A stretch of DNA of 64,000 nt from Labrys monachus (lineage in GTDB: Bacteria; Pseudomonadota; Alphaproteobacteria; Rhizobiales; Labraceae), in contig NZ_JAUSVK010000001.1 of NCBI RefSeq assembly GCF_030814655.1, positions 2,809,501 through 2,873,500 of the forward strand, given 5' to 3'. Each line of letters opens with the position of its first letter. Position 1 is the stretch's first letter. Positions 1 through 64,000 of the stretch are shown here, piece after piece. A model generated the notes under the pieces. That model searched no databases, was not told where the DNA came from, and worked only from the letters and a program-made list of their open reading frames with translations. Position numbers and translations under genes: made by a program.

Positions 1-114
1 CCGCGGTCGGCGGGTTTGGCACCGGCGGCTGTCAGGAGCGGAGGATAGGGGGCTGCCGGGCAGCGGGTCTTGCCTGTCGATGTATGATCGTTTGGTGCAG
101 CATGCATTCGGGCG

Positions 115-146
115 GGAGAAGCGGCGCCGTCAGACGTCGCTTCTCC
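115..146 (-). terminator. Hairpin downstream of the rpiB operon
   Basis: A perfect 9-bp inverted repeat (GGAGAAGCG and CGCTTCTCC) encloses a 14-base loop about 25 bases past the rpiB stop codon. No T-run follows it on the minus strand, so it may be an inefficient or Rho-assisted terminator, or only an RNA-stabilising hairpin. The rest of bases 1-170 shows no gene I can support. Confidence 0.35.
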
Positions 147-170
147 TGGGGCGAGAGCGGATCTCTCGAT

Positions 171-620
171 TCAGCCCTGCTTGCCGTATTTCTCGTCGAG
201 CTTGTTGACCGCGTGCACATTGGCCGCGGAAGCGCCCTGCGGATCGAAATCCGAGGCGAGGAACGTGTCGACGATCGCCTTGGCGAGCTCGGGGCCGACG
301 ACGCGCGCGCCCATGGTGATGATCTGGGCGTTGTTGGACTTGGCGGCGCGCTCGGCCGAATAGGTGTCGTGCGTCTGTGCGGCGCGGATGCCCGGCACCT
401 TGTTGGCGGACATGGCGACGCCGATGCCGGTGCCGCAGAACAGGATGGCGCGCTCATGCTCGCCGGCGGCGACGGCGGTGGCGACGCGGTCGGCGACATC
501 GGCATAGAAGCCGGTGACGCTCAGGTCCTCGACGGTGACGTCGGCGCGGTTCTTCAAATGGGCGGCGATCACGTCGAGCAGGGGCTTGCCGGCGCCGTCG
601 GCTCCAAGGGCGATCTTCAT
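171..620 (-). CDS. rpiB: RpiB/LacAB-family isomerase, DerI/EryI-like (tetrulose 4-phosphate isomerase)
   Basis: The 149-residue protein is a cytoplasmic aldose-ketose phosphate isomerase of the RpiB fold. The catalytic cysteine lies in the FCGTGIG motif (C62). The N-terminal motif reads GADGAG, so the histidine that follows the aspartate in ribose 5-phosphate isomerase B (CDH) is absent. That change, and stretches such as [19 protein letters not shown], match what I recall of Brucella EryI and mycobacterial DerI, which convert D-erythrulose 4-phosphate to D-erythrose 4-phosphate. It is the last gene of a leftward operon with an FGGY kinase and a GlpD-like dehydrogenase, which supports a tetritol role rather than a pentose role. 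The ATG has a GGAGAA ribosome site. The family is certain; the substrate is inferred. Confidence 0.88.
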
Positions 621-664
621 GTCTGGTTCTCCGTCGGTTATGCGTTGTAGTTGTGTCAGGGTCC

Positions 665-707
665 GGAACGATCCGGGCCCTCGGCTTCATTCCGTATCGG
701 TCGTTCC
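665..707 (-). other. Intra-operon hairpin between the dehydrogenase and rpiB genes
   Basis: The 7-base arms GGAACGA and TCGTTCC are separated by 29 bases, directly after the stop codon of the GlpD-like gene. There is no T-run. It could protect the upstream message from 3' decay or partly attenuate read-through into rpiB. This is weak evidence from symmetry alone. Confidence 0.25.
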
Positions 708-2435
708 TTAGCCCGCCATGGCCGGCGGTGAAAGCCTGACGCCGTGGCGCTCGGCCGCGATCGCGCGGACCCGTGCGATCTGCCTGTCCGTTTCCCCGTC
801 GCTCCAGCCCAGGACCTCGGCGCAGATGCCGGCGAGCTCCTCGATGGCCGATGTCGTGAGCTGGCCGGAAAAGGCAATGGATGTGCGGCGGAAAATCAGG
901 TCGTCGAGATCGACGACGTGTTCGCCCGCGACCAGCGCGCGGATTTCGGCGGCACCGTAGTCCGGCAGGCTCGCCAGCATGCGGTCGGGCGAGACGCCGC
1001 CGACGGCGAGCACGCGTTCCGCCGCCGTGCCGTAGCGGTCCAGCAGGGCTTCGGCGCGGGACGCATCGATGCCGAATCGCGCGGCGATCCGCTCGATCCA
1101 GGCGCGGCGCGCCTCGGGCGTGGCCGGATAGCCGCGGCCGCCGCCGATCGGCTCGAGCAGGGTGTCGCGCCGGCGCGTGCGGCCGAGCAGGCCGAGCACG
1201 ATGTCGGCTGTTTCCGCCGAGAAGGCGCGGAATGTCGTCCATTTGCCGCCGATCATCGACAGCACCGGCACGGCACTGCCGGGTAGGGTGTCGCGGCCGA
1301 GCGAATGGTCGCGGCTGATCTCACCGGGATCGTCGACCTGGGCGGCAGGCAAAGGGCGGATGCCGGCATAGCGGTAGATGATCTGGTCGGGCGTGATGGC
1401 GAGGTCCGGAAAGACCTCGCGCACCATGCCCAGCATATAGGCGGCTTCCGCATCGTCGCAGACGACCGAATCGGGGTTGTCGGCCTTGATGTCGGTCGAG
1501 CCGATCAGCGCCCGGCCGAAGAAGGGATAGACGAGGCAGATGCGGCCGTCCGACGAGCCGAAATAGATCATGTGGCCGTCGAGCTGGCGCACCAGCTCGG
1601 GATTGTCCACCACGATATGGGAACCCTTGGTGCCGCCGATATAGGTCCTGTTCAGGCCGACCGCATGATTGACCTTGTCGATCCACGGCCCGGCGGCGTT
1701 GATGACCACCTGCGGCGCGACGGCGAAGGTCTTGCCGCCGACCCCGTCGGTGACGAGCACCCGGCCGTCCGCCAGGCCGGTGACGGCGGCATGGTTGAGG
1801 GCGCGGGCCCCGGCATGGGCGGCCTCGCCGTCCGCCACCAGCTCGTAGCAGAGCCGTTCGGCCTGGGTGACCCGGGCGTCGTAGTAGGTCGACGTCGCCA
1901 CCACCGAGGGAGTCATGCGGGGAAAATGCCGCAGCGCCCGGCCGCGCAGGGCCATGCGGTGGCGCGGCATGACCCGATGCTTGCGCCCCAGCCAGTCATA
2001 CAGCGCCAGTCCGACCTCGACGATGAACAGGCCGCGGTCGGCGAGCTTGGCCTTGCGGCCGAAGAAGCGCAGGACCGACGGCCAGATCCCGCCCCAATAG
2101 GAGTGGATCGGCACCACCGTCGGCAGGGCCTTGACGAGATGCGGGGCGTTGCGCAGCAGGAGATTGCGCTCGCGGGTGGATTCGGCGACGAGCCGGAACT
2201 CGCCGGTCTCCAGATATTTGAGGCCGCCATGGATGAGGCGCGACGGCGCAGCGCTCGTGCCGGCGCACCAGTCGCCCTTGTCGACCAGCAGGCAGTCGAT
2301 GCCCTGCATCGCCAGGTCCCGGAACACGCCGGCGCCGTTGATGCCCGCCCCGATGATCAGGACGGAGACCTGCGGATCGGCTTCGAGGCCGCGAAAGGTC
2401 GCCGCACGGCTTCCGGGAAGTTTGGATTCGGTCAT
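708..2435 (-). CDS. GlpD-family FAD-dependent polyol-phosphate dehydrogenase
   Basis: This 575-residue protein belongs to the FAD-dependent glycerol-3-phosphate dehydrogenase family. A Rossmann FAD-binding motif (LIIGAGINGAGV) lies near residues 26-37, followed by GTSAAPSRLIHGGLKYLE, a GlpD hallmark. The C-terminal third is the usual GlpD alpha-helical cap. Such enzymes oxidise a polyol phosphate to a ketose phosphate and pass electrons to quinone at the membrane. At 575 residues it is somewhat longer than the roughly 500 I recall for GlpD and EryB. Its neighbours are an FGGY kinase upstream and an RpiB/DerI-type isomerase downstream. That set suggests a tetritol phosphate (as in EryB) rather than glycerol 3-phosphate, but glycerol 3-phosphate cannot be excluded from sequence alone. 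The ribosome site before the chosen ATG is weak. Confidence 0.88.
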   Translation of the reverse strand: MTESKLPGSRAATFRGLEADPQVSVLIIGAGINGAGVFRDLAMQGIDCLLVDKGDWCAGTSAAPSRLIHGGLKYLETGEFRLVAESTRERNLLLRNAPHLVKALPTVVPIHSYWGGIWPSVLRFFGRKAKLADRGLFIVEVGLALYDWLGRKHRVMPRHRMALRGRALRHFPRMTPSVVATSTYYDARVTQAERLCYELVADGEAAHAGARALNHAAVTGLADGRVLVTDGVGGKTFAVAPQVVINAAGPWIDKVNHAVGLNRTYIGGTKGSHIVVDNPELVRQLDGHMIYFGSSDGRICLVYPFFGRALIGSTDIKADNPDSVVCDDAEAAYMLGMVREVFPDLAITPDQIIYRYAGIRPLPAAQVDDPGEISRDHSLGRDTLPGSAVPVLSMIGGKWTTFRAFSAETADIVLGLLGRTRRRDTLLEPIGGGRGYPATPEARRAWIERIAARFGIDASRAEALLDRYGTAAERVLAVGGVSPDRMLASLPDYGAAEIRALVAGEHVVDLDDLIFRRTSIAFSGQLTTSAIEELAGICAEVLGWSDGETDRQIARVRAIAAERHGVRLSPPAMAG

Positions 2436-2465
2436 GGAAAAAGCCCTGATATCATCGTCGCGCCG

Positions 2466-3968
2466 TCAATCGGCCGCCGCGGGAGCGGTCCAGAACGGGC
2501 GCACCGCGTCGGCGAGCGCCTGGTAGCGCCGGAAGCGCCGGTTCAGCTCCGCATGCCGGGCGGGATCCGGTGCGTAACGCCCGGTGACGCGGCAGGCCCG
2601 GCCCGTCGCATCCTCCAGCGACTCGTAGAGGCCGATGCCGACGCCGGCGACGAGGGCGACGCCGAGGGCGCCGATCTCCGTCGCCTCGGGGATCTCGACC
2701 GGCATGCCCAGCGCATCGGCGAAGAACTGCGCCGTGCGCGGCGCCGAGGAGCCGCCGCCGGTGATGCCGGCGCGCTCCAGCGGGAAGGCGGAGGCCAGGG
2801 CGTCGGCGTGGTGGCGGTGGTTGAAGACCGCGCCCTCGATCACCGCCTTCAGCATGTCGGCGCGCGTATGCCAGGAGCGCAGGCCGAGGAAGCTGGCGCT
2901 CGCGGGCTCGCTGTAGGGCGAGCCATAGAGGAAGGGATGGAAGATGGGGGCGTCGGGGCGCGGCGGCTCGGCGAGATCGGCTTCGATCTGGGACCAGAGC
3001 GGCGGCCCGCCCTGGGCTGCGAGGGCGATCTCGGCCCGATAGGCCTGCGCCAGGAACCAGTCGACATTGTTGGACGAGGCCGGGGAGATCGACATGTTCA
3101 TCCACTGGCCCGGCCGGAGGCCGGCGCGCGCGGCCCAGCGCGGATCGACCACCAACCGGTCGGACAGCGTCTCGTTGATGCTGAAGGTGCCCGCGGTGAT
3201 CGAGAGGCTGCCCGGTTCGAGATTGCCGAGCCCGACGGCGCTGGCGGTCACGTCGTGCATGCCGCCGGAAACCGGCGTGCCGGCGAGAAGGCCTGTCGCT
3301 TGGGCCGCCTCTTCGGTCACCCTGCCGATGCATCCGGCGCTGGGGAGCACGGGCGGCAGCGCCGCCTGCAGCGCGTCCAGCCCGAACAGCGACAGGATGG
3401 CGGTATCGTAACCCTGGCGGTGGGGCTCCGTGAAGGCGGTGCTGGCGTCGGTCGGGTCGGTTGCGAACACGCCGGCAAGACGGAAGCGCAACCAATCCTT
3501 GCAAAACATCACATGAGAAATGTGATGATAGCGCTCGGGTTGATATTGTTTGATCCAGGCGAGCAGGGTTGTGGCGGCATAGGGATAGGGACGCTGGGCG
3601 GTGAGGCGCTCGGCCTCGTCGAGGATGCCGGCTTCCCGCCACGCGGCGGTGACGGCATGGGCCCGGCTGTCGACCGACTGGATGCCGTTGCCGAGAGCCC
3701 GGCCGTGGCGGTCGGCGAGATAGACGCCGTCGCCATGCCCGGTCACGCCGATGCCGGCGATCGCTGCGGCATCGATGCCGGTCCGCGCCAGGACGTCCCG
3801 GATCGCCGAAGCGGCGGTCTTCCACAGCAGATCGGGATCCTGCTCGACGAAACCAGGCGCCGGATGGACGGGTGCCGTGCGGTGGCCGGCGATTCCCACG
3901 GTGCGTCCCGTTTCATCGAAAAGGGCTGCCTTGATCGCGGTCGACCCACAATCCAGACCCAGCAGCAT
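2466..3968 (-). CDS. FGGY-family carbohydrate kinase
   Basis: The protein of about 500 residues has the FGGY-kinase N-terminal phosphate motif LGLDCGSTAIKAALFD (residues 3-18), GVTGHGDGVYL near residue 80, and the C-terminal adenosine motif GITGGGSSAPRTAQFFAD. It phosphorylates a polyol or ketose with ATP. The motif pattern is nearest, from memory, to L-xylulose kinase and erythritol kinase (EryA) rather than glycerol kinase. It is the first gene of the leftward operon, 30 bases upstream of the GlpD-like gene, so it probably makes that enzyme's substrate. The ATG at 3968 is preceded by GGAGGA; an upstream in-frame ATG at 4049 would add 27 residues unlike the family and was rejected. Divergent promoters with an operator-like palindrome lie just beyond. 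Confidence 0.88.
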   Translation of the reverse strand: MLLGLDCGSTAIKAALFDETGRTVGIAGHRTAPVHPAPGFVEQDPDLLWKTAASAIRDVLARTGIDAAAIAGIGVTGHGDGVYLADRHGRALGNGIQSVDSRAHAVTAAWREAGILDEAERLTAQRPYPYAATTLLAWIKQYQPERYHHISHVMFCKDWLRFRLAGVFATDPTDASTAFTEPHRQGYDTAILSLFGLDALQAALPPVLPSAGCIGRVTEEAAQATGLLAGTPVSGGMHDVTASAVGLGNLEPGSLSITAGTFSINETLSDRLVVDPRWAARAGLRPGQWMNMSISPASSNNVDWFLAQAYRAEIALAAQGGPPLWSQIEADLAEPPRPDAPIFHPFLYGSPYSEPASASFLGLRSWHTRADMLKAVIEGAVFNHRHHADALASAFPLERAGITGGGSSAPRTAQFFADALGMPVEIPEATEIGALGVALVAGVGIGLYESLEDATGRACRVTGRYAPDPARHAELNRRFRRYQALADAVRPFWTAPAAAD

Positions 3969-4062
3969 CGGCCTTCCTCCAAATTCCTGTCTGCGCGCGG
4001 CTCTTGGGGCCGTGAGGTGGCAGGCGACGGTCACACAGGAACGTCGCAATTCGGCTTGACGT

Positions 4063-4101
4063 GTAACATATGAATGTTACGATTGTCCTCAGAAATGTTA
4101 C
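4063..4101. promoter_or_regulatory. Divergent promoter region with TGTTAC operator repeats
   Basis: GTAACATATGAATGTTAC (4063-4080) is a perfect 7-bp inverted repeat with a 4-base spacer. A further half-site ATGTTAC lies at 4095-4101, and ACGTTAC at 4156-4162 touches the start codon of the ATPase gene. A TTGACG box at 4056-4061 places the palindrome inside a possible core promoter. The sites sit between the kinase operon and the ABC/DeoR operon. The likeliest ligand is the DeoR-type repressor encoded at 8113-8922, but this is inference. Confidence 0.55.
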
Positions 4102-4162
4102 ATCTCACAATCTGACGCAACAATGTCGCACGAGACGGCATGAGCGGCGCGGGAAACGTTAC

Positions 4163-5731
4163 ATGAGCGATCGACCAGCCGATCCGCAGGGCAATCCTTC
4201 CAACGGTGCCGCTTCGGGCGCGCCATCGGGGCCGGCCCTCTCGGTCGGCGGCATCTCCAAGGCTTTCGACGGTATTCCCGTGCTGCGCGACATCACGGCG
4301 ACGTTCATGCCGGGAACGGTGAACATGCTCGCCGGCGAGAACGGGGCCGGCAAGTCGACGCTGTTCAAGATCATCTCGGGCCAGATCGCGCCCGACCGCG
4401 GCGTCCTCACCGTCAACGGCGCGCCGGTCCACACCTTCGATCCGCGCTACGCCCGCCAGCGCGGCATCTCGATCATTCCCCAGGAACTGCTGCCGATCCC
4501 GGACATGAAGGTCTGGCAGAACCTCCTCGTCGGCCGCGAGAGGACGTTCACCCTCGGCTTCCTGCGCCGGCGCGAGATGGTGGCGGAATCGCGCCGCCTG
4601 CTGCAGGAATTCGGCCTCGACATCGATCCGGAAAGCACCATGCGGCGGCTCGGCGTCGCGGCCACGCAGATGATCGAGATCATCAAGGCGACCTCGCGCG
4701 ATTCCAACATCGTGCTGATGGACGAGCCGAGCTCCTCGCTGAGTTCCCGCGAGACCGAGCAGCTCTTCCGGGTGATCCGTCTGCTGCGCTCGCGCGGCGC
4801 CTGCATCCTCTATACCAGCCACCGCATGGAGGAGATCGAGCAGATCTCCGACACCGTCGCGGTGATGCGGGACGGCGCCATCATCCGCCATGAGCCGACC
4901 GCCGCCTGGACCGAGCGCCAGATCATCACCGCCATGGTCGGCCGCAACATCGAGGACATGTTCCCCGACCGCGCCGTCGCCGAGGGCGGCAGGCCGGTGC
5001 TGGAAGTGCGCGACTTCAAGGTTGCGGGCTATGGCGCGCGGACCTCGTTCACCGTCCATGCCGGCGAGATCCTCGGCCTCGGCGGTCTCGTCGGCGCCGG
5101 CCGCAGCGAATTGCTGGAGGGAATCTACGGCCTGCGCCGGGCGGAGGGCACCGTGCTGATCGAGGGCAAGCCGCTTGCCCTCTCGACGCCCGCGGCGGCG
5201 ATCCGCCAGGGCATCGCCTTCGTGCCCGAGGACCGCAAGATCTCCGGCGTGCTGACCTCGCTTTCGATCCTCGACAACGTCACGCTGCCGCATCTGGGCG
5301 CCTTCGCGGGCGCCGGCGGCTTCGTCGACAACACCGAGCGGCGCCGGAAGACGCTCGATGTCCTCAAGCGCACGCGGGTCAAATATGCGCGGCTCGGCCA
5401 GACGGTGGCGCATTTGAGCGGCGGCAACCAGCAGAAGATCGCGCTCGCGCGCTGGCTGGTGACCGACACGCCGCGCCTCCTCATCCTCGACGAGCCGACA
5501 CGCGGCATCGATGTCGGCGCCCGCAGCGAGATCTACCGCCTGATCCACGACCTGGCCGAGCAGGGCGTCGCCATCCTCCTCGCCTCCTCGGACATGCCCG
5601 AACTCATCAATCTCAGCCATCGCATCCTCGTCATGCGCGCAGGCGCGATCGCCGGGGAGCTGTCACGCGAAGACGTCAACCAGGAAAGCATCCTGCGTCT
5701 GGCAATGGGAAAGACCAAAGATGCAGCCTGA
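4163..5731 (+). CDS. Ribose-type (CUT2) sugar ABC transporter, double ATP-binding subunit
   Basis: This 522-residue RbsA/MglA-like protein has two fused nucleotide-binding domains. The first has an intact Walker A (GENGAGKST), Walker B (IVLMDEPSS) and a degenerate signature. The second has a degenerate Walker A (GAGRSE) but an intact LSGGNQQK signature and DEPTRGIDVG, the usual asymmetry of this family. It energises import of a monosaccharide or polyol through the permease that follows and overlaps it by 11 bases. I chose ATG 4163 because of the GGGAAA upstream; the in-frame start at 4070 falls inside the operator palindrome. With the binding protein at 6768 it forms a complete importer, divergent from the kinase operon and therefore probably for that pathway's substrate. 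Confidence 0.93.
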   Translation: MSDRPADPQGNPSNGAASGAPSGPALSVGGISKAFDGIPVLRDITATFMPGTVNMLAGENGAGKSTLFKIISGQIAPDRGVLTVNGAPVHTFDPRYARQRGISIIPQELLPIPDMKVWQNLLVGRERTFTLGFLRRREMVAESRRLLQEFGLDIDPESTMRRLGVAATQMIEIIKATSRDSNIVLMDEPSSSLSSRETEQLFRVIRLLRSRGACILYTSHRMEEIEQISDTVAVMRDGAIIRHEPTAAWTERQIITAMVGRNIEDMFPDRAVAEGGRPVLEVRDFKVAGYGARTSFTVHAGEILGLGGLVGAGRSELLEGIYGLRRAEGTVLIEGKPLALSTPAAAIRQGIAFVPEDRKISGVLTSLSILDNVTLPHLGAFAGAGGFVDNTERRRKTLDVLKRTRVKYARLGQTVAHLSGGNQQKIALARWLVTDTPRLLILDEPTRGIDVGARSEIYRLIHDLAEQGVAILLASSDMPELINLSHRILVMRAGAIAGELSREDVNQESILRLAMGKTKDAA

Positions 5732-6725
5732 ACAAGCCGGCATATCCTCCACCGATCTTGCATCCGCCGCCCCGGCGAAGCGCCGCTTCGAGGTGAAGGA
5801 GATCCTCCTTCGCTATGCGCTCGTCTTGGTGCTGTTCGTCTTCGTGATCGTGCTGGGCCTGTCGAATGCGAGCTTCTTCACGCTCTCCAACTTCAACGTC
5901 GTCCTGCTGCAGGTCTCGACCAACGCGCTGCTCGCGACGGGCGCCACCTATGTCATCCTGACCGGCGGCATCGACCTGTCCGTCGGCAGCGTGGTCGGCA
6001 TGTCCGGCGTCGCCGCCGCCATGGTCGCCCAGCGCGACGGCGTGCCCTGGACCGTCGCTGCGGTGGCGACCGGCGTGCTGGCGGGCGGCGCCATCGGCCT
6101 CCTCAACGGCCTCCTCGTCGCCGTCGCCCGCGTGCCCGCCTTCGTCGCGACATTGGGCACCATGACCATCGCGCTCGGCATCGCCTATGTGCTCAGCGAC
6201 GGCCAGCCGATCTCCGGCCTGTCGGATGCCTTCCTGGCGGTGAGCGACCAGCTCTACGGCTTCCCGATTCCCGTCATCCTGATGGTGCTCGCCGTGATCG
6301 TATCGTGGCTGCACCTGTCGCGGACGCGGGTCGGCCTTCACATCTATGCGGCCGGCGGCAACCCGCAGGCGGCGCGCGTCGCCGGCGTCAACCTGCGCGC
6401 CATCCTGGTCCTGGTCTACACGATCAGCGGCCTGCTCGCCGGTCTCGCCGGCGTCGTCCTCGCCTCGCGCGCCACCGCCGGCATCGCCACCACCGGCACC
6501 GGCTACGAGCTCAACGCCATCGCGGCGGCGGTGATCGGCGGCATCAGCCTGATGGGCGGGCGCGGCAGCATCTTCGGCACGGTGTTCGGCTTCATGATCA
6601 TCGGCGTGCTCGATAACGGCCTGAACATCCTGAACGTTTCGCCCTTCTACCAGCTCATCATCAAGGGCGTGATCATCATCGGAGCGGTGTTCATCGACTC
6701 CACCCTGAACCGGAAAGACGACTGA
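5721..6725 (+). CDS. Ribose-type sugar ABC transporter permease
   Basis: The 334-residue integral membrane protein is of the RbsC/AraH family, with about eight to ten hydrophobic segments. The family motif GGIDLSVGS is near residue 81, and the cytoplasmic loop (AAGGNPQAARVAGVN, then the GTGYELNAIAAAVIGG region) contacts the ATPase. It forms the channel of the importer. Its start overlaps the end of the ATPase gene by 11 bases, so the two are translationally coupled. It begins with a roughly 30-residue hydrophilic N-terminus before the first membrane segment. The gene ends 42 bases before the binding-protein gene. The substrate is not readable from the permease; the locus suggests a tetritol or related polyol. 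Confidence 0.93.
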   Translation: MQPEQAGISSTDLASAAPAKRRFEVKEILLRYALVLVLFVFVIVLGLSNASFFTLSNFNVVLLQVSTNALLATGATYVILTGGIDLSVGSVVGMSGVAAAMVAQRDGVPWTVAAVATGVLAGGAIGLLNGLLVAVARVPAFVATLGTMTIALGIAYVLSDGQPISGLSDAFLAVSDQLYGFPIPVILMVLAVIVSWLHLSRTRVGLHIYAAGGNPQAARVAGVNLRAILVLVYTISGLLAGLAGVVLASRATAGIATTGTGYELNAIAAAVIGGISLMGGRGSIFGTVFGFMIIGVLDNGLNILNVSPFYQLIIKGVIIIGAVFIDSTLNRKDD

Positions 6726-6767
6726 GCATCGTCTTCCGCAGCAACCATAGCTCAATGGAGGATCTCA

Positions 6768-7796
6768 ATGACTTTCACCAAGCGCCTTGCCCGCAGGGCG
6801 GTCTTGCTCGCCGGCGCGGCCATGCTGTTCGCCGGCCCGGCCCTGGCCGACAAGGCCAAGCCCGTGATCGGCTTCACGGTCTACGACATGACGTCCTTCA
6901 TCGCCTGGGGCAAGCAGGGCGCGCAGGCGATCACCGACGCCAACAACGGCACGCTGCTCTGGCAGAGCGCCCATGGCGACGTGAACGCCCAGATCTCGCA
7001 GATCCAGCAGTTCATCAACCAGAAGGTCGACGTCATCATCATCGCCGCCGTCAATTCCTCGACGCTCGGCCCGCAGATCGATCAGGCCACCAAGGCCGGC
7101 ATTCCGGTCATCGCCACCAATCTGAGCATCAGCGGCCCGGAAGCCGCCAAGCTCGTCTCCTATGTCGGCCCCAACGATGTCGGCGCCGGTGAGCAGGAGG
7201 CCCAGGCGGTCGTCGACGCCCTCAAGGGCAAGGGCAATGTCGTGGTGATGCAGGGCCCGGTCGGCCAGTCCGGCGCCATCGACCGCACCAAGGGCATTCA
7301 GAACGTGCTCGCCAAGAATCCCGGCATCAAGGTCCTCGCCATGCAGCCGGCGAACTGGGACCGCACCCAGGCCTACAAGCTGATGCAGGACTGGCTGTCG
7401 CGCTACGGCGACCAGATCAACGGCCTGATCTCCGAGAACGACGACATGGCGATCGGCTCGATCCAGGCGCTGAAGGAGAAGGGCCTCAACGGCAAGATCC
7501 CGGTCTCCGGCGTCGACGCCATCAAGGACGGCCTCAGGGCGATCCGCTCCGGCGACATGATCCAGACCAATCTGCAGAACGGTGCCCTCGAGCTCGGCAT
7601 GGCGGTGCAGGTGGCGATCGACCACATCAATGGCAAGCCGGTTCCGAAGGAAGCGATGCTGCAGATGCCGGGCATCACCAAGGCGAATGTCGAGAAGTTC
7701 TACGACCAGCTCTTCACCAATGCCGACAAGTTCGTGGCCGGCCTGCCCGACCTCATCAAGGCGAACCTGAAGTCCGGCGACTACGCCAACCAGTAG
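6768..7796 (+). CDS. Periplasmic sugar-binding protein of the ribose-type ABC transporter
   Basis: The 342-residue protein starts with a clear Sec signal peptide: twin basic residues, a hydrophobic core, and an ALA cleavage site before residue 28. It continues as a type-I periplasmic binding protein of the RbsB kind (VIGFTVYDMTSFIAWGKQG; INQKVDVIIIAAVNSS; a hinge near VSGVDAIKDG). It captures the transported sugar or polyol and delivers it to the permease. It is third in the transporter operon, and a good GGAGG lies just before its ATG. Having the binding protein last is less common than having it first. A hairpin and a repeat element follow before the DeoR gene. The family is certain; the ligand is unknown. 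Confidence 0.93.
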   Translation: MTFTKRLARRAVLLAGAAMLFAGPALADKAKPVIGFTVYDMTSFIAWGKQGAQAITDANNGTLLWQSAHGDVNAQISQIQQFINQKVDVIIIAAVNSSTLGPQIDQATKAGIPVIATNLSISGPEAAKLVSYVGPNDVGAGEQEAQAVVDALKGKGNVVVMQGPVGQSGAIDRTKGIQNVLAKNPGIKVLAMQPANWDRTQAYKLMQDWLSRYGDQINGLISENDDMAIGSIQALKEKGLNGKIPVSGVDAIKDGLRAIRSGDMIQTNLQNGALELGMAVQVAIDHINGKPVPKEAMLQMPGITKANVEKFYDQLFTNADKFVAGLPDLIKANLKSGDYANQ

Positions 7797-7812
7797 GGCA
7801 GGATTGCGATCT

Positions 7813-7841
7813 CCATCGGGCAGGACGGTTGCGCCCGATGG
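7813..7841 (+). terminator. Hairpin after the binding-protein gene
   Basis: A perfect 9-bp inverted repeat (CCATCGGGC and GCCCGATGG) with an 11-base loop lies 17 bases past the stop codon. It lacks a T-run, so it is more likely a 3'-end stabiliser or partial terminator that separates transporter expression from the downstream regulator and enzymes. Confidence 0.4.
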
Positions 7842-7882
7842 AACTCTGGAATGAGATGCGTGCGGAACGAGCGCTCGAACGC

Positions 7883-7987
7883 GTCATTCCGGGGCGCCCG
7901 CAGGGCGAGCCCGGAACCCATAAGCACCAGCTTGGCAAAGTTACGGTTATGGGTTCCGGCCTTCCGCTTCGCTTCAGCCGGAATGAC
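7883..7987. repeat. Intergenic palindromic repeat element, 105 bp
   Basis: The element is bounded by GTCATTCCGG and its inverse CCGGAATGAC. Inside are nested arms CGGAACCCATAA and TTATGGGTTCCG, so the whole can fold into one long hairpin. It encodes nothing that I can see. The design (GTCATTCCGGGGCGC at the ends, GGAACCCATAA inside) closely resembles the abundant dispersed palindromic repeats I recall from Bradyrhizobium and related Hyphomicrobiales. It lies between the transporter operon and the DeoR gene. No second copy was noticed in this window. Confidence 0.65.
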
Positions 7988-8112
7988 GGCCGAGGCTTGC
8001 GTCCCACCGGTGATGTTCACACCGCAACATCGTTGTTTCCTCGCCGGTCCCACGCTTAAGATCGCTGGTTGGGCACAGGTGCAAGACGCCCTTTCCGAAA
8101 GGCACTTTGGAA

Positions 8113-8922
8113 ATGCAGGAGCGGCAGGTGCATCCGGTCGACCAGAGCCGGAGCGGGCGCGCGATCGAGAACCGGCGCAAGCTCATCCTGGAGCAGATCA
8201 TCCGGTCCGGCTCCGCCCAGGTCGAGGAACTCGCCTCGCGCTTCAGCGTCAGCCGGATGACCATCCATCGCGATCTCGACGCCCTCACCGAGCTCGGCAT
8301 GGTGCGCAAGCAGCATGGCGGGGTGACGCTGCACGAATCCAATTCCGTGGAGAGCAGCTTTTCCTATCGCGCCCATCTGGCGGAACGGCAGAAGACGGCG
8401 ATCGCCCGGGCCGGAGCAGCGCTGGTGCAGCCGGGCCAGTCGGTCATCCTCGACGAGTCCACCACCACCCTCTACATCGCCCCGCATCTGTCGAGCGTGA
8501 CGCCGCTCACCGTGATCACCAACGGCATCGCCATGATCGACAGGCTGAAGGAGGCCCACGGCATCCAGCTCATCGGCCTCGGCGGCACGCATAATCCGAG
8601 GCTCAACGCCTTTTTCGGCCTCCTGTGCGAGAACGCCATCTCGTCGCTGAGGGCCAACATCCTGTTCATGTCGACCTCGGCCGTCTTCAACGGCGTCACC
8701 TATCACCAGGACGAGGAGGTCCTGAAGATCAAGCGCGCCTTGATGAACATCGCCCACACCAAGGTGCTGATGGTCGACAGCAGCAAATTCGGCGTGACCG
8801 CCCTGAACCGCCTTGCCGGCCTCGACGCCTTCGACGTCGTCATCACCGACAACGGCCTTCCGGAGCGCGACTGCGACCGCCTGCGCGAACAGCGCGTCAA
8901 CCTGACGGTGGTGGATTGCTGA
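8113..8922 (+). CDS. DeoR-family transcriptional regulator
   Basis: This 269-residue DeoR/GlpR-type regulator has an N-terminal winged helix-turn-helix (ENRRKLILEQII to SRMTIHRDLDALTELGMVRKQHGGV, about residues 20-70) and a C-terminal sugar-phosphate-sensing domain (DESTTTLYIAPHL, VITNGIAM, IGLGGTHN, VDSSKFG) of the isomerase-like fold. Members usually repress catabolic operons and release DNA on binding a phosphorylated intermediate. It sits between the transporter and the SDR/DhaKL genes and probably controls the whole divergent locus through the TGTTAC palindromes near 4.06 kb. The start is uncertain: TTG 8107 gives two more residues, and AAGG at 8098-8101 could serve either start. The 3' neighbour is 39 bases away. 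Confidence 0.92.
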   Translation: MQERQVHPVDQSRSGRAIENRRKLILEQIIRSGSAQVEELASRFSVSRMTIHRDLDALTELGMVRKQHGGVTLHESNSVESSFSYRAHLAERQKTAIARAGAALVQPGQSVILDESTTTLYIAPHLSSVTPLTVITNGIAMIDRLKEAHGIQLIGLGGTHNPRLNAFFGLLCENAISSLRANILFMSTSAVFNGVTYHQDEEVLKIKRALMNIAHTKVLMVDSSKFGVTALNRLAGLDAFDVVITDNGLPERDCDRLREQRVNLTVVDC

Positions 8923-8961
8923 ACCGCCGCATCCCCGACCTATCGAGCAGAGGACATACTC

Positions 8962-9726
8962 TTGGCTGACCCATTTACCTTCGAGACCGCCTTTTCCCTG
9001 AAAGGCAAGACGGCGATCGTCACCGGCGGGGCGAGCGGCATCGGCCTGGCCATCGCGCGCATGTTCGCCGAGCGGGGCGCCCGCCTCGCCCTCGTCGACC
9101 GTGACCCTGTCGTCGTGGCGGCCGCGGGCAGCCTCGGCGAAGGCCATGTCGGCATCGAGGTCGACGTTACCCGCGACGGCGCTCCGAAGCGGACGGTCGA
9201 CGACATCGCCGCCCGCTTCGGCGCCATCGACATCCTCGTCAACAATGCCGGCGTGGCGCGGCTGGCGCCGGCCGAGGAGGCGACCCGGGAGGACTGGGAC
9301 GTCACCATGGCGATCAACGTCACCGCCCCCTTCCTGTTCTCGCAGGCGGCCGGGGCGCATATGCTGCAGCGCGGCTCGGGACGGATCATCAACCTCGCCT
9401 CCCAGGCTGCCGCGGTCGCGCTGCAGTCGCATGTCGCCTATTGCACCAGCAAGGCGGCGATCGTCGGCATGACCAAGGTGCTGGCGCTGGAATGGGGGCC
9501 GCGCGGCATCACCGTCAACGCCATCAGTCCCACCGTGGTCGAGACCGAACTCGGCCGCAAGGCCTGGGCCGGCGAGGTGGGCGAAGCGATGAAGAAGCTG
9601 ATCCCGACCCGCCGCTTCGCGCAGCCCGAAGAGATCGCGCTCGCGGCCGCCTACCTCGCCAGCCCCGCGGCGGCGATGATCAACGGCGCCGATCTCGCGA
9701 TCGACGGCGGCTATACGATCCAATAG
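8962..9726 (+). CDS. SDR-family oxidoreductase, candidate tetritol dehydrogenase
   Basis: The 254-residue classical short-chain dehydrogenase has the dinucleotide motif TGGASGIG (about residues 21-28), NNAG near residue 95, a catalytic serine in NLASQAA and YCTSK as the active-site Tyr-x-x-x-Lys. It oxidises or reduces an alcohol using NAD(P). It starts with TTG, supported by AGAGGA eight bases upstream. It lies 14 bases before dhaK. Together with DhaK/DhaL and the DerI-like isomerase it reproduces the D-threitol route known from mycobacteria (dehydrogenase, tetrulose kinase, isomerase), so threitol oxidation to erythrulose is the best guess. Other polyols are possible. The family is certain; the substrate is inferred from context. 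Confidence 0.9.
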   Translation: MADPFTFETAFSLKGKTAIVTGGASGIGLAIARMFAERGARLALVDRDPVVVAAAGSLGEGHVGIEVDVTRDGAPKRTVDDIAARFGAIDILVNNAGVARLAPAEEATREDWDVTMAINVTAPFLFSQAAGAHMLQRGSGRIINLASQAAAVALQSHVAYCTSKAAIVGMTKVLALEWGPRGITVNAISPTVVETELGRKAWAGEVGEAMKKLIPTRRFAQPEEIALAAAYLASPAAAMINGADLAIDGGYTIQ

Positions 9727-9740
9727 ACAGGAAGAGGTCC

Positions 9741-10748
9741 ATGAACCGGATCATCAACGATCCCGACGAGGTCGTCGAGGACGCCCTGGCGGGCATTACC
9801 GCCGCCCACGCCGACCTGCTCGCCAAGACCGGCCACCCCCGCGTCATGCGGGCCGTCGGCGTGCCGCGGCATGGCCGCGTCGGCATCGTCACCGGCGGCG
9901 GCTCCGGCCACGAGCCGGCCTTCGTCGGCTATGTCGGCCCCGGCCTGCTCGACGCGGTGGCGATGGGCGAGGTGTTCGCCTCGCCGACGGCGCGCGCCTT
10001 CCAGCACGCCTTCAAGGCCGCCGATGGCGGGCGCGGCGTCGCCTGCCTCTACGGCAATTATGCCGGCGATAACATGAACGTGAAGATGGCGGTGAAGCTC
10101 GCCGACCGCGAGGGCCTCACCGTCAAGACCGTCGTCGCCAATGACGACGCCGCCTCCGCGCCGGCGAGCGAGCGCGACAAGCGCCGCGGCGTCGCCGGCG
10201 AGATCCTGATGTGGAAGACGGCGGCGGCGCTGGCCGCCGAGGGCGCCGACCTCGACGCGGTGATCGCCGTGGCGCGCAAGACCATCGAGAACACAAGAAG
10301 CGTCGGCATCGGCCTGTCGGCCTGCACCATCCCCGCTGCCGGCAAGCCGAATTTCACCATCAAGGATGGTGAGATGGAGGTCGGCATCGGCCATCACGGC
10401 GAGCCCGGCATCGCGGTGATGCCGACGAAATCGGCGCGGGACATGGCGGCGCTGATGCTCGACACCATCGTGCCGGACCTGCCTTTCGGCCGCGGCGACG
10501 ACGTCGCCGTGCTGATCTCCGGGCTCGGCGCCACGCCGCTGATGGAGCTCTACATCCTCTACGCGCATGTCGCGGAGATCCTCGCCGCGCAAGGCATCCG
10601 GGTCCGCCGGCGCTTCGTCGGCAATTACTTCACCTCGCTCGAGATGATGGGGGCGTCCGTCACGGTCACGCGCCTCGATCCGGAACTCGATCGCCTGATC
10701 GGCGCACCCGCGCGCTCGATCGGCTTCACCGTGACGGGAGACGAATGA
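9741..10748 (+). CDS. dhaK: DhaK-type ketose kinase, substrate-binding subunit
   Basis: This 335-residue DhaK-domain protein binds dihydroxyacetone or another short ketose covalently. The active-site features are present: GGGSGHEP with H57, NYAGDN with D110, and the hemiaminal-forming histidine in GIGHHGEPG (H218 or H219). The nucleotide-binding DhaL domain is a separate gene that overlaps it by four bases (ATGA). Because DhaL is a free protein with an intact Mg-aspartate cluster, the system could be ATP-dependent or PTS-dependent. No DhaM was found in the window, which favours ATP. With an SDR upstream and a DerI-like isomerase in the same locus, erythrulose is a plausible substrate instead of dihydroxyacetone. 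GGAAGAGG precedes the ATG. Confidence 0.92.
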   Translation: MNRIINDPDEVVEDALAGITAAHADLLAKTGHPRVMRAVGVPRHGRVGIVTGGGSGHEPAFVGYVGPGLLDAVAMGEVFASPTARAFQHAFKAADGGRGVACLYGNYAGDNMNVKMAVKLADREGLTVKTVVANDDAASAPASERDKRRGVAGEILMWKTAAALAAEGADLDAVIAVARKTIENTRSVGIGLSACTIPAAGKPNFTIKDGEMEVGIGHHGEPGIAVMPTKSARDMAALMLDTIVPDLPFGRGDDVAVLISGLGATPLMELYILYAHVAEILAAQGIRVRRRFVGNYFTSLEMMGASVTVTRLDPELDRLIGAPARSIGFTVTGDE

Positions 10749-11389
10749 TGGCGCAGAGCGTCGATCTGAACGCAGCCGGCCCGATCCTCGGCGACATCGT
10801 CGCCGTCATCGTGGGCAATGCGGCCTATCTCAGCGAGCTCGACGGCGCCACCGGCGACGGCGATCACGGCGTCAACATGGGCAAGGGCTTCCGCATCACC
10901 GGGCAGAAGCTCGCCGCCGCGCCGCAGCCTCTCGGCGAGGGCTTCGCCACGCTGGCGGAGACGCTGCTCGACGAGATCGGCGGCTCGATGGGGCCGCTCT
11001 ATGGCAGCTTCTTCCTCGACATGTCGACCTATCTGCGCGGCAGGACCAGCATCGACCGCGCCGGCTTCGGCCAGATGCTGCACAAGGGCATCGATGCCGT
11101 CATCGACCTCGGCGAGGCCAAGGTCGGCGACAAGTCGCTGGTCGACGTGCTCATCCCCGCCATCACCGCCTATGACGATGCCGTGGCGCGGGGCGAGGAT
11201 TTCGCCGCCTGCCTCGATGCCCTGAAGGACGGCGCCGACCGCGGCTTCGAATCGACCAAGGGCCTGGTGGCGAAGATCGGCCGCGCCAGCCGCCTCGGCG
11301 AGCGCTCGCGCGGCTTCTACGACGCCGGCGCCGCCTCCTGCCGCATGATCCTGCACGCCCTCGCCGACGGCCTGCAGAAGCGGCTCTAG
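10745..11389 (+). CDS. dhaL: DhaL-type nucleotide-binding subunit of the ketose kinase
   Basis: The 214-residue all-helical DhaL subunit carries the ATP/Mg site DGATGDGDHG (D33, D38, D40, H41), and GGSMGPLYG follows as in the family. It transfers the gamma phosphate to the ketose held by DhaK. It overlaps dhaK by ATGA, so translation is coupled. It is the last gene of the operon that starts with the DeoR gene or the SDR; 125 bases follow before an unrelated thioesterase-like gene, with no clear terminator. The start could be ATG 10745 or the next codon. Function as a kinase subunit is well supported; the exact ketose is not. Confidence 0.92.
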   Translation: MMAQSVDLNAAGPILGDIVAVIVGNAAYLSELDGATGDGDHGVNMGKGFRITGQKLAAAPQPLGEGFATLAETLLDEIGGSMGPLYGSFFLDMSTYLRGRTSIDRAGFGQMLHKGIDAVIDLGEAKVGDKSLVDVLIPAITAYDDAVARGEDFAACLDALKDGADRGFESTKGLVAKIGRASRLGERSRGFYDAGAASCRMILHALADGLQKRL

Positions 11390-11514
11390 ACGGAGGCCAT
11401 GGGAGGGCAGCGGCTTTCGAGATCGCAGCGATGACGGGCGGAATTGCTTTGTGAACAGGGCGCCCTCACGCTATCCACGCCTGCTGCTCACGCGGATCCG
11501 GGGATGAATGTCCG

Positions 11515-11976
11515 ATGGAGAACGACCAGTCGCGCGCCCTGACGGCCTATCTGCACGCCCACATCCCGTTGTCGGCAGCCATGCAGGTGTCTGTCGTCGC
11601 GGCGTCCACCGACGCCGTGGTGCTGGGCGCCCCTCTGGAGCCGAACATCAACCATCGAAGCACGGTGTTCGGCGGCAGCGCATCGGCGGTCGCGATCCTG
11701 GCGGCATGGTCTCTTCTCCACCTTCGCCTGACGGCCGACGGGCTTCCCAGCCGCCTGGTGATCCAGTCGAACCGGATGGACTACGATCGGCCCATCTCCG
11801 GCGCCTTCACTGCGACCTCCTCGCTTTCCGACCCGTCGGGATGGCCGCGCTTCGTCAAGACGCTCGCCCGGCACAAACGGGCGCGCATCGAGGCGCGAGC
11901 GATCCTCACCTATGGCGAGGCCGTCGCCGGACGTTTCGAGGGCGAGTTCGTCGCCTTCCTGCCGGAGACGGCCTGA
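11515..11976 (+). CDS. YiiD C-terminal-like hotdog thioesterase
   Basis: This 153-residue single-domain hotdog-fold protein resembles the C-terminal domain of E. coli YiiD (FabY), a putative thioesterase. Recognisable features are IPLSAAMQV, LGAPLEPNINHRSTVFGGS and the aspartate/asparagine pair near NRMDYDRPI. It would hydrolyse an acyl thioester in the cytoplasm, but no substrate can be read. It stands alone between the polyol operon and the convergent LysR gene, 161 bases of apparently empty sequence lying beyond it. The only upstream signal noticed is a weak GGGGATG-type stretch just before the ATG. The family call is fairly secure from motif recognition; a link to the neighbouring pathways is unlikely. 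Confidence 0.75.
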   Translation: MENDQSRALTAYLHAHIPLSAAMQVSVVAASTDAVVLGAPLEPNINHRSTVFGGSASAVAILAAWSLLHLRLTADGLPSRLVIQSNRMDYDRPISGAFTATSSLSDPSGWPRFVKTLARHKRARIEARAILTYGEAVAGRFEGEFVAFLPETA

Positions 11977-12137
11977 TCGCCAGGCGCTCAACGCTGCCGC
12001 CAAGGCAGCGGGCGAGCCGGGATATGGCGCCTATTGGGCCGGGCAGGGCGCCCCGCTGGCGCGGGCGATGCCGGCGGGAAGCTGATGTCGGCGCCGACCG
12101 CGAGCCGTCGCCGCCGGAAGGCGGGCGCGGCCGGCGG

Positions 12138-13049
12138 TCAGGCCTCGGAAACGCTGCGTAGATGGTCCTCCAGTGCCGCGATGAAGGCGCGGATGATCGG
12201 CCTTTCCGCTTCCGCGCTGCGGAAGGCGACGTAATGCTGAGAGTAGAAGGCATATTTGTCGCGCTGGACGGCCCGCATCTGTCCATCCGCCACCCAGGGC
12301 TCGGCGAGATGGCTCGGCAGGAAGCCGATGAAGTGGCCGGACAGGACGAGCATGGCCTGCGCCTCCATCTGCAGCACCGAAGCCGCCGCCTTGGGGTGCC
12401 CGATGCGGTAGAGATCGTCGAGATGGCGATAGCCGCGCACCGAGAGGCGGGCGGCCTCGATCTGGGCCCGGCTGATGGTGCCGTCGGAAACGGCGAAGAG
12501 CGGATGGTCGCGGCCGCAATAGAGGCAGTTGGGCTCGCGATAGACCGGCTTGTAGACGACGCCGGGCGCCTGCTGCGAGAACGGGCCGATGACGACGTCC
12601 CGCCCGCCCTCGGCCACGGCCTGTTCGAGCTCGAGCGGCGTCGCCTGGCTGAGGTCGATCATCACGTCGAAATCGGACTGCAGCATGCGCGCCATCGCAT
12701 GCTGCAGTCCGAGCTGCCGGCTGGTGACGACGCCGTCGACGATGCCGAGCCGCAGCCGGCCGGTGAGGCGACCGTTCACGGCCGCGACGCGGTAGCGGAA
12801 ATCCTCGATGTCGGCGAAGAGCTTCAGCGCGGCGTCATAGGTCGCCTGGCCGAGATCGGTCAGCCGGAAGGCCTTGCGCCCGCGCACGCAGAGCTGGCCG
12901 CCGATGCGCTGCTCCATCTCGGCCAGATGGGTGCTGAGGGTCGATTGCGAGAGGTTGAGCACGATCTGCGCGCCGGAAAAGCCGCCGGCCTCCACCAGCG
13001 CGACGAAGACGCGCAGGAGGCGGAGGTCGATATTGTCGAGCCTGCGCAT
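12138..13049 (-). CDS. LysR-family transcriptional regulator
   Basis: The 303-residue LysR-type regulator has an N-terminal winged helix-turn-helix (residues 8-66: LRLLRVFVALVEAGGFSGAQ, LSQSTLSTHLAEMEQRIG) and a C-terminal inducer-binding domain of the periplasmic-protein fold starting near residue 93. It is transcribed away from the SDR/creatininase operon, the standard LysR arrangement, so it probably activates that operon in response to its substrate. The 125-base divergent gap contains two palindromes (13089-13104 and 13113-13128) suited to a LysR tetramer. No special residue changes are visible. The family assignment is secure; the inducer is unknown. Confidence 0.93.
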   Translation of the reverse strand: MRRLDNIDLRLLRVFVALVEAGGFSGAQIVLNLSQSTLSTHLAEMEQRIGGQLCVRGRKAFRLTDLGQATYDAALKLFADIEDFRYRVAAVNGRLTGRLRLGIVDGVVTSRQLGLQHAMARMLQSDFDVMIDLSQATPLELEQAVAEGGRDVVIGPFSQQAPGVVYKPVYREPNCLYCGRDHPLFAVSDGTISRAQIEAARLSVRGYRHLDDLYRIGHPKAAASVLQMEAQAMLVLSGHFIGFLPSHLAEPWVADGQMRAVQRDKYAFYSQHYVAFRSAEAERPIIRAFIAALEDHLRSVSEA

Positions 13050-13088
13050 GGCTTGCCCTTACATTGATGTTTCCCGATGTGACAATCG

Positions 13089-13128
13089 GAATATTTTGAT
13101 ATTCGGCAAAGCATTTTCTGCAGAATAT
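13089..13128. promoter_or_regulatory. Paired palindromes in the LysR divergent promoter
   Basis: GAATAT-TTTG-ATATTC (13089-13104) and ATTTTCTGCAGAATAT (13113-13128, with perfect core TTCTGCAGAA at 13116-13125) stand 24 bases apart centre to centre. The region is far more AT-rich than its surroundings. Two neighbouring dyads between divergent genes fit recognition and activation sites of a LysR tetramer. The second dyad overlaps an in-frame ATG at 13127, one reason to prefer the SDR start at 13175. Confidence 0.5.
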
Positions 13129-13174
13129 GGAGGGGCAAGACACCTCGCAGCGACATGATGAGACTCCTCTCCGC

Positions 13175-13930
13175 ATGACCCTCTCCTTCCGCGGTTCCAC
13201 TGTCCTGATCACCGGCGCCAGCCGGGGCATCGGGCTCGGCCTCGCCGAGGCCTTCGCCGCGGCGGGCGCGGCGCTGCACATGCTCGCGGACGACGAAGCG
13301 GTGCTGGAACGCGCCTCGGCTCTCGGTGTGCGCGGGCATGTCGCCGACATCACCGACGCGGAGGCGGTCTCGGCCGCCATCGGCGGCATCGGCCGGATCG
13401 ACGTGCTCGTCAACAATGCCGGCTTCGAGCGCATGACGCCGCTGCTGGACGAGGATCCCGAGACCGAACGCATCTTCCGCCGCATCATCGACGTCAACGT
13501 CGTCGGCACGAGCCTCGTCACCCGCCGCGCGCTGCCCCGCATGGGCGAGGGCGGGGCGATCATCAACACTGCCTCGATCTGGGGCCGTGTCGCTGAACCG
13601 CTGTTCGGCGCCTATGTCGCCTCCAAGCATGCCATCATCGGACTGACCAAGACCTGGGCCAGAGAACTCGGCCCTCGCGGCATCCGGGTCAACGCGGTCT
13701 GCCCGGGCTGGGTGCGCACAGGCGCCGCCATGAATTCGCTGGCGCGCATGGCCGAACGCACCGGCCGGAGCGAGGAGGCACTCCTCGTCGACATCGTCGG
13801 GGCGCAGGCGTTGCCGGGCCTGATGGAGCCTTCGGACGTCGCCGGCCCCTATCTCTATCTTGCCTCCGATCTCGCCCGCAACGTCACCGGGCAGACTCTG
13901 GGCGTCGACCGGGGAGAAGTGCCGTGGTGA
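13175..13930 (+). CDS. SDR-family oxidoreductase, first gene of the creatininase operon
   Basis: This 251-residue classical SDR has TGASRGIG near residues 13-20, NNAG near residue 81, a catalytic serine in NTASIWG and YVASK as the Tyr-Lys pair. The C-terminal LYLASDLARNVTGQTLGVDRG is the usual SDR end. It uses NAD(P) on an alcohol or ketone that cannot be named. It opens an operon with a second SDR, a creatininase, a ureohydrolase and an ABC importer, with very tight spacing. ATG 13175 is chosen as the start of homology; ATG 13127, within a palindrome, would add 16 residues. Its role beside amidohydrolases is unexplained; it could act on the side chain of a guanidino compound. Confidence 0.9.
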   Translation: MTLSFRGSTVLITGASRGIGLGLAEAFAAAGAALHMLADDEAVLERASALGVRGHVADITDAEAVSAAIGGIGRIDVLVNNAGFERMTPLLDEDPETERIFRRIIDVNVVGTSLVTRRALPRMGEGGAIINTASIWGRVAEPLFGAYVASKHAIIGLTKTWARELGPRGIRVNAVCPGWVRTGAAMNSLARMAERTGRSEEALLVDIVGAQALPGLMEPSDVAGPYLYLASDLARNVTGQTLGVDRGEVPW

Positions 13931-14631
13931 AGCCGCTCCAGGACAAGCGGGCGCTGGTGACGGGCGCCGCCAACGGCATCGGCCGCGCCACGGCGCTGGC
14001 CCTCGCCGAAGCGGGCGCGCAGGTGGTCGGGCTCGACCTCGCGGCGGCGTCCTCGCCCTGTCCGATCCTCGCCTGCGACCTCGCGGTCGAAAGCGACATC
14101 GTCGCGGCGGTCGCCGAGGCGGCGGCGCGGCTCGGCGGCATCGACATCCTCGTCAACAATGCCGGCATCCTCCAGGAGGCGCCGCTCGCCGACATCACCG
14201 CGGACCTGATCGACCGGCATTTCGCCGTGAACGTCCGCGGCGCGATCCTCGTCACCCGCCAGGTCCTGCCGCATCTCGGCGAGGGCGGGCGCATCGTCAA
14301 CCTCGCCTCCGAACTCGCCTATCTCGGCCGCAGCAACGCTTCGGTCTATGTCGCGACCAAGGCGGCGATCCTCGGGCTCACGCGGTCCTGGGCCCGCGAG
14401 CTGGCGCCGGGCATCCTCGTCAACGCGGTGGCGCCGGGCCCGACCGACACGGCCCTCCTCGCCTTCGAGACGCTGACGCCCGAGCAGCAGGCCCTCGAGA
14501 CCGCCCATCCGCTCGGCCGTATCGGCCGCCCGGAGGAAGTCGCCGCCGCCATCGTCTTCCTCGCCGGCCCCGGCGCGAGCTTCTTCACCGGCCAGTGCCT
14601 CGGCGCCAATGGCGGGGCGGCCATGCCATGA
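13924..14631 (+). CDS. SDR-family oxidoreductase, second gene of the creatininase operon
   Basis: The 235-residue classical SDR has TGAANGIG near residues 14-21, NNAG near residue 78 and YVATK as the active-site pair. It begins with GTG at 13924 or 13927, overlapping the end of the first SDR (GTGA), so the two are translationally coupled. The two SDRs are clearly different sequences, not a recent duplication. They may act in sequence on one substrate or form a heteromer. Its stop overlaps the creatininase ATG (ATGA). The cofactor is NAD(P) by family. The substrate is unknown. Confidence 0.9.
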   Translation: MVKPLQDKRALVTGAANGIGRATALALAEAGAQVVGLDLAAASSPCPILACDLAVESDIVAAVAEAAARLGGIDILVNNAGILQEAPLADITADLIDRHFAVNVRGAILVTRQVLPHLGEGGRIVNLASELAYLGRSNASVYVATKAAILGLTRSWARELAPGILVNAVAPGPTDTALLAFETLTPEQQALETAHPLGRIGRPEEVAAAIVFLAGPGASFFTGQCLGANGGAAMP

Positions 14632-15416
14632 GCACCGCGTTGACCGACAGCGTCCACCTCGCCGAATTGCCCTGGCCCGAATTCGCCCGCCGCATCGCCG
14701 AGGGCGCCCCCGTCTTCCTGCCGCTCGGCTCGACCGAGCAGCATGGCCGCCATATGGCGATGAACGTCGACGTCGTCCTGCCCACGGCGGTGTGCGAGCG
14801 GGTGGCGCTCAAGGTCGGTGGCCTCGTCGCGCCCGCCATTGCCTACGGCAACCGGTCCCAGCCGCGGACCGGCGGCGGGCCGGCTTTTCCGGGTACGCTC
14901 AATCTCGCCGCCGCGACGCTTTCGGCTGTCATCCGTGACGTGCTGCTCGACCTCTTCCGCCATGACGTGCGCCGCATCGTCGTCGTCAACGGCCATTACG
15001 AAAACATCTGGCCCGCCGTCGAAGGCATCGAGCTGATGCTGGACGCGGTCGGGCGGGAACGCAGCGACGGACTCGTGGTCCTGCGCATCGACCATTGGGA
15101 CATGGTGCGGCCGGAAACCATCGCCCGCATCTTTCCCGACGGCTATCCGGGCATCGAGCTCGAACATGCCAGCGTGATCGAGACCTCGATGATGCTGGCG
15201 CTCCGGCCGGACCTCGTCGATCTGCGGGCCGCGCTGCATGACGGGCCCGCCCGCTTCCGGCCCTATGACCGCTACCCCGTGCCGCCGTCCGAAGTGCCGC
15301 CGTCCGGCGTGCTGTCGCTGACGGAAGGATCCTCGGCCGAGAAGGGCGAGTGGCTGCTCGCCGATGCGGTCGATGGCATCGAACGGGCCGTGCGCGAAGA
15401 ATTCGGAATGCAATGA
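14628..15416 (+). CDS. Creatininase-family amidohydrolase
   Basis: This 262-residue protein is very close, as I recall it, to Pseudomonas creatininase, which opens creatinine to creatine using two metal ions. Metal and catalytic residues are present: E37 and H39 (STEQHG), D48 (MNVD), H123 and E125 (NGHYEN), W157 (HWDM), E179 and H180 (LEHAS). The second gating tryptophan of the Pseudomonas enzyme (W174) is replaced here by I176, so the pocket may accept a different cyclic amide or imide. It overlaps the preceding SDR by ATGA and ends four bases before a ureohydrolase gene. A creatinine-like ring opened here and then split by the ureohydrolase is the simplest reading. Broader family members act on other amides. 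Confidence 0.85.
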   Translation: MSTALTDSVHLAELPWPEFARRIAEGAPVFLPLGSTEQHGRHMAMNVDVVLPTAVCERVALKVGGLVAPAIAYGNRSQPRTGGGPAFPGTLNLAAATLSAVIRDVLLDLFRHDVRRIVVVNGHYENIWPAVEGIELMLDAVGRERSDGLVVLRIDHWDMVRPETIARIFPDGYPGIELEHASVIETSMMLALRPDLVDLRAALHDGPARFRPYDRYPVPPSEVPPSGVLSLTEGSSAEKGEWLLADAVDGIERAVREEFGMQ

Positions 15417-15420
15417 GGCG

Positions 15421-16404
15421 ATGATGGATGTGAACTACCAACCAGTCGATGCGGCCGTCGTGCCTCGTTTCGCCGGCGTCTCGACGTTCATGCGCCTGCC
15501 GCTCGTCGCCGATGCGGCGGGGCTCGACATCGCGCTCTTCGGCATTCCCTGGGACGGGGGCACCACCAACCGGGCCGGGGCGCGTCACGGGCCGCGGGAG
15601 GTCCGCAGCCAGTCGAGCCTGATGCGCCGCGTCCACCATGTCTCCGGCATCGAGCCCTTCAGCCTCGCCCGCATCGCGGATGTCGGCGATCTCTCGGTCA
15701 ATCCCATCGACCTGCAGGACGGGATGGCCCGCATCGAGGCCGGTGTCGGCGCCATCGTCGAGGCCGGGGCGATCCCGCTCGGCATCGGCGGCGACCACCT
15801 GACCACCTTGCCGGTACTGCGCGCCGTCGCCCGTCGTCGTCCGGTCGGACTTATCCATTTCGACGCGCATTCGGACACCAACGACACCTATTTCGGCAAC
15901 AACCCCTACACCCACGGCACGCCGTTCCGCCGCGCCGTGGAGGAGGGGCTGGTCGACCCGAAGCGCACCATCCAGATCGGCATTCGCGGCTCGATCTACG
16001 ATCCCGGCGAGCATGACTGGGCCCGCGCCCAGGGCATCCGCGTGCTGTATATGGAGGAATTCGTCAGCCGCGGCCCCGTCGAGGTCATGGCCGAGGCGAG
16101 GCGCATCGTCGGGGAGGGCGCTACCTACGTTTCCTTCGACATCGACAGCATCGATCCGTCGATGGCGCCGGGAACGGGCACGCCGGAGATCGGCGGCTTC
16201 TCGACCCGCGAGGCCCAGCAGATGGTGCGCCTGCTCGAAGGCGTCGACATCGTCGGCGCCGACGTCGTCGAGGTTTCGCCGCCCTTCGACGTGGCCGGCC
16301 TCACTGCCCTGGCGGGGGCGACCATGGCCTTCGAACTCGTCTGCGTCATCGCCAGGGCGGTCGCCGCCCGCCGTGGCCCGGCGGGCGCCGCCGCCATGGC
16401 CTGA
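15421..16404 (+). CDS. Ureohydrolase (agmatinase family), guanidinopropionase/guanidinobutyrase-like
   Basis: The 327-residue binuclear metal hydrolase releases urea from a guanidino group. All metal ligands are visible: H126 (GGDHLTT), D148, H150 and D152 (FDAHSD), and D240 and D242 (SFDIDSID). The N-terminal PWDGGTTNRAGARHGPREVR stretch and the overall sequence recall Pseudomonas 3-guanidinopropionase GpuA more than agmatinase SpeB. 3-Guanidinopropionate is an isomer-like analogue of creatine, so directly after a creatininase this enzyme is a candidate creatine-type ureohydrolase, replacing the usual M24-fold creatinase. That is inference. The start may be ATG 15421 or 15424. The ABC binding-protein gene follows after about 130 bases. 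Confidence 0.88.
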   Translation: MMDVNYQPVDAAVVPRFAGVSTFMRLPLVADAAGLDIALFGIPWDGGTTNRAGARHGPREVRSQSSLMRRVHHVSGIEPFSLARIADVGDLSVNPIDLQDGMARIEAGVGAIVEAGAIPLGIGGDHLTTLPVLRAVARRRPVGLIHFDAHSDTNDTYFGNNPYTHGTPFRRAVEEGLVDPKRTIQIGIRGSIYDPGEHDWARAQGIRVLYMEEFVSRGPVEVMAEARRIVGEGATYVSFDIDSIDPSMAPGTGTPEIGGFSTREAQQMVRLLEGVDIVGADVVEVSPPFDVAGLTALAGATMAFELVCVIARAVAARRGPAGAAAMA

Positions 16405-16533
16405 AAGGCAAAAGGGGGCGGGCGCAGGCCCGCCGCCGCCGACAGAAGGCCGCCGCCGATCCGGCACGCGGCGGCCTCCCACCCAAGCCGGAATGCAATG
16501 CCGAAGAGCCATCCCAGACCAGAGGTGAACCCG

Positions 16534-17373
16534 ATGTCGAAACCGAAACAACTCCCGATGCGATCGAAGTATCTGTCCGCCTTCGCTGCGGCCGCCTGCC
16601 TCGGCACGATCCTGGCCGGCAGCGCCGCGGCCGGCGAGGTCCTCGACAAGATCAAGGCGAGCGGCAAGATCGTCTACTGCAGCGATCTGTCGGTGCCGCC
16701 CTTCATCTATCTCGACCCCAAGACCGTGCAGGCGACCGGCTTCGACGCCGATATCGGCATCGCCGTCGCCAAGGCGATGGGCCTCGAGGCGCAGTACAAG
16801 AATATCGGCTTTGATGGCCTCATCCCCGCGCTCCAGGCCGGACAATGCGATGCGATCCTCTCCGCGCTGTTCGACAAGCCGGCGCGCCGCGAAGTGGTCG
16901 ACTTCGTCGACTACGCCAATGTCGGCAATGCCGTCATCGTCAAGGCCGACAGCCCGCTCTCCATCGCCAGGCTCGTCGACCTCTCGGGCAAGCGGGTGGC
17001 GGTCGAGCGGGGCTCGGTGAACGAGCAGGAAGTCGTCGAGGCGAGCGACGAACTCGTCAAGCAGGGCAAGCCAAAGATCTCGGTCGTCTCCCTGCCGAAG
17101 GCGACCGACGCCATCCAGCAATTGCTGACCGGGCTCGTCGACGCCTTCTACGGCGGCACCGCCACCGAGGCGGATTACAACAAGCAGAACCCCGGCGCCC
17201 TCAAGCTCGCCAGCCCGCAGACCAGCACCTTCTACACCGGCATCGCCACCATCAAGAAGGATGCCGACGTGCACGAGGCCCTCGACGCCGCGTTCAAGAA
17301 GACGCAGGCCGACGGTTCCTATGACGCCGTCGTCAAGAAATGGAGCTTCGAATCCATGGCGATGAAGCCTTGA
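16534..17373 (+). CDS. Amino-acid-type periplasmic binding protein
   Basis: This 279-residue family-3 solute-binding protein has a Sec signal peptide (about residues 1-33, AAAG-type cleavage) and the HisJ/GlnH core (GKIVYCSDLSVPPFIY; GFDADIGIAVAKAMG; FDGLIPALQAGQCDAILSALFDKPARRE). The ligand is therefore probably an amino acid or guanidino acid, in agreement with the creatininase and ureohydrolase upstream. A cysteine pair is absent except for isolated cysteines. The ATG at 16534 has AGAGGTGAA upstream and gives a normal signal peptide; the in-frame ATG at 16498 adds 12 unlikely residues. The permease gene begins 94 bases later. Confidence 0.92.
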   Translation: MSKPKQLPMRSKYLSAFAAAACLGTILAGSAAAGEVLDKIKASGKIVYCSDLSVPPFIYLDPKTVQATGFDADIGIAVAKAMGLEAQYKNIGFDGLIPALQAGQCDAILSALFDKPARREVVDFVDYANVGNAVIVKADSPLSIARLVDLSGKRVAVERGSVNEQEVVEASDELVKQGKPKISVVSLPKATDAIQQLLTGLVDAFYGGTATEADYNKQNPGALKLASPQTSTFYTGIATIKKDADVHEALDAAFKKTQADGSYDAVVKKWSFESMAMKP

Positions 17374-17467
17374 GCCCGGGCTGAACCGAATGCGCGCCAT
17401 GGCCGGGATGCCGCCGGCCATGGTTGCTTATCCTTGAAACGCTGGACGACAGCCGGGATGGCCTGAC

Positions 17468-18229
17468 GTGGACTTCCGCTTCCTGTTCGATTTCCTCATC
17501 GACCCCCCGCCGATCGTGTGGGAAGGGCTGCTCGTCACCATCTACATCTCCGTCGCCGCGCAGGCGGCCGGCGTGGCGCTGGGGCTCGGCATCGCGCTGG
17601 CGCGACGCTCCCGGCTCGCATGGCTCCGGCTCCTCGCCGGCTTCTATGTGTGGTTCTGGCGCGGCACGCCGCTCCTGGTGCAACTCCTCCTCGCCTATAC
17701 CGGCGTCGCCGCTGCCGGCATCTACCGCTATCCCGACATCGAGATCGGCCCGTTGGCGCTGTCCGGACCGATTCAGGCGGCGGTGCTGACGCTCGCCTTC
17801 AACGAAGGCGCCTATATGAGCGAGATCTTCCGCGGCGCCATCCAGACGATCGACCGCGGCCAGTTCGACGCCGCCCGGGCGCTCGGCATGACGCCGGCAA
17901 CCGCCTTTCGCTGGATCGTGCTGCCGCAGGCGCTGAGGGTCGTCATCCCGCCGCTCGGCAACGAGTTCACCCTGATGATCAAGGGGACGTCCCTGCTCAG
18001 CATCATCGGCGTGCGCGAGTTCTTCGGAACGCTGCAGGACATCAATTCGGCGACGTTCAAGACCTTCGAATTGTTCCTTTTCGCGGCGATCTGGTACCTG
18101 CTGCTGACCACCATCCTCGGCTTCGGCCAGAAATGGCTCGAACATCGCATGGCGCGCCACGAGACGCCGCTCGCCAGCGCCACCGCGGCCGACCTTTCCA
18201 AGCGCTCTTTGCTCGGAGGCCGGCGATGA
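17468..18229 (+). CDS. Polar amino-acid ABC transporter permease
   Basis: The 253-residue HisM/GlnP-like permease has about five membrane segments and the EAA-loop motif around [29 protein letters not shown] (given in part; key residues EG, A, L, G). It forms a homodimeric channel, since only one permease gene is present. It starts with GTG 17468, as judged from the family N-terminus. Its stop overlaps the ATPase start (ATGA), so translation is coupled. It is part of the guanidino-compound operon. The C-terminal 25 residues after the last membrane segment are hydrophilic and not conserved. Confidence 0.92.
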
Positions 18230-19026
18230 GCGCGGGAACCGGGAATTCCGATACGCTGCCGCTCGTCCGCATCGTCGACGTCTCCAAATCCTTCGGCCCT
18301 CTGAAGATCCTGCGCAACGTGTCTCTCGACGTTCACAGGGGACAGGCCCTGGTGATCATCGGACCGTCCGGATCGGGCAAGACGACTCTGGTGCGCTGCA
18401 TCAACCATCTCGAGCCGATCGACGGCGGACGCATCTTCGTCGATGGCGAACTCGTCGGCTATCGCGAGGCCGGCGGACGCCTCGTGCCGCTCGACGAGCG
18501 CGCAGCGGCTCGCCAGCGCGCCTCGATCGGCATGGTGTTCCAGCGCTTCAACCTCTTTCCGCATCTGACGGCGCTCGACAACGTCATGGTGGGGCCGCTG
18601 CGGGTCCTGCGTCGGCGGCGGGCCGACGTGCAGGACGAAGCGGTCGCCCTGCTCGAGCGCGTGCGCCTCGGCGACAAGCTCCACGCCTATCCGGGCCAGC
18701 TGTCAGGCGGCCAGCAGCAGCGCGTCGCCATCGCCCGCGCCCTGGCGATGAAACCGCGGGTCCTCCTCTTCGACGAGCCGACCAGCGCGCTCGATCCGGA
18801 GATGGTCGGAGAGGTGCTCGATACGATGCGCGGCCTCGCCGAGAGCGGCATGACCATGATCGTCGTCACCCACGAGATGGGCTTCGCCCGGGAAGTGGCC
18901 GACCGCGTCGTGATGATGGATGCGGGCGCGATCGTCGAGGAAGGCAGCCCCCAGGCGATATTCGGCAGTCCGGCCCATGCGCGCACCCGCCTCTTCCTGC
19001 AGGCGATCCGTTCGGCCACGCCCTGA
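18226..19026 (+). CDS. Polar amino-acid ABC transporter ATP-binding protein
   Basis: This 266-residue GlnQ/HisP-type ATPase has Walker [11 protein letters not shown]-loop [10 protein letters not shown], signature LSGGQQQR, Walker [13 protein letters not shown] and switch histidine THEMGFA. A short insertion between Walker A and the Q-loop ([15 protein letters not shown]) is shared with the ATPase at 35046, so the two importers are related. It completes the importer encoded from 16534. No strong terminator follows; the next 440 bases lack a gene until the EcfG-controlled gene at 19468. The function is secure; the transported compound is inferred to be a guanidino acid from the neighbours. Confidence 0.94.
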
Positions 19027-19332
19027 CGACGCTTCCCCTGCGAGGGCCGGTCCACGTCCCGCCCGCCGTCTCCGCGTGAAGATGACGGTTAATTAATTCG
19101 GCAGCCCGGCCTGTTCGCCTGTAGTGTAGCGCTCAGGCACTGCACGGCGCCTTATCGAAAGACGCCGAACCGACTTTGCGTACAGGCGGGCTGACGTCCC
19201 GGCTGGCAGCGATGCCGCAGCCGGCCGGGCCGCCGCCTGAACGGCATGTTTTCGGCCCATGGCGCCGAATGGCTCATTCGGCTTCGCCATTCGCCTGAGG
19301 AAAGACTCTTTCCAAAAAGACCGCCCGGGGGC
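19027..19332. other. Intergenic region without a recognised gene
   Basis: These bases separate the guanidino-type operon from the stress gene at 19468. They contain a TTAATTAATT stretch at 19090-19099 and no convincing open frame, RNA gene or intrinsic terminator. The rest of the gap to 19467 holds an EcfG promoter and an AT-rich leader. Confidence 0.5.
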
Positions 19333-19358
19333 GGAACCTCCGGGACGCCGGTAACGTT
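19333..19358 (+). promoter_or_regulatory. EcfG-type general stress promoter upstream of gene 19468
   Basis: GGAAC (19333-19337) and CGTT (19355-19358) are separated by exactly 17 bases. This is a perfect match to the alphaproteobacterial EcfG/RpoE2 consensus. Transcription would start near 19365, about 100 bases before the start codon of the downstream gene. Confidence 0.75.
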
Positions 19359-19467
19359 ATTGTGGCAATCCCGTGCATCCGCCTTCGAGTGGACATGAAT
19401 ATGTCATGAGCAGGGAAAACAAAAATCGTCAGCAGCCGGGTAACGGATCGGCTGTTATTGGAGGACC

Positions 19468-19962
19468 ATGCCGGAACTACGCATAGATGAAATGAACCGA
19501 ATGTACTCCGCAAAGCAGAAAATGCAGAGGCAACGTGAGGGTGGATCCATGCCGATAGATTACTTGAATATTTTCTCTCCTGACGAGCTGGAATATTTAA
19601 ATGCCGCTGCCGATGATTATGGCTGGTACGTATGGACGGACGAAACGCGGTCCATTATTGAAGGATTGTGCGCACGCCGTCTGATGGCCGCCAATGGTGA
19701 CTTCAAGGTCATCCGCAAGGCGAACGATCGGCGCGCCCATCTGGCCGGGGAAGTTCCCCGCACCGCCGCTTCGATTACGCGATATTACGAACTGATCGGG
19801 GAGGGACGCATCGCATTCCATGCCCTCCGCAACCGGCAGGTGGGCAAGCCGACTGCGCTGGCGCCGTCCTTGCAGGCCTTGTCCGAGGCCAGAAAGGCCG
19901 TGAAGCCGGAAATCCTCCGCCTTCGCTCCTCGCTGGCGAACGTGGAAGCCCTGAGAGCCTGA
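19468..19962 (+). CDS. Hypothetical protein with EcfG promoter
   Basis: I do not recognise this 164-residue protein. It is hydrophilic and mixed-charge, has no signal peptide or membrane segment, and lacks cysteines except one (C69). The middle third (YYELIGEGRIAFHALRNRQVG) might be helical. The ATG at 19468 has GGAGGA three to four bases upstream; a second candidate, ATG 19549 (MPIDYLNIFS), has GAGGGTGG upstream and would remove 27 residues. The first 150 coding bases are notably AT-rich compared with the neighbours, which could mean recent acquisition or a relaxed leader. A perfect EcfG promoter and a strong intrinsic terminator frame it, so it is a monocistronic general-stress gene. Confidence 0.8.
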   Translation: MPELRIDEMNRMYSAKQKMQRQREGGSMPIDYLNIFSPDELEYLNAAADDYGWYVWTDETRSIIEGLCARRLMAANGDFKVIRKANDRRAHLAGEVPRTAASITRYYELIGEGRIAFHALRNRQVGKPTALAPSLQALSEARKAVKPEILRLRSSLANVEALRA

Positions 19963-19986
19963 GCGCATCGCTGCTATGAAACGGAG

Positions 19987-20019
19987 CCCGCGTCCCCCCA
20001 GGGGCGCGGGTTCGTTTTT
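19987..20019 (+). terminator. Intrinsic terminator of gene 19468
   Basis: A GC-rich stem CCCGCG/CGCGGG with an inner CCCC/GGGG stem is followed by TTCGTTTTT. It lies 25 bases past the stop codon of the stress gene and is among the clearest intrinsic terminators in the window. Confidence 0.85.
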
Positions 20020-20111
20020 GTGGTGCGGGCCGATTCGCGGATGAAACGATGACGGCGCGGCGGCCGTTCGCCCTGAAGGGGCGGCCGGCAGTCCGTCTGC
20101 CTCCATACCGA

Positions 20112-21644
20112 TCATCTCGACAGCGGCTTCCAGCCATGCCCGTCCCGGATGAGCAGGTCGTCCGCTTCCGAGGGGCCGGCGGTGCCGGCCGCATAGCGTG
20201 CGAGCGGCTTCCCGTCCTCGGCCCAGGCTTTCAGAATGGGGTCGACCAACGCCCAGCTCGCCTCGATGGTGTCCGCGCGCTGGAACAGCGTGGCGTCGCC
20301 GGTGAAGCAGTCATAGATCAGGGTCTCGTAGCCGACGCTGGGAACGGCGGCAAAGGCGTCCTTGTAGAAGAAGTCGAGGGCGATGCCACCCAGCACCATG
20401 CGGGTGCCGGGGACCTTGATGTTCAGGCCCAATATCAGGCCCTGCTGCGGCTGGAGGGACAATACGAGGGTATTCGGCGCCAGCCGGTCGACCGGCGTGT
20501 CCTTGAACAGCGCATAGGGAGCGGGTCGGAAATGCACGACGACCTCGGTGCAGCGTGCCCCCAGATGCTTGCCCGTCCGTATGTAGAACGGCACGCCCGC
20601 CCACCGCCAGTTCTCGATGGTCAGCTTCATCGCCACATAGGTCTCGGTGTGGCTGTCCGGCGCGACGTTCGGCTCATCCCGATAGGCCGGTACGTTGATG
20701 CCCGCGATGGCACCGCCATCATACTGGCCGCGGACGGCGTCCTCCAGGGGAATGGGCTGGACCGCGCCCAGGAGCTGCGCCTTGGCGTTGCGGACCTGCT
20801 CGGGCTCGAAGGAGTTCGGCGGCTCCATCGCCACCATGGTCAGGAGCTGGAAGAGGTGGTTCTGCACCATGTCGCGCATGGCGCCGGTCGGCTCGTAGAA
20901 CGCGCCGCGTCCTTCCACCCCGACCGTTTCGGCGGCGGTGATCTCGACATAATCGATATGGTCGCGGCGCCAGAGCGGTTCGAGGATGCCATTGGCGAAG
21001 CGCAGCGCCATGATGTTCTGCACCGTCTCCTTGCCGAGGAAATGATCGATGCGGAAGACCTGCGCTTCGTTCATCCGCCGCAGGATGTCGGCGTTGAGCT
21101 TCTTGGCGCTGTCGAGGTCCGAGCCGAAGGGCTTTTCGATGATGACGCGGCGAAAGGCGTCGGGTGCCTCGGCGAGCAGGCCGGCATCGCCCAATTGGTC
21201 GACCACCGTGCCGAAGAAGCGGGCGGCGACGGCGAGATAGAAGACGACATTGCCGCTCAGCATGGTCTTAAGCTGCGCCATGTCCTTGGGCTTGGTGAAA
21301 TCGGCCTGCTGGTAGGTCATGCGATCCGCTAGCCAGCTCCAGACCTTCCCGTCGATATGCGGCACGTAGAATTCGGCGTTCGGGTTGCGGGTGAAATCCT
21401 GCATGGTATCGGAGAGCTGGCCGACCCAGCCTTCGGTCGTATCCGCCACCCGGTCGAGGCCGACGATGCGGAACCCGTCGTCGAGCAGTCCCGCGCCGGC
21501 GAGGTTGTACAGCGACGGCGTGAGCAGCCGTCGGGTCAGATCACCATGCGCTCCGAAGACGACGAGCGTGCAGGCAGGCGCCGCCGGCGTCGGAGGTGCG
21601 GCGTCCGAATCATCGTGTGGGGCCGTCGGATTGTCGTTCGCCAT
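20112..21644 (-). CDS. zwf: Glucose-6-phosphate 1-dehydrogenase
   Basis: The 510-residue protein oxidises glucose 6-phosphate to 6-phosphogluconolactone with NADP, the entry to the oxidative pentose phosphate and Entner-Doudoroff routes. It has a nucleotide-binding GAHGDLTRR near residue 31, the active-site signature RIDHFLGKE with the catalytic Asp-His, and the family core down to the C-terminus. A Pro/Ala-rich N-terminal tail of about 20 residues precedes the Rossmann fold. It is monocistronic: no pgl or edd gene adjoins it. It shares a neighbourhood with transketolase and stress genes, which suggests a role in NADPH supply during stress. The ribosome site is weak. Identification is secure. 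Confidence 0.96.
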   Translation of the reverse strand: MANDNPTAPHDDSDAAPPTPAAPACTLVVFGAHGDLTRRLLTPSLYNLAGAGLLDDGFRIVGLDRVADTTEGWVGQLSDTMQDFTRNPNAEFYVPHIDGKVWSWLADRMTYQQADFTKPKDMAQLKTMLSGNVVFYLAVAARFFGTVVDQLGDAGLLAEAPDAFRRVIIEKPFGSDLDSAKKLNADILRRMNEAQVFRIDHFLGKETVQNIMALRFANGILEPLWRRDHIDYVEITAAETVGVEGRGAFYEPTGAMRDMVQNHLFQLLTMVAMEPPNSFEPEQVRNAKAQLLGAVQPIPLEDAVRGQYDGGAIAGINVPAYRDEPNVAPDSHTETYVAMKLTIENWRWAGVPFYIRTGKHLGARCTEVVVHFRPAPYALFKDTPVDRLAPNTLVLSLQPQQGLILGLNIKVPGTRMVLGGIALDFFYKDAFAAVPSVGYETLIYDCFTGDATLFQRADTIEASWALVDPILKAWAEDGKPLARYAAGTAGPSEADDLLIRDGHGWKPLSR

Positions 21645-21790
21645 CGATCGCCTGCTCGTGTTGTGGGGATTTCTCGCTCACGCCCCGTGTTGCGAAGGGC
21701 GGGGCGGTCATCGGAAGGGCCGCCGCAGGGCTGCAATGCGGCGGAAGGCTTGGGGTAAATGCTTTTGCGGAAAGGAATAGAGCGTGCACG

Positions 21791-22726
21791 TCACGCCGAA
21801 AAGAACGCCTGCAGGGCCGCGGCGGTTTCCTCGGGGCGCTCCTCCGGCAGCGAATGGCCGCAATCCAGGGCTCGGCCGTCGACGTGAAGCGCCTTTTCCC
21901 GCCATGTGTCGAGGACGTCGTAGAGCGCGCCCACCGTGCCCCGCGCCCCCCACAGCGCCAGCAGGGGAACCTGGATGCGCGCCTCGGCATCGGCGGCATC
22001 GTGATCGAGGTCGATGGTCGCCGCCGCGCGATAGTCCTCGCAGGCGGCATGGCGCATGGCCGGATCGAGGTAGCAGCGCAGATATTCGGCGAAGGCCGCC
22101 GGCTCGGTGGCACCGGGTGTCCGGAGCTGGCCCTCGATATGCGAGCGCAGGAAGAACGCCGGGTCGGCGCCGATGAGGCGTTCGGGCAGCGGCGCGGGCT
22201 GTATCAGGAAGAACCACCAGAAATAGCGGGTGGCGAACGCCATGTCGGTGCGGGCATACATGGTTGCCGTCGGCGCGATGTCGATGACCGCGAGGCGCGA
22301 CACGGCGTCCGGATGATCAAGCGCCATGCGATGGGTGACGCGCCCGCCCCGGTCGTGTCCCGCCACCGCGAAGCGCGCATGGCCGAGCATTCTCATCAGC
22401 GTGACCTGGTCCAGCGCCATGCTGCGCTTGGCATAGCCGACATGGTTTTCCCCGCCGTCGGGCTTGCTGCTGTCGCCATAGCCGCGAAGGTCGGCGGCGA
22501 CGACGGTGAAGTTCGTCGCCAGCGCCGGAGCCACCTTGCGCCAGACGATATGGGTTTGCGGATGGCCGTGGAGGAGGAGCAGGGGAGGGCCGGAGCCGCC
22601 CACCGCCGCCCGGATGGTGACGCCGCCGCCGACGTCGGCGGCAATGAGATCGAAACCCGAAAGGAAGGGAGACGGCCCGAGACGGACGATGCCGGGCGTC
22701 GTCAGCGGGGTGGCCGGCCCAGGCAT
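21791..22726 (-). CDS. Alpha/beta hydrolase, haloacetate dehalogenase/epoxide hydrolase-like
   Basis: This 311-residue alpha/beta-fold hydrolase is similar, from memory, to the fluoroacetate dehalogenase of Rhodopseudomonas palustris. It has the oxyanion region LLLHGHPQTHIVW, the nucleophile elbow AGHDRGGRV with D125 and R126, the acid D149 (VIDIAP) and the histidine in LDCGHSLPEE. In the dehalogenase a His-Trp pair binds the halide; here the aligned residues are W170-W171 (RYFWWFFLIQPAPLPE), so the fluoride-binding histidine is missing. Substrate may be another haloacid, epoxide or ester. ATG 22726 has GGAG seven bases upstream; the longer frame from 22876 is unlike the family. It is a single gene with no partner. 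Confidence 0.85.
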   Translation of the reverse strand: MPGPATPLTTPGIVRLGPSPFLSGFDLIAADVGGGVTIRAAVGGSGPPLLLLHGHPQTHIVWRKVAPALATNFTVVAADLRGYGDSSKPDGGENHVGYAKRSMALDQVTLMRMLGHARFAVAGHDRGGRVTHRMALDHPDAVSRLAVIDIAPTATMYARTDMAFATRYFWWFFLIQPAPLPERLIGADPAFFLRSHIEGQLRTPGATEPAAFAEYLRCYLDPAMRHAACEDYRAAATIDLDHDAADAEARIQVPLLALWGARGTVGALYDVLDTWREKALHVDGRALDCGHSLPEERPEETAAALQAFFSA

Positions 22727-22923
22727 GGCATTGCTCCGGAAGACGGTTTCGGCGAGGGCGCGACATTGGCGGGCCAATCGGACGGTATCAAGGCAAGGAC
22801 AGGAGAGCCTGCGCCCGCCCATGCCGATGGGATCGTCCCGTCGAGCCCGGTGGGCGAGGGGCCGTTCGGCCTCCATCGTACCCGCTTCGGCCGGAGCGAC
22901 GGTTGCGATCTGCGTCGCCCGCC

Positions 22924-23178
22924 CTACGATTCGAAATCGTAGCGGGAGCGCTGGATGCTGGGCTCGGAATCCTCCAGCCCTGCCGGGCTGTCCGCGGCGA
23001 TGTCCGAGAAACGGAGGGAAATGGTGACGTCGATCCCCTCCTTGATGGCGCGGGAGGCGGACGACACGGCGACGTCGAACGCAGCCTCGGGCAGTTCATA
23101 GGGGCCGCGCGAGGTCTCCTCGTGATGGATCATCCATCCGGCGGAGGATCGGCTGATCCGATAGACGGCATCTTTCAT
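22924..23178 (-). CDS. Small hypothetical protein with EcfG promoter
   Basis: This 84-residue protein has no annotation I can give with certainty. Its first half (YRISRSSAGWMIHHEETSRGPYELPEAAFDVAV) looks like small DUF2188-type proteins, which have a short beta-sheet and one helix and are often stress-induced. It has no cysteines, signal peptide or membrane segment. The C-terminal 20 residues are acidic and probably disordered. ATG 23178 is preceded by GGGAG. A perfect EcfG promoter lies 134 bases upstream on the same strand, so the gene is probably part of the general stress response. The leader between them contains a strong hairpin (23250-23273). Confidence 0.7.
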   Translation of the reverse strand: MKDAVYRISRSSAGWMIHHEETSRGPYELPEAAFDVAVSSASRAIKEGIDVTISLRFSDIAADSPAGLEDSEPSIQRSRYDFES

Positions 23179-23249
23179 CGGGGGCTCCCTCGACATGAGT
23201 GGCATCCGGACCGGTGCGCAGCCGGCGGCCGGCGGATCGGGCCAGAAAG

Positions 23250-23273
23250 AAGCCCGGCTGATGAGCCGGGCTT
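23250..23273. other. Hairpin in the leader of gene 22924-23178
   Basis: A perfect 10-bp inverted repeat (AAGCCCGGCT and AGCCGGGCTT) with a 4-base loop lies between the EcfG promoter and the start codon of the small gene. On the minus strand it is followed by CTTTCTG. It could attenuate the small gene; no following T-run is long enough for a confident terminator call. Confidence 0.45.
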
Positions 23274-23311
23274 GAAGTCGTCACAGGGGAAAGTGATTAC
23301 TGCATTGACGA

Positions 23312-23336
23312 AACGTGCAACTATCGAGCGGGTTCC
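23312..23336 (-). promoter_or_regulatory. EcfG-type general stress promoter upstream of the 84-residue gene
   Basis: Read on the minus strand, GGAAC (23336-23332) and CGTT (23315-23312) are 16 bases apart, a perfect consensus match. It points at the small gene ending at 22924. The opposite strand carries the transketolase gene, so this is a divergent intergenic region. Confidence 0.75.
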
Positions 23337-23444
23337 TCACGGAGCGGCAAAATCGACGCACCGGCGCTGAAGCCGGAACGCCGCCGACTCCGAACGATTA
23401 TGGGTCCATGGCCGCAGCGCCCCCATGCCTTTTCGAGAGAAGCA

Positions 23445-25505
23445 ATGATGCAGGATGTTTCGATGACCCAAGGTTCGATGATCCAGGGGAAGACATTGCC
23501 CGCCCCGCGCGATCCCCATCTGCGAGACCTCGCCGACTGCATCCGCGTCTTGGCGATGGATGCGGTTCAGGCCGCCAAGAGCGGCCATCCGGGCATGCCG
23601 ATGGGCATGGCCGACATCGCCACCGTTCTCTTCTCCGACTTCATGAAGTTCGACGCGGCGGATCCCCACTGGTTCGACCGCGACCGTTTCCTGATCTCGA
23701 ACGGCCACGGCTCGATGCTGCTCTATGGCCTGCTCTACCTGACCGGCTACAAGGAGATGACGATCGAGGAGATCCGCCGATTCCGCCAGATCGACAGCAG
23801 GACGCCGGGACATCCGGAATATCATCACGCGCCGGGAATCGAGACCACCACCGGCCCGCTCGGCCAGGGGCTTGCGAATGCCGTCGGCCTGGCGCTCGCC
23901 GAGCGGATCATGAACGCCACCTTCGGCGACGGCCTCGTCGACCACTTCACCTATGTCTTCATGGGCGACGGCTGCCTGATGGAGGGCATCAGCCACGAGG
24001 CGATATCGCTGGCCGGGCACCTCAAGCTCGGCAGGCTGATCGCCTTCTTCGACAATAATTCGATCACCATCGACGGCTCGACCGATCTTTCTGTATCGGA
24101 CGACGAGACGGCGCGCTTCCGCGCTTCCGGCTGGCATGTCCAGGAGATCGACGGCCATGACACGGATGCGATCCGCGCCGCCATCGCCGAGGCGAGGACG
24201 GTCACCGACCGGCCGTCGATGATCTCCTGCCGCACCATCATCGGCTTCGGCCTGCCGACCAAGGCGGGCACCCAGAAGGCGCATAGCGATGCGCCCGGCG
24301 AGGAGGAGATCGCCGGCGCCCGCAAGCTGCTCGGCTGGACCTCGCCGCCCTTCGAGATCCCGGCGCCGCTCCTGGAGGACTGGCGCAGGATCGGCGCCAA
24401 GGGGCGCGGCGCGAGGCAGGCGTGGTTGGAGCGGGTCGAGGCCGCCCCGCCCGGTCTCAAGCAGGAATTCGAACGCCGCAACGACGGCAGGCTGCCGGAC
24501 GCCTGGCGGGACGCCATCGCAACGGCGAAGCGCGAGCTCCTCGCCGGCGGCAAGGACATCGCCACCCGCCAGGCGAGCGGCATCGTGCTGAACCATCTCG
24601 CCGATGCCATCCCGGAACTGCTGGGCGGATCGGCCGACCTGACGCCCTCCAACAACACCAAGGCGAAGGGGCAGATCGAGATTGCGCCGGGCGCGTATAA
24701 GGGCTCCTATATCCATTACGGCGTGCGCGAGCACGGCATGGCGGCGGCGATGAACGGCATCGCCCTGCATGGCGGCCTCATCCCCTATGGCGGTACGTTC
24801 CTGACCTTCTCAGACTATTGCCGTCCGTCCATCCGCCTCGCCGCCATGATGGAGATCCGCACCATCTTCGTGATGACGCATGATTCCATCGGTCTTGGCG
24901 AGGATGGGCCGACCCACCAGCCGATCGAGCATCTGGCCGCGCTGCGCGCGATACCGGGCCTCGCCGTCTTCCGGCCGGGCGACCCCATCGAAACGGCCGA
25001 ATGCTGGGAATGCATCCTCGACAGCTCGCGCCGCGCCGCGCTGATCGCCCTGTCGCGCCAGCCCATGCCGCTGCTCCGCCGCGAGGAGAGCCCGGAGAAC
25101 CTGTCGGCACGGGGCGCCTATGTCCTGAAGGACGCCGAGGGAGGTCCGCGGAGGCTGACGATCATCGGCACCGGTTCGGAACTGCATCTGGCGGTGGAGG
25201 CGCGCGAGATCCTGCAGCGGGAGGGCGTGCCGACCGCGGTGGTGTCGATGCCCTGCCGGCTGCTGTTCGAGGAGCAGGACGCCGCCTATAGGCGCCATGT
25301 GCTCGGCGACACGCCGGCCCGGGTGGCGGTGGAGGCCGGCGTCGAAATTTCCTGGGGCCGGTATCTCGGTTTCGAGGGCCGCTTCGTCGGCATGCACAGC
25401 TTCGGCGCATCCGGCAAGATCGACGACGTCTACAGGAAGTTCGACATCACGACGGAAGCGGTGGTCCGGGCGGCGCGGGAAGTCCTCGATACCGTCCACG
25501 GATGA
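23445..25505 (+). CDS. tkt: Transketolase
   Basis: The 686-residue thiamine-diphosphate enzyme moves two-carbon units between sugar phosphates in the pentose phosphate pathway. Features in order are the N-terminal AAKSGHPGMPMG, the ThDP/Mg motif starting GDGCLMEGISHEA and ending with NN, the pyrimidine-domain REHGMAAAMNG and the C-terminal domain with IGTGSELHL. Length is normal. ATG 23445 (or 23448) follows GAGAG. It would consume erythrose 4-phosphate made by the polyol locus 12 kb away, although the two are not in one operon. A near-EcfG sequence (GGAAC-N15-CGATT) at 23375-23399 is too degenerate to call. Downstream is a convergent hypothetical gene. Identification is secure. Confidence 0.96.
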   Translation: MMQDVSMTQGSMIQGKTLPAPRDPHLRDLADCIRVLAMDAVQAAKSGHPGMPMGMADIATVLFSDFMKFDAADPHWFDRDRFLISNGHGSMLLYGLLYLTGYKEMTIEEIRRFRQIDSRTPGHPEYHHAPGIETTTGPLGQGLANAVGLALAERIMNATFGDGLVDHFTYVFMGDGCLMEGISHEAISLAGHLKLGRLIAFFDNNSITIDGSTDLSVSDDETARFRASGWHVQEIDGHDTDAIRAAIAEARTVTDRPSMISCRTIIGFGLPTKAGTQKAHSDAPGEEEIAGARKLLGWTSPPFEIPAPLLEDWRRIGAKGRGARQAWLERVEAAPPGLKQEFERRNDGRLPDAWRDAIATAKRELLAGGKDIATRQASGIVLNHLADAIPELLGGSADLTPSNNTKAKGQIEIAPGAYKGSYIHYGVREHGMAAAMNGIALHGGLIPYGGTFLTFSDYCRPSIRLAAMMEIRTIFVMTHDSIGLGEDGPTHQPIEHLAALRAIPGLAVFRPGDPIETAECWECILDSSRRAALIALSRQPMPLLRREESPENLSARGAYVLKDAEGGPRRLTIIGTGSELHLAVEAREILQREGVPTAVVSMPCRLLFEEQDAAYRRHVLGDTPARVAVEAGVEISWGRYLGFEGRFVGMHSFGASGKIDDVYRKFDITTEAVVRAAREVLDTVHG

Positions 25506-25573
25506 CGAACCGTGCCCCTGTCGACGGTGTGCCGCCCCTGCCGGGGCGGCAGCCTCCGCCGGCATGAGCCCCG

Positions 25574-26002
25574 TCAGGGATTGAGAATGGCGATTTCGAT
25601 CAGGCGGGCGATGTTCTCGGCCGTCAGCTCGCCGGGTGCCGACATCTCCGGCATCTGGCCGGCCGGATTGGCGGAGCGGTCGAGAATGTCGCCGCGTATC
25701 ACTGTGATGGTTCCGTCCGCGGTCGAGACATGGGTCGGCCGTCCCTCGCCGACCCGGAAGGAGACGCCGGATGGCCGCCCGTCGCCGTGGTCGCGGTGAA
25801 GGCCGTACCAGAATTTCGCCGGCCCGAATTTTTTCTGGACGCCGGCGAGGTAGGGCAGCACGACCGTCTCGATGGCGGTCTGGCATTGGTCGTAGCGATC
25901 CTTCGCCGCGGCATTTTCCGGCGTCTTCGCCGGCTTTCTGACGGCCGTCTCATCCTGGCTTCTGCTGTTGAACAAATCGAGCAGTTCTTGTTCCGTCGGC
26001 AT
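25574..26002 (-). CDS. Hypothetical protein
   Basis: This 142-residue soluble protein is not recognised. A polar, charged N-terminus of about 35 residues is followed by a compact region (YDQCQTAIETVVLPYLAGVQKKFG; FWYGLHRDH; SGVSFRVGEG) that looks like an alpha/beta domain, and it ends with a helix (LTAENIARLIEIAIL). The single cysteine (C39) is unlikely to be structural. AAAGGGGA precedes the ATG. The gene is alone, convergent with transketolase. Its upstream region has a GGAAC-like box but no CGTT at the right distance, so EcfG control is not supported. No function can be proposed. Confidence 0.7.
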   Translation of the reverse strand: MPTEQELLDLFNSRSQDETAVRKPAKTPENAAAKDRYDQCQTAIETVVLPYLAGVQKKFGPAKFWYGLHRDHGDGRPSGVSFRVGEGRPTHVSTADGTITVIRGDILDRSANPAGQMPEMSAPGELTAENIARLIEIAILNP

Positions 26003-26138
26003 GGCGTCCCCTTTGGCTGCGCTGCAGCATGCCGACGATAATGAGCGAGGATTCCTCTTGTTCCGGACCGCGGTTCTTTCCCCTTGAGGCAGGCCATGCC
26101 CGCTTGGCCGTCCGCGGCCCGGCGAGAGACCTCGGCGC

Positions 26139-26738
26139 TCACTCGCTGTGCGGAAGCTTCAGGTCGGTCGCAATGCCGAGCGCCCACGCCGTCGCGCCGG
26201 AAACCCTGTAGAGGCCGACGAACTTGGCCTTGTCGATCAGTTTCGCCGCGCCCGGGACCCCCATCTCGTTGAAGGTCGCCACCATCACCGACGACCCCTC
26301 ATAGGAATATTGCTGCTCGCCCTGCCGCCCGCCCCAATTGCTGGCCTGGTGAAAGCCGAGGCCATGGTTGCGCGTGTCGCCGTCGACCACGGACTGGGCA
26401 TTCAGGTAATAGCGCCTGACGCCGCCGACGAAGACGGTCGTGCACGCGCTGGCACAGGAGGCGCGGCCGGCATCGACGACGGTGCTGAGGCCGGCCGCCC
26501 GGATCATCTCGCTGATCTTGTAGGCCTCGTAGACCATGCCGCCCGGGCTGTTGAGGTAAACGAGCTTGATCTGGGAAGCGCCCGGCCTGGAGAGGAACAG
26601 GCGGAGCTGACGGTCGTCGCCCGCTTCGATCGGGCCGTTCATGCTCAGAACCGAACCGTTCTGGGACAATTGCAGGGCGTGAGCACCCGGCATCGCTGCG
26701 AGGAAAAGCCCCGCGAAGACCATCGAAAACCTTACCAT
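26139..26738 (-). CDS. Secreted ClpP/crotonase-fold protein
   Basis: The protein of about 199 residues begins with a Sec signal peptide (VRFSMVFAGLFLAAMPGAHA). The mature part resembles the periplasmic ClpP-like family (COG3904 type): IKLVYLNSPGGMVYEAYKISEMIR, then ASCASACTTVFVGG, where the serine after the first alanine-cysteine would be the nucleophile by analogy with ClpP. A catalytic histidine may be in GLGFHQASNWG. It might be a periplasmic peptidase, but activity in this family is not established. ATG 26738 has AGGGAG upstream. It stands alone. The region up to 26962 shows nothing except the LexA box of the divergent gene. Confidence 0.75.
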   Translation of the reverse strand: MVRFSMVFAGLFLAAMPGAHALQLSQNGSVLSMNGPIEAGDDRQLRLFLSRPGASQIKLVYLNSPGGMVYEAYKISEMIRAAGLSTVVDAGRASCASACTTVFVGGVRRYYLNAQSVVDGDTRNHGLGFHQASNWGGRQGEQQYSYEGSSVMVATFNEMGVPGAAKLIDKAKFVGLYRVSGATAWALGIATDLKLPHSE

Positions 26739-26962
26739 ATCCAATCTCCCTGAATAGCCTTTCTTCACCGCGGTCGGCGGGGCGGACAACATCGCGCGCG
26801 GCCAGTCCGCCTCAGGCTCGCTGGCCTGTCAAGCCGTCAGATCTGCCATCCGATCGGCCCACGCACCCCCGGCGCGCCACGAGAGCGTCGGTCGCCCCTG
26901 CGCATGGGGTTCGTGCGCGGGCGATCGACGGGGAGGCTTTCACCGCCGCCGTTTTCCGTGTA

Positions 26963-26977
26963 GAACGTTCAGTGAAC
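26963..26977 (+). promoter_or_regulatory. Alphaproteobacterial LexA (SOS) box upstream of the DUF763 gene
   Basis: GAAC (26963-26966) and GAAC (26974-26977) are separated by seven bases, the exact LexA direct-repeat motif of Alphaproteobacteria (GTTC-N7-GTTC on the other strand). It ends 26 bases before the DUF763 start codon, where a repressor would block transcription. The same bases also form CGTTCA-G-TGAACG, an unrelated dyad. Confidence 0.55.
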
Positions 26978-27003
26978 GCCGGGCGCCGCGGAGGAACGAG
27001 AAG

Positions 27004-28290
27004 ATGGCACGTCACGCCGGCAGCGCCGATCTTCCCCTGCATGGCGGCAGGGTACCGAAATGGCTTGCCGACCGCATGGCCCTGCTCGGCGTGATCATCA
27101 GCGAGGCGATCGTCCACCATTACGGGCGCGACGAGCTTCTGCGCCGCCTTGCCCACCCGTTCTGGTTCCAGTCGTTCGGCGCCGTGATGGGCATGGACTG
27201 GCATTCCTCCGGCATCACCACCAGCGTCATCGGCGCCCTGAAGCGGGGCCTCGCACCGCGGGCGCAGGAACTGGGCATCCATGTCTGCGGCGGCCGGGGC
27301 CGGCATTCGCGCCGCACGCCGGAGGAACTCGTCGCCATCGGCGACCGCGTGGGTTTCGACGGGGCGGCCCTGGCCCAGGCGAGCCGCCTCGTCGCCAAGG
27401 TGGACAGTGCGGCCGTGCAGGACGGATTCGACCTCTATCTGCACGGTTTCATCGTTACCGACGACGGCCGCTGGACCGTGGTTCAGCAGGGCATGAACGG
27501 CGACAGCCGGCAGGCCCGCCGCTATCACTGGCTTTCCGAAGGCCTCGGGAATTTCGTCGATGCGCCGCACAGTGCCATCGAGGGCGCCCGGCAGGGCGAG
27601 ATCGTCAATCTGGCGGACCGGCGGGCCGGCCGCTCGCGCAGCAGCCAGCTCGATCTTCTCCGCTCCTTCGGTCCGGACCGCATCCTGCGCGAAGTCGCGG
27701 CCCTGGAAGCGCGCGTGCCGCCCGCCCGTTCCTCGGCGATGCCGGAACAGTTGTCATTGCCGCATTTGGTGATGCCCGCCCATCACGAGGTCCGCCCGGC
27801 GGACGTGAACGCGAAGCGTCTGCACGGCAACCTGGCCGCAGCTGCCGATCGCGGGCCGGCCGACTTCGCGGAGCTTCTGCTGGTGCCGGGGGTCGGCGCG
27901 CGCACGGTGAGGGCGTTGGCGATGGTGGCCGAGGTCGTGCACGGGGCGCCCTGCCGTTTTTCGGATCCGGCGCGCTTCTCGCTGGCGCATGGCGGCAAGG
28001 ATCGGCATCCGTTCCCGGTGCCCACCCGGGTCTACGACCAGACCATCGGCATCCTAAAATCCGCTCTGGAGAAGGCGAAGATCGGCCAAGGCGACCGGCT
28101 GGACGCCATCCGGCGGCTCGACGAGCAGGCGCGGCGCCTCGAACGCCATGCCGCCGGGCCGGCGGTGGACGACCTCATTGCGCAGGAGCTTCGCGACTCG
28201 CATGCCTATGGCGGGCGGAGCGTGTTCGGCTGGGAACCGCCGGTGGACGAGCAGCTTCCGCTGGCCGGCGCGCCGAGGCGGCGCGCCTGA
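27004..28290 (+). CDS. DUF763-family protein, candidate DNA repair function
   Basis: This 428-residue member of DUF763 has the family N-terminus (ADLPLHGGRVPKWLADRM), FGAVMGMDWHSSGITTSVIGALK around residues 58-80, and the FDLYLHGFIVTDDGRWTVVQQGMN region. A helix-hairpin-helix-like element, LLLVPGVGARTVRALAMVAE (residues 291-310), suggests non-specific DNA binding as in repair enzymes. No biochemical function is known to me for the family, which also occurs in archaea. AGGAACGAGA before the ATG is a plausible ribosome site. A canonical LexA box lies just upstream, so SOS induction is predicted. The gene is monocistronic. DNA repair or nuclease activity is inference from the HhH and the LexA site together. 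Confidence 0.85.
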   Translation: MARHAGSADLPLHGGRVPKWLADRMALLGVIISEAIVHHYGRDELLRRLAHPFWFQSFGAVMGMDWHSSGITTSVIGALKRGLAPRAQELGIHVCGGRGRHSRRTPEELVAIGDRVGFDGAALAQASRLVAKVDSAAVQDGFDLYLHGFIVTDDGRWTVVQQGMNGDSRQARRYHWLSEGLGNFVDAPHSAIEGARQGEIVNLADRRAGRSRSSQLDLLRSFGPDRILREVAALEARVPPARSSAMPEQLSLPHLVMPAHHEVRPADVNAKRLHGNLAAAADRGPADFAELLLVPGVGARTVRALAMVAEVVHGAPCRFSDPARFSLAHGGKDRHPFPVPTRVYDQTIGILKSALEKAKIGQGDRLDAIRRLDEQARRLERHAAGPAVDDLIAQELRDSHAYGGRSVFGWEPPVDEQLPLAGAPRRRA

Positions 28291-28594
28291 TCGGGGCGGT
28301 CGGGGAACCGGATCCTCGGCGGTGGCGCGGGCGATGAAATCGTCCTTCTGCCTGTCGAACGTTGCGGGTGGATTCCGATTTGCTCGACGCCGGCATTGCG
28401 GTTCTCTCCGCCTCTCCGCTTCCAGGCGAGGATGAAGGGCGAAAGGTGCACCCGATGTCGAAAATCGACGGCCCGGCCGGGAAGGGAAAACAGCCGCCAG
28501 TCCGTCGAGATCTATCCGCGGAATCGAGGATCGAGTCGGGTCACGCGGTGGCGCCGCGTCTTTTCCGCCGCGGACCATTCATGAAGAATACTCT
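28291..28594. other. Intergenic region without a recognised gene
   Basis: About 300 bases between the DUF763 stop codon and the csbD promoter. I see no gene, RNA or clear terminator here. Short open frames in it have no ribosome site and no recognisable sequence. Confidence 0.5.
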
Positions 28595-28619
28595 GAAACT
28601 TTTTTCGAGCCCCGGCGTT
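28595..28619 (+). promoter_or_regulatory. EcfG-like promoter of the CsbD gene
   Basis: GAAAC (28595-28599) and CGTT (28616-28619) are 16 bases apart. One base differs from the GGAAC consensus. The -10 element ends 31 bases before the csbD start codon, and CsbD-family genes are typical stress-regulon members, which strengthens the call. Confidence 0.6.
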
Positions 28620-28649
28620 ATACCTGCATCTTTCATACAGGAGATGACC

Positions 28650-28853
28650 ATGGACTGGAATCGCGTCGAAGGAAATTGGAAGCAGGTCAAGGGCAAGATC
28701 AAGGAGCAGTGGGGCAAGCTCACCGATGACGACCTCGACGTCGTCGCCGGCAAGCGCGACCAGCTGGAGGGCAAGATCCAGGAGCGCTACGGAATCGCCA
28801 AGGACCAGGTCCGGTCGGACGTCGACAGCTGGTACGGTCGCCAGAAGTGGTAA
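28650..28853 (+). CDS. CsbD-family stress protein
   Basis: This 67-residue small helical protein of the CsbD family has the family pattern WNRVEGNWKQVKGKIKEQWGKLTDDDL, then a second repeat (GKRDQLEGKIQERYG) and an aromatic C-terminus (WYGRQKW). Such proteins accumulate in general stress or stationary phase; their molecular role is not established. ATG 28650 is preceded by GGAG at six bases; ATG 28644 is possible. It has its own EcfG-like promoter and a very strong intrinsic terminator, so it is monocistronic. Identification is secure. Confidence 0.93.
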   Translation: MDWNRVEGNWKQVKGKIKEQWGKLTDDDLDVVAGKRDQLEGKIQERYGIAKDQVRSDVDSWYGRQKW

Positions 28854-28862
28854 TCAGAGGGA

Positions 28863-28889
28863 AGGGAGCGCTTCGGCGCTCCCTTTTTT
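28863..28889 (+). terminator. Intrinsic terminator of the CsbD gene
   Basis: The stem GGGAGCGC/GCGCTCCC with a TTCG tetraloop is followed by six T residues, 10 bases past the stop codon. It is a textbook intrinsic terminator. The next possible ATG (28891) is directly behind the T-run. Confidence 0.93.
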
Positions 28890-28890
28890 G

Positions 28891-29538
28891 ATGGCATTTG
28901 CAACCATTCGGGCGGAGCTTGACACGGCGATGGGAGGAGGCGGCCTTCGCTACGGTGATCTCGGGGCGACGGCCCGCCATCTGTGCGTGGACATGCAGAG
29001 GCTGTTCGCCGAGGACACGGCGTGGAAGACCCCCTGGATGGATCGCGTATTGCCACAGGTCCGGCGCATCGTCTCGCGATTTCCCGAGCGGACGATCTTC
29101 ACGCGCTTCATTCCCGTCCGGCACGCCGGTCAGGGAAGAGGCACGTGGCGGCGCTATTATCGGTGCTGGCCGATGATGACGATCGACGCGCTCGGCATCG
29201 AGATGGTCGATCTCGTTCCCGAACTCCACCGTTTCACACCACCCGCGCAAATTCTCGACAAGCGTGCCTATTCGCCCTGGTACGAGACGGATCTCGAGGC
29301 GAGGCTGCGGAGCGAGGGCGTCGATACGCTGATCGTCTCCGGCGGCGAAACGGATGTGTGCGTCCTCAGCGCCGTGCTCGGGGCCGTGGACAGGGGCTAT
29401 CGCGTGGTCGTGGCGACCGACGCGCTGTGCAGTTCCACGGACGAGACGCATGACGCCTCGATCAAGGTCTATGAGTCCCGCTACGGCCAGCAGGTTGAAG
29501 CGGTGACGACGGACGACATCCTCGACCGTTGGAACTGA
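28891..29538 (+). CDS. Isochorismatase-family cysteine hydrolase
   Basis: The protein of up to 215 residues belongs to the isochorismatase/nicotinamidase/N-carbamoylsarcosine amidase superfamily. The catalytic triad is visible: Asp in CVDMQ, Lys in ILDKRAYSPW and Cys in GGETDVCVLSAV. The cis-peptide that precedes the cysteine is also typical. It hydrolyses an amide or similar bond in the cytoplasm. The start is uncertain: ATG 28891 abuts the csbD terminator and has no ribosome site, while ATG 28930 is 13 residues shorter and has only a distant GGAG. It ends 42 bases before the end of the convergent IclR gene, next to a HyuB/HyuA pair, so a carbamoyl-amide substrate is possible. That link is speculative. 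Confidence 0.85.
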   Translation: MAFATIRAELDTAMGGGGLRYGDLGATARHLCVDMQRLFAEDTAWKTPWMDRVLPQVRRIVSRFPERTIFTRFIPVRHAGQGRGTWRRYYRCWPMMTIDALGIEMVDLVPELHRFTPPAQILDKRAYSPWYETDLEARLRSEGVDTLIVSGGETDVCVLSAVLGAVDRGYRVVVATDALCSSTDETHDASIKVYESRYGQQVEAVTTDDILDRWN

Positions 29539-29580
29539 GCCGTCGCGGGCATCCGGCCCCGGGGTTCGATGCCCTCGGCG

Positions 29581-30366
29581 TCAAGCGCCGGCTTCGCCGT
29601 GCGCCTCGGGGCGGAAACCGTTCCTCGCGCTGATCGTCCGGGCATGCGCGACCACGAGGTCGAGCAGCGACTGCTTCCGGCTCGCGAAACGCTGGGCGAC
29701 CACCGCAATGTCGAGCGCCGCGACGACCGTGCCGCCGGCGTCGTAGATCGGCGCCGCCACGCCGCAGCCGTCGGCGTCCATTTCCTGGTCCGAGATCGCG
29801 AAGCCTTCCCTGCGGGCATCCTGAATGAGGCTGCGTATGCGCACGCGGTCGACGGTGGTGTGATCGGTCAGCCTCACGATGCGCTCGCGGGCAAGATGCC
29901 GGTCCGTCAGGACGGGATCCCAATAAGCGAGGAGCACCCGGCCGAGCGCCGTGCAGTAGGAGGGCAGGCCCCCCGCCAGTTCCGAGTCGTAGCGGACCGG
30001 CATGGAGCCGACGCATTTGGCGATCGTCTTGAGGCGCCCGTCGCGCATGCGTACGCCGAGCAGGACCGTCTCGCCGCATTGGTCGCGCAGCTGGCGCATG
30101 ACGGGCTGGGCGAGGGCGATCAGCTGGGCGTCGCCGCCGCCTGTCCAGCCCGGGCCGCTGCGGCACGCCTCGTTCAGGCGATAGCGCTCGCCGTCCTCCC
30201 GCATGGCGTAGCCTCGGGACACCAGGGTCGCCAGCAATTGATGGGCACTGCTCTTGGGATAGCCGAGCTCGAGCGCGACCTCCTTGAGGCTGACCGGCCG
30301 GGTCGAACGCGCGAGCAGCTCCAGCATCTCGAGCACGCGCACGGCGCTTTTCACTTCTTCGTTCAT
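29581..30366 (-). CDS. IclR-family transcriptional regulator
   Basis: This 261-residue regulator has an N-terminal helix-turn-helix (VKSAVRVLEMLELLARSTRPVSLKEVALELG; YPKSSAHQLLATLVSRGY) and a C-terminal effector-binding domain (LPSYCTALGRVLLAYW; ISDQEMDADGCGVAAPIYDAGG). It is divergent from the HyuB/HyuA operon and probably controls it in response to a hydantoin, oxoproline or related acid. ATG 30366 is chosen by homology; there is no good ribosome site, and an upstream in-frame ATG at 30426 would add 20 unlike residues. A GTTC-N8-GAAC dyad overlaps the start codon. The family is secure. Confidence 0.9.
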   Translation of the reverse strand: MNEEVKSAVRVLEMLELLARSTRPVSLKEVALELGYPKSSAHQLLATLVSRGYAMREDGERYRLNEACRSGPGWTGGGDAQLIALAQPVMRQLRDQCGETVLLGVRMRDGRLKTIAKCVGSMPVRYDSELAGGLPSYCTALGRVLLAYWDPVLTDRHLARERIVRLTDHTTVDRVRIRSLIQDARREGFAISDQEMDADGCGVAAPIYDAGGTVVAALDIAVVAQRFASRKQSLLDLVVAHARTISARNGFRPEAHGEAGA

Positions 30367-30376
30367 ATAGGCGAAC
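30361..30376. promoter_or_regulatory. Candidate IclR operator overlapping its own start codon
   Basis: GTTCATATAGGCGAAC has 4-base inverted arms GTTC/GAAC spaced by 8 bases, a spacing often seen in IclR-type sites. It overlaps the regulator's ATG, which fits autorepression, and lies about 90 bases before hyuB. The evidence is symmetry and position only. Confidence 0.35.
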
Positions 30377-30462
30377 CATATTCCGCTTGCTGGATGAAAC
30401 TGCCGCCATGAATGTGTCGGTGTCAACCGCGGCCGCGTGCCGCGTCCACCGAGGAACCCCGG

Positions 30463-32097
30463 ATGTCGTCTCCCGCATCAATCGGCCGCGACGCGCCTGC
30501 AGCCGCTGCGCTCGACGCCATCGCGATCGAACTGATCCGGAACAGCTTCCATTCCATCTGCGACGAGATGTTCGAGCTCGTGGTCCGCTCCAGCCATTCG
30601 CCCAACATCAAGGAACGCCGGGATTGCTCGTGCTGCCTCTATGCGCCGAGCGGCGAGATGGTGGTGCAGGCCGAGCACATCCCGATCCATCTCGGCACCA
30701 TGCCGCAGGCCCTGAAGGCGATCCTGGCGGAATATCCGGCCGGGACGATGCAGCCGGGCGACGCCTTCCTGGTGAACGATCCCTATTTCGGCGGCAACCA
30801 CCTGCCCGACCTGGTGATCGCCGGGCCGATGTTTCTCGACGGCGTTCTCGTCGGCTTCGCCGCGAGCATGGCCCATCACACCGATGTGGGCGGCATGACG
30901 CCGCGCAGCATGCCGGCCTCGGCGGTCGAGATCTTCCAGGAGGGCCTCAGGATCCCGCCCGTGCGGCTGGCGGAGGGCGGCCGGATCAATGGCGACATCA
31001 TGCGCCTGGTCGCCCTGAACTCCCGCCTGCCGGCGGAGCGGCGCACCGACGTGCAGGCCCAATTGTCGAGCCTGCACATCGCCCAGCGGCGGATCGACGA
31101 CATGGGGCGGCGCTACGGCGCCGAAACCCTGCTCGCCGCCCAGCAGGCCCTGCTTTCGATGGGCGAGGCGGCGATGCGGATGCGCATCGCGGCACTCGAC
31201 GACAGACGGCTGACCGGCGCCTCCGTCGCCGATTTCGGCGGCGATTTCATTCCCATCCAGGTCGCCATCTACAAGGAGGCCGGTTCGCTCGTCGTCGATT
31301 TCGAGGGCACCGGCGCCCAGACGCGCAGCCCCTTCAATTCCTGCCTGTCCAACACCTATGCCTGCGTCTACATGGCGCTGCGCGTCGTCCTCGGCGACGA
31401 CATCCCGCCGAGCCAGGGACTCTACCGGCCGCTGATCCTGCGGGTGCCGGAGGGATCGATCCTCAATCCGGCCTATCCCGCCGCGATCTCCGCGGCGACG
31501 CAGGTTTCCTATCACACCTTCGAGGCGCTGATGCGCGCCTTCGCGCCGGTCAGGCCCGACAAGGTGCTGGCCGACACCGGCGGCGGCGGCGTGTTCTCGT
31601 TCGGCGGCCTCAATCCGCGATCGCCCGGCATGTTCGTCTATGGCGAGGCGCTGGGCGGCGGCGGCGGCGCGAGCGCGACCTCGGACGGCGATGCCGGCGT
31701 CATCCCGCCGGTGGCGAACCTCCACGATACGCCGGTCGAGGTGCTCGAGACCAACATTCCCGTGCGCATCGAGCGCTACGAGCCCGTCGAGGGGTCCGGC
31801 GGCGCCGGCCGCCATCGCGGCGGGGCCGGGCTGCGGCGCACGTTCCGCATGCTGGCCCCCGTGCGCTGCGCCTTCCAGATCAGCATGCCGGCCAAAGGCC
31901 CGGGAGGCCTGCAGGGCGGCGGCTCCGGCCGGCCGACGCGGGCAGTCGTCGAGCGGGCGGACGGCACGCGATCGGCGGTGACGCGCTACACCGAATGCGA
32001 CGTCGCCGCCGGCGAAGCCGTCACCATCGAGACCGCCGGGGGCGGGGGCTTCGGCAGCCCTTCCGGCTCCGACTCCGCGACTGGGAATGCATCATGA
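30463..32097 (+). CDS. hyuB: Hydantoinase B/oxoprolinase-family subunit
   Basis: This 544-residue HyuB-type subunit is of the ATP-dependent hydantoinase/5-oxoprolinase family. It has the family N-terminus (IAIELIRNSFHSICDEMFELVVRSSHSPNIKERRDCSC), LVNDPYFGGNHLPDL near residue 105 and AHHTDVGGM near residue 148, which holds probable metal and catalytic residues. With HyuA it opens an imide or lactam ring at the cost of ATP. Candidates are hydantoin, N-methylhydantoin and 5-oxoproline; the sequence alone does not decide. The stop overlaps the hyuA start by ATGA. CGAGGAA precedes the ATG. A binding-protein-dependent importer follows in the same operon. Confidence 0.9.
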   Translation: MSSPASIGRDAPAAAALDAIAIELIRNSFHSICDEMFELVVRSSHSPNIKERRDCSCCLYAPSGEMVVQAEHIPIHLGTMPQALKAILAEYPAGTMQPGDAFLVNDPYFGGNHLPDLVIAGPMFLDGVLVGFAASMAHHTDVGGMTPRSMPASAVEIFQEGLRIPPVRLAEGGRINGDIMRLVALNSRLPAERRTDVQAQLSSLHIAQRRIDDMGRRYGAETLLAAQQALLSMGEAAMRMRIAALDDRRLTGASVADFGGDFIPIQVAIYKEAGSLVVDFEGTGAQTRSPFNSCLSNTYACVYMALRVVLGDDIPPSQGLYRPLILRVPEGSILNPAYPAAISAATQVSYHTFEALMRAFAPVRPDKVLADTGGGGVFSFGGLNPRSPGMFVYGEALGGGGGASATSDGDAGVIPPVANLHDTPVEVLETNIPVRIERYEPVEGSGGAGRHRGGAGLRRTFRMLAPVRCAFQISMPAKGPGGLQGGGSGRPTRAVVERADGTRSAVTRYTECDVAAGEAVTIETAGGGGFGSPSGSDSATGNAS

Positions 32098-34172
32098 GCA
32101 GCGTGCCGGGAACAGCAACGCCTTCCAGGCGCCTGCGGGCCGCCGTCGATGTGGGGGGGACCTTCATCGACGTCGTGCTGGCCGACCAGCACAGCGGCAG
32201 GGCGCGGATCGCCAAGGTGCTGCACCGCTCGGGCAACCAGGGCGAGGATATCGGCGAAGCGCTGGCGAGGCTCGCCGCGAGCTTCGAAGCCGGGCTCGGC
32301 GATGTCGATTCCCTCGTCATCGGCACCACGGTCGTCACCAATGCACTCCTCGAGGGCGCGCTGGCGAGGACGGCCCTGGTGACGACGGAGGGCTTTCGCG
32401 ACGTCATCGAGATCGCCCGCATGACCCGCCCGGCGTCCTACGACCTGCACCGCCGCCGGCCGCCGCCGATCGTGCCGCCCGAACGACGCTTCGCCGTCCG
32501 CGAGAGGCTCGCCCATGACGGCGAGGTGCTGGTGCCGCTGGACGAGCACGGCGTGGCCCGCATCGCCTCCACTTTGCGCGGGCTCGGGGTGGAGGCGATC
32601 GCGGTCTGCCTGCTCTATTCCTTCGTCGATCCCTCCCATGAACGCCGCGTCGCCGCGGCGGTCCAGGATCTCGGTGCGTTCGTCTCGGTTTCTTCCGAAG
32701 TCCTGCCGGTATTCCGCGAATATGAACGCACGGTCGCCACCGTCATCAATGCGGCGACCGCCCCGGTGATGGGCCGCTTCCTCGACGGGCTCGCGAGCCT
32801 GTCGGATCGGGGGCTCGCCCGCACCTACATCATGGGCTCGGGCGGCGGCTGCCTCACCTTGCCCGAGGCGCGCCGCTTTCCGATCAAATGCGCGATGTCC
32901 GGCCCGGCGGGCGGGGTCGTCGGCGCCGCGCGGTTCGCCGCCGAACACGGCATCGACGGCCTGATCACGCTCGATGTCGGCGGCACCAGTTCGGACGTCG
33001 CGATGCTGTCCGGCGGACAGGTGCCCTTCACCGAGGAACGGGCGATAGCCGGCTATCCGATCGCAGTGCCCTCCGTCGAGGTCGAGACGGTGGGCGCCGG
33101 CGGCGGCTCGATCGCCTTCATCGACGCGACCGGGCTGCTGAAGGTCGGCCCGCGCAGCGCCGGCGCCAGCCCCGGTCCGGCCTGCTACGGCCGCGGCGGC
33201 ACCGAGCCGACCGTGACGGACGCCCATGTCGCGCTCAACCGGCTCGGGTCGGACGGCATGCTCGCCGGCTCCTTCGCGCTCGACCGCGGCGCGGCCGTCG
33301 CCGCCATCGAACGCGTGGTCGCCGGGCCCCTCGGTCTCGGCTGGGCGAGGGCGGCGCAAGGCATCCTCGCCGTCACCACCGCGAACATGGTGCGGGCCGT
33401 GCGGGCCATGTCCGTCGGCCGCGGCTACGACCCGCGGACCATGACTCTGCTCGCCTTCGGCGGGGCCGGCCCGCTCCATGCCCTCGACGTCGCCCGCGCC
33501 CTCGACATTCCGCGCGTCATCGTGCCGCCGGGCGCCGGCGTGTGGTCCGCCTACGGCATCCTCTCGGTCGACATCCAATATGCGACGCAGCGCACCTGGC
33601 TGCGCATCCTCGAAGGCGGCATCGCCGATGCGCTGCACGAGACCGTGGAAGCGATGGCCGCCGAGCTCGAGGAGCGCGCCGTCGGCGACGGGCTCGGCCG
33701 GTCCACGCTCGCGCGGCACTGCATGCTCGACCTCCGGGTGAAGGGGCAGTCGCACCATCTCGCCATCCCCCTCCTTTCCGCCGGTCCGGAGGGTATTTCG
33801 GCGGCTGTCGCCGGCTTCCATGCCGAGCACCGGCGCCGCTACGGCCATGCCTTCCCGGATCTGCCGCTGGAGCTGGTCAATATCCGCCTGTCGGTCAGTT
33901 CGCCGCGCCCCGGCCTGGAGGCCACGATCGAGGGGAGCCGGACCGCCATCGCCAGCCATCAGCGCCCCGTCTGGTTCGCGTCCTCGCCGGAGCCGCTCCT
34001 CTGCCCCGTCCATATGCGGGAAAGCCTCCCGCCCGGCGCCGTCGTCGCCGGGCCGGCGGTCGTCGAACTCTACGACACCACCATCGTGCTCGACCCGGGC
34101 GACAGGCTGGAAACCCGGGCGGGCTCGCAGGCCCTGTTCATCGACGTCGCCGGTGCGGCGCGGGAACGGTGA
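32094..34172 (+). CDS. hyuA: Hydantoinase A/oxoprolinase-family subunit
   Basis: The 692-residue HyuA subunit has an actin-like ATPase fold. Phosphate-binding motifs are AAVDVGGTFIDVV near residue 16, IGTTVVTNALLEG near residue 79, MSGPAGGVVGA near residue 265 and ITLDVGGTSSDVA near residue 288. It activates the ring carbonyl by phosphorylation for HyuB. It is translationally coupled to hyuB (ATGA). The binding-protein gene follows after 23 bases, so enzyme and transporter are co-expressed. The length is typical. The substrate is undefined; N-methylhydantoin is attractive because a creatininase locus and an isochorismatase-family hydrolase are in the same window. Confidence 0.9.
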   Translation: MSSVPGTATPSRRLRAAVDVGGTFIDVVLADQHSGRARIAKVLHRSGNQGEDIGEALARLAASFEAGLGDVDSLVIGTTVVTNALLEGALARTALVTTEGFRDVIEIARMTRPASYDLHRRRPPPIVPPERRFAVRERLAHDGEVLVPLDEHGVARIASTLRGLGVEAIAVCLLYSFVDPSHERRVAAAVQDLGAFVSVSSEVLPVFREYERTVATVINAATAPVMGRFLDGLASLSDRGLARTYIMGSGGGCLTLPEARRFPIKCAMSGPAGGVVGAARFAAEHGIDGLITLDVGGTSSDVAMLSGGQVPFTEERAIAGYPIAVPSVEVETVGAGGGSIAFIDATGLLKVGPRSAGASPGPACYGRGGTEPTVTDAHVALNRLGSDGMLAGSFALDRGAAVAAIERVVAGPLGLGWARAAQGILAVTTANMVRAVRAMSVGRGYDPRTMTLLAFGGAGPLHALDVARALDIPRVIVPPGAGVWSAYGILSVDIQYATQRTWLRILEGGIADALHETVEAMAAELEERAVGDGLGRSTLARHCMLDLRVKGQSHHLAIPLLSAGPEGISAAVAGFHAEHRRRYGHAFPDLPLELVNIRLSVSSPRPGLEATIEGSRTAIASHQRPVWFASSPEPLLCPVHMRESLPPGAVVAGPAVVELYDTTIVLDPGDRLETRAGSQALFIDVAGAARER

Positions 34173-34195
34173 CAATCAAAAAAGGGGAACATCAG

Positions 34196-34972
34196 ATGAA
34201 GTGGACGAAGTCTTTCCTGCCTGCCGTCGCCGTCTCCGCGGCGTTCGCATTCGCGGCCCTGCCGCCGGCTTCGGCCGCCGAAACGCTGAAGGTCGGCGCC
34301 GATCCCGATTTCAAGCCGATTTCCTTCGCCGATCCCTCCGGCAAGCTGATCGGCTTCGACCCGGATTTCGCCGCCTCGCTGGCCGAGCATATGGGCGCGA
34401 CGCTCGACTATCAGGGCGTTGCCTGGGACGGGATCCTGCCGGCCCTGCAGGGCGGCAAGATCGACGCCATCACCAACATGGTGGTGACCGACAAGCGCAA
34501 GGAGGTCGCCTCCTTCTCGCAGCCGATCCTCGCCCAGGCGATCACCACTGTCGTACGCAAGGACGAGGCCAACCTCAATCCCAAGCTCGACGATCTCAAA
34601 TCCATGAAGGTCGGGGTGATGGTCAACACGGCCGCCGCCGGCGTGGTCGCCAAGCTGGCGGGAGCCGACGTCACGACCTACAATACGGTTGCCGATGAAT
34701 ATCAGGACCTCATTCTCGGTCGTATCGACGTCGTCGCGATCGAGAGCGTCAACGGCTCCTACACCGCCAAGGCGACCTATCCCGACAAGCTGCGGGTGAC
34801 CGGCGTGCCGCTCACCCCCGACGCGCAGAAGATCGCGGTGGCGATGCGCCTCGGCGACAAGGACCTCGTCGCCAAGGTCGATCACGCGATCGACGCCATG
34901 CGGGCCGACGGCTCTCTCGACAAGATCGCCGTCAAATGGTTCGGCGACACCAAGATCGTCGCCCGCCCCTGA
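34196..34972 (+). CDS. Amino-acid-type periplasmic binding protein of the Hyu operon
   Basis: This 258-residue family-3 solute-binding protein has a Sec signal peptide (about 28 residues, ASAAE cleavage region) and a core of LKVGADPDFKPISFADPSGKLIGFDPDFAASLAEHMG, then DGILPALQGGKIDAITNMVVTDKRKEVASFSQP (given by key residues). It feeds the HisM/GlnQ-type importer encoded downstream. AAAGGGGA precedes the ATG. The ligand is probably the substrate of HyuA/HyuB, a small polar carboxylate or imide. The family is secure; the ligand is inferred. Confidence 0.92.
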   Translation: MKWTKSFLPAVAVSAAFAFAALPPASAAETLKVGADPDFKPISFADPSGKLIGFDPDFAASLAEHMGATLDYQGVAWDGILPALQGGKIDAITNMVVTDKRKEVASFSQPILAQAITTVVRKDEANLNPKLDDLKSMKVGVMVNTAAAGVVAKLAGADVTTYNTVADEYQDLILGRIDVVAIESVNGSYTAKATYPDKLRVTGVPLTPDAQKIAVAMRLGDKDLVAKVDHAIDAMRADGSLDKIAVKWFGDTKIVARP

Positions 34973-35045
34973 GGGCAGGCAAGGCCTGCAACCCCGATCC
35001 GGGCCGGCTCGAAGCCGGGCCGGATCCTCCGACACGGGACCGGCG

Positions 35046-35891
35046 ATGGTGGATGACGAGGACATGATCCGGCGGAAGGGAACGGCCGTCGTGCGCATCG
35101 ACGGGGTCGGCAAGGCCTATGATGCCGCGCCCGTGCTGTCCGCGATCGATCTGACGGTCCATCGCGGCGAGACGGTGGCGATCATCGGTCCCAGCGGCTC
35201 CGGCAAGACGACGCTGCTGCGCTGCATCAACTTCCTCGTCCCCTATGACAGCGGGCGGATCGAGATCAATGGCGAGCTGATCGGCTACCGCGAGGCGGGC
35301 GGCAGGCTGCTGCGCGACAAGGATGCCAATGTCTGCCGTATCCGCAAACGCATCGGCATGGTGTTCCAGCGCTATGCGCTTTTCCCGCATCGCACCGTTC
35401 TCGGCAATCTGCTGGAAGGCCCGGTCCATGTGCTCCGCATCCCGCGGGAACAGGCCGTCGCCCGGGCGCAAGCCGCGCTGGCGCTGGTCGGGCTCGCCGG
35501 CAAGGCCGATGCCTATCCGTCCGAACTCTCCGGCGGCCAGCAGCAGCGCGTCGGCATCGCGCGCGCCCTCTGCATGGAGCCGGACCTGCTGCTGTTCGAC
35601 GAGGTGACCTCGGCGCTCGATCCCGAACTCGTCGGCGAGGTTCTCGCGGTGATGCGCGACCTCGCCGAGCGCGGCCGCACGATGATCGTGGTGACGCACG
35701 AGATCGCCTTCGCGCGTGACGTCGCCGACCGGGTCGTCTTCATGGAGGACGGCCGCATCGCCGCCGACCTGCCGAAGGAGACGTTCTTCTCCAACCCGCC
35801 CAGCGAACGCATCGCCGGCTTCATCCGGCGCAGCGAGGGGCGGATGGGCCGCGAACGGCCTGCGGTCGCCGACGCCGGTGCGACGCCATGA
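35046..35891 (+). CDS. Polar amino-acid ABC transporter ATP-binding protein (Hyu operon)
   Basis: The 281-residue GlnQ/HisP-type ATPase has Walker [11 protein letters not shown]-loop VFQRYALFPH, signature LSGGQQQR and Walker B LLLFDEVTSALDP, with Val in place of the usual Pro after DE, followed by switch THEIAFA. It has the same loop insertion ([13 protein letters not shown]) as the ATPase at 18226. It energises import for the Hyu system. ATG 35046 lacks a strong ribosome site; ATG 35064 is an alternative. The stop overlaps the permease start (ATGA). The C-terminal 25 residues are charged and variable. Confidence 0.93.
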   Translation: MVDDEDMIRRKGTAVVRIDGVGKAYDAAPVLSAIDLTVHRGETVAIIGPSGSGKTTLLRCINFLVPYDSGRIEINGELIGYREAGGRLLRDKDANVCRIRKRIGMVFQRYALFPHRTVLGNLLEGPVHVLRIPREQAVARAQAALALVGLAGKADAYPSELSGGQQQRVGIARALCMEPDLLLFDEVTSALDPELVGEVLAVMRDLAERGRTMIVVTHEIAFARDVADRVVFMEDGRIAADLPKETFFSNPPSERIAGFIRRSEGRMGRERPAVADAGATP

Positions 35892-36559
35892 TCGACTTCG
35901 TCACGAGCTATACGCAGCTCTATGTCACCGGCGCGCTGGTCGGCCTCGGCCTCGCCCTCCTGTCCTTCGCCGGATCGCTGGCGATCGGGCTCGCCGCCGC
36001 CCTCGGCCGGATTTCGAGTCGGCGCTGGCTGCGCCTGCTGACGGGCGCCTATGTCGCCCTGTTCCGGGGCGTGCCGCCGCTCGTCCTGCTCTACATCGTC
36101 TATTTCGGCCTGCCGGCCTGGGCGCACCAGACGGGCGATGCCGCGCTCATCGCGCTGCTGTCGCCGCTCGACAACCGCCTGCTCGCCGCGACGGTGGCGT
36201 TCGCGATCAACAGCGGCGCCTATTCCACCGAGATCTTCCGCGCCAGCATCCTGTCCGTCCAGGCCGACCAGATGGAGGCCGCGCGCTCCCTGGGCATGTC
36301 CTATGCCCTCGGCATGCGGCGCATCGTTCTTCCCCAGGCGCTCAGGATCGCGGTGCCGCCCTTGAGCAACGAACTCATCATCGTCCTCAAGGGCACGTCG
36401 CTGGCCTCGGTGATCGGCGTGAGCGAACTGATGCGCAATGCGCAGACGGCAGCCTCGGCAACCTTCCAGAACCTGATCGCCTACAGCTATGCCGCCGTGT
36501 TCTATGTGGTCTTCGTCATCGTCCTGCAGAGCCTGGTGCGGATTCTCGCGCCCCGCTGA
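35888..36559 (+). CDS. Polar amino-acid ABC transporter permease (Hyu operon)
   Basis: This 223-residue HisM/GlnP-like permease has about five membrane segments and the EAA-type loop (AINSGAYSTEIFRASILSVQADQMEAARSLGM in the family position; key residues G, E, A, L, G). It is the only permease of this importer, so it presumably dimerises. It is translationally coupled to the ATPase by ATGA. It closes the operon; a hairpin with a pyrimidine-rich tail follows 50 bases later. Identification is secure. Confidence 0.92.
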   Translation: MIDFVTSYTQLYVTGALVGLGLALLSFAGSLAIGLAAALGRISSRRWLRLLTGAYVALFRGVPPLVLLYIVYFGLPAWAHQTGDAALIALLSPLDNRLLAATVAFAINSGAYSTEIFRASILSVQADQMEAARSLGMSYALGMRRIVLPQALRIAVPPLSNELIIVLKGTSLASVIGVSELMRNAQTAASATFQNLIAYSYAAVFYVVFVIVLQSLVRILAPR

Positions 36560-36609
36560 CCGCCGGCATCGCGGTCGTCCTGTCCATGGGCGCTGACTTC
36601 GGGTTGGAG

Positions 36610-36628
36610 GGTCGATCACCGATCGACC
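36610..36628 (+). terminator. Hairpin after the Hyu/ABC operon
   Basis: The 8-bp arms GGTCGATC and GATCGACC surround a 3-base loop, followed by the pyrimidine-rich TCTTCCTCTCC. A second 7-bp hairpin (GGCGATC/GATCGCC) lies at 36663-36680. They separate the operon from the convergent ROK-type gene and may act as terminators for both strands. Confidence 0.45.
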
Positions 36629-36721
36629 TCTTCCTCTCCGGCAGACGCGGCATCTCCAGAAGGGCGATCGGGTGATCGCCTCTCCATCGTCGCGCCTTGC
36701 CCGGCACAAGTCCGCACGCCG

Positions 36722-37786
36722 TCAGTCGCCGCGCCCGTTGCGGTTGGTGAAGCGGGCATTGCCGAGCCCGGTGCCGATCGTGACGACGCCCCAATGCTCG
36801 ACGTCCTGCATGAACGGGATCTGGGACAGGCCCTGCACGACGCCGTCATTGTGCACGATGACGAAGGTCTCATGCTTGCCGATGGAGGGAATGGCGTTCG
36901 TCAGTTCCTGCGGCAGATTGAAACGCTCGCTTTCCCAATTGCCGCCCGGCAGGTTCTGGCCGCCGCGGGCGATCGAGCCGTCGGGCTCGACGATGCCGGG
37001 GCAGGCGACGCCGATGACGGGGGCGAGGCCGAACTTTTCCTTTTCCGCATGGGCGATCAGCTTCTTCAGCATGCCCGCCAGGCGCTCGACGGTCGCCCCG
37101 CGTGCCGGCGCGTCGTCCGAATGGCGCCAAAGTTCGGATTTCCACACCCTCGCCTTCGACAGGTCGCGCTTGTCCTTCAGCCGCGTCTCGACGATGCCCG
37201 CCCGGATGTTGGTGCCGCCGATGTCGACCGCCACGATGCCGTCATAGCCATCGAGCATCCAGGCCGGCATTAGATGGGCGGCGCCGATGAGGCCGGCCTC
37301 GTCGGGATGATGGACGATCGGCACCAGTTCGATCGATACGCCCTCGGCCTTCATCAGGATCATCGCGCGGGCAATGGCGAGCTCGCCGAATTCGCTCTCC
37401 TTCATGCCGCCGCCGACGACGATGCGCGCCGTATTCTTCCAGCTGGCCTCCTTGAGGAAACGGCGCAGGACATGCGCGAGATCGCCGGCGAAATCGTCGA
37501 CGGCGCTCATCACCAGGGCTGCGGCCTGCTTGTCCTCGCCATTGAGGTATTCGTCGATCTGCCGGGTGGACAGTTCCTTCGTCGCGGTGTCGCCGAGCGG
37601 GTCTTCGCCGCCCTTGCGGACCCGCTTGCGCCAATCCTCCAGCTTCTCGCGAAAGGCCGACTTGCTCGCCCGGTCGCCGATGAAGCCGTTTCTGTCCCGG
37701 ATCTCCAGATTGTAGCTGTCGATGATCACCGAGGGCAACGACATGGCGCCGTGCCCGACGAGAGCCCCGCTTTCCTGCTTCTCCAT
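36722..37786 (-). CDS. ROK-family sugar-kinase-like protein with circularly permuted motif order
   Basis: The 354-residue protein contains all ROK-kinase motifs but in permuted order. The normally C-terminal elements come first: VVGGGM at 123-128 and DEAGLIGAAHL at 162-172. The normally N-terminal lobe follows: phosphate-1 motif VAVDIGGTNIRAG at 185-197, VACPG at 260-264, catalytic-type aspartate in VHNDG (D314) and phosphate-2 motif IGTGLG at 337-342, only 12 residues from the C-terminus. The CXCG zinc motif of many ROK proteins was not found. It probably binds ATP and may phosphorylate a hexose. AAAGGAAG precedes ATG 37786. A perfect EcfG promoter lies 41 bases upstream, so it is a stress gene. 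Its substrate is unknown. Confidence 0.85.
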   Translation of the reverse strand: MEKQESGALVGHGAMSLPSVIIDSYNLEIRDRNGFIGDRASKSAFREKLEDWRKRVRKGGEDPLGDTATKELSTRQIDEYLNGEDKQAAALVMSAVDDFAGDLAHVLRRFLKEASWKNTARIVVGGGMKESEFGELAIARAMILMKAEGVSIELVPIVHHPDEAGLIGAAHLMPAWMLDGYDGIVAVDIGGTNIRAGIVETRLKDKRDLSKARVWKSELWRHSDDAPARGATVERLAGMLKKLIAHAEKEKFGLAPVIGVACPGIVEPDGSIARGGQNLPGGNWESERFNLPQELTNAIPSIGKHETFVIVHNDGVVQGLSQIPFMQDVEHWGVVTIGTGLGNARFTNRNGRGD

Positions 37787-37826
37787 GGCTTCCTTTACCT
37801 GCCTCCCCACTGCGGGCCTCGCATCA

Positions 37827-37851
37827 ACGTCGCCCTGCCGGCAAAGTTCCG
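37827..37851 (-). promoter_or_regulatory. EcfG-type general stress promoter of the ROK-type gene
   Basis: On the minus strand GGAAC (37851-37847) and CGTT (37830-37827) are 16 bases apart, a perfect consensus match. It lies 41 bases before the ROK-type start codon, the best-placed of the four EcfG sites in this window. Confidence 0.78.
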
Positions 37852-38033
37852 GCAGCCGACGCCGGGGCGGGGGCGGTCGTGGAGAGCGCGATATCGGGCC
37901 TTCGGGGACGCTCTCGACCACTGTTGCGTCGTGCGGGGGCATATCCGTTCGGTCGGGAAGCGCGAGAATGGGCATGCCGAGGTCGGATCGGAAGGCATCG
38001 TCGTCCTTCCGCCGTTGAAAGGTGTCGCCGACG

Positions 38034-38717
38034 ATGAGCAAGCCGGACCCCGATGACGAGCCGCGCGAATTTTCCTCCCCGCCGTGCTTCCTGCACGAAC
38101 TCGACGGCGACGACCGGGGCGCGCCGTCGAAACCCATGCCGCGGGATGCGGTGATGGCGTGGCGCAGGACGCAGAGGACGCGGCTGATCGCCGATAGGCT
38201 GGCCTTGCCGGCCGCTGCCCGCTCCGAGAGGGCCGCCCGCATCGCCAGCCATCTCGATGCGCTGCTGATGGACCTCGGCGGCCGGACGGTGAGCAGCTAT
38301 TGGCCGCTGCGCGGCGAACCCGACCTGCGCGGCTGGGTAGCCTCGATCATCGAGCGCGGTGCGGCGCATGCGCTTCCCGTGGTGGCCGAAAGGAATGCGC
38401 CGCTGGTCTTCCGCCGATGGCGGCCCGGCGAGGCGCTCGTCAGGGGCTTCTGGAACATTCCGGTGCCCGAACAGGACGCCCAGACCCTGCCGGACGTCAT
38501 GCTCGCGCCGGTCGTGGGCTTCGACCGCCAATGCTACCGCCTCGGCTATGGCGGCGGCTATTTCGACAGGACGCTCGCCTCCCTGCCGGTGCGGCCCTAT
38601 GTCGTGGGCATCGGCTATGAGCAGGCTGCGCTCGAGACGATCCACCCCCTTGCGCACGACATCCCGCTCGACGTCGTCGTCACCGACGCGGCGATCCGCT
38701 ACCCGGGCGGCGGATGA
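38034..38717 (+). CDS. 5-formyltetrahydrofolate cyclo-ligase
   Basis: This 227-residue protein of the 5-FCL family converts 5-formyl-THF to 5,10-methenyl-THF with ATP. Family features are WRRTQRTRLIADRLAL at the start of the fold, SSYWPLRGEPDLR near residue 87, and the C-terminal signature LGYGGGYFDRTLA with GIGYEQAAL. The region around VMLAPVVGFDRQCYRLGYGGG is diagnostic. An N-terminal hydrophilic extension of about 45 residues is unusual and may be partly untranslated; ATG 38034 has AAAGG upstream, and internal ATGs at residues 35 and 41 are alternatives. It diverges from the ROK-type gene. Folate salvage is the likely role. Confidence 0.9.
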   Translation: MSKPDPDDEPREFSSPPCFLHELDGDDRGAPSKPMPRDAVMAWRRTQRTRLIADRLALPAAARSERAARIASHLDALLMDLGGRTVSSYWPLRGEPDLRGWVASIIERGAAHALPVVAERNAPLVFRRWRPGEALVRGFWNIPVPEQDAQTLPDVMLAPVVGFDRQCYRLGYGGGYFDRTLASLPVRPYVVGIGYEQAALETIHPLAHDIPLDVVVTDAAIRYPGGG

Positions 38718-38755
38718 CGCGCCGCGCTGGAGGGGGCCGAGCCCGCCGCGGCGGC

Positions 38756-39886
38756 TCAGGTCTCCGCAGCGAGCCGGGTGTCCCTTGAAGGCATATGCGA
38801 GATCGCCGCGAGAAGATCGGTCTGGGTGACCAGGCCGAGAACGCGGTTCTCGGCGTCGACGATCACCACCGCATGGATGGAGGGTTCGGTCAGCGGCCCG
38901 AGCAGGCCGAGCGCCGCCATGCCGGGGTCGGCCACCGAAGCACGGCTCATCACGTCGCCGACCGTGCGGCCCGGCCTTGCGAGCTCCCGCAGGCCCACCG
39001 TCCCGGCGAGCCGTCCGGCCCCGTCGATGACGGGCAGGGTGCGGATGCCGTGATCGAGGAGGAGCGCGTGGGCCGCTTCCAGGCCCGCATCGGGCGCCAC
39101 CGAGACGACGTCGCGGGACATGATGTCGGCGCAGGTCAACTCGCTGTGCGAGCGCATGAAGGCATGCATCTCCACGCGGCGGAGCAGGCGGTCGAGATCG
39201 TCCCGCTCGATGTCGAAGGTCTCGCCCAGCTCCGCCAGCGCCGCGTCGATGTCCTCCGCGCGAAAGCCGGTGCGATCCTGGGGCGGCGGGTCCTTGGTTC
39301 CGTGCGTGCCGGAGGGGCTTTTCGCCACATGCGGATAGGAATGCCGCGAAAGGACTTTGTGGAAGGCCAGTCCCAGCAGCACCAAGACGATCGAATTGAG
39401 CGCAACCGGCACCAGCGCGAAGCTGAAGCCCGCCGCCGCCACGGCCGGCCCGCCGATGACCGCCGTCAGCGCGGCCGCCCCGCCCGGCGGATGCAGGCAG
39501 CGCGTGAGCGACATCGCCGCGATGGAAAGGCCGGCGGCGAGGCCGATGGCGAGCATCGGATCCGGAACGAGCCGGCTCGCCGCCACGCCCACGAGCGCCG
39601 AGATGGTATTGCCGCCGACGATCGACCAGGGCTGGGCGAGAGGGCTGGACGGCACGGCGAACAGCAGCACCGAGGAAGCGCCGATCGGCGCGACGATGAA
39701 GGGCAGGTGGGGATCCCTGCCGAACATCAGGCTGCACATCAGGCCCGTCAGCCCGATGCCGAGCAGCGCGCCGAAGCAGGCGAGCAGCCTGTCCCGAAAC
39801 GTCGCGCCCGGCAGGATCGGCATGAAGAGATGGAAGGGGCGCTTCCAGGAAGGCTGTCGTTCGGGGTCGGAAGGTGAAACCGGCAT
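38756..39886 (-). CDS. HPP-family membrane protein with CBS domains
   Basis: The protein of about 376 residues has an N-terminal HPP domain with four or five membrane helices, including the HPPGGAAALTAVIG signature near residue 131, and a cytoplasmic C-terminal pair of CBS motifs (LTCADIMSRDVVSVAPDAG; RTVGDVMSRASV). HPP proteins are thought to take part in nitrite or other small-anion transport in plants; the CBS pair would sense adenine nucleotides. Its start is uncertain: ATG 39886 fits the family, ATG 39904 is possible, and neither has a good ribosome site. It is convergent with the cyclo-ligase gene and lies 132 bases from the nitronate monooxygenase gene. Function remains inferred. Confidence 0.88.
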   Translation of the reverse strand: MPVSPSDPERQPSWKRPFHLFMPILPGATFRDRLLACFGALLGIGLTGLMCSLMFGRDPHLPFIVAPIGASSVLLFAVPSSPLAQPWSIVGGNTISALVGVAASRLVPDPMLAIGLAAGLSIAAMSLTRCLHPPGGAAALTAVIGGPAVAAAGFSFALVPVALNSIVLVLLGLAFHKVLSRHSYPHVAKSPSGTHGTKDPPPQDRTGFRAEDIDAALAELGETFDIERDDLDRLLRRVEMHAFMRSHSELTCADIMSRDVVSVAPDAGLEAAHALLLDHGIRTLPVIDGAGRLAGTVGLRELARPGRTVGDVMSRASVADPGMAALGLLGPLTEPSIHAVVIVDAENRVLGLVTQTDLLAAISHMPSRDTRLAAET

Positions 39887-40018
39887 GGAGGGACGTGACC
39901 GCATTGATGGAGGCGGCAACCTTGCCGCCGGCGGGACTTGCGAACGGCCTTCGCCGATGTGGCGACGAAGAGCTGACGCGTATGGAGGGCGAAAGGCCGG
40001 TTGCACGATCGGCAGGCG

Positions 40019-41029
40019 TTACCCCGCCGCCGATCCCCGACATCGATCCTTTGCCGCGAGGATCGCCTGCGCTTCCGCTGCCATGGCCTCGACCCGGGCG
40101 GCCGCCGGCATGAGCGCGTCGATGCGGCCGACCCCCTTGCCGGCATAGAGCGCCATCGCCTCGAGATCGCCGGTGGTGGAGCGCAGAGGGGCAGCCGTGC
40201 TGAACCGGTAGACCGGCTGGCCGTCATCCATGCCGATAGGCACGGGAGGGACCTGAAACGCCTCGCGCCGGTCGCGATCGGTCGTGCTGTTGCGCAGGAC
40301 ACGCATCTTGGCGGCGATCGGCCAGCCGATGTGGAACACGTCGGTGATCACCGTGTCTTCGGCGCCCGCCTCGACAATGCGCTGCTTGTAATAGGGATGG
40401 GCGAAGGATTCGGGCGAGGCGAGGAAAGCGCTCCCGACGACGGCGCCCTGGGCGCCGGCCTCCAGCACGGCGGCGAGATCCCTGCCGTCGACGATCCCGC
40501 CGGCGGCGAGCACCGGCACCTCGCTGGAGGGGACGACCTCGCGGAGGAGCTTGGCCAGCGGCAGGCTGCCGCGGACGTGACCTCCGGCCTCGACGCCCTG
40601 GGCGACGAGGATGCCCGCTCCGGCCTGCTGCGCCGCCTGTGCCTCGACCCTGGAGCCGACCTGGCAGGCGACGAGGATGCCGGCATCCCGAAAGCGCGCC
40701 ACCACCTTCTCGTCGAGGGTCCAGAACAGCATCACGGCATGGACGCCGAGGGCGATGCAGGCCGAGACTTCTTCGTCGAGCAAAGCAGGGCGGGTCGCCG
40801 CCGGGATGAGGTTGACACCGAAAGGTCGCGGCGTCACGGCGCGAACCGCCGCGACCTCGCGCTCGATTCTCGCGGCGGGTTCGCCCGCCATGCCCAGGAA
40901 GCCGAAGCCGCCGACCAGCGTCACCGCGCCGACCAGCTCCGAGCGGGCGACACCGCCCATCCCGGCGAGAACGATCGGCAGGTCGCAGCCCAGCAGCCGG
41001 CACGCCTGCGTCTGCAGCGGCGCGCTCAT
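40019..41029 (-). CDS. Nitronate monooxygenase family flavoprotein
   Basis: This 336-residue FMN-dependent TIM-barrel protein is of the 2-nitropropane dioxygenase family. Family motifs are PIVLAGMGGVA near residue 18, FGVNLIP near residue 70, and QGVEAGGHVRG with the catalytic-position histidine H151, then AAGGIVDGRDLAAVLEAGAQGAVVGSAFL at the phosphate site (key residues GGI, G, G). It would oxidise alkyl nitronates such as propionate 3-nitronate and release nitrite. ATG 41029 lacks a clear ribosome site but matches the family start. A 353-base leader contains the MarR-type palindrome at 41344-41360, so it is probably controlled by the neighbouring MarR protein. Confidence 0.9.
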   Translation of the reverse strand: MSAPLQTQACRLLGCDLPIVLAGMGGVARSELVGAVTLVGGFGFLGMAGEPAARIEREVAAVRAVTPRPFGVNLIPAATRPALLDEEVSACIALGVHAVMLFWTLDEKVVARFRDAGILVACQVGSRVEAQAAQQAGAGILVAQGVEAGGHVRGSLPLAKLLREVVPSSEVPVLAAGGIVDGRDLAAVLEAGAQGAVVGSAFLASPESFAHPYYKQRIVEAGAEDTVITDVFHIGWPIAAKMRVLRNSTTDRDRREAFQVPPVPIGMDDGQPVYRFSTAAPLRSTTGDLEAMALYAGKGVGRIDALMPAAARVEAMAAEAQAILAAKDRCRGSAAG

Positions 41030-41343
41030 CGCGCTGCGTCCGGCGCGGAAGCGAACGCCGGACCGTCCGCATCCGGACGATCCGCGGGCGTTTGCGTAAG
41101 ATGACGTACTGAGAAATCGCCCAAGCGCCTCTCCCTGCCCACAGGCCGACCGAAGAATGGCAGGAGTATCCGTCCAATCCGCTCCAGGGGCAACCAGGCC
41201 GGAAAAGGCCAGTCGTCTCCATCGTTTCGCTGCGTGCCTTCTGTTGAAATAGCAGCATGCCCGCGAGGACGCCCCACGCTCGGGCGCTTCCCGCCGGCCA
41301 TGCCTGCCTTCCCAGATCGCGCTGCCTGTCATGGCGCCGGCAT

Positions 41344-41360
41344 ATATCGCTGAGCGATAT
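41344..41360. promoter_or_regulatory. MarR-type operator 1
   Basis: ATATCGCTGAGCGATAT is a 17-bp palindrome with 7-bp arms in the 353-base gap between the marR gene and the nitronate monooxygenase gene. The same arms recur at 41906-41922. The rest of the gap (41030-41343) shows no gene. It is the likely control site for the monooxygenase gene. Confidence 0.7.
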
Positions 41361-41382
41361 AAATCAAGGCGTGGGGCGGCGC

Positions 41383-41862
41383 CTATGCGAGCGGCGCCAG
41401 CATGGCGGCCAGGGCGGGGCCGATGGAGCGCAGTTCCTCGACATGGATGCTCGACAATTCGCGCAGGCGGGCCTCGCCGGTCTCGGTCAGGCGGACGAGG
41501 GCGCGCCTGCCATCCGCCGGATCGGCGCTGCGCTGGACAAGGTCGAGCTTTTCGAGCCGGTCGACCAGCTCCACGGCGCTGTGGTGGCGGACGAGGAGAC
41601 GCTCGGCGAGGTCTCCGACGGTAAGCGCTCCATCCTTGGCGAAGCCTCTGAGAGCGAGGAGGGCCTGGTGCTGCTGGGAAGTGAGGCCGACATTTCGCGC
41701 GGCCGATTCGCTGAAAGCCAGGAATTTGCGCAGGGCGTAGCGGAATTCCGCCAGGGCGGCATAGTTGGCGTCGCTGAATTCTCCGCCGCCGGCTTGTGCC
41801 GCCTCTTCCTTTCTGGAACCCTCCTGTCGGACATTTCTCCGGCCTTGTGGTCGATCTGCCAT
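41383..41862 (-). CDS. MarR-family transcriptional regulator
   Basis: The 159-residue MarR-type repressor has a winged helix-turn-helix (LTSQQHQALLALRGFA; LTVGDLAERLLVRHHSAVELVDRLEKLDLV; the wing RSADPADGRRALVRLTETG) and N- and C-terminal dimer helices. It lies between two copies of an ATATCG-N5-CGATAT palindrome, one before the nitronate monooxygenase gene and one before its own gene and the ClC gene. Autoregulation and control of both neighbours are therefore predicted, with release by a small phenolic or nitro compound. The ATG has AGCAGGA upstream. A basic, Arg/Lys-rich N-terminal tail of 25 residues is unusual but not unique. Confidence 0.92.
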   Translation of the reverse strand: MADRPQGRRNVRQEGSRKEEAAQAGGGEFSDANYAALAEFRYALRKFLAFSESAARNVGLTSQQHQALLALRGFAKDGALTVGDLAERLLVRHHSAVELVDRLEKLDLVQRSADPADGRRALVRLTETGEARLRELSSIHVEELRSIGPALAAMLAPLA

Positions 41863-41905
41863 TCCTGCTGCCTTCCCGCATCCGCTCGAAACGAAATATT
41901 GATTA

Positions 41906-41922
41906 ATATCGCATCACGATAT
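41906..41922. promoter_or_regulatory. MarR-type operator 2
   Basis: ATATCGCATCACGATAT is a 17-bp palindrome with 6-bp arms, identical in its arms to the site at 41344. It lies between the divergent marR and ClC genes, 44 bases from the marR start and 55 from the ClC start. The surrounding AT-rich ATTGATTAAT may contain the promoters. Confidence 0.72.
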
Positions 41923-41976
41923 AATAGCTGCCGCGAGCCGGCCGTCCAGTGACGGCGCCATCGACAGTGGACTTCA

Positions 41977-43833
41977 ATGATATCACCATCTTCGCACGGC
42001 AGGGCGGCAGGCCCTGCGGCGGGCACGGCACGGACCCGCCCGCACCCCACGGCCCATCTGGGGGATTTCACCACCGACCGCCGAGTCCTCATCCTGATGG
42101 CGCTCGCCGCCGTCGTCGGCTGCGCCAGCGTCGGGGCGTCATGGCTGCTGCTGCGCCTCATCACCCTGTGCACCAATCTGGCCTATCACGGGCGGGTGAC
42201 GCTCGAGGCGCTGCCCATCGCCGGGACGCCGCTCGGCTGGTGGTCGGTGCTGGTGCCCGTCGCCGGCTGCGTGATCATCGGCTTCATGGCCCGCTACGGA
42301 TCCGAGAAGATCCGCGGCCACGGCATTCCCGAGGCCATCGAGGCGATCCTGATGGGCCAGAGCCGCATCAGCCCCAAGGTGGCGGTGCTGAAACCGCTCT
42401 CGTCGGCGATCTCGATCGGAACCGGCGGCCCCTTCGGCGCAGAAGGGCCGATCATCATGACGGGCGGCGCCATCGGCTCGATCCTGGCGCAGATGTTCCA
42501 CCTCACCTCCAACGAACGCAAGGCCCTGCTCGTCGCGGGTGCCGCCGGCGGCATGACCGCCATTTTCGGCACGCCGATCGCCGCCATCCTGCTCGCCGTC
42601 GAACTGCTGCTGTTCGAGCTCAAGCCGCGCAGCTTCCTTCCCGTGGTGGTGGCCGCCGTGGTCGCCGCCGCCGGACGGACGTGGTTTTCCCCTCCCGGCG
42701 CGCTCTTCCCCTACCATGGCGCCATGCCGCTCTCGCTCGAGGCGCTGCTGGCGTGGATCGTCGTCGGCGTGACCGCCGGCCTCGGCTCCGGCGTGCTGAC
42801 GGCGATGGTCTATGCATCCGAGGACGCGTTCGAGAAGCTGCCGATCCACTGGATGTGGTGGCCGGCGCTCGGCGGCCTCGTCATCGGCGTCGGCGGGCTG
42901 ATCGACCCCGCGGCGCTTGGCGTCGGCTATGACAACATCACCCATCTGCTCGCCGGCGACCTGGCGATCAAGGCCGTCCTGCTCCTGCTGGCGGTCAAGG
43001 CGATCATCTGGGCGGTCGCGCTGGGATCGGGAACCTCGGGCGGCGTGCTGGCACCGCTGCTGATCTTCGGCGGTGCGCTCGGCGCCCTCGAAGGCCTCGG
43101 CCTGCCGCAGGCCGATACCGGTTTCTGGGCCCTGCTCGGCATGGCGGCGATGATGGGCGGCACCATGCGCGCTCCCTTGACGGCGACGCTGTTCGCCGTC
43201 GAGCTGACCGGCGACATGGCGTGCCTGCTGCCGCTGCTGGCAGCGTGCGGCATGGCCTATGCCACGACGGTGCTTCTCCTGAAGCGTTCGATCCTCACCG
43301 AGAAGATCGCCCGCCGCGGACATCACATCACCCGCGAAACCCATGCCGATCCTTTCGACCTGACGTTCGTCGCCAGCGTCATGGTCGGGAAGGTCGACGT
43401 GCTGCCGGCGGCGATGCCGGTCGACGAGGCGGTAGCGTTCTTCTCGGCCGACGCGCACCGGCACAAGAGCTACCCGGTCGTCGACGACGGCCGCAGGGTG
43501 TTCGGCCTGGTTTCCCGGGCCGATATCCTGGCGTGGGCTCGCGAGAGCGGGCATGGCGCCGCGACGATCGGCGAAGCGGTCGAAGGGGCCGATCTCGTCG
43601 TCGCCCATCCCGACGAACTCGTCGGCACCGTAGCCGACCGCATGGCCGCCGGCGATGTGGGACGCGTCCCCGTCATCGACCGCGGCGACGGCAGGCTCGT
43701 CGGTCTCCTCGCCCGCAAGGACCTGCTCAGGGTCCGCGCCCGGCGCCTTGCCGAGGAGCGCGACCGTGCGGTGTATCTGAGGTTGAAGACGCGCCCGCAA
43801 AAGCCGGTCACCGAGGGCGCGGAGATCGGATGA
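41977..43833 (+). CDS. ClC-family chloride/anion channel or antiporter with CBS domains
   Basis: This 618-residue protein has a ClC membrane domain (about residues 35-440) and two C-terminal CBS motifs (about 460-600). Selectivity motifs are GHGIPEA (114-120), GAEGP (154-158, gating glutamate E156), GSGTSGG and GGVLAP variants later. In classical ClC proteins the first motif is GSGIP; here serine is replaced by histidine, which may alter anion preference. The gating glutamate suggests proton-coupled exchange. The start is uncertain, since no ribosome site precedes ATG 41977. It is divergent from marR across a MarR-type palindrome. The membrane protein family is secure; the transported anion is not. 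Confidence 0.92.
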   Translation: MISPSSHGRAAGPAAGTARTRPHPTAHLGDFTTDRRVLILMALAAVVGCASVGASWLLLRLITLCTNLAYHGRVTLEALPIAGTPLGWWSVLVPVAGCVIIGFMARYGSEKIRGHGIPEAIEAILMGQSRISPKVAVLKPLSSAISIGTGGPFGAEGPIIMTGGAIGSILAQMFHLTSNERKALLVAGAAGGMTAIFGTPIAAILLAVELLLFELKPRSFLPVVVAAVVAAAGRTWFSPPGALFPYHGAMPLSLEALLAWIVVGVTAGLGSGVLTAMVYASEDAFEKLPIHWMWWPALGGLVIGVGGLIDPAALGVGYDNITHLLAGDLAIKAVLLLLAVKAIIWAVALGSGTSGGVLAPLLIFGGALGALEGLGLPQADTGFWALLGMAAMMGGTMRAPLTATLFAVELTGDMACLLPLLAACGMAYATTVLLLKRSILTEKIARRGHHITRETHADPFDLTFVASVMVGKVDVLPAAMPVDEAVAFFSADAHRHKSYPVVDDGRRVFGLVSRADILAWARESGHGAATIGEAVEGADLVVAHPDELVGTVADRMAAGDVGRVPVIDRGDGRLVGLLARKDLLRVRARRLAEERDRAVYLRLKTRPQKPVTEGAEIG

Positions 43834-43875
43834 ACCCGGCAGCTCCCGACGTCCCGGCAGGGAGCGGCAGGGAAC

Positions 43876-45387
43876 TCACGCCGGGGTGTGCTCCGGCGCC
43901 GCCGAGGCGAGGGCGAGCAGGCTCAGCTTGTCGAACGCGGCGCTGGGCCTGTCGGCGACCACGCGCCCCGCGCTCATGCAGACGATGCGGTCGGCGACGT
44001 CGAGCAGTTCCTCGAGGTCCGACGACGTCAGGCAGATCGCCAGGCCGGCATCGGCGAGTTCGCGGACGAGACCGTGGATGACAGCCTTGGCCTTGACGTC
44101 GACGCCGCGGGTGAAGTCGTTGAGGAGCAGGATGCGGGGACGCGCCTCCAGCGAGCGGCCGAGGAGCACGCGCTGCTGGTTGCCGCCGGAGAGGCGTCCC
44201 ACCGCCTCGTGCAGGGCGCTTGCCCGCACGCCGACCTGCGCCATCCGGCCTGCCGCCGTCTTTTCCAGACTGCGCCGCCGGAGCCATTTCAGCGGGCCCA
44301 TGCGCTTCACCGCAGCGGCGCCGATATTGGCGACGGCATCCCGCTCCAGCCACAGGCCACCCTTCTTGCGGTCCGGCGGCATGTAGACGACGCTCTGCGC
44401 GATGGCCTGGCTGGGATGGCCGAAGATCACCGGCCGGCCCTTGACCTCGATTGTGCCGGTGACGGGCACGATGCCGCCCAGCATCTGCATCGCCGTGGAG
44501 ACGCCGGAGCCTTCCAGCCCGGCGAGCCCGACGACCTCGCCCTCGCGCAGGGAGAGAGCGAATTCCGGCAGGCCGGGCGCCGAGCCGTGGAGTTCCATCG
44601 CCACGGCTCCCGTCTTGGCGGCGGCGCCGGCCCGCGGCCGCTCGTCCGCCAGCGGGCCCACCATGGCGCGGGTGATGGTGGGAATGTCGGCATCGCCGGT
44701 CAGCCAGCGGCCTTCGACGCGGCCGTCGCGCAGGACGGTCAGCCGGTCGGTGATGGCGAACACCTCGTCGAGGCGGTGGGAAACGAAGACCACGCCGGCA
44801 TCGCCGGCGACGATCGTGCGGATGGCCCGGAACAGGCCCTGCGCCGCGGGCTGGGTCAGCGAGGAGGTCGGCTCGTCGAGGACGAGCACGGTACCGCCCG
44901 CGCAGAGCGCACGGGCGATCTCCACGAGCTGGCGATGGGAGAGCGGCAGGTCGTCGAGGCGGCTCCGGATGTCGACGACGGCGCCGAGGCGGTGCATCGC
45001 CGCCTCGACCTTCTGCCGCCGCGCCTGCCGGCCGATGAAGGCGAAGGGGCCGGGCGGCAGGACGCTCGCGAAGATGTTCTCCTCGACGGTGCGGTCGGGG
45101 AACAGCATCAGCTCCTGATGCACCACCACGAGACCGGCCTTGCGGGCCTCGGCGAGCGAGCCCGTCGCCACGTCCCGGCCGGCGACGCGGAGCGAGCCCC
45201 TGTCGGGGCGGACGGCTCCGGCCAGGATGTTGATGAGCGTGGACTTGCCGGCGCCGTTGGCGCCGAGCAGCCCATGCACCTCGCCGGCCGCCACCTCGAA
45301 GGTGACGTCATCGAGCGCGCGGACGCCGCCGAAGCTCTTGGCGATGTCCTTGGCTTCGAGCAGCATCGCTTTCCCGCTGTCGCTCAT
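43876..45387 (-). CDS. Ribose-type (CUT2) sugar ABC transporter, double ATP-binding subunit (sugar-acid locus)
   Basis: The 503-residue RbsA-like protein has two nucleotide-binding domains. Domain one has Walker A GANGAGKST, a degenerate signature (LSHRQLVEIARAL) and VLVLDEPTSSL. Domain two has a degenerate Walker A (EGSGVSTA) and the signature LSGGNQQRV, but Walker B reads LLLNDFTRGVDV, with NDF where DEP is usual, so the catalytic glutamate of domain two is missing. It overlaps the binding-protein gene by ATGA. The operon order is MR enzyme, permease, binding protein, ATPase. Its substrate is probably the sugar or sugar acid handled by the enolase-superfamily enzyme upstream. Confidence 0.93.
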   Translation of the reverse strand: MSDSGKAMLLEAKDIAKSFGGVRALDDVTFEVAAGEVHGLLGANGAGKSTLINILAGAVRPDRGSLRVAGRDVATGSLAEARKAGLVVVHQELMLFPDRTVEENIFASVLPPGPFAFIGRQARRQKVEAAMHRLGAVVDIRSRLDDLPLSHRQLVEIARALCAGGTVLVLDEPTSSLTQPAAQGLFRAIRTIVAGDAGVVFVSHRLDEVFAITDRLTVLRDGRVEGRWLTGDADIPTITRAMVGPLADERPRAGAAAKTGAVAMELHGSAPGLPEFALSLREGEVVGLAGLEGSGVSTAMQMLGGIVPVTGTIEVKGRPVIFGHPSQAIAQSVVYMPPDRKKGGLWLERDAVANIGAAAVKRMGPLKWLRRRSLEKTAAGRMAQVGVRASALHEAVGRLSGGNQQRVLLGRSLEARPRILLLNDFTRGVDVKAKAVIHGLVRELADAGLAICLTSSDLEELLDVADRIVCMSAGRVVADRPSAAFDKLSLLALASAAPEHTPA

Positions 45388-46427
45388 CCGCGGAACCGTT
45401 CCTCGCGGGTGAGGAAGCCGGTGACGTTGTCCTTGGTGACGACCTCGTTGGCGAGATAATAATTGCCGCCGGGCAGGTTCAGCTTGGGCGCTCCCAGCAC
45501 GACGCGCTGATAGGCGTACATGATAGGCAGATAGCCCTGGAGATAGGGCTGCTGGCCGACCGTCGCGTCGATATGGCCATCCCGGATCAGTTCCAGCGTC
45601 TGGTAGAGGAGATCGGTGCCGACGACGGGCAGCTTGTGTCCGCCATTCTTGCGGACGAGGCCGGCGGCGGCGGTGTCGGGCCCGCAGAGCGGCATGATCG
45701 CGGCGAGGTCCGGATGGGCGCGCAGGATGTCCTTGACCGTGCCGAGTTCGCTCGCCATGTCGGCCGGATTGGTGTTGTAGACGCCGACATCCTCGAGGCC
45801 GCCGGCCTTGACGCCCTGGCGCGCACCCTGCACGCGCTGGTCGAGGGCGAGCGAGCCGGGCGCGCAATTGGTCATCGCCACCTTGCCCTTGCCGCCGGCG
45901 AGCCTGGCGATGAGCTGGCCCTGCGCCTCGGCGGCGCCGACGAGATCCTGGCCGAAATAGAGCTCGCGGCCGCTGTTCGGCGTATCGTTGTTGGCGGTCA
46001 GCACCAGCACGCCGGCAGCCATCGCCTTCTTGATCGGGGCGATCCAGGCGTCGGGCTCGAAGGAGATCACCACGATCGCCTCGTAGCCGGTGTTCACGAG
46101 CTGCTGGAACTGGGCGATCTGGTTGACGGTGTTGCCGTCGGGCACGCCGGTCCACAGCATGTCGATGCCGAGCTGGGCGCCGGCATCTTCCGCGCCGGCC
46201 TTGGTCGGCGCGAAATAGGGATTGGTGGTTCCCGCGCAGGAGACCGCCATCTTGACGGGCTTGCCGTAGAATTTCTTCACCCAGTCCTGCCAGGCCTTCG
46301 CTTCATCGGCTGCGGCCGGTGCCGCACCGAGGACGCCGCCGCCGGCCAGGCCCGCCATGCCGGCGAAGCCCATGAGCGCCGCGAAGCGCCGGCGGTCGAG
46401 GCCGGCCGTCTGCGTGGAATCCGTCAT
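45384..46427 (-). CDS. Periplasmic sugar-binding protein with Tat signal (sugar-acid locus)
   Basis: This 347-residue RbsB-type binding protein starts with a twin-arginine signal (LDRRRFAALMGFAGMAGLAGG), so it is probably exported folded through Tat, unlike the Sec-type binding proteins elsewhere in the window. The mature core has VKMAVSCAGTTNPYFAPTKAGAE, TGYEAIVVISFEPDAW and DTAAAGLVRKNGG. GAGGGAGGAA precedes the ATG. It lies between the permease and ATPase genes, with an ATGA overlap with the latter. The ligand is unknown; context points to a sugar acid or its parent sugar. Confidence 0.92.
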   Translation of the reverse strand: MTDSTQTAGLDRRRFAALMGFAGMAGLAGGGVLGAAPAAADEAKAWQDWVKKFYGKPVKMAVSCAGTTNPYFAPTKAGAEDAGAQLGIDMLWTGVPDGNTVNQIAQFQQLVNTGYEAIVVISFEPDAWIAPIKKAMAAGVLVLTANNDTPNSGRELYFGQDLVGAAEAQGQLIARLAGGKGKVAMTNCAPGSLALDQRVQGARQGVKAGGLEDVGVYNTNPADMASELGTVKDILRAHPDLAAIMPLCGPDTAAAGLVRKNGGHKLPVVGTDLLYQTLELIRDGHIDATVGQQPYLQGYLPIMYAYQRVVLGAPKLNLPGGNYYLANEVVTKDNVTGFLTREERFRG

Positions 46428-46484
46428 TGTCGTTCCTCCCTCTCCATCGGGCCGCCCTTGTCCTCCGGTTGCGCCGAAGGCAGG

Positions 46485-47366
46485 CTAAGCCGCGTTCCGA
46501 ACATTGCCCTTGGTCAGCCAGGTCAGGGACATCGCCGCGATGAGGACCAGGCCGGAGACGCCCTGCGTCCAGTTCGGGGAGACGCCCCACAGCACGATCA
46601 GGTTCTGGAATATGCCGATGACGCACAGGCCCAGCAGCACGCCGACGATCGAGCCTCGCCCGCCCGTCAGCTTGACGCCGCCGATGATGACGGCGGCCAG
46701 CACGCTCAGCTCGTAGCCGGTGCCGGCGGTCGGCCCGGCCGTATTGAGATAGGCCACGGAGCATACGCCGGACAGGCCGGCGACGAGGCCGGAGAAGGCC
46801 AGCAGCAGCACGCGTGCCCGCTCCACCTTGTAGCCGACGAGGTGGGCCGCTTGCGGGTTGCTGCCGATCGCCAGCAGGCGGAAGCCCGACGACGTCCAGC
46901 GCAGCAGGATTTCCGCGGCGAGCGCGACGGCGAGGAAGAGGATGGTGATGTAGGAGATCTGGCCGATCGAACCCTGGCCGAACCAGTCGAAGAAGAACGG
47001 ATCGTCGGGCAGGCCTCCGACCGGCGAGCCGTTGGCCAGCGCCAGGCTGATCGCCCGGAAGATGCCGAGCGTCGCCAGGGTGACGACGACCACCGGCACC
47101 TTGATGACCTGGGCGATCAGTCCGTTGACGAAGCCGCAGGCGAGGCCGACCGCGAGGCCGGCGGCGACGGCCACGGCCAGCGGATAGCCGCCCTTCAGAA
47201 CGAGAGCGGTGGAGACGGCGGCGAGGCCGAAGGTGGAACCGACGGAAATATCGATCTCGCCGGCCATCAGCGTCAGTCCGACGCCGATCGACAGGAAGCC
47301 GAGGAAGGTGATGTTCTGCAGGATGCCCGTGAGGTTGCTGACGGTCATGAAATAGGGGCTGCTCAT
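46485..47366 (-). CDS. Ribose-type ABC transporter permease, N-terminus apparently frameshifted
   Basis: The open frame of 293 residues is an RbsC-type permease (LMAGEIDISVGS; FRLLAIGSNPQAAHLVG; GTGYELSVLAAVIIGG) but starts late, at MSSPYF, with no ribosome site. The missing N-terminus is encoded just upstream in another frame: ATG 47478, with GAGG before it, begins MSSEDIPLDRPRRRLMR, and one extra base in the CGCGC run at 47427-47431 separates it from FGFDEVGILLAAVLFFVVGTMSSPYF in the main frame. Removing one base gives a normal 330-residue permease starting 15 bases after the MR gene. It is thus a sequencing error, a recent pseudogene or a recoded gene. Without the first membrane segment the short form may not work. 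Confidence 0.8.
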   Translation of the reverse strand: MSSPYFMTVSNLTGILQNITFLGFLSIGVGLTLMAGEIDISVGSTFGLAAVSTALVLKGGYPLAVAVAAGLAVGLACGFVNGLIAQVIKVPVVVVTLATLGIFRAISLALANGSPVGGLPDDPFFFDWFGQGSIGQISYITILFLAVALAAEILLRWTSSGFRLLAIGSNPQAAHLVGYKVERARVLLLAFSGLVAGLSGVCSVAYLNTAGPTAGTGYELSVLAAVIIGGVKLTGGRGSIVGVLLGLCVIGIFQNLIVLWGVSPNWTQGVSGLVLIAAMSLTWLTKGNVRNAA

Positions 47367-47492
47367 CGTGCCGACGACGAAGAACAGGACCGCCGCCAGC
47401 AGGATGCCGACTTCGTCGAAGCCGAACGCGCATCAGCCGGCGGCGGGGACGGTCGAGGGGAATGTCTTCGGAACTCATGCGCCTCGTCTCGC

Positions 47493-48608
47493 TCAGCAGG
47501 GCTTCGAATGGGCTTCGATGGCCGCCTTCGTCAGCGTGGTACCGGCGCCCGGCATTTGCGGGCGGGCGTAGTGGCCGGCTTCGATGCGGATCGGCTCGGC
47601 GAAGCAGTCCTTGATCCAGGGAATATATTCCAGCATCGGCGAGGCGGGGTGCCAGTAGGCGAGATGCACGTGGATCTGCCCCATCTCGCCGACATGGGGC
47701 ACGACCGGCAGCCGGTGCGAATGGGCGGTATGGGCGACCTGGATGTATTCGGTGATGCCGCCGAGGCGCGTCACGTCCGGCTGGACATAGTGCACCGCGC
47801 CAGCCTGGATGAAGGCATCGAACGCCTCTGCCGTATAGAGCTGTTCGCCGAGCGCGACCGGAATCGAGGTCGAGCGCGCCAGCGCCGCATGCGAGGCGAC
47901 GTCGTCGTACCACATCGGCTCCTCGAACCAGAATACGTCGAGCGCCTCCGCCCTGGCACAGAAGCGCTGGCAGGTCGGCAGGTCCCATTTGCCGTTGGCG
48001 TCGATGGCGATGGTGACGCTCGGCCCCACCGCCCGCCGCACCGCCTCGATCCGTCCGATGTCGGCCGTCGGATCCTCATGGCCGACCTTGAGCTTCAGAC
48101 GGCGGAATCCGTCCTGCTCGATGGCCCTGAGGCTGCCTTCGACCAGCCTGTCGCGGGGGATGGAGAGCCAGCCGATATCGGTGTTGTAAGCTTCGAGCCG
48201 CTCCTTGGTGGCGCCGCCGAGCAGCTTCCACAGCGGCAGGCCGGCCTTTTTGGCGCGCAGGTCCCACAGGGCGATGTCGATGGCGGCGAGCGCGATCTGG
48301 GTGATGCCGGCCCGGCCGACCCATTGCAGCGCCGGGTTGCGGGCGAGCTTGAGCCACAGGCGATCGCCGTCATGCGCGTCCTCGCCGACGAGGAGCGGCG
48401 CATAGCAATCGGCAATGCACGAGGTCACCAGCCGGTCCGACGGCAGGTGGGCATGCGTGCCGGTGAAGCCGAATCCCTCCAGGCCGTCCTCGGTCACGAT
48501 CCTGGCGCCGACGACGCCCCAATGGGTGATGGTATGGGTCGAATCGGAAATCGAATCCGTGTTGAGCGGCGCGTGGAGGATGAAGGGCTCGACCGACCGG
48601 ATTCTCAT
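47493..48608 (-). CDS. Enolase-superfamily (mandelate racemase/muconate lactonizing) enzyme, probable sugar-acid dehydratase
   Basis: The 371-residue protein has the canonical mandelate racemase subgroup pattern: K172-x-K174 (RLKLKVG), metal ligands D203 (DANGKWD), E229/E230 (FEEP) and E255 (GEQ), and general base H305 (VPHVGEMG). It abstracts the alpha proton of a carboxylate and usually dehydrates an aldonic or aldaric acid, or racemises it. ATG 48608 with GGGAG upstream is preferred over ATG 48659. It heads a leftward operon with the CUT2 transporter and is divergent from a FadR-type regulator. The specific sugar acid cannot be read. Confidence 0.9.
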
Positions 48609-48698
48609 TTCATCTCCCGCAGACGCGCCGCGGACAAAGCGCGGCAGCTTCATGTTCATGGGAAGGGCCTTCGCGGCGGCGCGCCGAATAGGACTAAA

Positions 48699-48718
48699 GG
48701 TCCAACCAATTTATTGGT
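48699..48718. promoter_or_regulatory. Candidate GntR/FadR operator
   Basis: GGT-CCA-ACC (48699-48707) and the dyad ACCAAT-TT-ATTGGT (48705-48718) overlap in the gap between the MR operon and the GntR gene. GGT-N3-ACC fits the FadR-subfamily pattern (GT-N(0-3)-AC). It is the only conspicuous symmetry in the 201-base gap. Confidence 0.5.
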
Positions 48719-48809
48719 AGCAGGGAGTGTGTTATTGTCAACCGCCCGGTCCGGATTGTAGTCTCTTCCACCTGTCTTTCGGGCGGCCCACGCCCTTCCC
48801 TGGAGCCCC

Positions 48810-49577
48810 ATGAAGCAGCTCGAGCCGTCTCCCGCCCTGTCGCTGAACCCTGCCGGCGACACGCGTCTTCCCCAACTCGAGCCGACGAGGCTCTATCGCC
48901 AGATCGCCCGGCTGCTCGGCTCCCGCATCGACGACGGCACCTTTCCGGCCGGGACCCTCCTGCCGACGGAGCGCGACCTCGCCCAGCAGCTCGGCGTCAG
49001 CCGCACCTCGGTGCGGGAGGCGCTGATCGCGCTGGAGGTCAGCGGAAAGGTCTCCATCCGCGTCGGCCATGGCGTGCAGATCCTCAAGGCGACGCCGCGC
49101 CGGGAGGGGATCGGCGCCGGCGCCGACGTCAACGAGGCCGATATCGGGCCGATCCAGTTGATGGAAGCGCGCCGCCATATCGAGCTCAAGACGGTGGAGC
49201 TGGCCGCCGCCAACCGCACGCAGGCCAATCTCGAAGGGCTCGCGCGCGCCATCGGCATCCAGGCCGATGCCAAATCCATCCGCTCGCCGGATTATCGCGC
49301 CGGCGACCGCAGCTTCCATGTCGAGATCGCCAAGGCGAGCGGAAACGCCGTATACGTGCCGATCGTGGGCGACCTCTGGGACTATCGCTACAAGCCGATG
49401 TTCGAGAAGTTCGAGGAATTGCTGATGGGGCCGGACAGGCTGGGGCTGACGCTGGCCGAGCACCGGCACGTCTTCGAGGCGATCGCCGACGGCGATCCCG
49501 TCGCCGCGCGCAAGGCGATGAAGACCCATCTCGATGCGGTGCTGCGCGCCTTTTCCCGCGGGCTGGGCGCGAAATAG
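48810..49577 (+). CDS. FadR-subfamily GntR transcriptional regulator
   Basis: This 255-residue regulator has an N-terminal winged helix-turn-helix (LYRQIARLLGSRIDDGTFPAGTLLPTERDLAQQLGVSRTSVREALIALE, about residues 28-77) and a C-terminal all-helical FCD domain with metal-binding histidines (HVEIAKASG; LAEHRHVFEAI). Such proteins usually repress sugar-acid operons and respond to the acid or its product. It lies between two enolase-superfamily genes, divergent from one and convergent with the other, so it may control both. The candidate operator is at 48699-48718. The start is likely ATG 48810, although no strong ribosome site is seen. Confidence 0.92.
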   Translation: MKQLEPSPALSLNPAGDTRLPQLEPTRLYRQIARLLGSRIDDGTFPAGTLLPTERDLAQQLGVSRTSVREALIALEVSGKVSIRVGHGVQILKATPRREGIGAGADVNEADIGPIQLMEARRHIELKTVELAAANRTQANLEGLARAIGIQADAKSIRSPDYRAGDRSFHVEIAKASGNAVYVPIVGDLWDYRYKPMFEKFEELLMGPDRLGLTLAEHRHVFEAIADGDPVAARKAMKTHLDAVLRAFSRGLGAK

Positions 49578-49610
49578 GCCTTGGCGGCGCCGGTCTCGGC
49601 ACCGTTCCGG

Positions 49611-50798
49611 TCACTTCCGGCCGAACGCCACGTGGTCGACGCGGTTCTGCTCGATATAGGACCAGTCATAGGCGACGCCGAGGCCGGGGCCGTCGGGAAC
49701 CGGCACGCAGCCGTCGGCGCCGAGATCCTCCGGCTGGTCGGAATAGCCGCAGGTATAGACCGGCGGCACGGTGTTGCGCATGTCGGGCCCGACCAGCGCC
49801 ATCTCGTAGAAATGCGTGTTGGGCGTCGCCGACATCACGGCGCGATGGGCCGGACCGCAGGCGTGATACTGCACGTCGAGGCCGAGCGCCTGGCAGAAAT
49901 TGGCCATCTTCACCGCGCCGGTGATGCCCATGTCGTATTCGGGATCGAGATGGACGAGGTCGCCGCCGCCTGCCAGCATGAAGGAGGCCTTGGCCTCGAG
50001 CCCACGCACATGCTCGCAGACGAGCAGGGGCGTGCGCAGGCGTTCGCGCAGCCGCTTGTGCCCTTCGACGGCACCGCCGGTGTCGCGATAGGGATCTTCG
50101 TACCAGAAGAACCTGGCCTCGTCGCAGGCGTCGCCGACAGTGAGGGCATCGCGCCAGGTGCGCAGCTGCGAGGCTGGGTCGAGCATCAGCGGGTAGCCGT
50201 CACCGACCGCCGCCCGGACCGCATGGATGGTCTCCACCTCGCGGGCGACGTCGCCGGTGTGCCAGCCATGGATCTTGAAGCCGGCGAAGCCCTGCGTCCT
50301 GCAGGCCGCGGCATAGTCGGCGAAGGCCTTCGGCGTGTCCAGGCCGCCGGGCTCCTCCTGGCCGTGATAGGTGCTGGCATAGGTGGGCAGGCTCGTGCGG
50401 TACCCGCCGAGCAGACGGCTGACCGAGACGTCGCGGCGCTTGCCGGCGAGATCCCACAGGGCGATGTCGAGAGGACCGTGGCCCATATGGTCGTAGGCGC
50501 GGACCTCGCGCCGCAGATCCTGCCAGATCTCCTCCCGCCGGTCGGGATCGCGCCCGATGAGGTGGGGCGCGAGCATCGTGGCCTGGGCGAACGACGACGG
50601 TGTTCCCACCCAATGCGTCACATATTCGCCGCGGGCGCCGTCGTCCGTCTCGATGCGGACGGCCCAGCGCTGGGCCGGCATGCGGGAGCCCTTCTTGGCG
50701 ATGAGGTTGGCGACCCCGGCGGCGCCATGCGAGGGCAGGCCGAGCCCCTCGACCTCGAAGCGGAACTGGCTGATCTCGACGGAGGCGATGCGTGTCAT
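49611..50798 (-). CDS. Second enolase-superfamily enzyme with variant active site
   Basis: The 395-residue protein belongs to the mandelate racemase/muconate lactonizing superfamily. The catalytic lysine motif is K175-x-H177 (FKIHGW), metal-ligand candidates are D207 (LMLDPAS), E234 (YEDP) and E262 (CEHV), and a base histidine may be H312 (YHACGP). The KxH pattern and the DPAS in place of DANG set it apart from the enzyme at 47493, so the two are not duplicates. It may act on a different sugar acid or a later step. The gene is single, 34 bases from the GntR stop on the other strand. The ribosome site is weak. Confidence 0.87.
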   Translation of the reverse strand: MTRIASVEISQFRFEVEGLGLPSHGAAGVANLIAKKGSRMPAQRWAVRIETDDGARGEYVTHWVGTPSSFAQATMLAPHLIGRDPDRREEIWQDLRREVRAYDHMGHGPLDIALWDLAGKRRDVSVSRLLGGYRTSLPTYASTYHGQEEPGGLDTPKAFADYAAACRTQGFAGFKIHGWHTGDVAREVETIHAVRAAVGDGYPLMLDPASQLRTWRDALTVGDACDEARFFWYEDPYRDTGGAVEGHKRLRERLRTPLLVCEHVRGLEAKASFMLAGGGDLVHLDPEYDMGITGAVKMANFCQALGLDVQYHACGPAHRAVMSATPNTHFYEMALVGPDMRNTVPPVYTCGYSDQPEDLGADGCVPVPDGPGLGVAYDWSYIEQNRVDHVAFGRK

Positions 50799-50919
50799 TG
50801 CGCGATATCCAAACGAAACATGTCTCGAAGGGACGGCAGATGATCAGGTCTTGCGAAGAAGGTCCAGTGGTCCAGCCAATTTTCTTGGCGGAACGCCGTT
50901 GCGCCGGCGGGCTCCGGCA

Positions 50920-51660
50920 TTACACCGGCGGCTGGAAGCTGAGGAACCTGTCCTGCCTGAATTCGAAGATCTTGCCGGTCTCGGTGAGATCGGGGCTCGC
51001 AAGACGCAGGATCGATGCCGTGACCGCCTCGGGTGGCGGCAGGGCGCTGGCGTCCTCGCCGGGCATGGCGGCGGCGCGCATATGCGTGCGGATGGGGCCG
51101 GGCGAGAACAAATTGGCGCGGACGGGCGTGTTGACGGTCTCGCTCGCATAGGTGGCGACGAGGGCGTTGAGGGCCGCCTTGGTGGTGCCGTAGAGGCCCC
51201 AATAGGCGACCGCCTTCCATGCCGAGCCCGAGGTCACGAACACGGCGCGTCCGGCATCCGATTTGCGCAGCAGCGGATCGAAGGACCGGATCAGGCGCCA
51301 ATTGGCGGTGACGTTCACGGCGAAGACGTTGTCCCAGTCCTTCGGCTCGATATGGCCGAGCGGCGAGATCGAGCCGAGCGCACCGGCATTGCCGATGAGG
51401 ATGTCGAGCTTGCCGTAGCGCTCGAACAGGGTGTAGCCGAGGCGATCGATGCCGTCGCCGTCCTTGATGTCGAGCGGAACGAGGCTGGCCGTGCCGCCTT
51501 TGGCCTGGATGGCGTCGTCGAGGTCCTCGAGCGCGCCGACGGTGCGGGCGAGGGCGACGACATGGGCGCCGGCCTCGGCCAGAGCGAGCGCCGTGGCACG
51601 GCCGATGCCGCGCGAGGCGCCGGTCACGAGCGCAATGCGGCCTTTGAGGGAATCGGACAT
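50920..51660 (-). CDS. SDR-family oxidoreductase downstream of purF
   Basis: This 246-residue classical SDR has TGASRGIG near residues 14-21, GNAG in place of NNAG near residue 91, a serine in VTSGSAWK and YGTTK as the catalytic pair. It lies 17 bases after purF on the same strand, an arrangement common in Alphaproteobacteria, where its role is not known. ATG 51660 is the family start; the in-frame ATG at 51768 is inside purF. The Gly for Asn change in the NNAG motif removes the asparagine that helps the proton relay and could lower activity. Substrate unknown. Confidence 0.88.
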   Translation of the reverse strand: MSDSLKGRIALVTGASRGIGRATALALAEAGAHVVALARTVGALEDLDDAIQAKGGTASLVPLDIKDGDGIDRLGYTLFERYGKLDILIGNAGALGSISPLGHIEPKDWDNVFAVNVTANWRLIRSFDPLLRKSDAGRAVFVTSGSAWKAVAYWGLYGTTKAALNALVATYASETVNTPVRANLFSPGPIRTHMRAAAMPGEDASALPPPEAVTASILRLASPDLTETGKIFEFRQDRFLSFQPPV

Positions 51661-51677
51661 TGAGAACTCGTTCGCGA

Positions 51678-53138
51678 TCAGCTTGCTTCGGCCAGCAGCG
51701 AAAGCTGCTGCTTTGCGCCCTCGCCGCTGACGTCGGTGAGGAAGGTCGGATAATCGCCGGTGAAGCAATGATCGGTGAACTGCGGGCGCAGCGGATCGCG
51801 CTGCTCGAAGCCGCAGGCCTTGTAAACGCCCTGCACCGAGAGGAAGGCCAGCGAATCCGCGCCCATATAGGCGCGCATCTCCTCCAGGCTCATGCGAGCG
51901 GCGAGAAGGTTGGTCCGGTCGGGCGTATCGATGCCGTAATAGTCGGGATGGGTGATCGGCGGGCTCGAAATGCGGAAATGCACTTCCTTGGCGCCGGCAT
52001 CGCGCATCATCTGCACGATCTTGACCGAAGTGGTGCCGCGCACGATCGAATCGTCGATGAGCACGATGCGCCGGCCCTCGATGACGGCCCGGTTGGCGCT
52101 GTGCTTCATGCGGACGCCGAGTTCGCGGATCGACTGGGTCGGCTGGATGAAGGTGCGCCCGACATAATGGTTGCGGATGATGCCGAGTTCGTAGGGCAGG
52201 CCGGCAGCCTGGGCGAAGCCGATGGCCGCGGGCACGCCCGAATCGGGGACGGGCACGACGACGTCGGCATCGATGCCGCTTTCGGCCGCGAGCTGGGCGC
52301 CGAAGCGCTTGCGCACGTCATAGACGCTGCGGCCGTGCACGATCGAATCCGGCCGGGCGAAATAGATATATTCGAAGATGCAGGGACGCGCCGGCACGCG
52401 CGGAAAGGGCTTGATCGACTCGATACCCTCCTTGGTGATGACGACGACTTCGCCATTCTCGATATCGCGCACGAAGCGGGCGCCGATGATGTCGAGCGCG
52501 CAGGTCTCGGAGGCCAGGATGTAGCAGCCGTCGAGCTCGCCCAGCACCAGCGGACGGATGCCGAGCGGGTCGCGCGCGCCGACGAGCATGTGGTTGGTCA
52601 GCCCGACAAAGGCATAGGCGCCTTCCATCTGGAAGAGGGCGTCGATGAAGCGGTCGATGAATTTTTCGCGCGAGGAGCGTGCGACGAGATGGAGAATCAC
52701 CTCGCTGTCCGAGGTCGACTGGCAGATGGCGCCCTTGCGGATCAGGTCGCGGCGCAAGGTCAGGCCGTTGGTGAGGTTGCCGTTATGGGCGACGGCGAAA
52801 CCGCCGCCAGCCAGTTCGGCGAAGAGCGGCTGCACGTTGCGCAGGATGGTCTCGCCGGTGGTGGAATAGCGCGTATGGCCGATGGCCTGGGCGCCGGGCA
52901 GCCTTTCGATCACGTCGCGCTTGGAGAAGGTGTCGCCGACGAGGCCGAGGCGGCGCTCCGAATTGTAGCGCGCGCCGTCGAACGTCACGATGCCGCAGGC
53001 CTCCTGGCCGCGATGCTGCAGCGCATGCAGGCCGAGGGCGGTGATGGCAGCGGCTTCCGGATGGCCGAAGATGCCGAACACGCCGCATTCCTCGCGCAGG
53101 TGGTCCGCATCCAGGTCGAGATCGTCAATCGAGGCCAT
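51678..53138 (-). CDS. purF: Amidophosphoribosyltransferase
   Basis: The 486-residue enzyme makes 5-phosphoribosylamine from PRPP and glutamine, the first step of purine synthesis. A short N-terminal stretch (about residues 1-17) precedes the glutaminase nucleophile cysteine in ECGVFGIFGH and is probably a cleaved propeptide. HTRYSTTG follows, and the C-terminal PRTase domain has VVPVPDSGVPAAIGF and LIDDSIVRGTT. ATG 53138 fits the family; GGAGAAAG lies upstream. It belongs to the cvpA-purF-SDR string. Identification is secure. Confidence 0.97.
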   Translation of the reverse strand: MASIDDLDLDADHLREECGVFGIFGHPEAAAITALGLHALQHRGQEACGIVTFDGARYNSERRLGLVGDTFSKRDVIERLPGAQAIGHTRYSTTGETILRNVQPLFAELAGGGFAVAHNGNLTNGLTLRRDLIRKGAICQSTSDSEVILHLVARSSREKFIDRFIDALFQMEGAYAFVGLTNHMLVGARDPLGIRPLVLGELDGCYILASETCALDIIGARFVRDIENGEVVVITKEGIESIKPFPRVPARPCIFEYIYFARPDSIVHGRSVYDVRKRFGAQLAAESGIDADVVVPVPDSGVPAAIGFAQAAGLPYELGIIRNHYVGRTFIQPTQSIRELGVRMKHSANRAVIEGRRIVLIDDSIVRGTTSVKIVQMMRDAGAKEVHFRISSPPITHPDYYGIDTPDRTNLLAARMSLEEMRAYMGADSLAFLSVQGVYKACGFEQRDPLRPQFTDHCFTGDYPTFLTDVSGEGAKQQLSLLAEAS

Positions 53139-53264
53139 CGCGCTCACTTTCTCCAAAAAGAGTGAGCGGCCCGGAGAACGCTCCGCCGCCCCAATCACCG
53201 TTGAGATAATATCACCGATCCGCATTTCCACCATGCGGGCCGAGTTTTCCGTGCTAGCCCCGCA

Positions 53265-53879
53265 TCACGGCTGTGCCGCGGGCTTCGTCGCCGGCGTGGC
53301 CGGCTGAACCGGTGCGCCGGCCGCGTCGGGATCGGTTCCCTGGGCGCTGTCGCCCGGAAGGAGGTCATTGGCGCGAAGCTGCTTCAGGATCACGTTTTCC
53401 GGATCGGTCGGCAGGATGCTCAGGAGCCAGTCGCGACCCGACAGCAGGATCGGCTTGGACTTGGCGTCCTGAACCCAGACGGGCTCGGACTTGTCGGGAA
53501 CGAGATAGCTGAAGAAGATGAAGGCAACGACGGCGAGCAACAGGCCGCGGGCGGCGCCGAACAGAAAGCCGAACGTGCGGTCGATGGCGCCGATGCGGCT
53601 GTCGAGGATCATGTCCGACAGGCGGATGGTGATGAAGGAGGCGATGATCAGGACGACGATGAAGACCGCGCCGCCGGAGACGATCTGCGCGACCGTATCG
53701 CTCTTGATGTAAGGCTTGACATAGGGCAGCACGTGGCCGTGCAGGAAGAGGGCCGCCACCGCGGCGATGGCCCAGGCGGCGATCGCCAATATCTCCCGCG
53801 TGAACCCCCGCACCATCGCCAGCAGGGCCGATATCAGCATGACGCCAATGACGATGAGATCAAGAAGCGTTACAGGCAT
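53265..53879 (-). CDS. cvpA: CvpA-family membrane protein
   Basis: This 204-residue protein has four hydrophobic segments in its first 130 residues (LLDLIVIGVMLISALLAMVRG; VAQIVSGGAVFIVVLIIASF; FLFGAARGLLLAVVAFIFFS and one more) and a Pro/Ala-rich C-terminal tail. CvpA is needed for colicin V production in E. coli and affects envelope integrity; its molecular function is not settled. It lies between radA and purF, as is common in Alphaproteobacteria. Identification is secure. Confidence 0.94.
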   Translation of the reverse strand: MPVTLLDLIVIGVMLISALLAMVRGFTREILAIAAWAIAAVAALFLHGHVLPYVKPYIKSDTVAQIVSGGAVFIVVLIIASFITIRLSDMILDSRIGAIDRTFGFLFGAARGLLLAVVAFIFFSYLVPDKSEPVWVQDAKSKPILLSGRDWLLSILPTDPENVILKQLRANDLLPGDSAQGTDPDAAGAPVQPATPATKPAAQP

Positions 53880-54013
53880 CGGCGGTTTATCCTGATGAGA
53901 ACAGCGATTGCGGACCGGAGGCGGCAGCGAGCCCCTCTATAGCGATGGTTCCGGCCGCCGTCATCCGTTTGCTCGTTCCGAGACATGCGTTTGAAGACGA
54001 GCGGCCCAGCGTG

Positions 54014-55423
54014 TCAGGACACGGCCTTGGCGGGCTTGCGCTTTTGACCCTCGCCCGATGCGGCGATATCGGCAACAAGTGTCGCAAGTGAGGCGACCCC
54101 GTTCACGACCATGCCGGAATCCCCACCCGAATCGCTGCCGGAAACCGGCGCGACGGCGCGCCCGAAACCGAGTTTGGCCGCCTCCTTCAGGCGTCCGCCC
54201 GCATGGGCGACCGGACGCACGGAGCCCGAGAGCGATATCTCGCCGAAATAGACCGCATCGGAGGGCAGGGCCGCGCCGGTGAGGGAGGAGATCAGCGCGG
54301 CGGCGACGGCAAGGTCGGCGGCGGGCTCCTGGATGCGCAGGCCGCCGGCGACGTTGAGATAGACGTCGTGTCCGCCGAGACGCACGCCGCAATGGGCGTC
54401 AAGGACGGCGAGGATCATCGACAGGCGATTCGAATCCCAGCCGACCACCGCCCGCCGCGCCGTGCCGAGGCTCGTGGGGGCGACGAGGGCCTGGATCTCG
54501 ACCAGCAGGGGCCGCGTGCCCTCCATGCCGGCGAACACCGCGGTGCCCGGCGAGCCGAGATCGCGCTCCGACAGGAACAGGGCGGAGGGATTCGACACCT
54601 CCTTCAGGCCCAGTCCGGTCATTTCGAAGACGCCGATCTCGTCCGTCGGGCCGAAGCGGTTCTTGACGGCGCGCAGGATGCGGAAATCCCGACCGCCGTC
54701 GCCTTCGAAGGACATCACGGCATCCACCATGTGCTCGACCACGCGCGGGCCGGCGATCTGGCCGTCCTTGGTGACGTGTCCGACGAGGATGACGGTGGCG
54801 CCGGACCGCTTGGCGTAGCGGATCAGCGCCTGGGCCGAGCCGCGGACCTGGGTCACCGTGCCCGGCGCGGATTCCACCGTGTCGGTCCACATGGTCTGGA
54901 TGGAGTCGATGACGACGACCCGAGGGGGCGGGCCGTGCTGGAAGGTGGCGAGGATATCCTCGACCGAGGTCTCCGCCGCCAGTTCCACCGGCGCGCCGGC
55001 CAGGCCGAGACGCTCGGCCCGCATCCGCACCTGCGCGGTAGCCTCCTCGCCCGATATATAGACGACGCGGGCGCCGCCGGCGGCAAGGGCCGCGCAGGTC
55101 TGGATCAGCAGCGTGGATTTGCCGATGCCCGGATCGCCGCCCAGCAGGAGCACCGATCCACGCACGAAGCCGCCGCCCGTCACGCGGTCCAGCTCGTTGA
55201 TGCCCACCACCAGGCGCGGCGCCTCGTCGGTGCCGCCCGTCAGGGTTTCGAGCGCGAAGACCCGGCCCCGGCCCCGCGGCCGCTGCGAGGCGGGCACGGC
55301 GGCGACGGCGCTGGTCTCCTCGGCGATCGTGTTCCATTCGCCGCAGGCATCGCACTTGCCCTGCCAGCGTTGATAGACGGCACCGCAATTCTGGCAGATA
55401 AAGGACGATGTTCGCTTGGCCAT
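54014..55423 (-). CDS. radA: DNA repair protein RadA
   Basis: The 469-residue RadA/Sms protein has an N-terminal zinc finger (CQNCGAVYQRWQGKCDAC), a RecA-like ATPase with Walker A GGDPGIGKST, the RadA signature KNRFG and a C-terminal Lon-protease-like domain with a variable tail. It drives branch migration of recombination intermediates. It is the first gene of the leftward radA-cvpA-purF-SDR string. In many relatives alr lies directly upstream; here a rightward gene and an ABC transporter operon separate them. Identification is secure. Confidence 0.97.
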   Translation of the reverse strand: MAKRTSSFICQNCGAVYQRWQGKCDACGEWNTIAEETSAVAAVPASQRPRGRGRVFALETLTGGTDEAPRLVVGINELDRVTGGGFVRGSVLLLGGDPGIGKSTLLIQTCAALAAGGARVVYISGEEATAQVRMRAERLGLAGAPVELAAETSVEDILATFQHGPPPRVVVIDSIQTMWTDTVESAPGTVTQVRGSAQALIRYAKRSGATVILVGHVTKDGQIAGPRVVEHMVDAVMSFEGDGGRDFRILRAVKNRFGPTDEIGVFEMTGLGLKEVSNPSALFLSERDLGSPGTAVFAGMEGTRPLLVEIQALVAPTSLGTARRAVVGWDSNRLSMILAVLDAHCGVRLGGHDVYLNVAGGLRIQEPAADLAVAAALISSLTGAALPSDAVYFGEISLSGSVRPVAHAGGRLKEAAKLGFGRAVAPVSGSDSGGDSGMVVNGVASLATLVADIAASGEGQKRKPAKAVS

Positions 55424-55593
55424 GCCTTCCTTTAGCGGGCGGGAAGAACCAAATCAAACCTGCGCTCCGGCCTCGAAGCGCATCGCCGCGGATCGAAACG
55501 GCGGCTCGCTGTGTTCTGCATCTCGAATGTCCCCGTCGCGGACCTTGTCCGGCGGCGGGGATCCGATGTCGTCCGTGAACGCCAGGGTGCGCC

Positions 55594-55905
55594 ATGTCCC
55601 GTCCGCTCGTCGTCTCCATTCCCCACACCCTTGGCCGCGAGGCGGCCCTGCGGCGCATTCGAGACGGCATCGGCCAGATACGCGCCCGATACGCCGGACA
55701 GATGAGCGTCCTCGACGAGAACTGGACCGGCGACCGGCTCGATTTCCGCATCATGGCGCTGAGGCAGACGGTATCCGGCAGCATCGAGGTGGCGGAGACG
55801 GTGGTGACGGTCAGCGTGGTCCTGCCGCTCTTCCTGTCGGTGCTCGCCGAAAAAGCCAAGGCGCTGATCCAGAAGAGCGGGCAGCTGATGCTGGAAAAGA
55901 AATGA
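55594..55905 (+). CDS. Polyhydroxyalkanoic acid system family protein
   Basis: This 103-residue protein belongs to the small PHA_gran_rgn family (LVVSIPHTLGREAALRRIRDGIG; ENWTGDRLDFRIMALRQTVSGSIEVAE; LAEKAKALIQKSGQLMLEKK). Members are found near polyhydroxyalkanoate genes in some bacteria, but no PHA gene occurs here and the function is not established. AGGGTG precedes the ATG. It is divergent from radA and precedes the ABC operon by 367 bases. A 15-bp palindrome lies 36 bases past its stop. The family is recognised with good confidence. Confidence 0.85.
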   Translation: MSRPLVVSIPHTLGREAALRRIRDGIGQIRARYAGQMSVLDENWTGDRLDFRIMALRQTVSGSIEVAETVVTVSVVLPLFLSVLAEKAKALIQKSGQLMLEKK

Positions 55906-55940
55906 AGGCGGCCGGCGAGGGCGAATCATTCCTTTCCGTT

Positions 55941-55955
55941 CGGGCATAATGCCCG
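55941..55955. promoter_or_regulatory. 15-bp palindrome between the PHA-family gene and the ABC operon
   Basis: CGGGCATAATGCCCG is a perfect palindrome around a single central base. As RNA it would be a weak 5-bp hairpin; as DNA it could be an operator. No regulator gene adjoins the ABC operon, so its ligand is unknown. Confidence 0.3.
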
Positions 55956-56078
55956 CTATGTTTCGGGCACCGGAGGTCGCAGTCCGGCTTTCCCGCAACG
56001 CCCGATCGAGGGTGCGAGGGTGATTTCTACCTGTGGTTACAGGGGCGGGTGGTTGCGTCCCGATTTGTCCGACAATTC

Positions 56079-56106
56079 TTGTAAATCGTCCGGGGCATGC
56101 TAATAG
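56079..56106 (+). promoter_or_regulatory. Possible sigma-70-type promoter of the third CUT2 operon
   Basis: TTGTAA (56079-56084) and an extended -10 element TGC-TAATAG (56098-56106) are 16 bases apart. Matches to consensus are moderate. The leader to the start codon at 56273 is about 160 bases and contains CCAGCC-GCG-GGCTGG, a short hairpin. No other gene is seen in 55956-56272. Confidence 0.35.
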
Positions 56107-56272
56107 TGGCGGCGTGCCACCCTGGAGGGGGCGCTGCCGAAGCGAACGAGCCGGCCATGCAGGGAGGGAGCCACAGGCGTGTCGCAAGCGCTGGAGAAGT
56201 GACCGGAATCCCCCCAGCCGCGGGCTGGCAGCGGTATCCGAAGAACCAAAAAGCATCAGGGAGAATCAGAAA

Positions 56273-57223
56273 ATGAAGAAATACGTTCTGGCCGGCGCCG
56301 TGGGTGCGCTGCTCGCCACCATGACATTCAGTGCGCAGGCTGCCGACAAGAAGACCCTCGTATTCGTTGCCAACGGCGCTTCGGACTTCTGGAAAGCCGC
56401 CGAAGCCGGCGTCAAGAAGGCGCAGGAAGAACTTCCGAACTACGATCTCCAGTTCAAATATCCCGAGCAGTCGGCAGCCGCCATCCAGGAACGTCTGATG
56501 GACGATCTCGTCTCGGCGGGCGCGGCCGGCATCATGGTGAGCGCTGTCGATCCGAAGACCGAGACCGATGCGCTCGACCGCGTCGGTTCCCACACGCTGC
56601 TCCTGACGACGGACAGCGATGCCCCGAAGAGCAAGCGCGCCGCCTATATCGGATCCAGCAACGTGCTGGCCGGCAACCAGGTCGGCGAACTCCTGAAGAA
56701 GGCGCTGCCCAACGGCGGCAAGTGCATGGCCTATGTCGGCCTGCCCGGAGCGGACAATGCGCGCGAGCGCATCCAGGGCATCAAGGACGTCATCAAGGGC
56801 ACGAAGATCGAGATCGTCGACGTCAGGGCGGACGACATCGACCAGTCGCGTGCCAAGCGCAACGTCGAGGACACGCTGACCGCCAATCCGGACGTGGATT
56901 GCATGCTCGGCATCTACTCCTACAACATCCCGCAGATCTACCAGGCGCTGAAGGAAGCGGGCGCTCTCGGCAAGATCACCGTCACCGGCTTCGATGACGA
57001 TCCGATCACGCTGGGCGGCATCAAGGAAGGCACGATCGTCGGCACCGTCGTGCAGCAGCCCTATGAGTGGGGCTACCAGGGCATGAAGCTCATGGCCAAG
57101 ATCCTGGAAGGCGACAAGTCCGCCATTCCCGCGGACAAGCTGATCATCATTCCGACCAAGGTCGTGGACAAGACGACCGTCGACGCCTACGCGGCCCAGC
57201 TCAAGAAGCTGCAGGGCAAGTAA
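56273..57223 (+). CDS. Periplasmic sugar-binding protein of a third CUT2-type transporter
   Basis: The 316-residue RbsB-type binding protein has a Sec signal peptide (MKKYVLAGAVGALLATMTFSAQA, given by its key hydrophobic core) and the type-I fold (TLVFVANGASDFWKAAEAG; YPEQSAAAIQERLMDDLV; VTGFDDDPITLGGI). GGGAGA precedes the ATG. It begins a three-gene operon with the ATPase and permease, but no catabolic enzyme or regulator adjoins it. The ligand is therefore unknown. An attenuator-like hairpin follows. The family is secure. Confidence 0.93.
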   Translation: MKKYVLAGAVGALLATMTFSAQAADKKTLVFVANGASDFWKAAEAGVKKAQEELPNYDLQFKYPEQSAAAIQERLMDDLVSAGAAGIMVSAVDPKTETDALDRVGSHTLLLTTDSDAPKSKRAAYIGSSNVLAGNQVGELLKKALPNGGKCMAYVGLPGADNARERIQGIKDVIKGTKIEIVDVRADDIDQSRAKRNVEDTLTANPDVDCMLGIYSYNIPQIYQALKEAGALGKITVTGFDDDPITLGGIKEGTIVGTVVQQPYEWGYQGMKLMAKILEGDKSAIPADKLIIIPTKVVDKTTVDAYAAQLKKLQGK

Positions 57224-57236
57224 CCGGTGTTTCGGC

Positions 57237-57260
57237 GCCGAGGCCGGGACCGGCCTCGGC
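57237..57260 (+). terminator. Attenuator-like hairpin after the third binding-protein gene
   Basis: The arms GCCGAGGCCGG and CCGGCCTCGGC form an 11-bp inverted repeat (effective 9-bp stem) followed by GTCTTT, 13 bases past the stop codon. It probably lowers transcription into the ATPase and permease genes, a common way of making excess binding protein. Confidence 0.65.
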
Positions 57261-57381
57261 GTCTTTAATCGGCTCGACCGTTTTCGGCGGTCGAGCGCCG
57301 CGGCTTCGCCGATGTCGCGGCGGCGTCGCCCTCCCGGCTGCCGGCTTCGGCCGTCCAGCCCCTTCCGCATAGGGATCCAGA

Positions 57382-58887
57382 ATGGCGGAACCGTTTCTTG
57401 AACTGATCGGGATCGGCAAGAGCTATCCCGGCGTGCAGGCCCTCGCCGGGGTCAGCCTTTCGGTCTCGCCCGGCGAAGTCGTCGGACTGATCGGCGAAAA
57501 CGGGGCGGGCAAATCGACGCTGATGAAGATCCTCGGCGGCGTCGTCACCCCGAGCGCCGGCGTCATCCGCCTGGACGGTCAGGACCGCCCGTCGCTGACG
57601 GTCAACGCGGCGATTGCCGCCGGCATCGCCTTCGTCCACCAGGAACTGAACCTGTTCGACAATCTCGACGTGGCGTCCAACGTGTTCATCGGCCGCGAGC
57701 CGCGTATCGGAGGCCCCCTGAATCTGATCGACCATCGCAAGCTGCGCGCCGATGTGGAGCCGCTGCTCCGGCGCGTCGGCTGCGACTTCAAGCCGGAGAC
57801 GCCGGTGGCGGAACTGTCGATCGCCCAGCGCCAGCAGCTCGAGATCGCCAAGGCGCTTTCCCTCGGCGCCCGCGTCGTCATCATGGACGAGCCGACCTCG
57901 AGCCTCACCATCTCCGAGACGAACCGCCTGCTCGACATCATCCGCGATCTCAAGGCAAGCGGCGTGGCGGTGATCTTCATCTCCCACCGCCTCAACGAGG
58001 TCCAGCAATGCGTCGACCGCGTCGTCGTGCTGCGCGACGGGCGTCTGGTCGGCACGCTCGACCGGGCTGCCGTCAACCATGATTCCATGATCCGCCTGAT
58101 GATCGGCCGCGACCTGCGCGAGCTCTACACGCCGCCGGCGACCGCCCCGGGCGAGAGCATCCTCGATATCGTCGACCTGCAGACCTCGACCTATCCGGAG
58201 CGCAAGGTGAACCTGTCGCTTCGCCGCGGCGAGATCCTGGGCCTCGCGGGTCTCATCGGCGCCGGCCGCACCGAGCTCGCCCGCGCGCTGTTCGGCATCG
58301 AGCGGCCGGTCGGCGGGCAGATGCGGCTCGCCGGCGAGCCCATCGTCAATGCCAGTCCGCGCGACGCCATCCGGCGCGGCATCTTCCTCGTGCCGGAGGA
58401 CAGGAAACAGTCGGGCCTGATCCTCGAACAGAGCATCACCACCAATATTTCCCTGCCCGACCTGATGTCCTACGCCACCTTCGCGCTGGTCGGCACCGGC
58501 CGGGAACGGAAGAATGCCGAGATCCAGCGCAAGGCGCTGAACATCAAGACGAAGGACGTGGCGACGATCGTCGGCACGCTTTCCGGCGGCAACCAGCAGA
58601 AGGTCGTCCTCGCCAAATGGCTCTCGATGCAGCCGAGGGTGATGATCTTCGACGAGCCGACCCGCGGCGTCGACGTCGGCGCCAAGACGGAGATCTACAC
58701 GCTGATGCGCAGCCTGGCCGACCATGGCGTCGGCATCCTGATGATCTCCAGCGATCTCGAGGAAGTCATCGGCGTCAGCGACCGGATGGCGGTGATGCAC
58801 GAAGGTTCCATCGCCGGCATTCTCCAGCGCGACCGCTTCAGCGAGGAGACCATCATGCAGCTCGCCGTCGGCCACAGCGTTCACTGA
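57382..58887 (+). CDS. Third CUT2-type ABC transporter, double ATP-binding subunit
   Basis: This 501-residue RbsA-like protein has Walker A GENGAGKST, a degenerate first signature and VIMDEPTSSL in domain one, then a degenerate Walker A (GAGRTE), the signature LSGGNQQKV and FDEPTRGVDVG in domain two. It powers import with the permease 11 bases downstream. TAGGGATCC precedes the ATG at 57382. Of the three CUT2 ATPases in the window it is closest in motif detail to the one at 4163. Identification is secure; the substrate is unknown. Confidence 0.94.
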   Translation: MAEPFLELIGIGKSYPGVQALAGVSLSVSPGEVVGLIGENGAGKSTLMKILGGVVTPSAGVIRLDGQDRPSLTVNAAIAAGIAFVHQELNLFDNLDVASNVFIGREPRIGGPLNLIDHRKLRADVEPLLRRVGCDFKPETPVAELSIAQRQQLEIAKALSLGARVVIMDEPTSSLTISETNRLLDIIRDLKASGVAVIFISHRLNEVQQCVDRVVVLRDGRLVGTLDRAAVNHDSMIRLMIGRDLRELYTPPATAPGESILDIVDLQTSTYPERKVNLSLRRGEILGLAGLIGAGRTELARALFGIERPVGGQMRLAGEPIVNASPRDAIRRGIFLVPEDRKQSGLILEQSITTNISLPDLMSYATFALVGTGRERKNAEIQRKALNIKTKDVATIVGTLSGGNQQKVVLAKWLSMQPRVMIFDEPTRGVDVGAKTEIYTLMRSLADHGVGILMISSDLEEVIGVSDRMAVMHEGSIAGILQRDRFSEETIMQLAVGHSVH

Positions 58888-58898
58888 GAAAGCCCGCC

Positions 58899-59909
58899 AT
58901 GCTCAAGAAAGACCTCAGCCTGCTCGTGCTGATCCTGGTAATCGGCTGCGCAACCGCCTTCCTCAATCCCCGCTTCATTTCCCCGATCAACCTTTCGAAC
59001 ACGGCCAATTTGATCGGGCTGTTCGGACTCTATGCGATCGGCGCCGGCTTCGTGATCATCACGGGCGGCATCGACCTGTCGGTCGGCTCGCTGTTCGCGC
59101 TGCTCGGCGTCGTCTTCGTCGATCTTCTCACCACCTACCAGATGAACTGGATCGTCGCGGTGCTGCTGATGGTGGTCGCGGGGATGGTCATCGGCGGCAT
59201 CCACGCCTTCCTGATCCTCAAGATGCGGCTGCAGCCGTTCATCGTGACGCTGTGCGGCCTGCTGCTCTATCGCGGCATCGCGCGCTGGTACACCGACGAC
59301 GGCACCGCCGGCTTCGAGTTCGGCCAGAGCTTTCCCTCGCTCGAATGGCTCACCACCGGCCGCACCTATGGCGTGCCGCATAGCTTCGTGGTCTTCATCC
59401 TCATCGCGATCGTGATGGGCATCGTGCTGCACTGGTCCGTCTACGGGCGCTATCTGTGCGCCGTCGGCAAGAACGAGGAGGCGGCCCGCTATTCCGGTAT
59501 CCATACGGGAGCGGTGATCGCGGCGGCCTATGTCATCGCCAGCGGCCTGGCGGGGCTCTCCTCGGTCTATTTCGCGATGTATACCCGCTCGATATCGCCG
59601 GCTTCCCATGGCAATTTCTACGAGCTCTACGGCATTGCGGCCGCGGTGCTCGGCGGCTGCTCGCTGCGCGGCGGCGAAGGATCGGTCTTCGGCATCGTGC
59701 TCGGTGCCATCCTGCTCCAGATCCTGCAGAATCTCGTCAACCTCCTGGGCATTCCGAGTTCGCTGAACTTTGCGGTGATGGGCGCGGTGATCCTCGTGGG
59801 CGTGCTGGCGGACCAGCAGTTCGTGAACTACCGGCAATGGCTGAGCGGCCGCCGCCGCGACGCCGCGCTTGCCCGCAACGCGCCGCCGAAGGACGCCGGC
59901 GCCAGTTGA
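58899..59909 (+). CDS. Third CUT2-type ABC transporter permease
   Basis: The 336-residue RbsC-type permease has about ten membrane segments, the motif GGIDLSVGS near residue 57 and the ATPase-contact loop AVGKNEEAARYSGI. It lacks the long hydrophilic N-terminus of the permease at 5721. It is the last gene of the operon and converges with the VOC gene after 21 bases, without a clear terminator. A polar C-terminal tail of 20 residues (RRRDAALARNAPP) is not conserved in the family. Identification is secure. Confidence 0.93.
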   Translation: MLKKDLSLLVLILVIGCATAFLNPRFISPINLSNTANLIGLFGLYAIGAGFVIITGGIDLSVGSLFALLGVVFVDLLTTYQMNWIVAVLLMVVAGMVIGGIHAFLILKMRLQPFIVTLCGLLLYRGIARWYTDDGTAGFEFGQSFPSLEWLTTGRTYGVPHSFVVFILIAIVMGIVLHWSVYGRYLCAVGKNEEAARYSGIHTGAVIAAAYVIASGLAGLSSVYFAMYTRSISPASHGNFYELYGIAAAVLGGCSLRGGEGSVFGIVLGAILLQILQNLVNLLGIPSSLNFAVMGAVILVGVLADQQFVNYRQWLSGRRRDAALARNAPPKDAGAS

Positions 59910-59930
59910 CGGCGGCAGGCCGAGGCCGGC

Positions 59931-60317
59931 TTATGCCGGTCCGTGGCAGACCGCTTCGATATTGTTGCCGTCGGGATCGAGGACGAAGGCGCCGTAATAA
60001 TCGGGATGGTAATGCGCCCTGATCCCCGGCGCGCCATTGTCCCTCGCCCCCGCGGCCATCGCCGCCGCATGGAAGGCATAGACCTCGCCCCGGTTGCGGG
60101 CCTCGAAGGCGACATGCACCGGGCCGCCGGCGGAGCCGCCGGTCCCGATCCAGAATTGCGGCTTGCCTTCGGGGCCATATCCGGCGTGCCGGCTGCCGCC
60201 GGTCATCGCCGCGGTCACTTCCTTGCAGACCGCGTAGCCGAGCGGCGCGAGTGCCGCGTCGTAGAACGCCCGCGAGGCATCGAAGTCGCGAACGGCAAGG
60301 CCGATATGGTCGATCAT
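59931..60317 (-). CDS. VOC-family protein (glyoxalase/dioxygenase fold)
   Basis: This 128-residue single-domain vicinal-oxygen-chelate protein has the family start MIDHIGLAVRDFDASRAFY and end YGAFVLDPDGNNIEAVCHGP. Metal-ligand candidates are H4 near the start, H in GPVHVAFEA and E in NNIEAV. It may be a lyase, dioxygenase or resistance protein; nothing decides. CGGAGAATCCCG precedes ATG 60317. Its ATG overlaps the alr stop (ATGA), so it is translationally coupled to alanine racemase. The family is secure. Confidence 0.88.
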   Translation of the reverse strand: MIDHIGLAVRDFDASRAFYDAALAPLGYAVCKEVTAAMTGGSRHAGYGPEGKPQFWIGTGGSAGGPVHVAFEARNRGEVYAFHAAAMAAGARDNGAPGIRAHYHPDYYGAFVLDPDGNNIEAVCHGPA

Positions 60318-61459
60318 CGGGATTCTCCGCCGGGGGGGACGATGCGGTGATAGCGCGAACCGAGGCTGGTGAGAATTTCGTAGCACACCGTGCCGGACCT
60401 GCGCGCCACCTCGTCGATCGGCAGGTGCGGCCCCGCCAGCTCGATCCAGTCGCCGCGCGCGATCGTTCCCTCGGGCAGGGCGGAAATGTCGATCGTCGTC
60501 AGGTCCATCGAGATGCGGCCGGCGATGGGACAATAGCGCCCGCCCGCATAGGCGAGGGCGCTGTCGTAATCGTCGGAGGAGGAGCCGGCGCGCAGATAGC
60601 CGTCAGCATAGCCGACGCCGACGATCGCCAGCCTGGCCGGCGAGCGGCTCACCCAGGTGGCGCCGTAGCCGACGCTCTCCCCGGGCTGGACGGCGCGCAC
60701 GGCGATGACGCGCGCCTCGACCGTGACGACCGGGGCCATCGGATTGGGCTTGTCCGGCGTCGGGTTGCCGCCATAGAGCGCAATGCCGGGACGGGTGAGG
60801 TCGAAGCCGAGGTCATCGGGCAGGAAGAGGCCGGAGGAATTGCACAGCGAGGCGGGAACGCCGGGAAACAGGCCGCGGACGGCATGGAAGGCGGCGATCT
60901 GCCGTCCGTTGAGGGGGTGCGCAGGCGTATCGGCGCAGGCCAGGTGGCTGATGAGCAGGCAGGGTTCGAACAGGCTGCCCTCGGCGAGCAGGGCTTCGGC
61001 CGCCTCCAGCCGCAGGCCGAGGCGCGCCATGCCGGTATCCACATGCAGCGCCGCGCCGCCGCGCCAGCCCGAGGCGGCGCAGAAGGCGGACCATTCGCGT
61101 ATCTCGTCGAGCGAGCCGAGCACCGGTCGCAGGTCGTGCGCGGCGTAGACGTCGCCGGCGCCGGGCAGCAGGCCGTTGAGCACGTAGATCGAGGCCCGCG
61201 CATCCAGCCCGCGCGCTTTGACGGCCTCCGCCAGCTGGGCCGTGAAGAAGGTGCGGCACCCCGCTTCGGCGAGGGCGGGGACGGCATTCTCGATGCCGAT
61301 GCCGTAGGCGTTCGCCTTGACCACGGCGCCGCATTCGGCGCGGGGCGCGCGCGCGCCGCACGATCGCCAATTGGCGACGAGCGCCGCGGTGTCGATGGTC
61401 AGGCGGCCATAGGCGCGGGAGCCGGCTTCGGCTGGTTCGGGAGAGCTCATGGCGACCAT
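60314..61459 (-). CDS. alr: Alanine racemase
   Basis: The 381-residue PLP enzyme supplies D-alanine for peptidoglycan. The PLP lysine is K48 in VVKANAYGIG, and the second catalytic base is the tyrosine in SVGYGATW. The barrel and C-terminal beta-domain (ISMDLTTIDIS) are complete. AAGGGA before ATG 61459 decides the start; ATG 61450 is the alternative. It follows dnaB by about 90 bases on the same strand, the usual alphaproteobacterial order, and is coupled to the VOC gene. Identification is secure. Confidence 0.95.
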   Translation of the reverse strand: MVAMSSPEPAEAGSRAYGRLTIDTAALVANWRSCGARAPRAECGAVVKANAYGIGIENAVPALAEAGCRTFFTAQLAEAVKARGLDARASIYVLNGLLPGAGDVYAAHDLRPVLGSLDEIREWSAFCAASGWRGGAALHVDTGMARLGLRLEAAEALLAEGSLFEPCLLISHLACADTPAHPLNGRQIAAFHAVRGLFPGVPASLCNSSGLFLPDDLGFDLTRPGIALYGGNPTPDKPNPMAPVVTVEARVIAVRAVQPGESVGYGATWVSRSPARLAIVGVGYADGYLRAGSSSDDYDSALAYAGGRYCPIAGRISMDLTTIDISALPEGTIARGDWIELAGPHLPIDEVARRSGTVCYEILTSLGSRYHRIVPPGGESR

Positions 61460-61548
61460 CGGGATCCCTTGGGAGCGCGGACATCCGGTCCGCTCATGTC
61501 TGCGACGGCGATGCTTCCAGGGCGGACCGGTGTTCGCACGCCCGGATG

Positions 61549-63045
61549 CTACATCTGCGCGGGAAGATGGTCGGCCCGCGCGAGATTGCCGAAGCGCGTC
61601 ACGTCGGCGTCGAACTGCACCTTGACCGTACCGGTCGGCCCGTGGCGCTGCTTGCCGATGATCACCTCGGCGACGCCGGCCAGGCTCTCCATTTCCGCCT
61701 GCCACTTGAAGAACTCCTCGGTGCCCTCCTTGGGCATGCGGTTCTTCACGTAATATTCCTCGCGGAACACGAACATCACCACGTCGGCGTCCTGTTCGAT
61801 CGAGCCGGATTCGCGCAGGTCCGACAATTGCGGCCGCTTGTCGTCGCGGCTTTCGACCTGGCGGGACAGCTGGGAGAGGCCGATGATCGGCACGTTCAGT
61901 TCCTTCGCCAGGGCCTTGAGGCCGGTGGTGATCTCGGTGATCTCCTGCACGCGGTTCTCGTTGCCCTTCTTGCCCGAGCCGGTCAGGAGCTGGATATAGT
62001 CGACGACGATGAGGTCGAGGCCGCGCTGGCGCTTCAGGCGCCGGGCGCGCGCCGTCAGCTGGGCGATGGCCAGGCCGCCTGTATCGTCGATGTAGAGCGG
62101 CACAGACTGCATGTCCTGGCTGGCCGTCACCAGACGGCTGAACTCCTCTTCCATGAGGTCGCCGCGCCGGATCTTGTAGGAAGGCACGTTCGCCTGCTCG
62201 GCGATGACGCGGGTCGCCAGCTGCTCGGCCGACATTTCCAGCGAGAAGAAGCCGACCGATCCGCCGTCCAGCGTCTTGGGCGTGCCGTCCGGCTGGATCT
62301 CGAAGCGGTAGTTCTTGGCGACGTTGAAGGCGATGTTGGTGGCGAGCGAGGTCTTGCCCATGCCGGGGCGGCCGGCCAGGATGATGAGGTCGGACGGCTG
62401 GAGGCCGCCCATGACGCGGTCGAGGTCGTCCAGGCCGGTCGCCAGGCCGGAAAGGTGGCCGTCGCGCTGATAGGCGGCCGACGCCATGTCGATGGCGTCC
62501 TTCAGCGCATCGGAAAAGCGCGCAAAGCCGCCGTCGTAGCGGCCGCTTTCGGCCAGCGAGAACAGGCGCCGCTCGGCCTCCTCGATCTGCTCGCCGGGAG
62601 GCATGTCGACGGGCGCGTCATAGGCGACGTTGACCACCTCCTCGCCGATCTGGATCAGCGAGCGGCGGATCGCGAGGTCGTAGATCGTCTGGCCGTAATC
62701 GGCGGCATTGATGATCGTCGTCGCCTCGGTGGCGAGGCGGGTGAGATATTGCGAGATCGTCAGCCCGCCGATGTCCTGATCGGGACCCATGAAGGTCTTG
62801 AGGGTGATCGGCGTCGCGATCTTGCCGCCGCGGACGAGGCTGGAAGTGATCTCGTAGACCTTGCGATGCAGCGGGTCGAAGAAATGGTCGGGGAGCAGGA
62901 AGTCGGAGACGCGATAGAATGCCTCGTTGTTGACGAGAACGGCGCCCAGCAACGCCTGTTCGGCTTCGACATTATGCGGCGCCTGCCGATAGGCCGGGGC
63001 CTGGGCGGTGTCGAGCTTGTGGACGGTGGCTTCGTTCTGGGGCAT
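61549..63045 (-). CDS. dnaB: Replicative DNA helicase DnaB
   Basis: This 498-residue protein unwinds DNA at the replication fork. The N-terminal domain (PHNVEAEQALLGAVLVNNEAF) is followed by the RecA-like helicase domain with Walker A AGRPGMGKTS, FSLEMSAEQL and the Walker B region LIVVDYIQLL, then LSQLSRQVESR. ATG 63045 (MPQNEATVH) is chosen over ATG 63120 because the extra 25 residues are Pro-rich and lie in the intergenic region. No intein is present; the length is normal. It lies between rplI and alr. Identification is secure. Confidence 0.97.
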   Translation of the reverse strand: MPQNEATVHKLDTAQAPAYRQAPHNVEAEQALLGAVLVNNEAFYRVSDFLLPDHFFDPLHRKVYEITSSLVRGGKIATPITLKTFMGPDQDIGGLTISQYLTRLATEATTIINAADYGQTIYDLAIRRSLIQIGEEVVNVAYDAPVDMPPGEQIEEAERRLFSLAESGRYDGGFARFSDALKDAIDMASAAYQRDGHLSGLATGLDDLDRVMGGLQPSDLIILAGRPGMGKTSLATNIAFNVAKNYRFEIQPDGTPKTLDGGSVGFFSLEMSAEQLATRVIAEQANVPSYKIRRGDLMEEEFSRLVTASQDMQSVPLYIDDTGGLAIAQLTARARRLKRQRGLDLIVVDYIQLLTGSGKKGNENRVQEITEITTGLKALAKELNVPIIGLSQLSRQVESRDDKRPQLSDLRESGSIEQDADVVMFVFREEYYVKNRMPKEGTEEFFKWQAEMESLAGVAEVIIGKQRHGPTGTVKVQFDADVTRFGNLARADHLPAQM

Positions 63046-63185
63046 GCGACTCGGCTGCTGTTGGGCGGACAGTGTAGCACGGGTCGCAGGCGGGAAGGGG
63101 CGGTGCGGTTCCATCCACACTGATCCACAGGCTGCCGGCCGGGCAGTCGAGGCTGCCCGGCCGGTCGGCTCGCGAAAAGCGCGGA

Positions 63186-63758
63186 TCAGACGTCGGGCTG
63201 CTCGCCCGTGCCGGGGACGCCGGGGATCTCGACGTCTTCCGGATTCTCGTATTCGTCTTCCTCGTCGCGGGGAACGGTGACGTCCTCGCCGCGGGCCTGG
63301 CGCTCGGCTTCCTCGGGGGAACGGGCGATGTTGGCGGTGATGAAGACCTCCACTTCCGGATGGAGGTGGACGGCGACCTTGTGCACGCCGATCGTCTTGA
63401 TCGGCGTGTTGAGCACGATCTGGGAACGGGAGACGGTGAAGCCCCCGGCCGTGGCGGCGTCGGAAAGATCGCGTGCGCTCACCGAACCGTAGAGCTGGCC
63501 CGATTCGCCGGCCTGCCGGATCAGCGTCACGGTCTGGCCGTTGAGCTTGACCGCAACGGCCTCGGCTTCCTTGCGCTGTTCGAGGTTGCGGGCCTCGAGC
63601 TGCACGCGCTCGTTCTCGAAGCGCTCCTTGTTCGCCTTGGTGGCGCGCAGGGCCTTGTTGTTCGGCAGGAGGAAGTTGCGGGCATAGCCGTCCTTCACCC
63701 TGACGGTATCACCCATCTGGCCGAGCTTGGAGACGCGCTCGAGCAAAATCACTTCCAT
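63186..63758 (-). CDS. rplI: 50S ribosomal protein L9
   Basis: The 190-residue L9 has the family start [32 protein letters not shown] (N-terminal rRNA-binding domain), a long connecting helix and a C-terminal domain ([25 protein letters not shown]). A 35-residue acidic tail ([15 protein letters not shown]) extends beyond the E. coli length, as in other Hyphomicrobiales. AAGGAGAAGACC precedes the ATG, a strong ribosome site. Identification is secure. Confidence 0.97.
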
Positions 63759-63780
63759 GGTCTTCTCCTTCGTTTCGAGG

Positions 63781-64000
63781 TCACTTTGGTCTTTGCGGGG
63801 ATCGCGGCCAGCCACCCGGACCCGAGAGGCGCCGCAGATTGAAGATGAGATCGAGGACGCCGACGACGGCGAGCGCACCGAAGGCGAACCAGCTCATGAC
63901 GAAGCAGAGCAGATAGACGATCGCGAGCAGCATCGGCCGCGTCGCCCTGCCGCGCGTCACGAAATGCACGACGGCGAAGCCCTGCACCGAGAAGGCCCCG
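63781..64000 (-). CDS. DUF2232-type membrane protein, partial (5' end outside the window)
   Basis: Only the C-terminal 72 residues or so are in the window; the frame stays open through base 64000. They include one clear membrane segment ([33 protein letters not shown], key residues hydrophobic) and a basic tail. In many Hyphomicrobiales a DUF2232 (YybS-like) membrane protein lies between rpsR and rplI, and both position and topology match. The assignment relies on that synteny. It lies 22 bases upstream of rplI and is probably cotranscribed with it. Confidence 0.7.

Follow-up and report, generated by a model that had tools for sequence, protein, structure and literature searches.

A probable ROK-fold hexokinase with circularly permuted halves, conserved in rhizobia and their relatives and preceded by an EcfG-type promoter motif

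Overview of the kinase gene and its motifs

The window examined in this study, a stretch of 64,000 nucleotides from the genome of Labrys monachus, carries a gene (Table 1) whose product is most likely an active, stress-induced and naturally circularly permuted ROK hexokinase. The circular permutation is supported by the rotation of the protein against ROK profiles, by the way its halves match complementary parts of common ROK chains and by the fixation of the swapped order in the family. These results agree with the proposal of the first-pass annotation that the ordinary C-terminus is joined to the ordinary N-terminus and that the chain is opened after the GTG motif. We place considerable confidence in the explanation as a whole, i.e., a permuted sugar kinase of the ROK fold (actin-like, ASKHA) that is probably transcribed by EcfG and perhaps has a stress-sugar role. 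The protein is best regarded as a new, permuted form of the ROK kind, conserved in rhizobia and their relatives.

Table 1 Features of the permuted kinase gene in the 64,000-nucleotide window
Feature	Position in the window	Strand	Basis
EcfG-type promoter motif (EcfG, general stress sigma factor), GGAAC-N16-CGTT, exact, 39 bases before the ATG	37826..37850	minus	motif search
Permuted ROK-fold kinase gene, 354 aa	36722..37786 (stop codon included)	minus	ORF, translation, PF00480 match, relatives
First segment, residues 12-177 (start about 12, end about 177)	37256..37753	minus	PF00480 profile 179-292; half-model alignment
VVGGGM, residues 123-128	37403..37420	minus	G125, G126 and G127 in 116/116 rows
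DEAGLIGAAHL, residues 162-172, ordinary C-terminal helix	37271..37303	minus	D162 in 115/116, G168 in 116/116
Second segment, residues 178-349	36740..37255	minus	PF00480 profile 2-140; model alignment
DIGGTN, residues 188-193	37208..37225	minus	D188, G190, G191 and N193 in 116/116
HND, residues 312-314, predicted catalytic base D314	36845..36853	minus	each residue in 116/116
GTGLG, residues 338-342	36761..36775	minus	115/116, one gap; chain end 12 residues further

The start codon is the ATG at 37786, directly preceded on its 5' side by AAAGGAAG, according to the list of open reading frames and the letters themselves. The first segment spans the GH motif to the last helix and corresponds to the C-terminal part of ordinary ROK proteins; the second runs from DIGGTN through the GTGLG hairpin and corresponds to their N-terminal part. 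We take the glycines of VVGGGM to be the adenosine (nucleotide) loop, DIGGTN the phosphate-1 loop found at the ordinary ROK N-terminus, and GTGLG the phosphate-2 loop; D314 of the HND motif is presumably the catalytic base, a role carried over from the ROK family. The translation further contains CPG at residues 262-264 and HNDG at residues 312-315, and GGG, DIGGT, CPG, HND and GTG each occur only once. The motif positions and single copies given in the first-pass annotation, with GTGLG 12 residues before the stop, are thus confirmed on the translation. In ordinary ROK proteins the linear order is small lobe, GTG, GH/zinc region, GGG and C-terminal helix. Likewise, in the ROK proteins of the same genome DIGGTN, CPG, HNDG and GTGLG precede the C-terminal motifs, whereas the window protein shows the opposite. 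The linear motif order that marks members of PF00480 is therefore swapped in the window gene, which makes it a permuted variant and not an ordinary ROK member.

Rotation of the protein against ROK profiles

The PF00480 profile recognizes the window protein (E 2.6e-9; 37.4 bits against a cut-off of 22.9) in two stretches that follow each other in swapped profile order, the better of which places residues 185-347 on profile positions 2-140. When the halves are taken separately, residues 1-175 match positions 179-292 (E 0.001, 19.1 bits) and residues 176-354 match positions 2-141 (E 7.6e-5, 22.8 bits), so that the curated cut-off is reached by the protein as a whole and by neither half alone. In addition, residues 74-172 match the C-terminal part of the NF047821 model. 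Rotation of the protein yields a single PF00480 stretch, with residues 4-347 on positions 2-292 of 294; the total barely shifts (38.4 bits), because HMMER sums both stretches. Local profile-profile alignment was therefore taken as the sharper test.

For this purpose, a 40-row alignment of the family was compared with 32 ROK-type open frames, picked from 36 loci of the own genome and other alphaproteobacterial genomes. The family rows derive from 117 loci (the window gene being present twice), reduced to 44 by similarity, of which L065, L095, L106 and L119 failed the junction pattern. In native order the alignment extends over 143 columns (E 3.3e-10), and after rotation at the true junction over 290 columns (E 7.6e-16). 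Rotation at four wrong junctions, 60 or 120 residues away, gave 160 to 249 columns, with E values from 4.7e-12 to 2.4e-9. A scan of 30 junctions has its maximum at residue 181 (score 119.4, 279 columns), compared to a score of 79.4 and 137 columns at the native start.

Sequence-profile searches of the PDB gave weak results, namely one match for the rotated profile (E 0.0071) and two for the native profile (E 0.0015). A whole-genome Pfam search of the own genome for ROK proteins returned 12 matches, among which the window gene is absent, though the protein passes the cut-off in hmmscan. Stretch-wise profile searches can thus miss permuted genes, and the window gene is an example.

Structural models of the whole protein and its first half

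An AlphaFold2 model of the whole protein, built with 22 family sequences, is confident (mean pLDDT 87.7, pTM 0.87), with values below 50 at residues 1-8 and 352-354; the DEAGLIGAAHL region is modelled as a helix spanning residues 161-172. When the chain order is kept, alignments of this model to PDB entries mostly extend over a single half. The N-terminal halves of ROK kinases are matched by residues 180-349, as in 2yhy (405..554; Z 13.8, 147 aligned, rmsd 1.8), and by residues 181..349 in 1woq_A (11..161; Z 11.1, 145 aligned, rmsd 2.1, 26% identity). Foldseek matches of the whole model at E < 0.001 also include exopolyphosphatases, MreB and Hsp70, as expected from the wider actin-like fold.

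The first 177 residues folded alone gave a model of lower confidence (pLDDT 74, pTM 0.71), with residues 1-26 and 163-177 mostly below 50. Foldseek alone found no match to this half model under E 0.001. In a second look with VIA-align, the top 18 places were occupied by ROK-type entries, as judged by title or recall, led by 3r8e (model 16..162 on 122..288; Z 8.7, 135 aligned, rmsd 3.1). Three of these 18 rows have an rmsd above 7, and the Z values of 6 to 9 are modest; their weight derives from the fact that the expected part of the expected family is matched. The ranges covered by the second and first segments, respectively, are complementary in 3r8e (0..145 and 122..288), 5nck_A (1..144 and 123..274) and 2gup_A (1..135 and 133..270). 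Aligned separately, the two segments therefore fall on complementary parts of the same ROK chains. Nothing in these separate alignments showed the misfit to a single ROK monomer that would have spoken against the first-pass annotation. Its further premise, that the N-terminal half is a ROK piece and not an unrelated domain, is likewise upheld by the PF00480 match to positions 179-292, by the ROK matches of the half model and by the gain on rotation.

Distribution of the family and fixation of the swapped order

The permuted kinase is a fixed family. A scan of GTDB species genomes for close relatives found 149 stretches that encode one; the best 80 of these 149 were kept, all of which align from residue 12 or before to residue 348 or beyond. 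The order GGG, DIGGTN, HND, GTGLG is present in 115 of 116 aligned loci, these 80 relatives included; in the 116-locus counts the window gene is counted once (the duplicate L094 or L089 was removed). The sole exception is L101, whose open frame as used contains no GTGLG and which carries an in-frame TAG.

Whole-genome searches covered the class and the phylum, in samples of 385, 398, 289 and 299 genomes that overlap. The family alignments A1 and A3 were built from 22 of 81 sequences, and A2 from 6. Searched with the family profile, 16 of 385 class genomes have full-length permuted matches, two of them with an in-frame TAG; these two copies, L101 (genome G122) and L106 (genome G351), reflect decay or sequencing error. 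In the phylum sample, full-length permuted matches occur in 22 of 398 genomes, five of which fall outside the class (families f194 and f197), and 25 further genomes show weak matches only, inside the N-lobe part of the profile. Among 72,556 plasmid records, 207 match and 204 contain most of the query, mostly in Rhizobium and Sinorhizobium. Homologues are present on pSymB of Sinorhizobium meliloti 1021 (positions 477077-478117) and in Rhizobium johnstonii 3841. The earlier guess that rhizobial homologues share the permutation is borne out by the close relatives and by the plasmid copies. Annotated copies are mostly named "ROK family protein", and some "hypothetical protein". In viral contigs, 15 stretches fit a pattern, none of which is a relative.

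An unpermuted orthologue or a tandem-duplication intermediate was sought with the rotated profile A2 in 289 class and 299 phylum genomes, and none was seen among the candidates scored (at most seven and six per genome, respectively, taken from a first look, so that a distant unpermuted orthologue could escape). The strong A2 matches, in 12 class and 16 phylum genomes, are every one split in the permuted order; the other matching genomes, one in the class sample and 15 in the phylum sample, have E values of 1.7e-5 to 9.6e-4 and match mostly the N-lobe. One genome, G560, contains two full copies together with a short N-terminal fragment (profile 3-34; G560:C151:167219-167314), about 3.6 kb from a full copy. 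This arrangement is no clear duplication intermediate. Of the 46 rows in a quick tree, the 12 permuted ones group as a single clade (SH-aLRT 100), which is consistent with one permutation event.

Active-site conservation

Across the 116 aligned rows, that of the window gene included, G125-G127, D188, G190, G191, N193, P263, G264, N278, W284, H312, N313 and D314 are invariant. G338-T339-G340 is kept in 115 rows, with one gap, as are H12 (the His of the GH motif) and D38. The ROK motif set, comprising the DxGGT loop, the Asp of ND, the GTG loop and the GGG loop, is therefore present in invariant or nearly invariant form; by analogy with ROK kinases, we presume that the phosphate loops, the catalytic base and the nucleotide loop are among these residues. 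Since these elements are conserved, phosphotransfer by the permuted kinase is likely. A Glu at residue 9, corresponding to that of the ExGH motif, occurs in just one of the 116 rows, and the CxCG zinc motif (CxCGxxGCxE in the classical branch) in none. The sugar site would therefore be altered, and may even be lost.

The tails that follow GTGLGN vary from 7 to 45 residues in 115 members. In 63 of these they reach at least 20 residues and are highly charged, with means of 40% Lys+Arg and 21% Asp+Glu (e.g., L045, L047, L066 and other Bradyrhizobium loci); the tail of the window copy is short.

The window protein thus shares with PF00480 ROK kinases, such as the N-acetylmannosamine kinase 2yhy/2yhw, the putative sugar kinase 3r8e and the glucokinase of S. 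griseus (3vgk), the pieces of the fold, the phosphate loops, the catalytic Asp and the adenosine loop. It differs from them in its swapped halves, in the lack of the zinc motif and the ExGH Glu, and in its new chain ends beside the GTG hairpin. Its score with the ROK glucokinase model TIGR00744 is 27.5 bits, compared to a cut-off of 260.35.

Promoter motif and gene neighbourhood

The EcfG-type promoter that had been described as perfect is indeed exact (Table 1), and the motif recurs in relatives. The window contains three exact GGAAC-N15-18-CGTT sequences against 1.24 expected, and since 12 of 100 shuffles are as rich, the motif is weak by itself and draws its strength from the relatives. Within 250 bases before the H12 codon, 23 of 116 loci have the motif (spacer of 16 or 17) in exact form and 97 have it once up to one mismatch is tolerated, compared to 0.25 and 5.6 expected from mononucleotide shuffles; these counts are not independent trials, because the loci are related and many are from Bradyrhizobium. 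With spacers of 15-18, the exact motif occurs in 24 of 117 upstream regions (the window gene counted twice), versus 83 of 5850 stretches drawn at random from these loci. Between the two boxes, the spacer sequence is not the same in Phyllobacterium, Sinorhizobium, Shinella, Chelatococcus and Bradyrhizobium. Forms with one mismatch include CATT in Shinella and GAAAC or GCAAC in most Bradyrhizobium loci. No motif within one mismatch was found in 19 of the 116 loci; these are the three out-of-class loci L123-L125 (family f194) and 16 more.

In the available portion of a study of S. melonis, the EcfG motif is given as GGAAC-N17-20-GTT, and GCAAC boxes are present among EcfG-dependent genes (PMC6599016); the word ROK is absent from the main texts of that paper and of PMC3892343. 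The window gene shares GGAAC-N16-CGTT directly upstream with the genes of alphaproteobacterial EcfG regulons, a likeness at the level of sequence. In alphaproteobacteria the permuted kinase is probably transcribed by EcfG.

In the window, the kinase gene and an amino-acid ABC transporter operon point towards each other (convergent), and a 5-formyltetrahydrofolate cyclo-ligase-like gene points away on the other side (divergent); both neighbours were named by eye. Comparison of neighbours in 35 loci, in 30 of which the family gene was called, shows that they vary beyond close kin. The only neighbour that recurs beyond single groups is a divergent otsB gene (trehalose-phosphatase) in Rhizobiaceae. 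It is annotated beside the permuted kinase in Rhizobium laguerreae, in one cluster with L008, L009 and L119, which belongs to a seven-locus cluster, mostly of Shinella. Divergent otsB genes lie upstream at L209:5074-5853 and in L007, L008, L009, L029, L048, L049 and L119. In 63 Bradyrhizobium-type loci, a ribosomal-protein-like gene (by eye) is located upstream. Because otsB adjoins the gene in Rhizobium and Shinella and trehalose synthesis is a reported output of EcfG (available portion of PMC6599016), we tentatively favour a stress-induced hexokinase that would act near trehalose turnover.

Alternative explanations and parent lineage

The chance that the swapped order is an artefact of assembly, a frameshift or a pseudogene is negligible: nothing in the window copy suggests it, the in-frame stops being confined to two of the 16 class-genome copies. 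We rejected it, as the order recurs in 115 of 116 loci, from many genomes and plasmids, and the window frame is unbroken. It is very improbable, too, that half a ROK protein has been joined to an unrelated N-terminal domain, even though the model of the N-terminal half is of moderate confidence and residues 1-150 give no ROK match in phmmer against the PDB. The match of residues 1-175 to PF00480 (below the curated cut-off), the ROK-type entries in the 18 best structural rows of the half model, the gain in alignment on rotation and the junction scan led us to reject this as well. A permuted ROK fold that has no kinase role and serves as a stress sensor of sugar or nucleotide, or binds a partner (a pseudokinase), has somewhat more in its favour and is still improbable. 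ROK proteins are often regulators, the ExGH Glu and the zinc motif are lost, and the charged tails that many members carry next to the active-site hairpin, up to 45 residues long, could hold a partner. On the other hand, a non-catalytic role would not demand the invariance of D314, the phosphate-1 loop and GGG in all 116 rows, or of GTG in 115, and Pfam shows no DNA-binding domain in the window protein.

Within the preferred reading of an active permuted kinase, the enzyme could be a polyphosphate- or dual-donor glucokinase, of the PPGK or glucomannokinase type (NF045942; 1woq), a special case that we consider unlikely, albeit less so than the pseudokinase. PPGK-type ROKs lack the zinc motif, as do the window protein and the PPGK-like protein of the own genome (L090/L156), in which the segment ELAHHP...YIGDAAREK may resemble HGA...FIGDRASK by eye. 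The quick tree joins the permuted clade to the PPGK-like rows with an SH-aLRT of 88, and the longer tails of the family are rich in Lys and Arg. Yet the tree program flags this join as a meeting of long branches, the tail of the window copy is short, and the permuted window protein scores 19.3 bits with the NF045942 model, far below its equivalog cut-off of 250. Polyphosphate is a possible donor. The own-genome PPGK-like kinase at L090:3346-4306, which has the normal order and no zinc motif, lies beside a glucoamylase-like frame (by eye).

Proposed mechanism and significance

In the active permuted kinase that we favour, a short linker (approximately residues 173-182) would connect the ordinary C-terminal helix to the ordinary first strand, and the new chain ends would lie in the loop that ordinarily joins the GTG phosphate-2 hairpin to the GH motif. 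The models suggest that both pieces refold into one ROK monomer, in which case the usual reaction should survive, with D314 acting as the base while a hydroxyl of the sugar receives the phosphate. In alphaproteobacteria, where the promoter motif is observed, EcfG would probably transcribe the gene, and the enzyme may perhaps phosphorylate hexose freed by the turnover of stress sugars such as trehalose, as the adjacent otsB genes hint.

Enzymes that have undergone circular permutation in nature are uncommon. In the portion of the literature covered, which takes in few of the subscription journals, we found no account of a permuted ROK or other actin-fold sugar kinase. The phrase "natural circular permut" was absent among the matches listed for the literature on permutation, and the papers that combine permutation wording with ROK or sugar kinase concern other subjects in the parts available. 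A bolder proposal, which we offer tentatively and would not yet expect to hold in full, is that among actin-fold (ROK/ASKHA) sugar kinases this is the first known case of natural circular permutation. It would be active and fixed as a clade in alphaproteobacteria and in several further classes of the phylum, its chain ends shifted to the rim of the active site and its tails (Lys-rich in many members) and former ExGH loop freed for a new substrate or donor, possibly polyphosphate, in the service of the general stress response.

Because homologues exist on pSymB of S. meliloti 1021 and in R. johnstonii 3841, the structure, folding and function of the family are testable now. An ancient enzyme fold has seemingly been reopened by nature at another place and then kept; if the link to stress holds, a sugar-phosphorylating step would be added to the general stress response.
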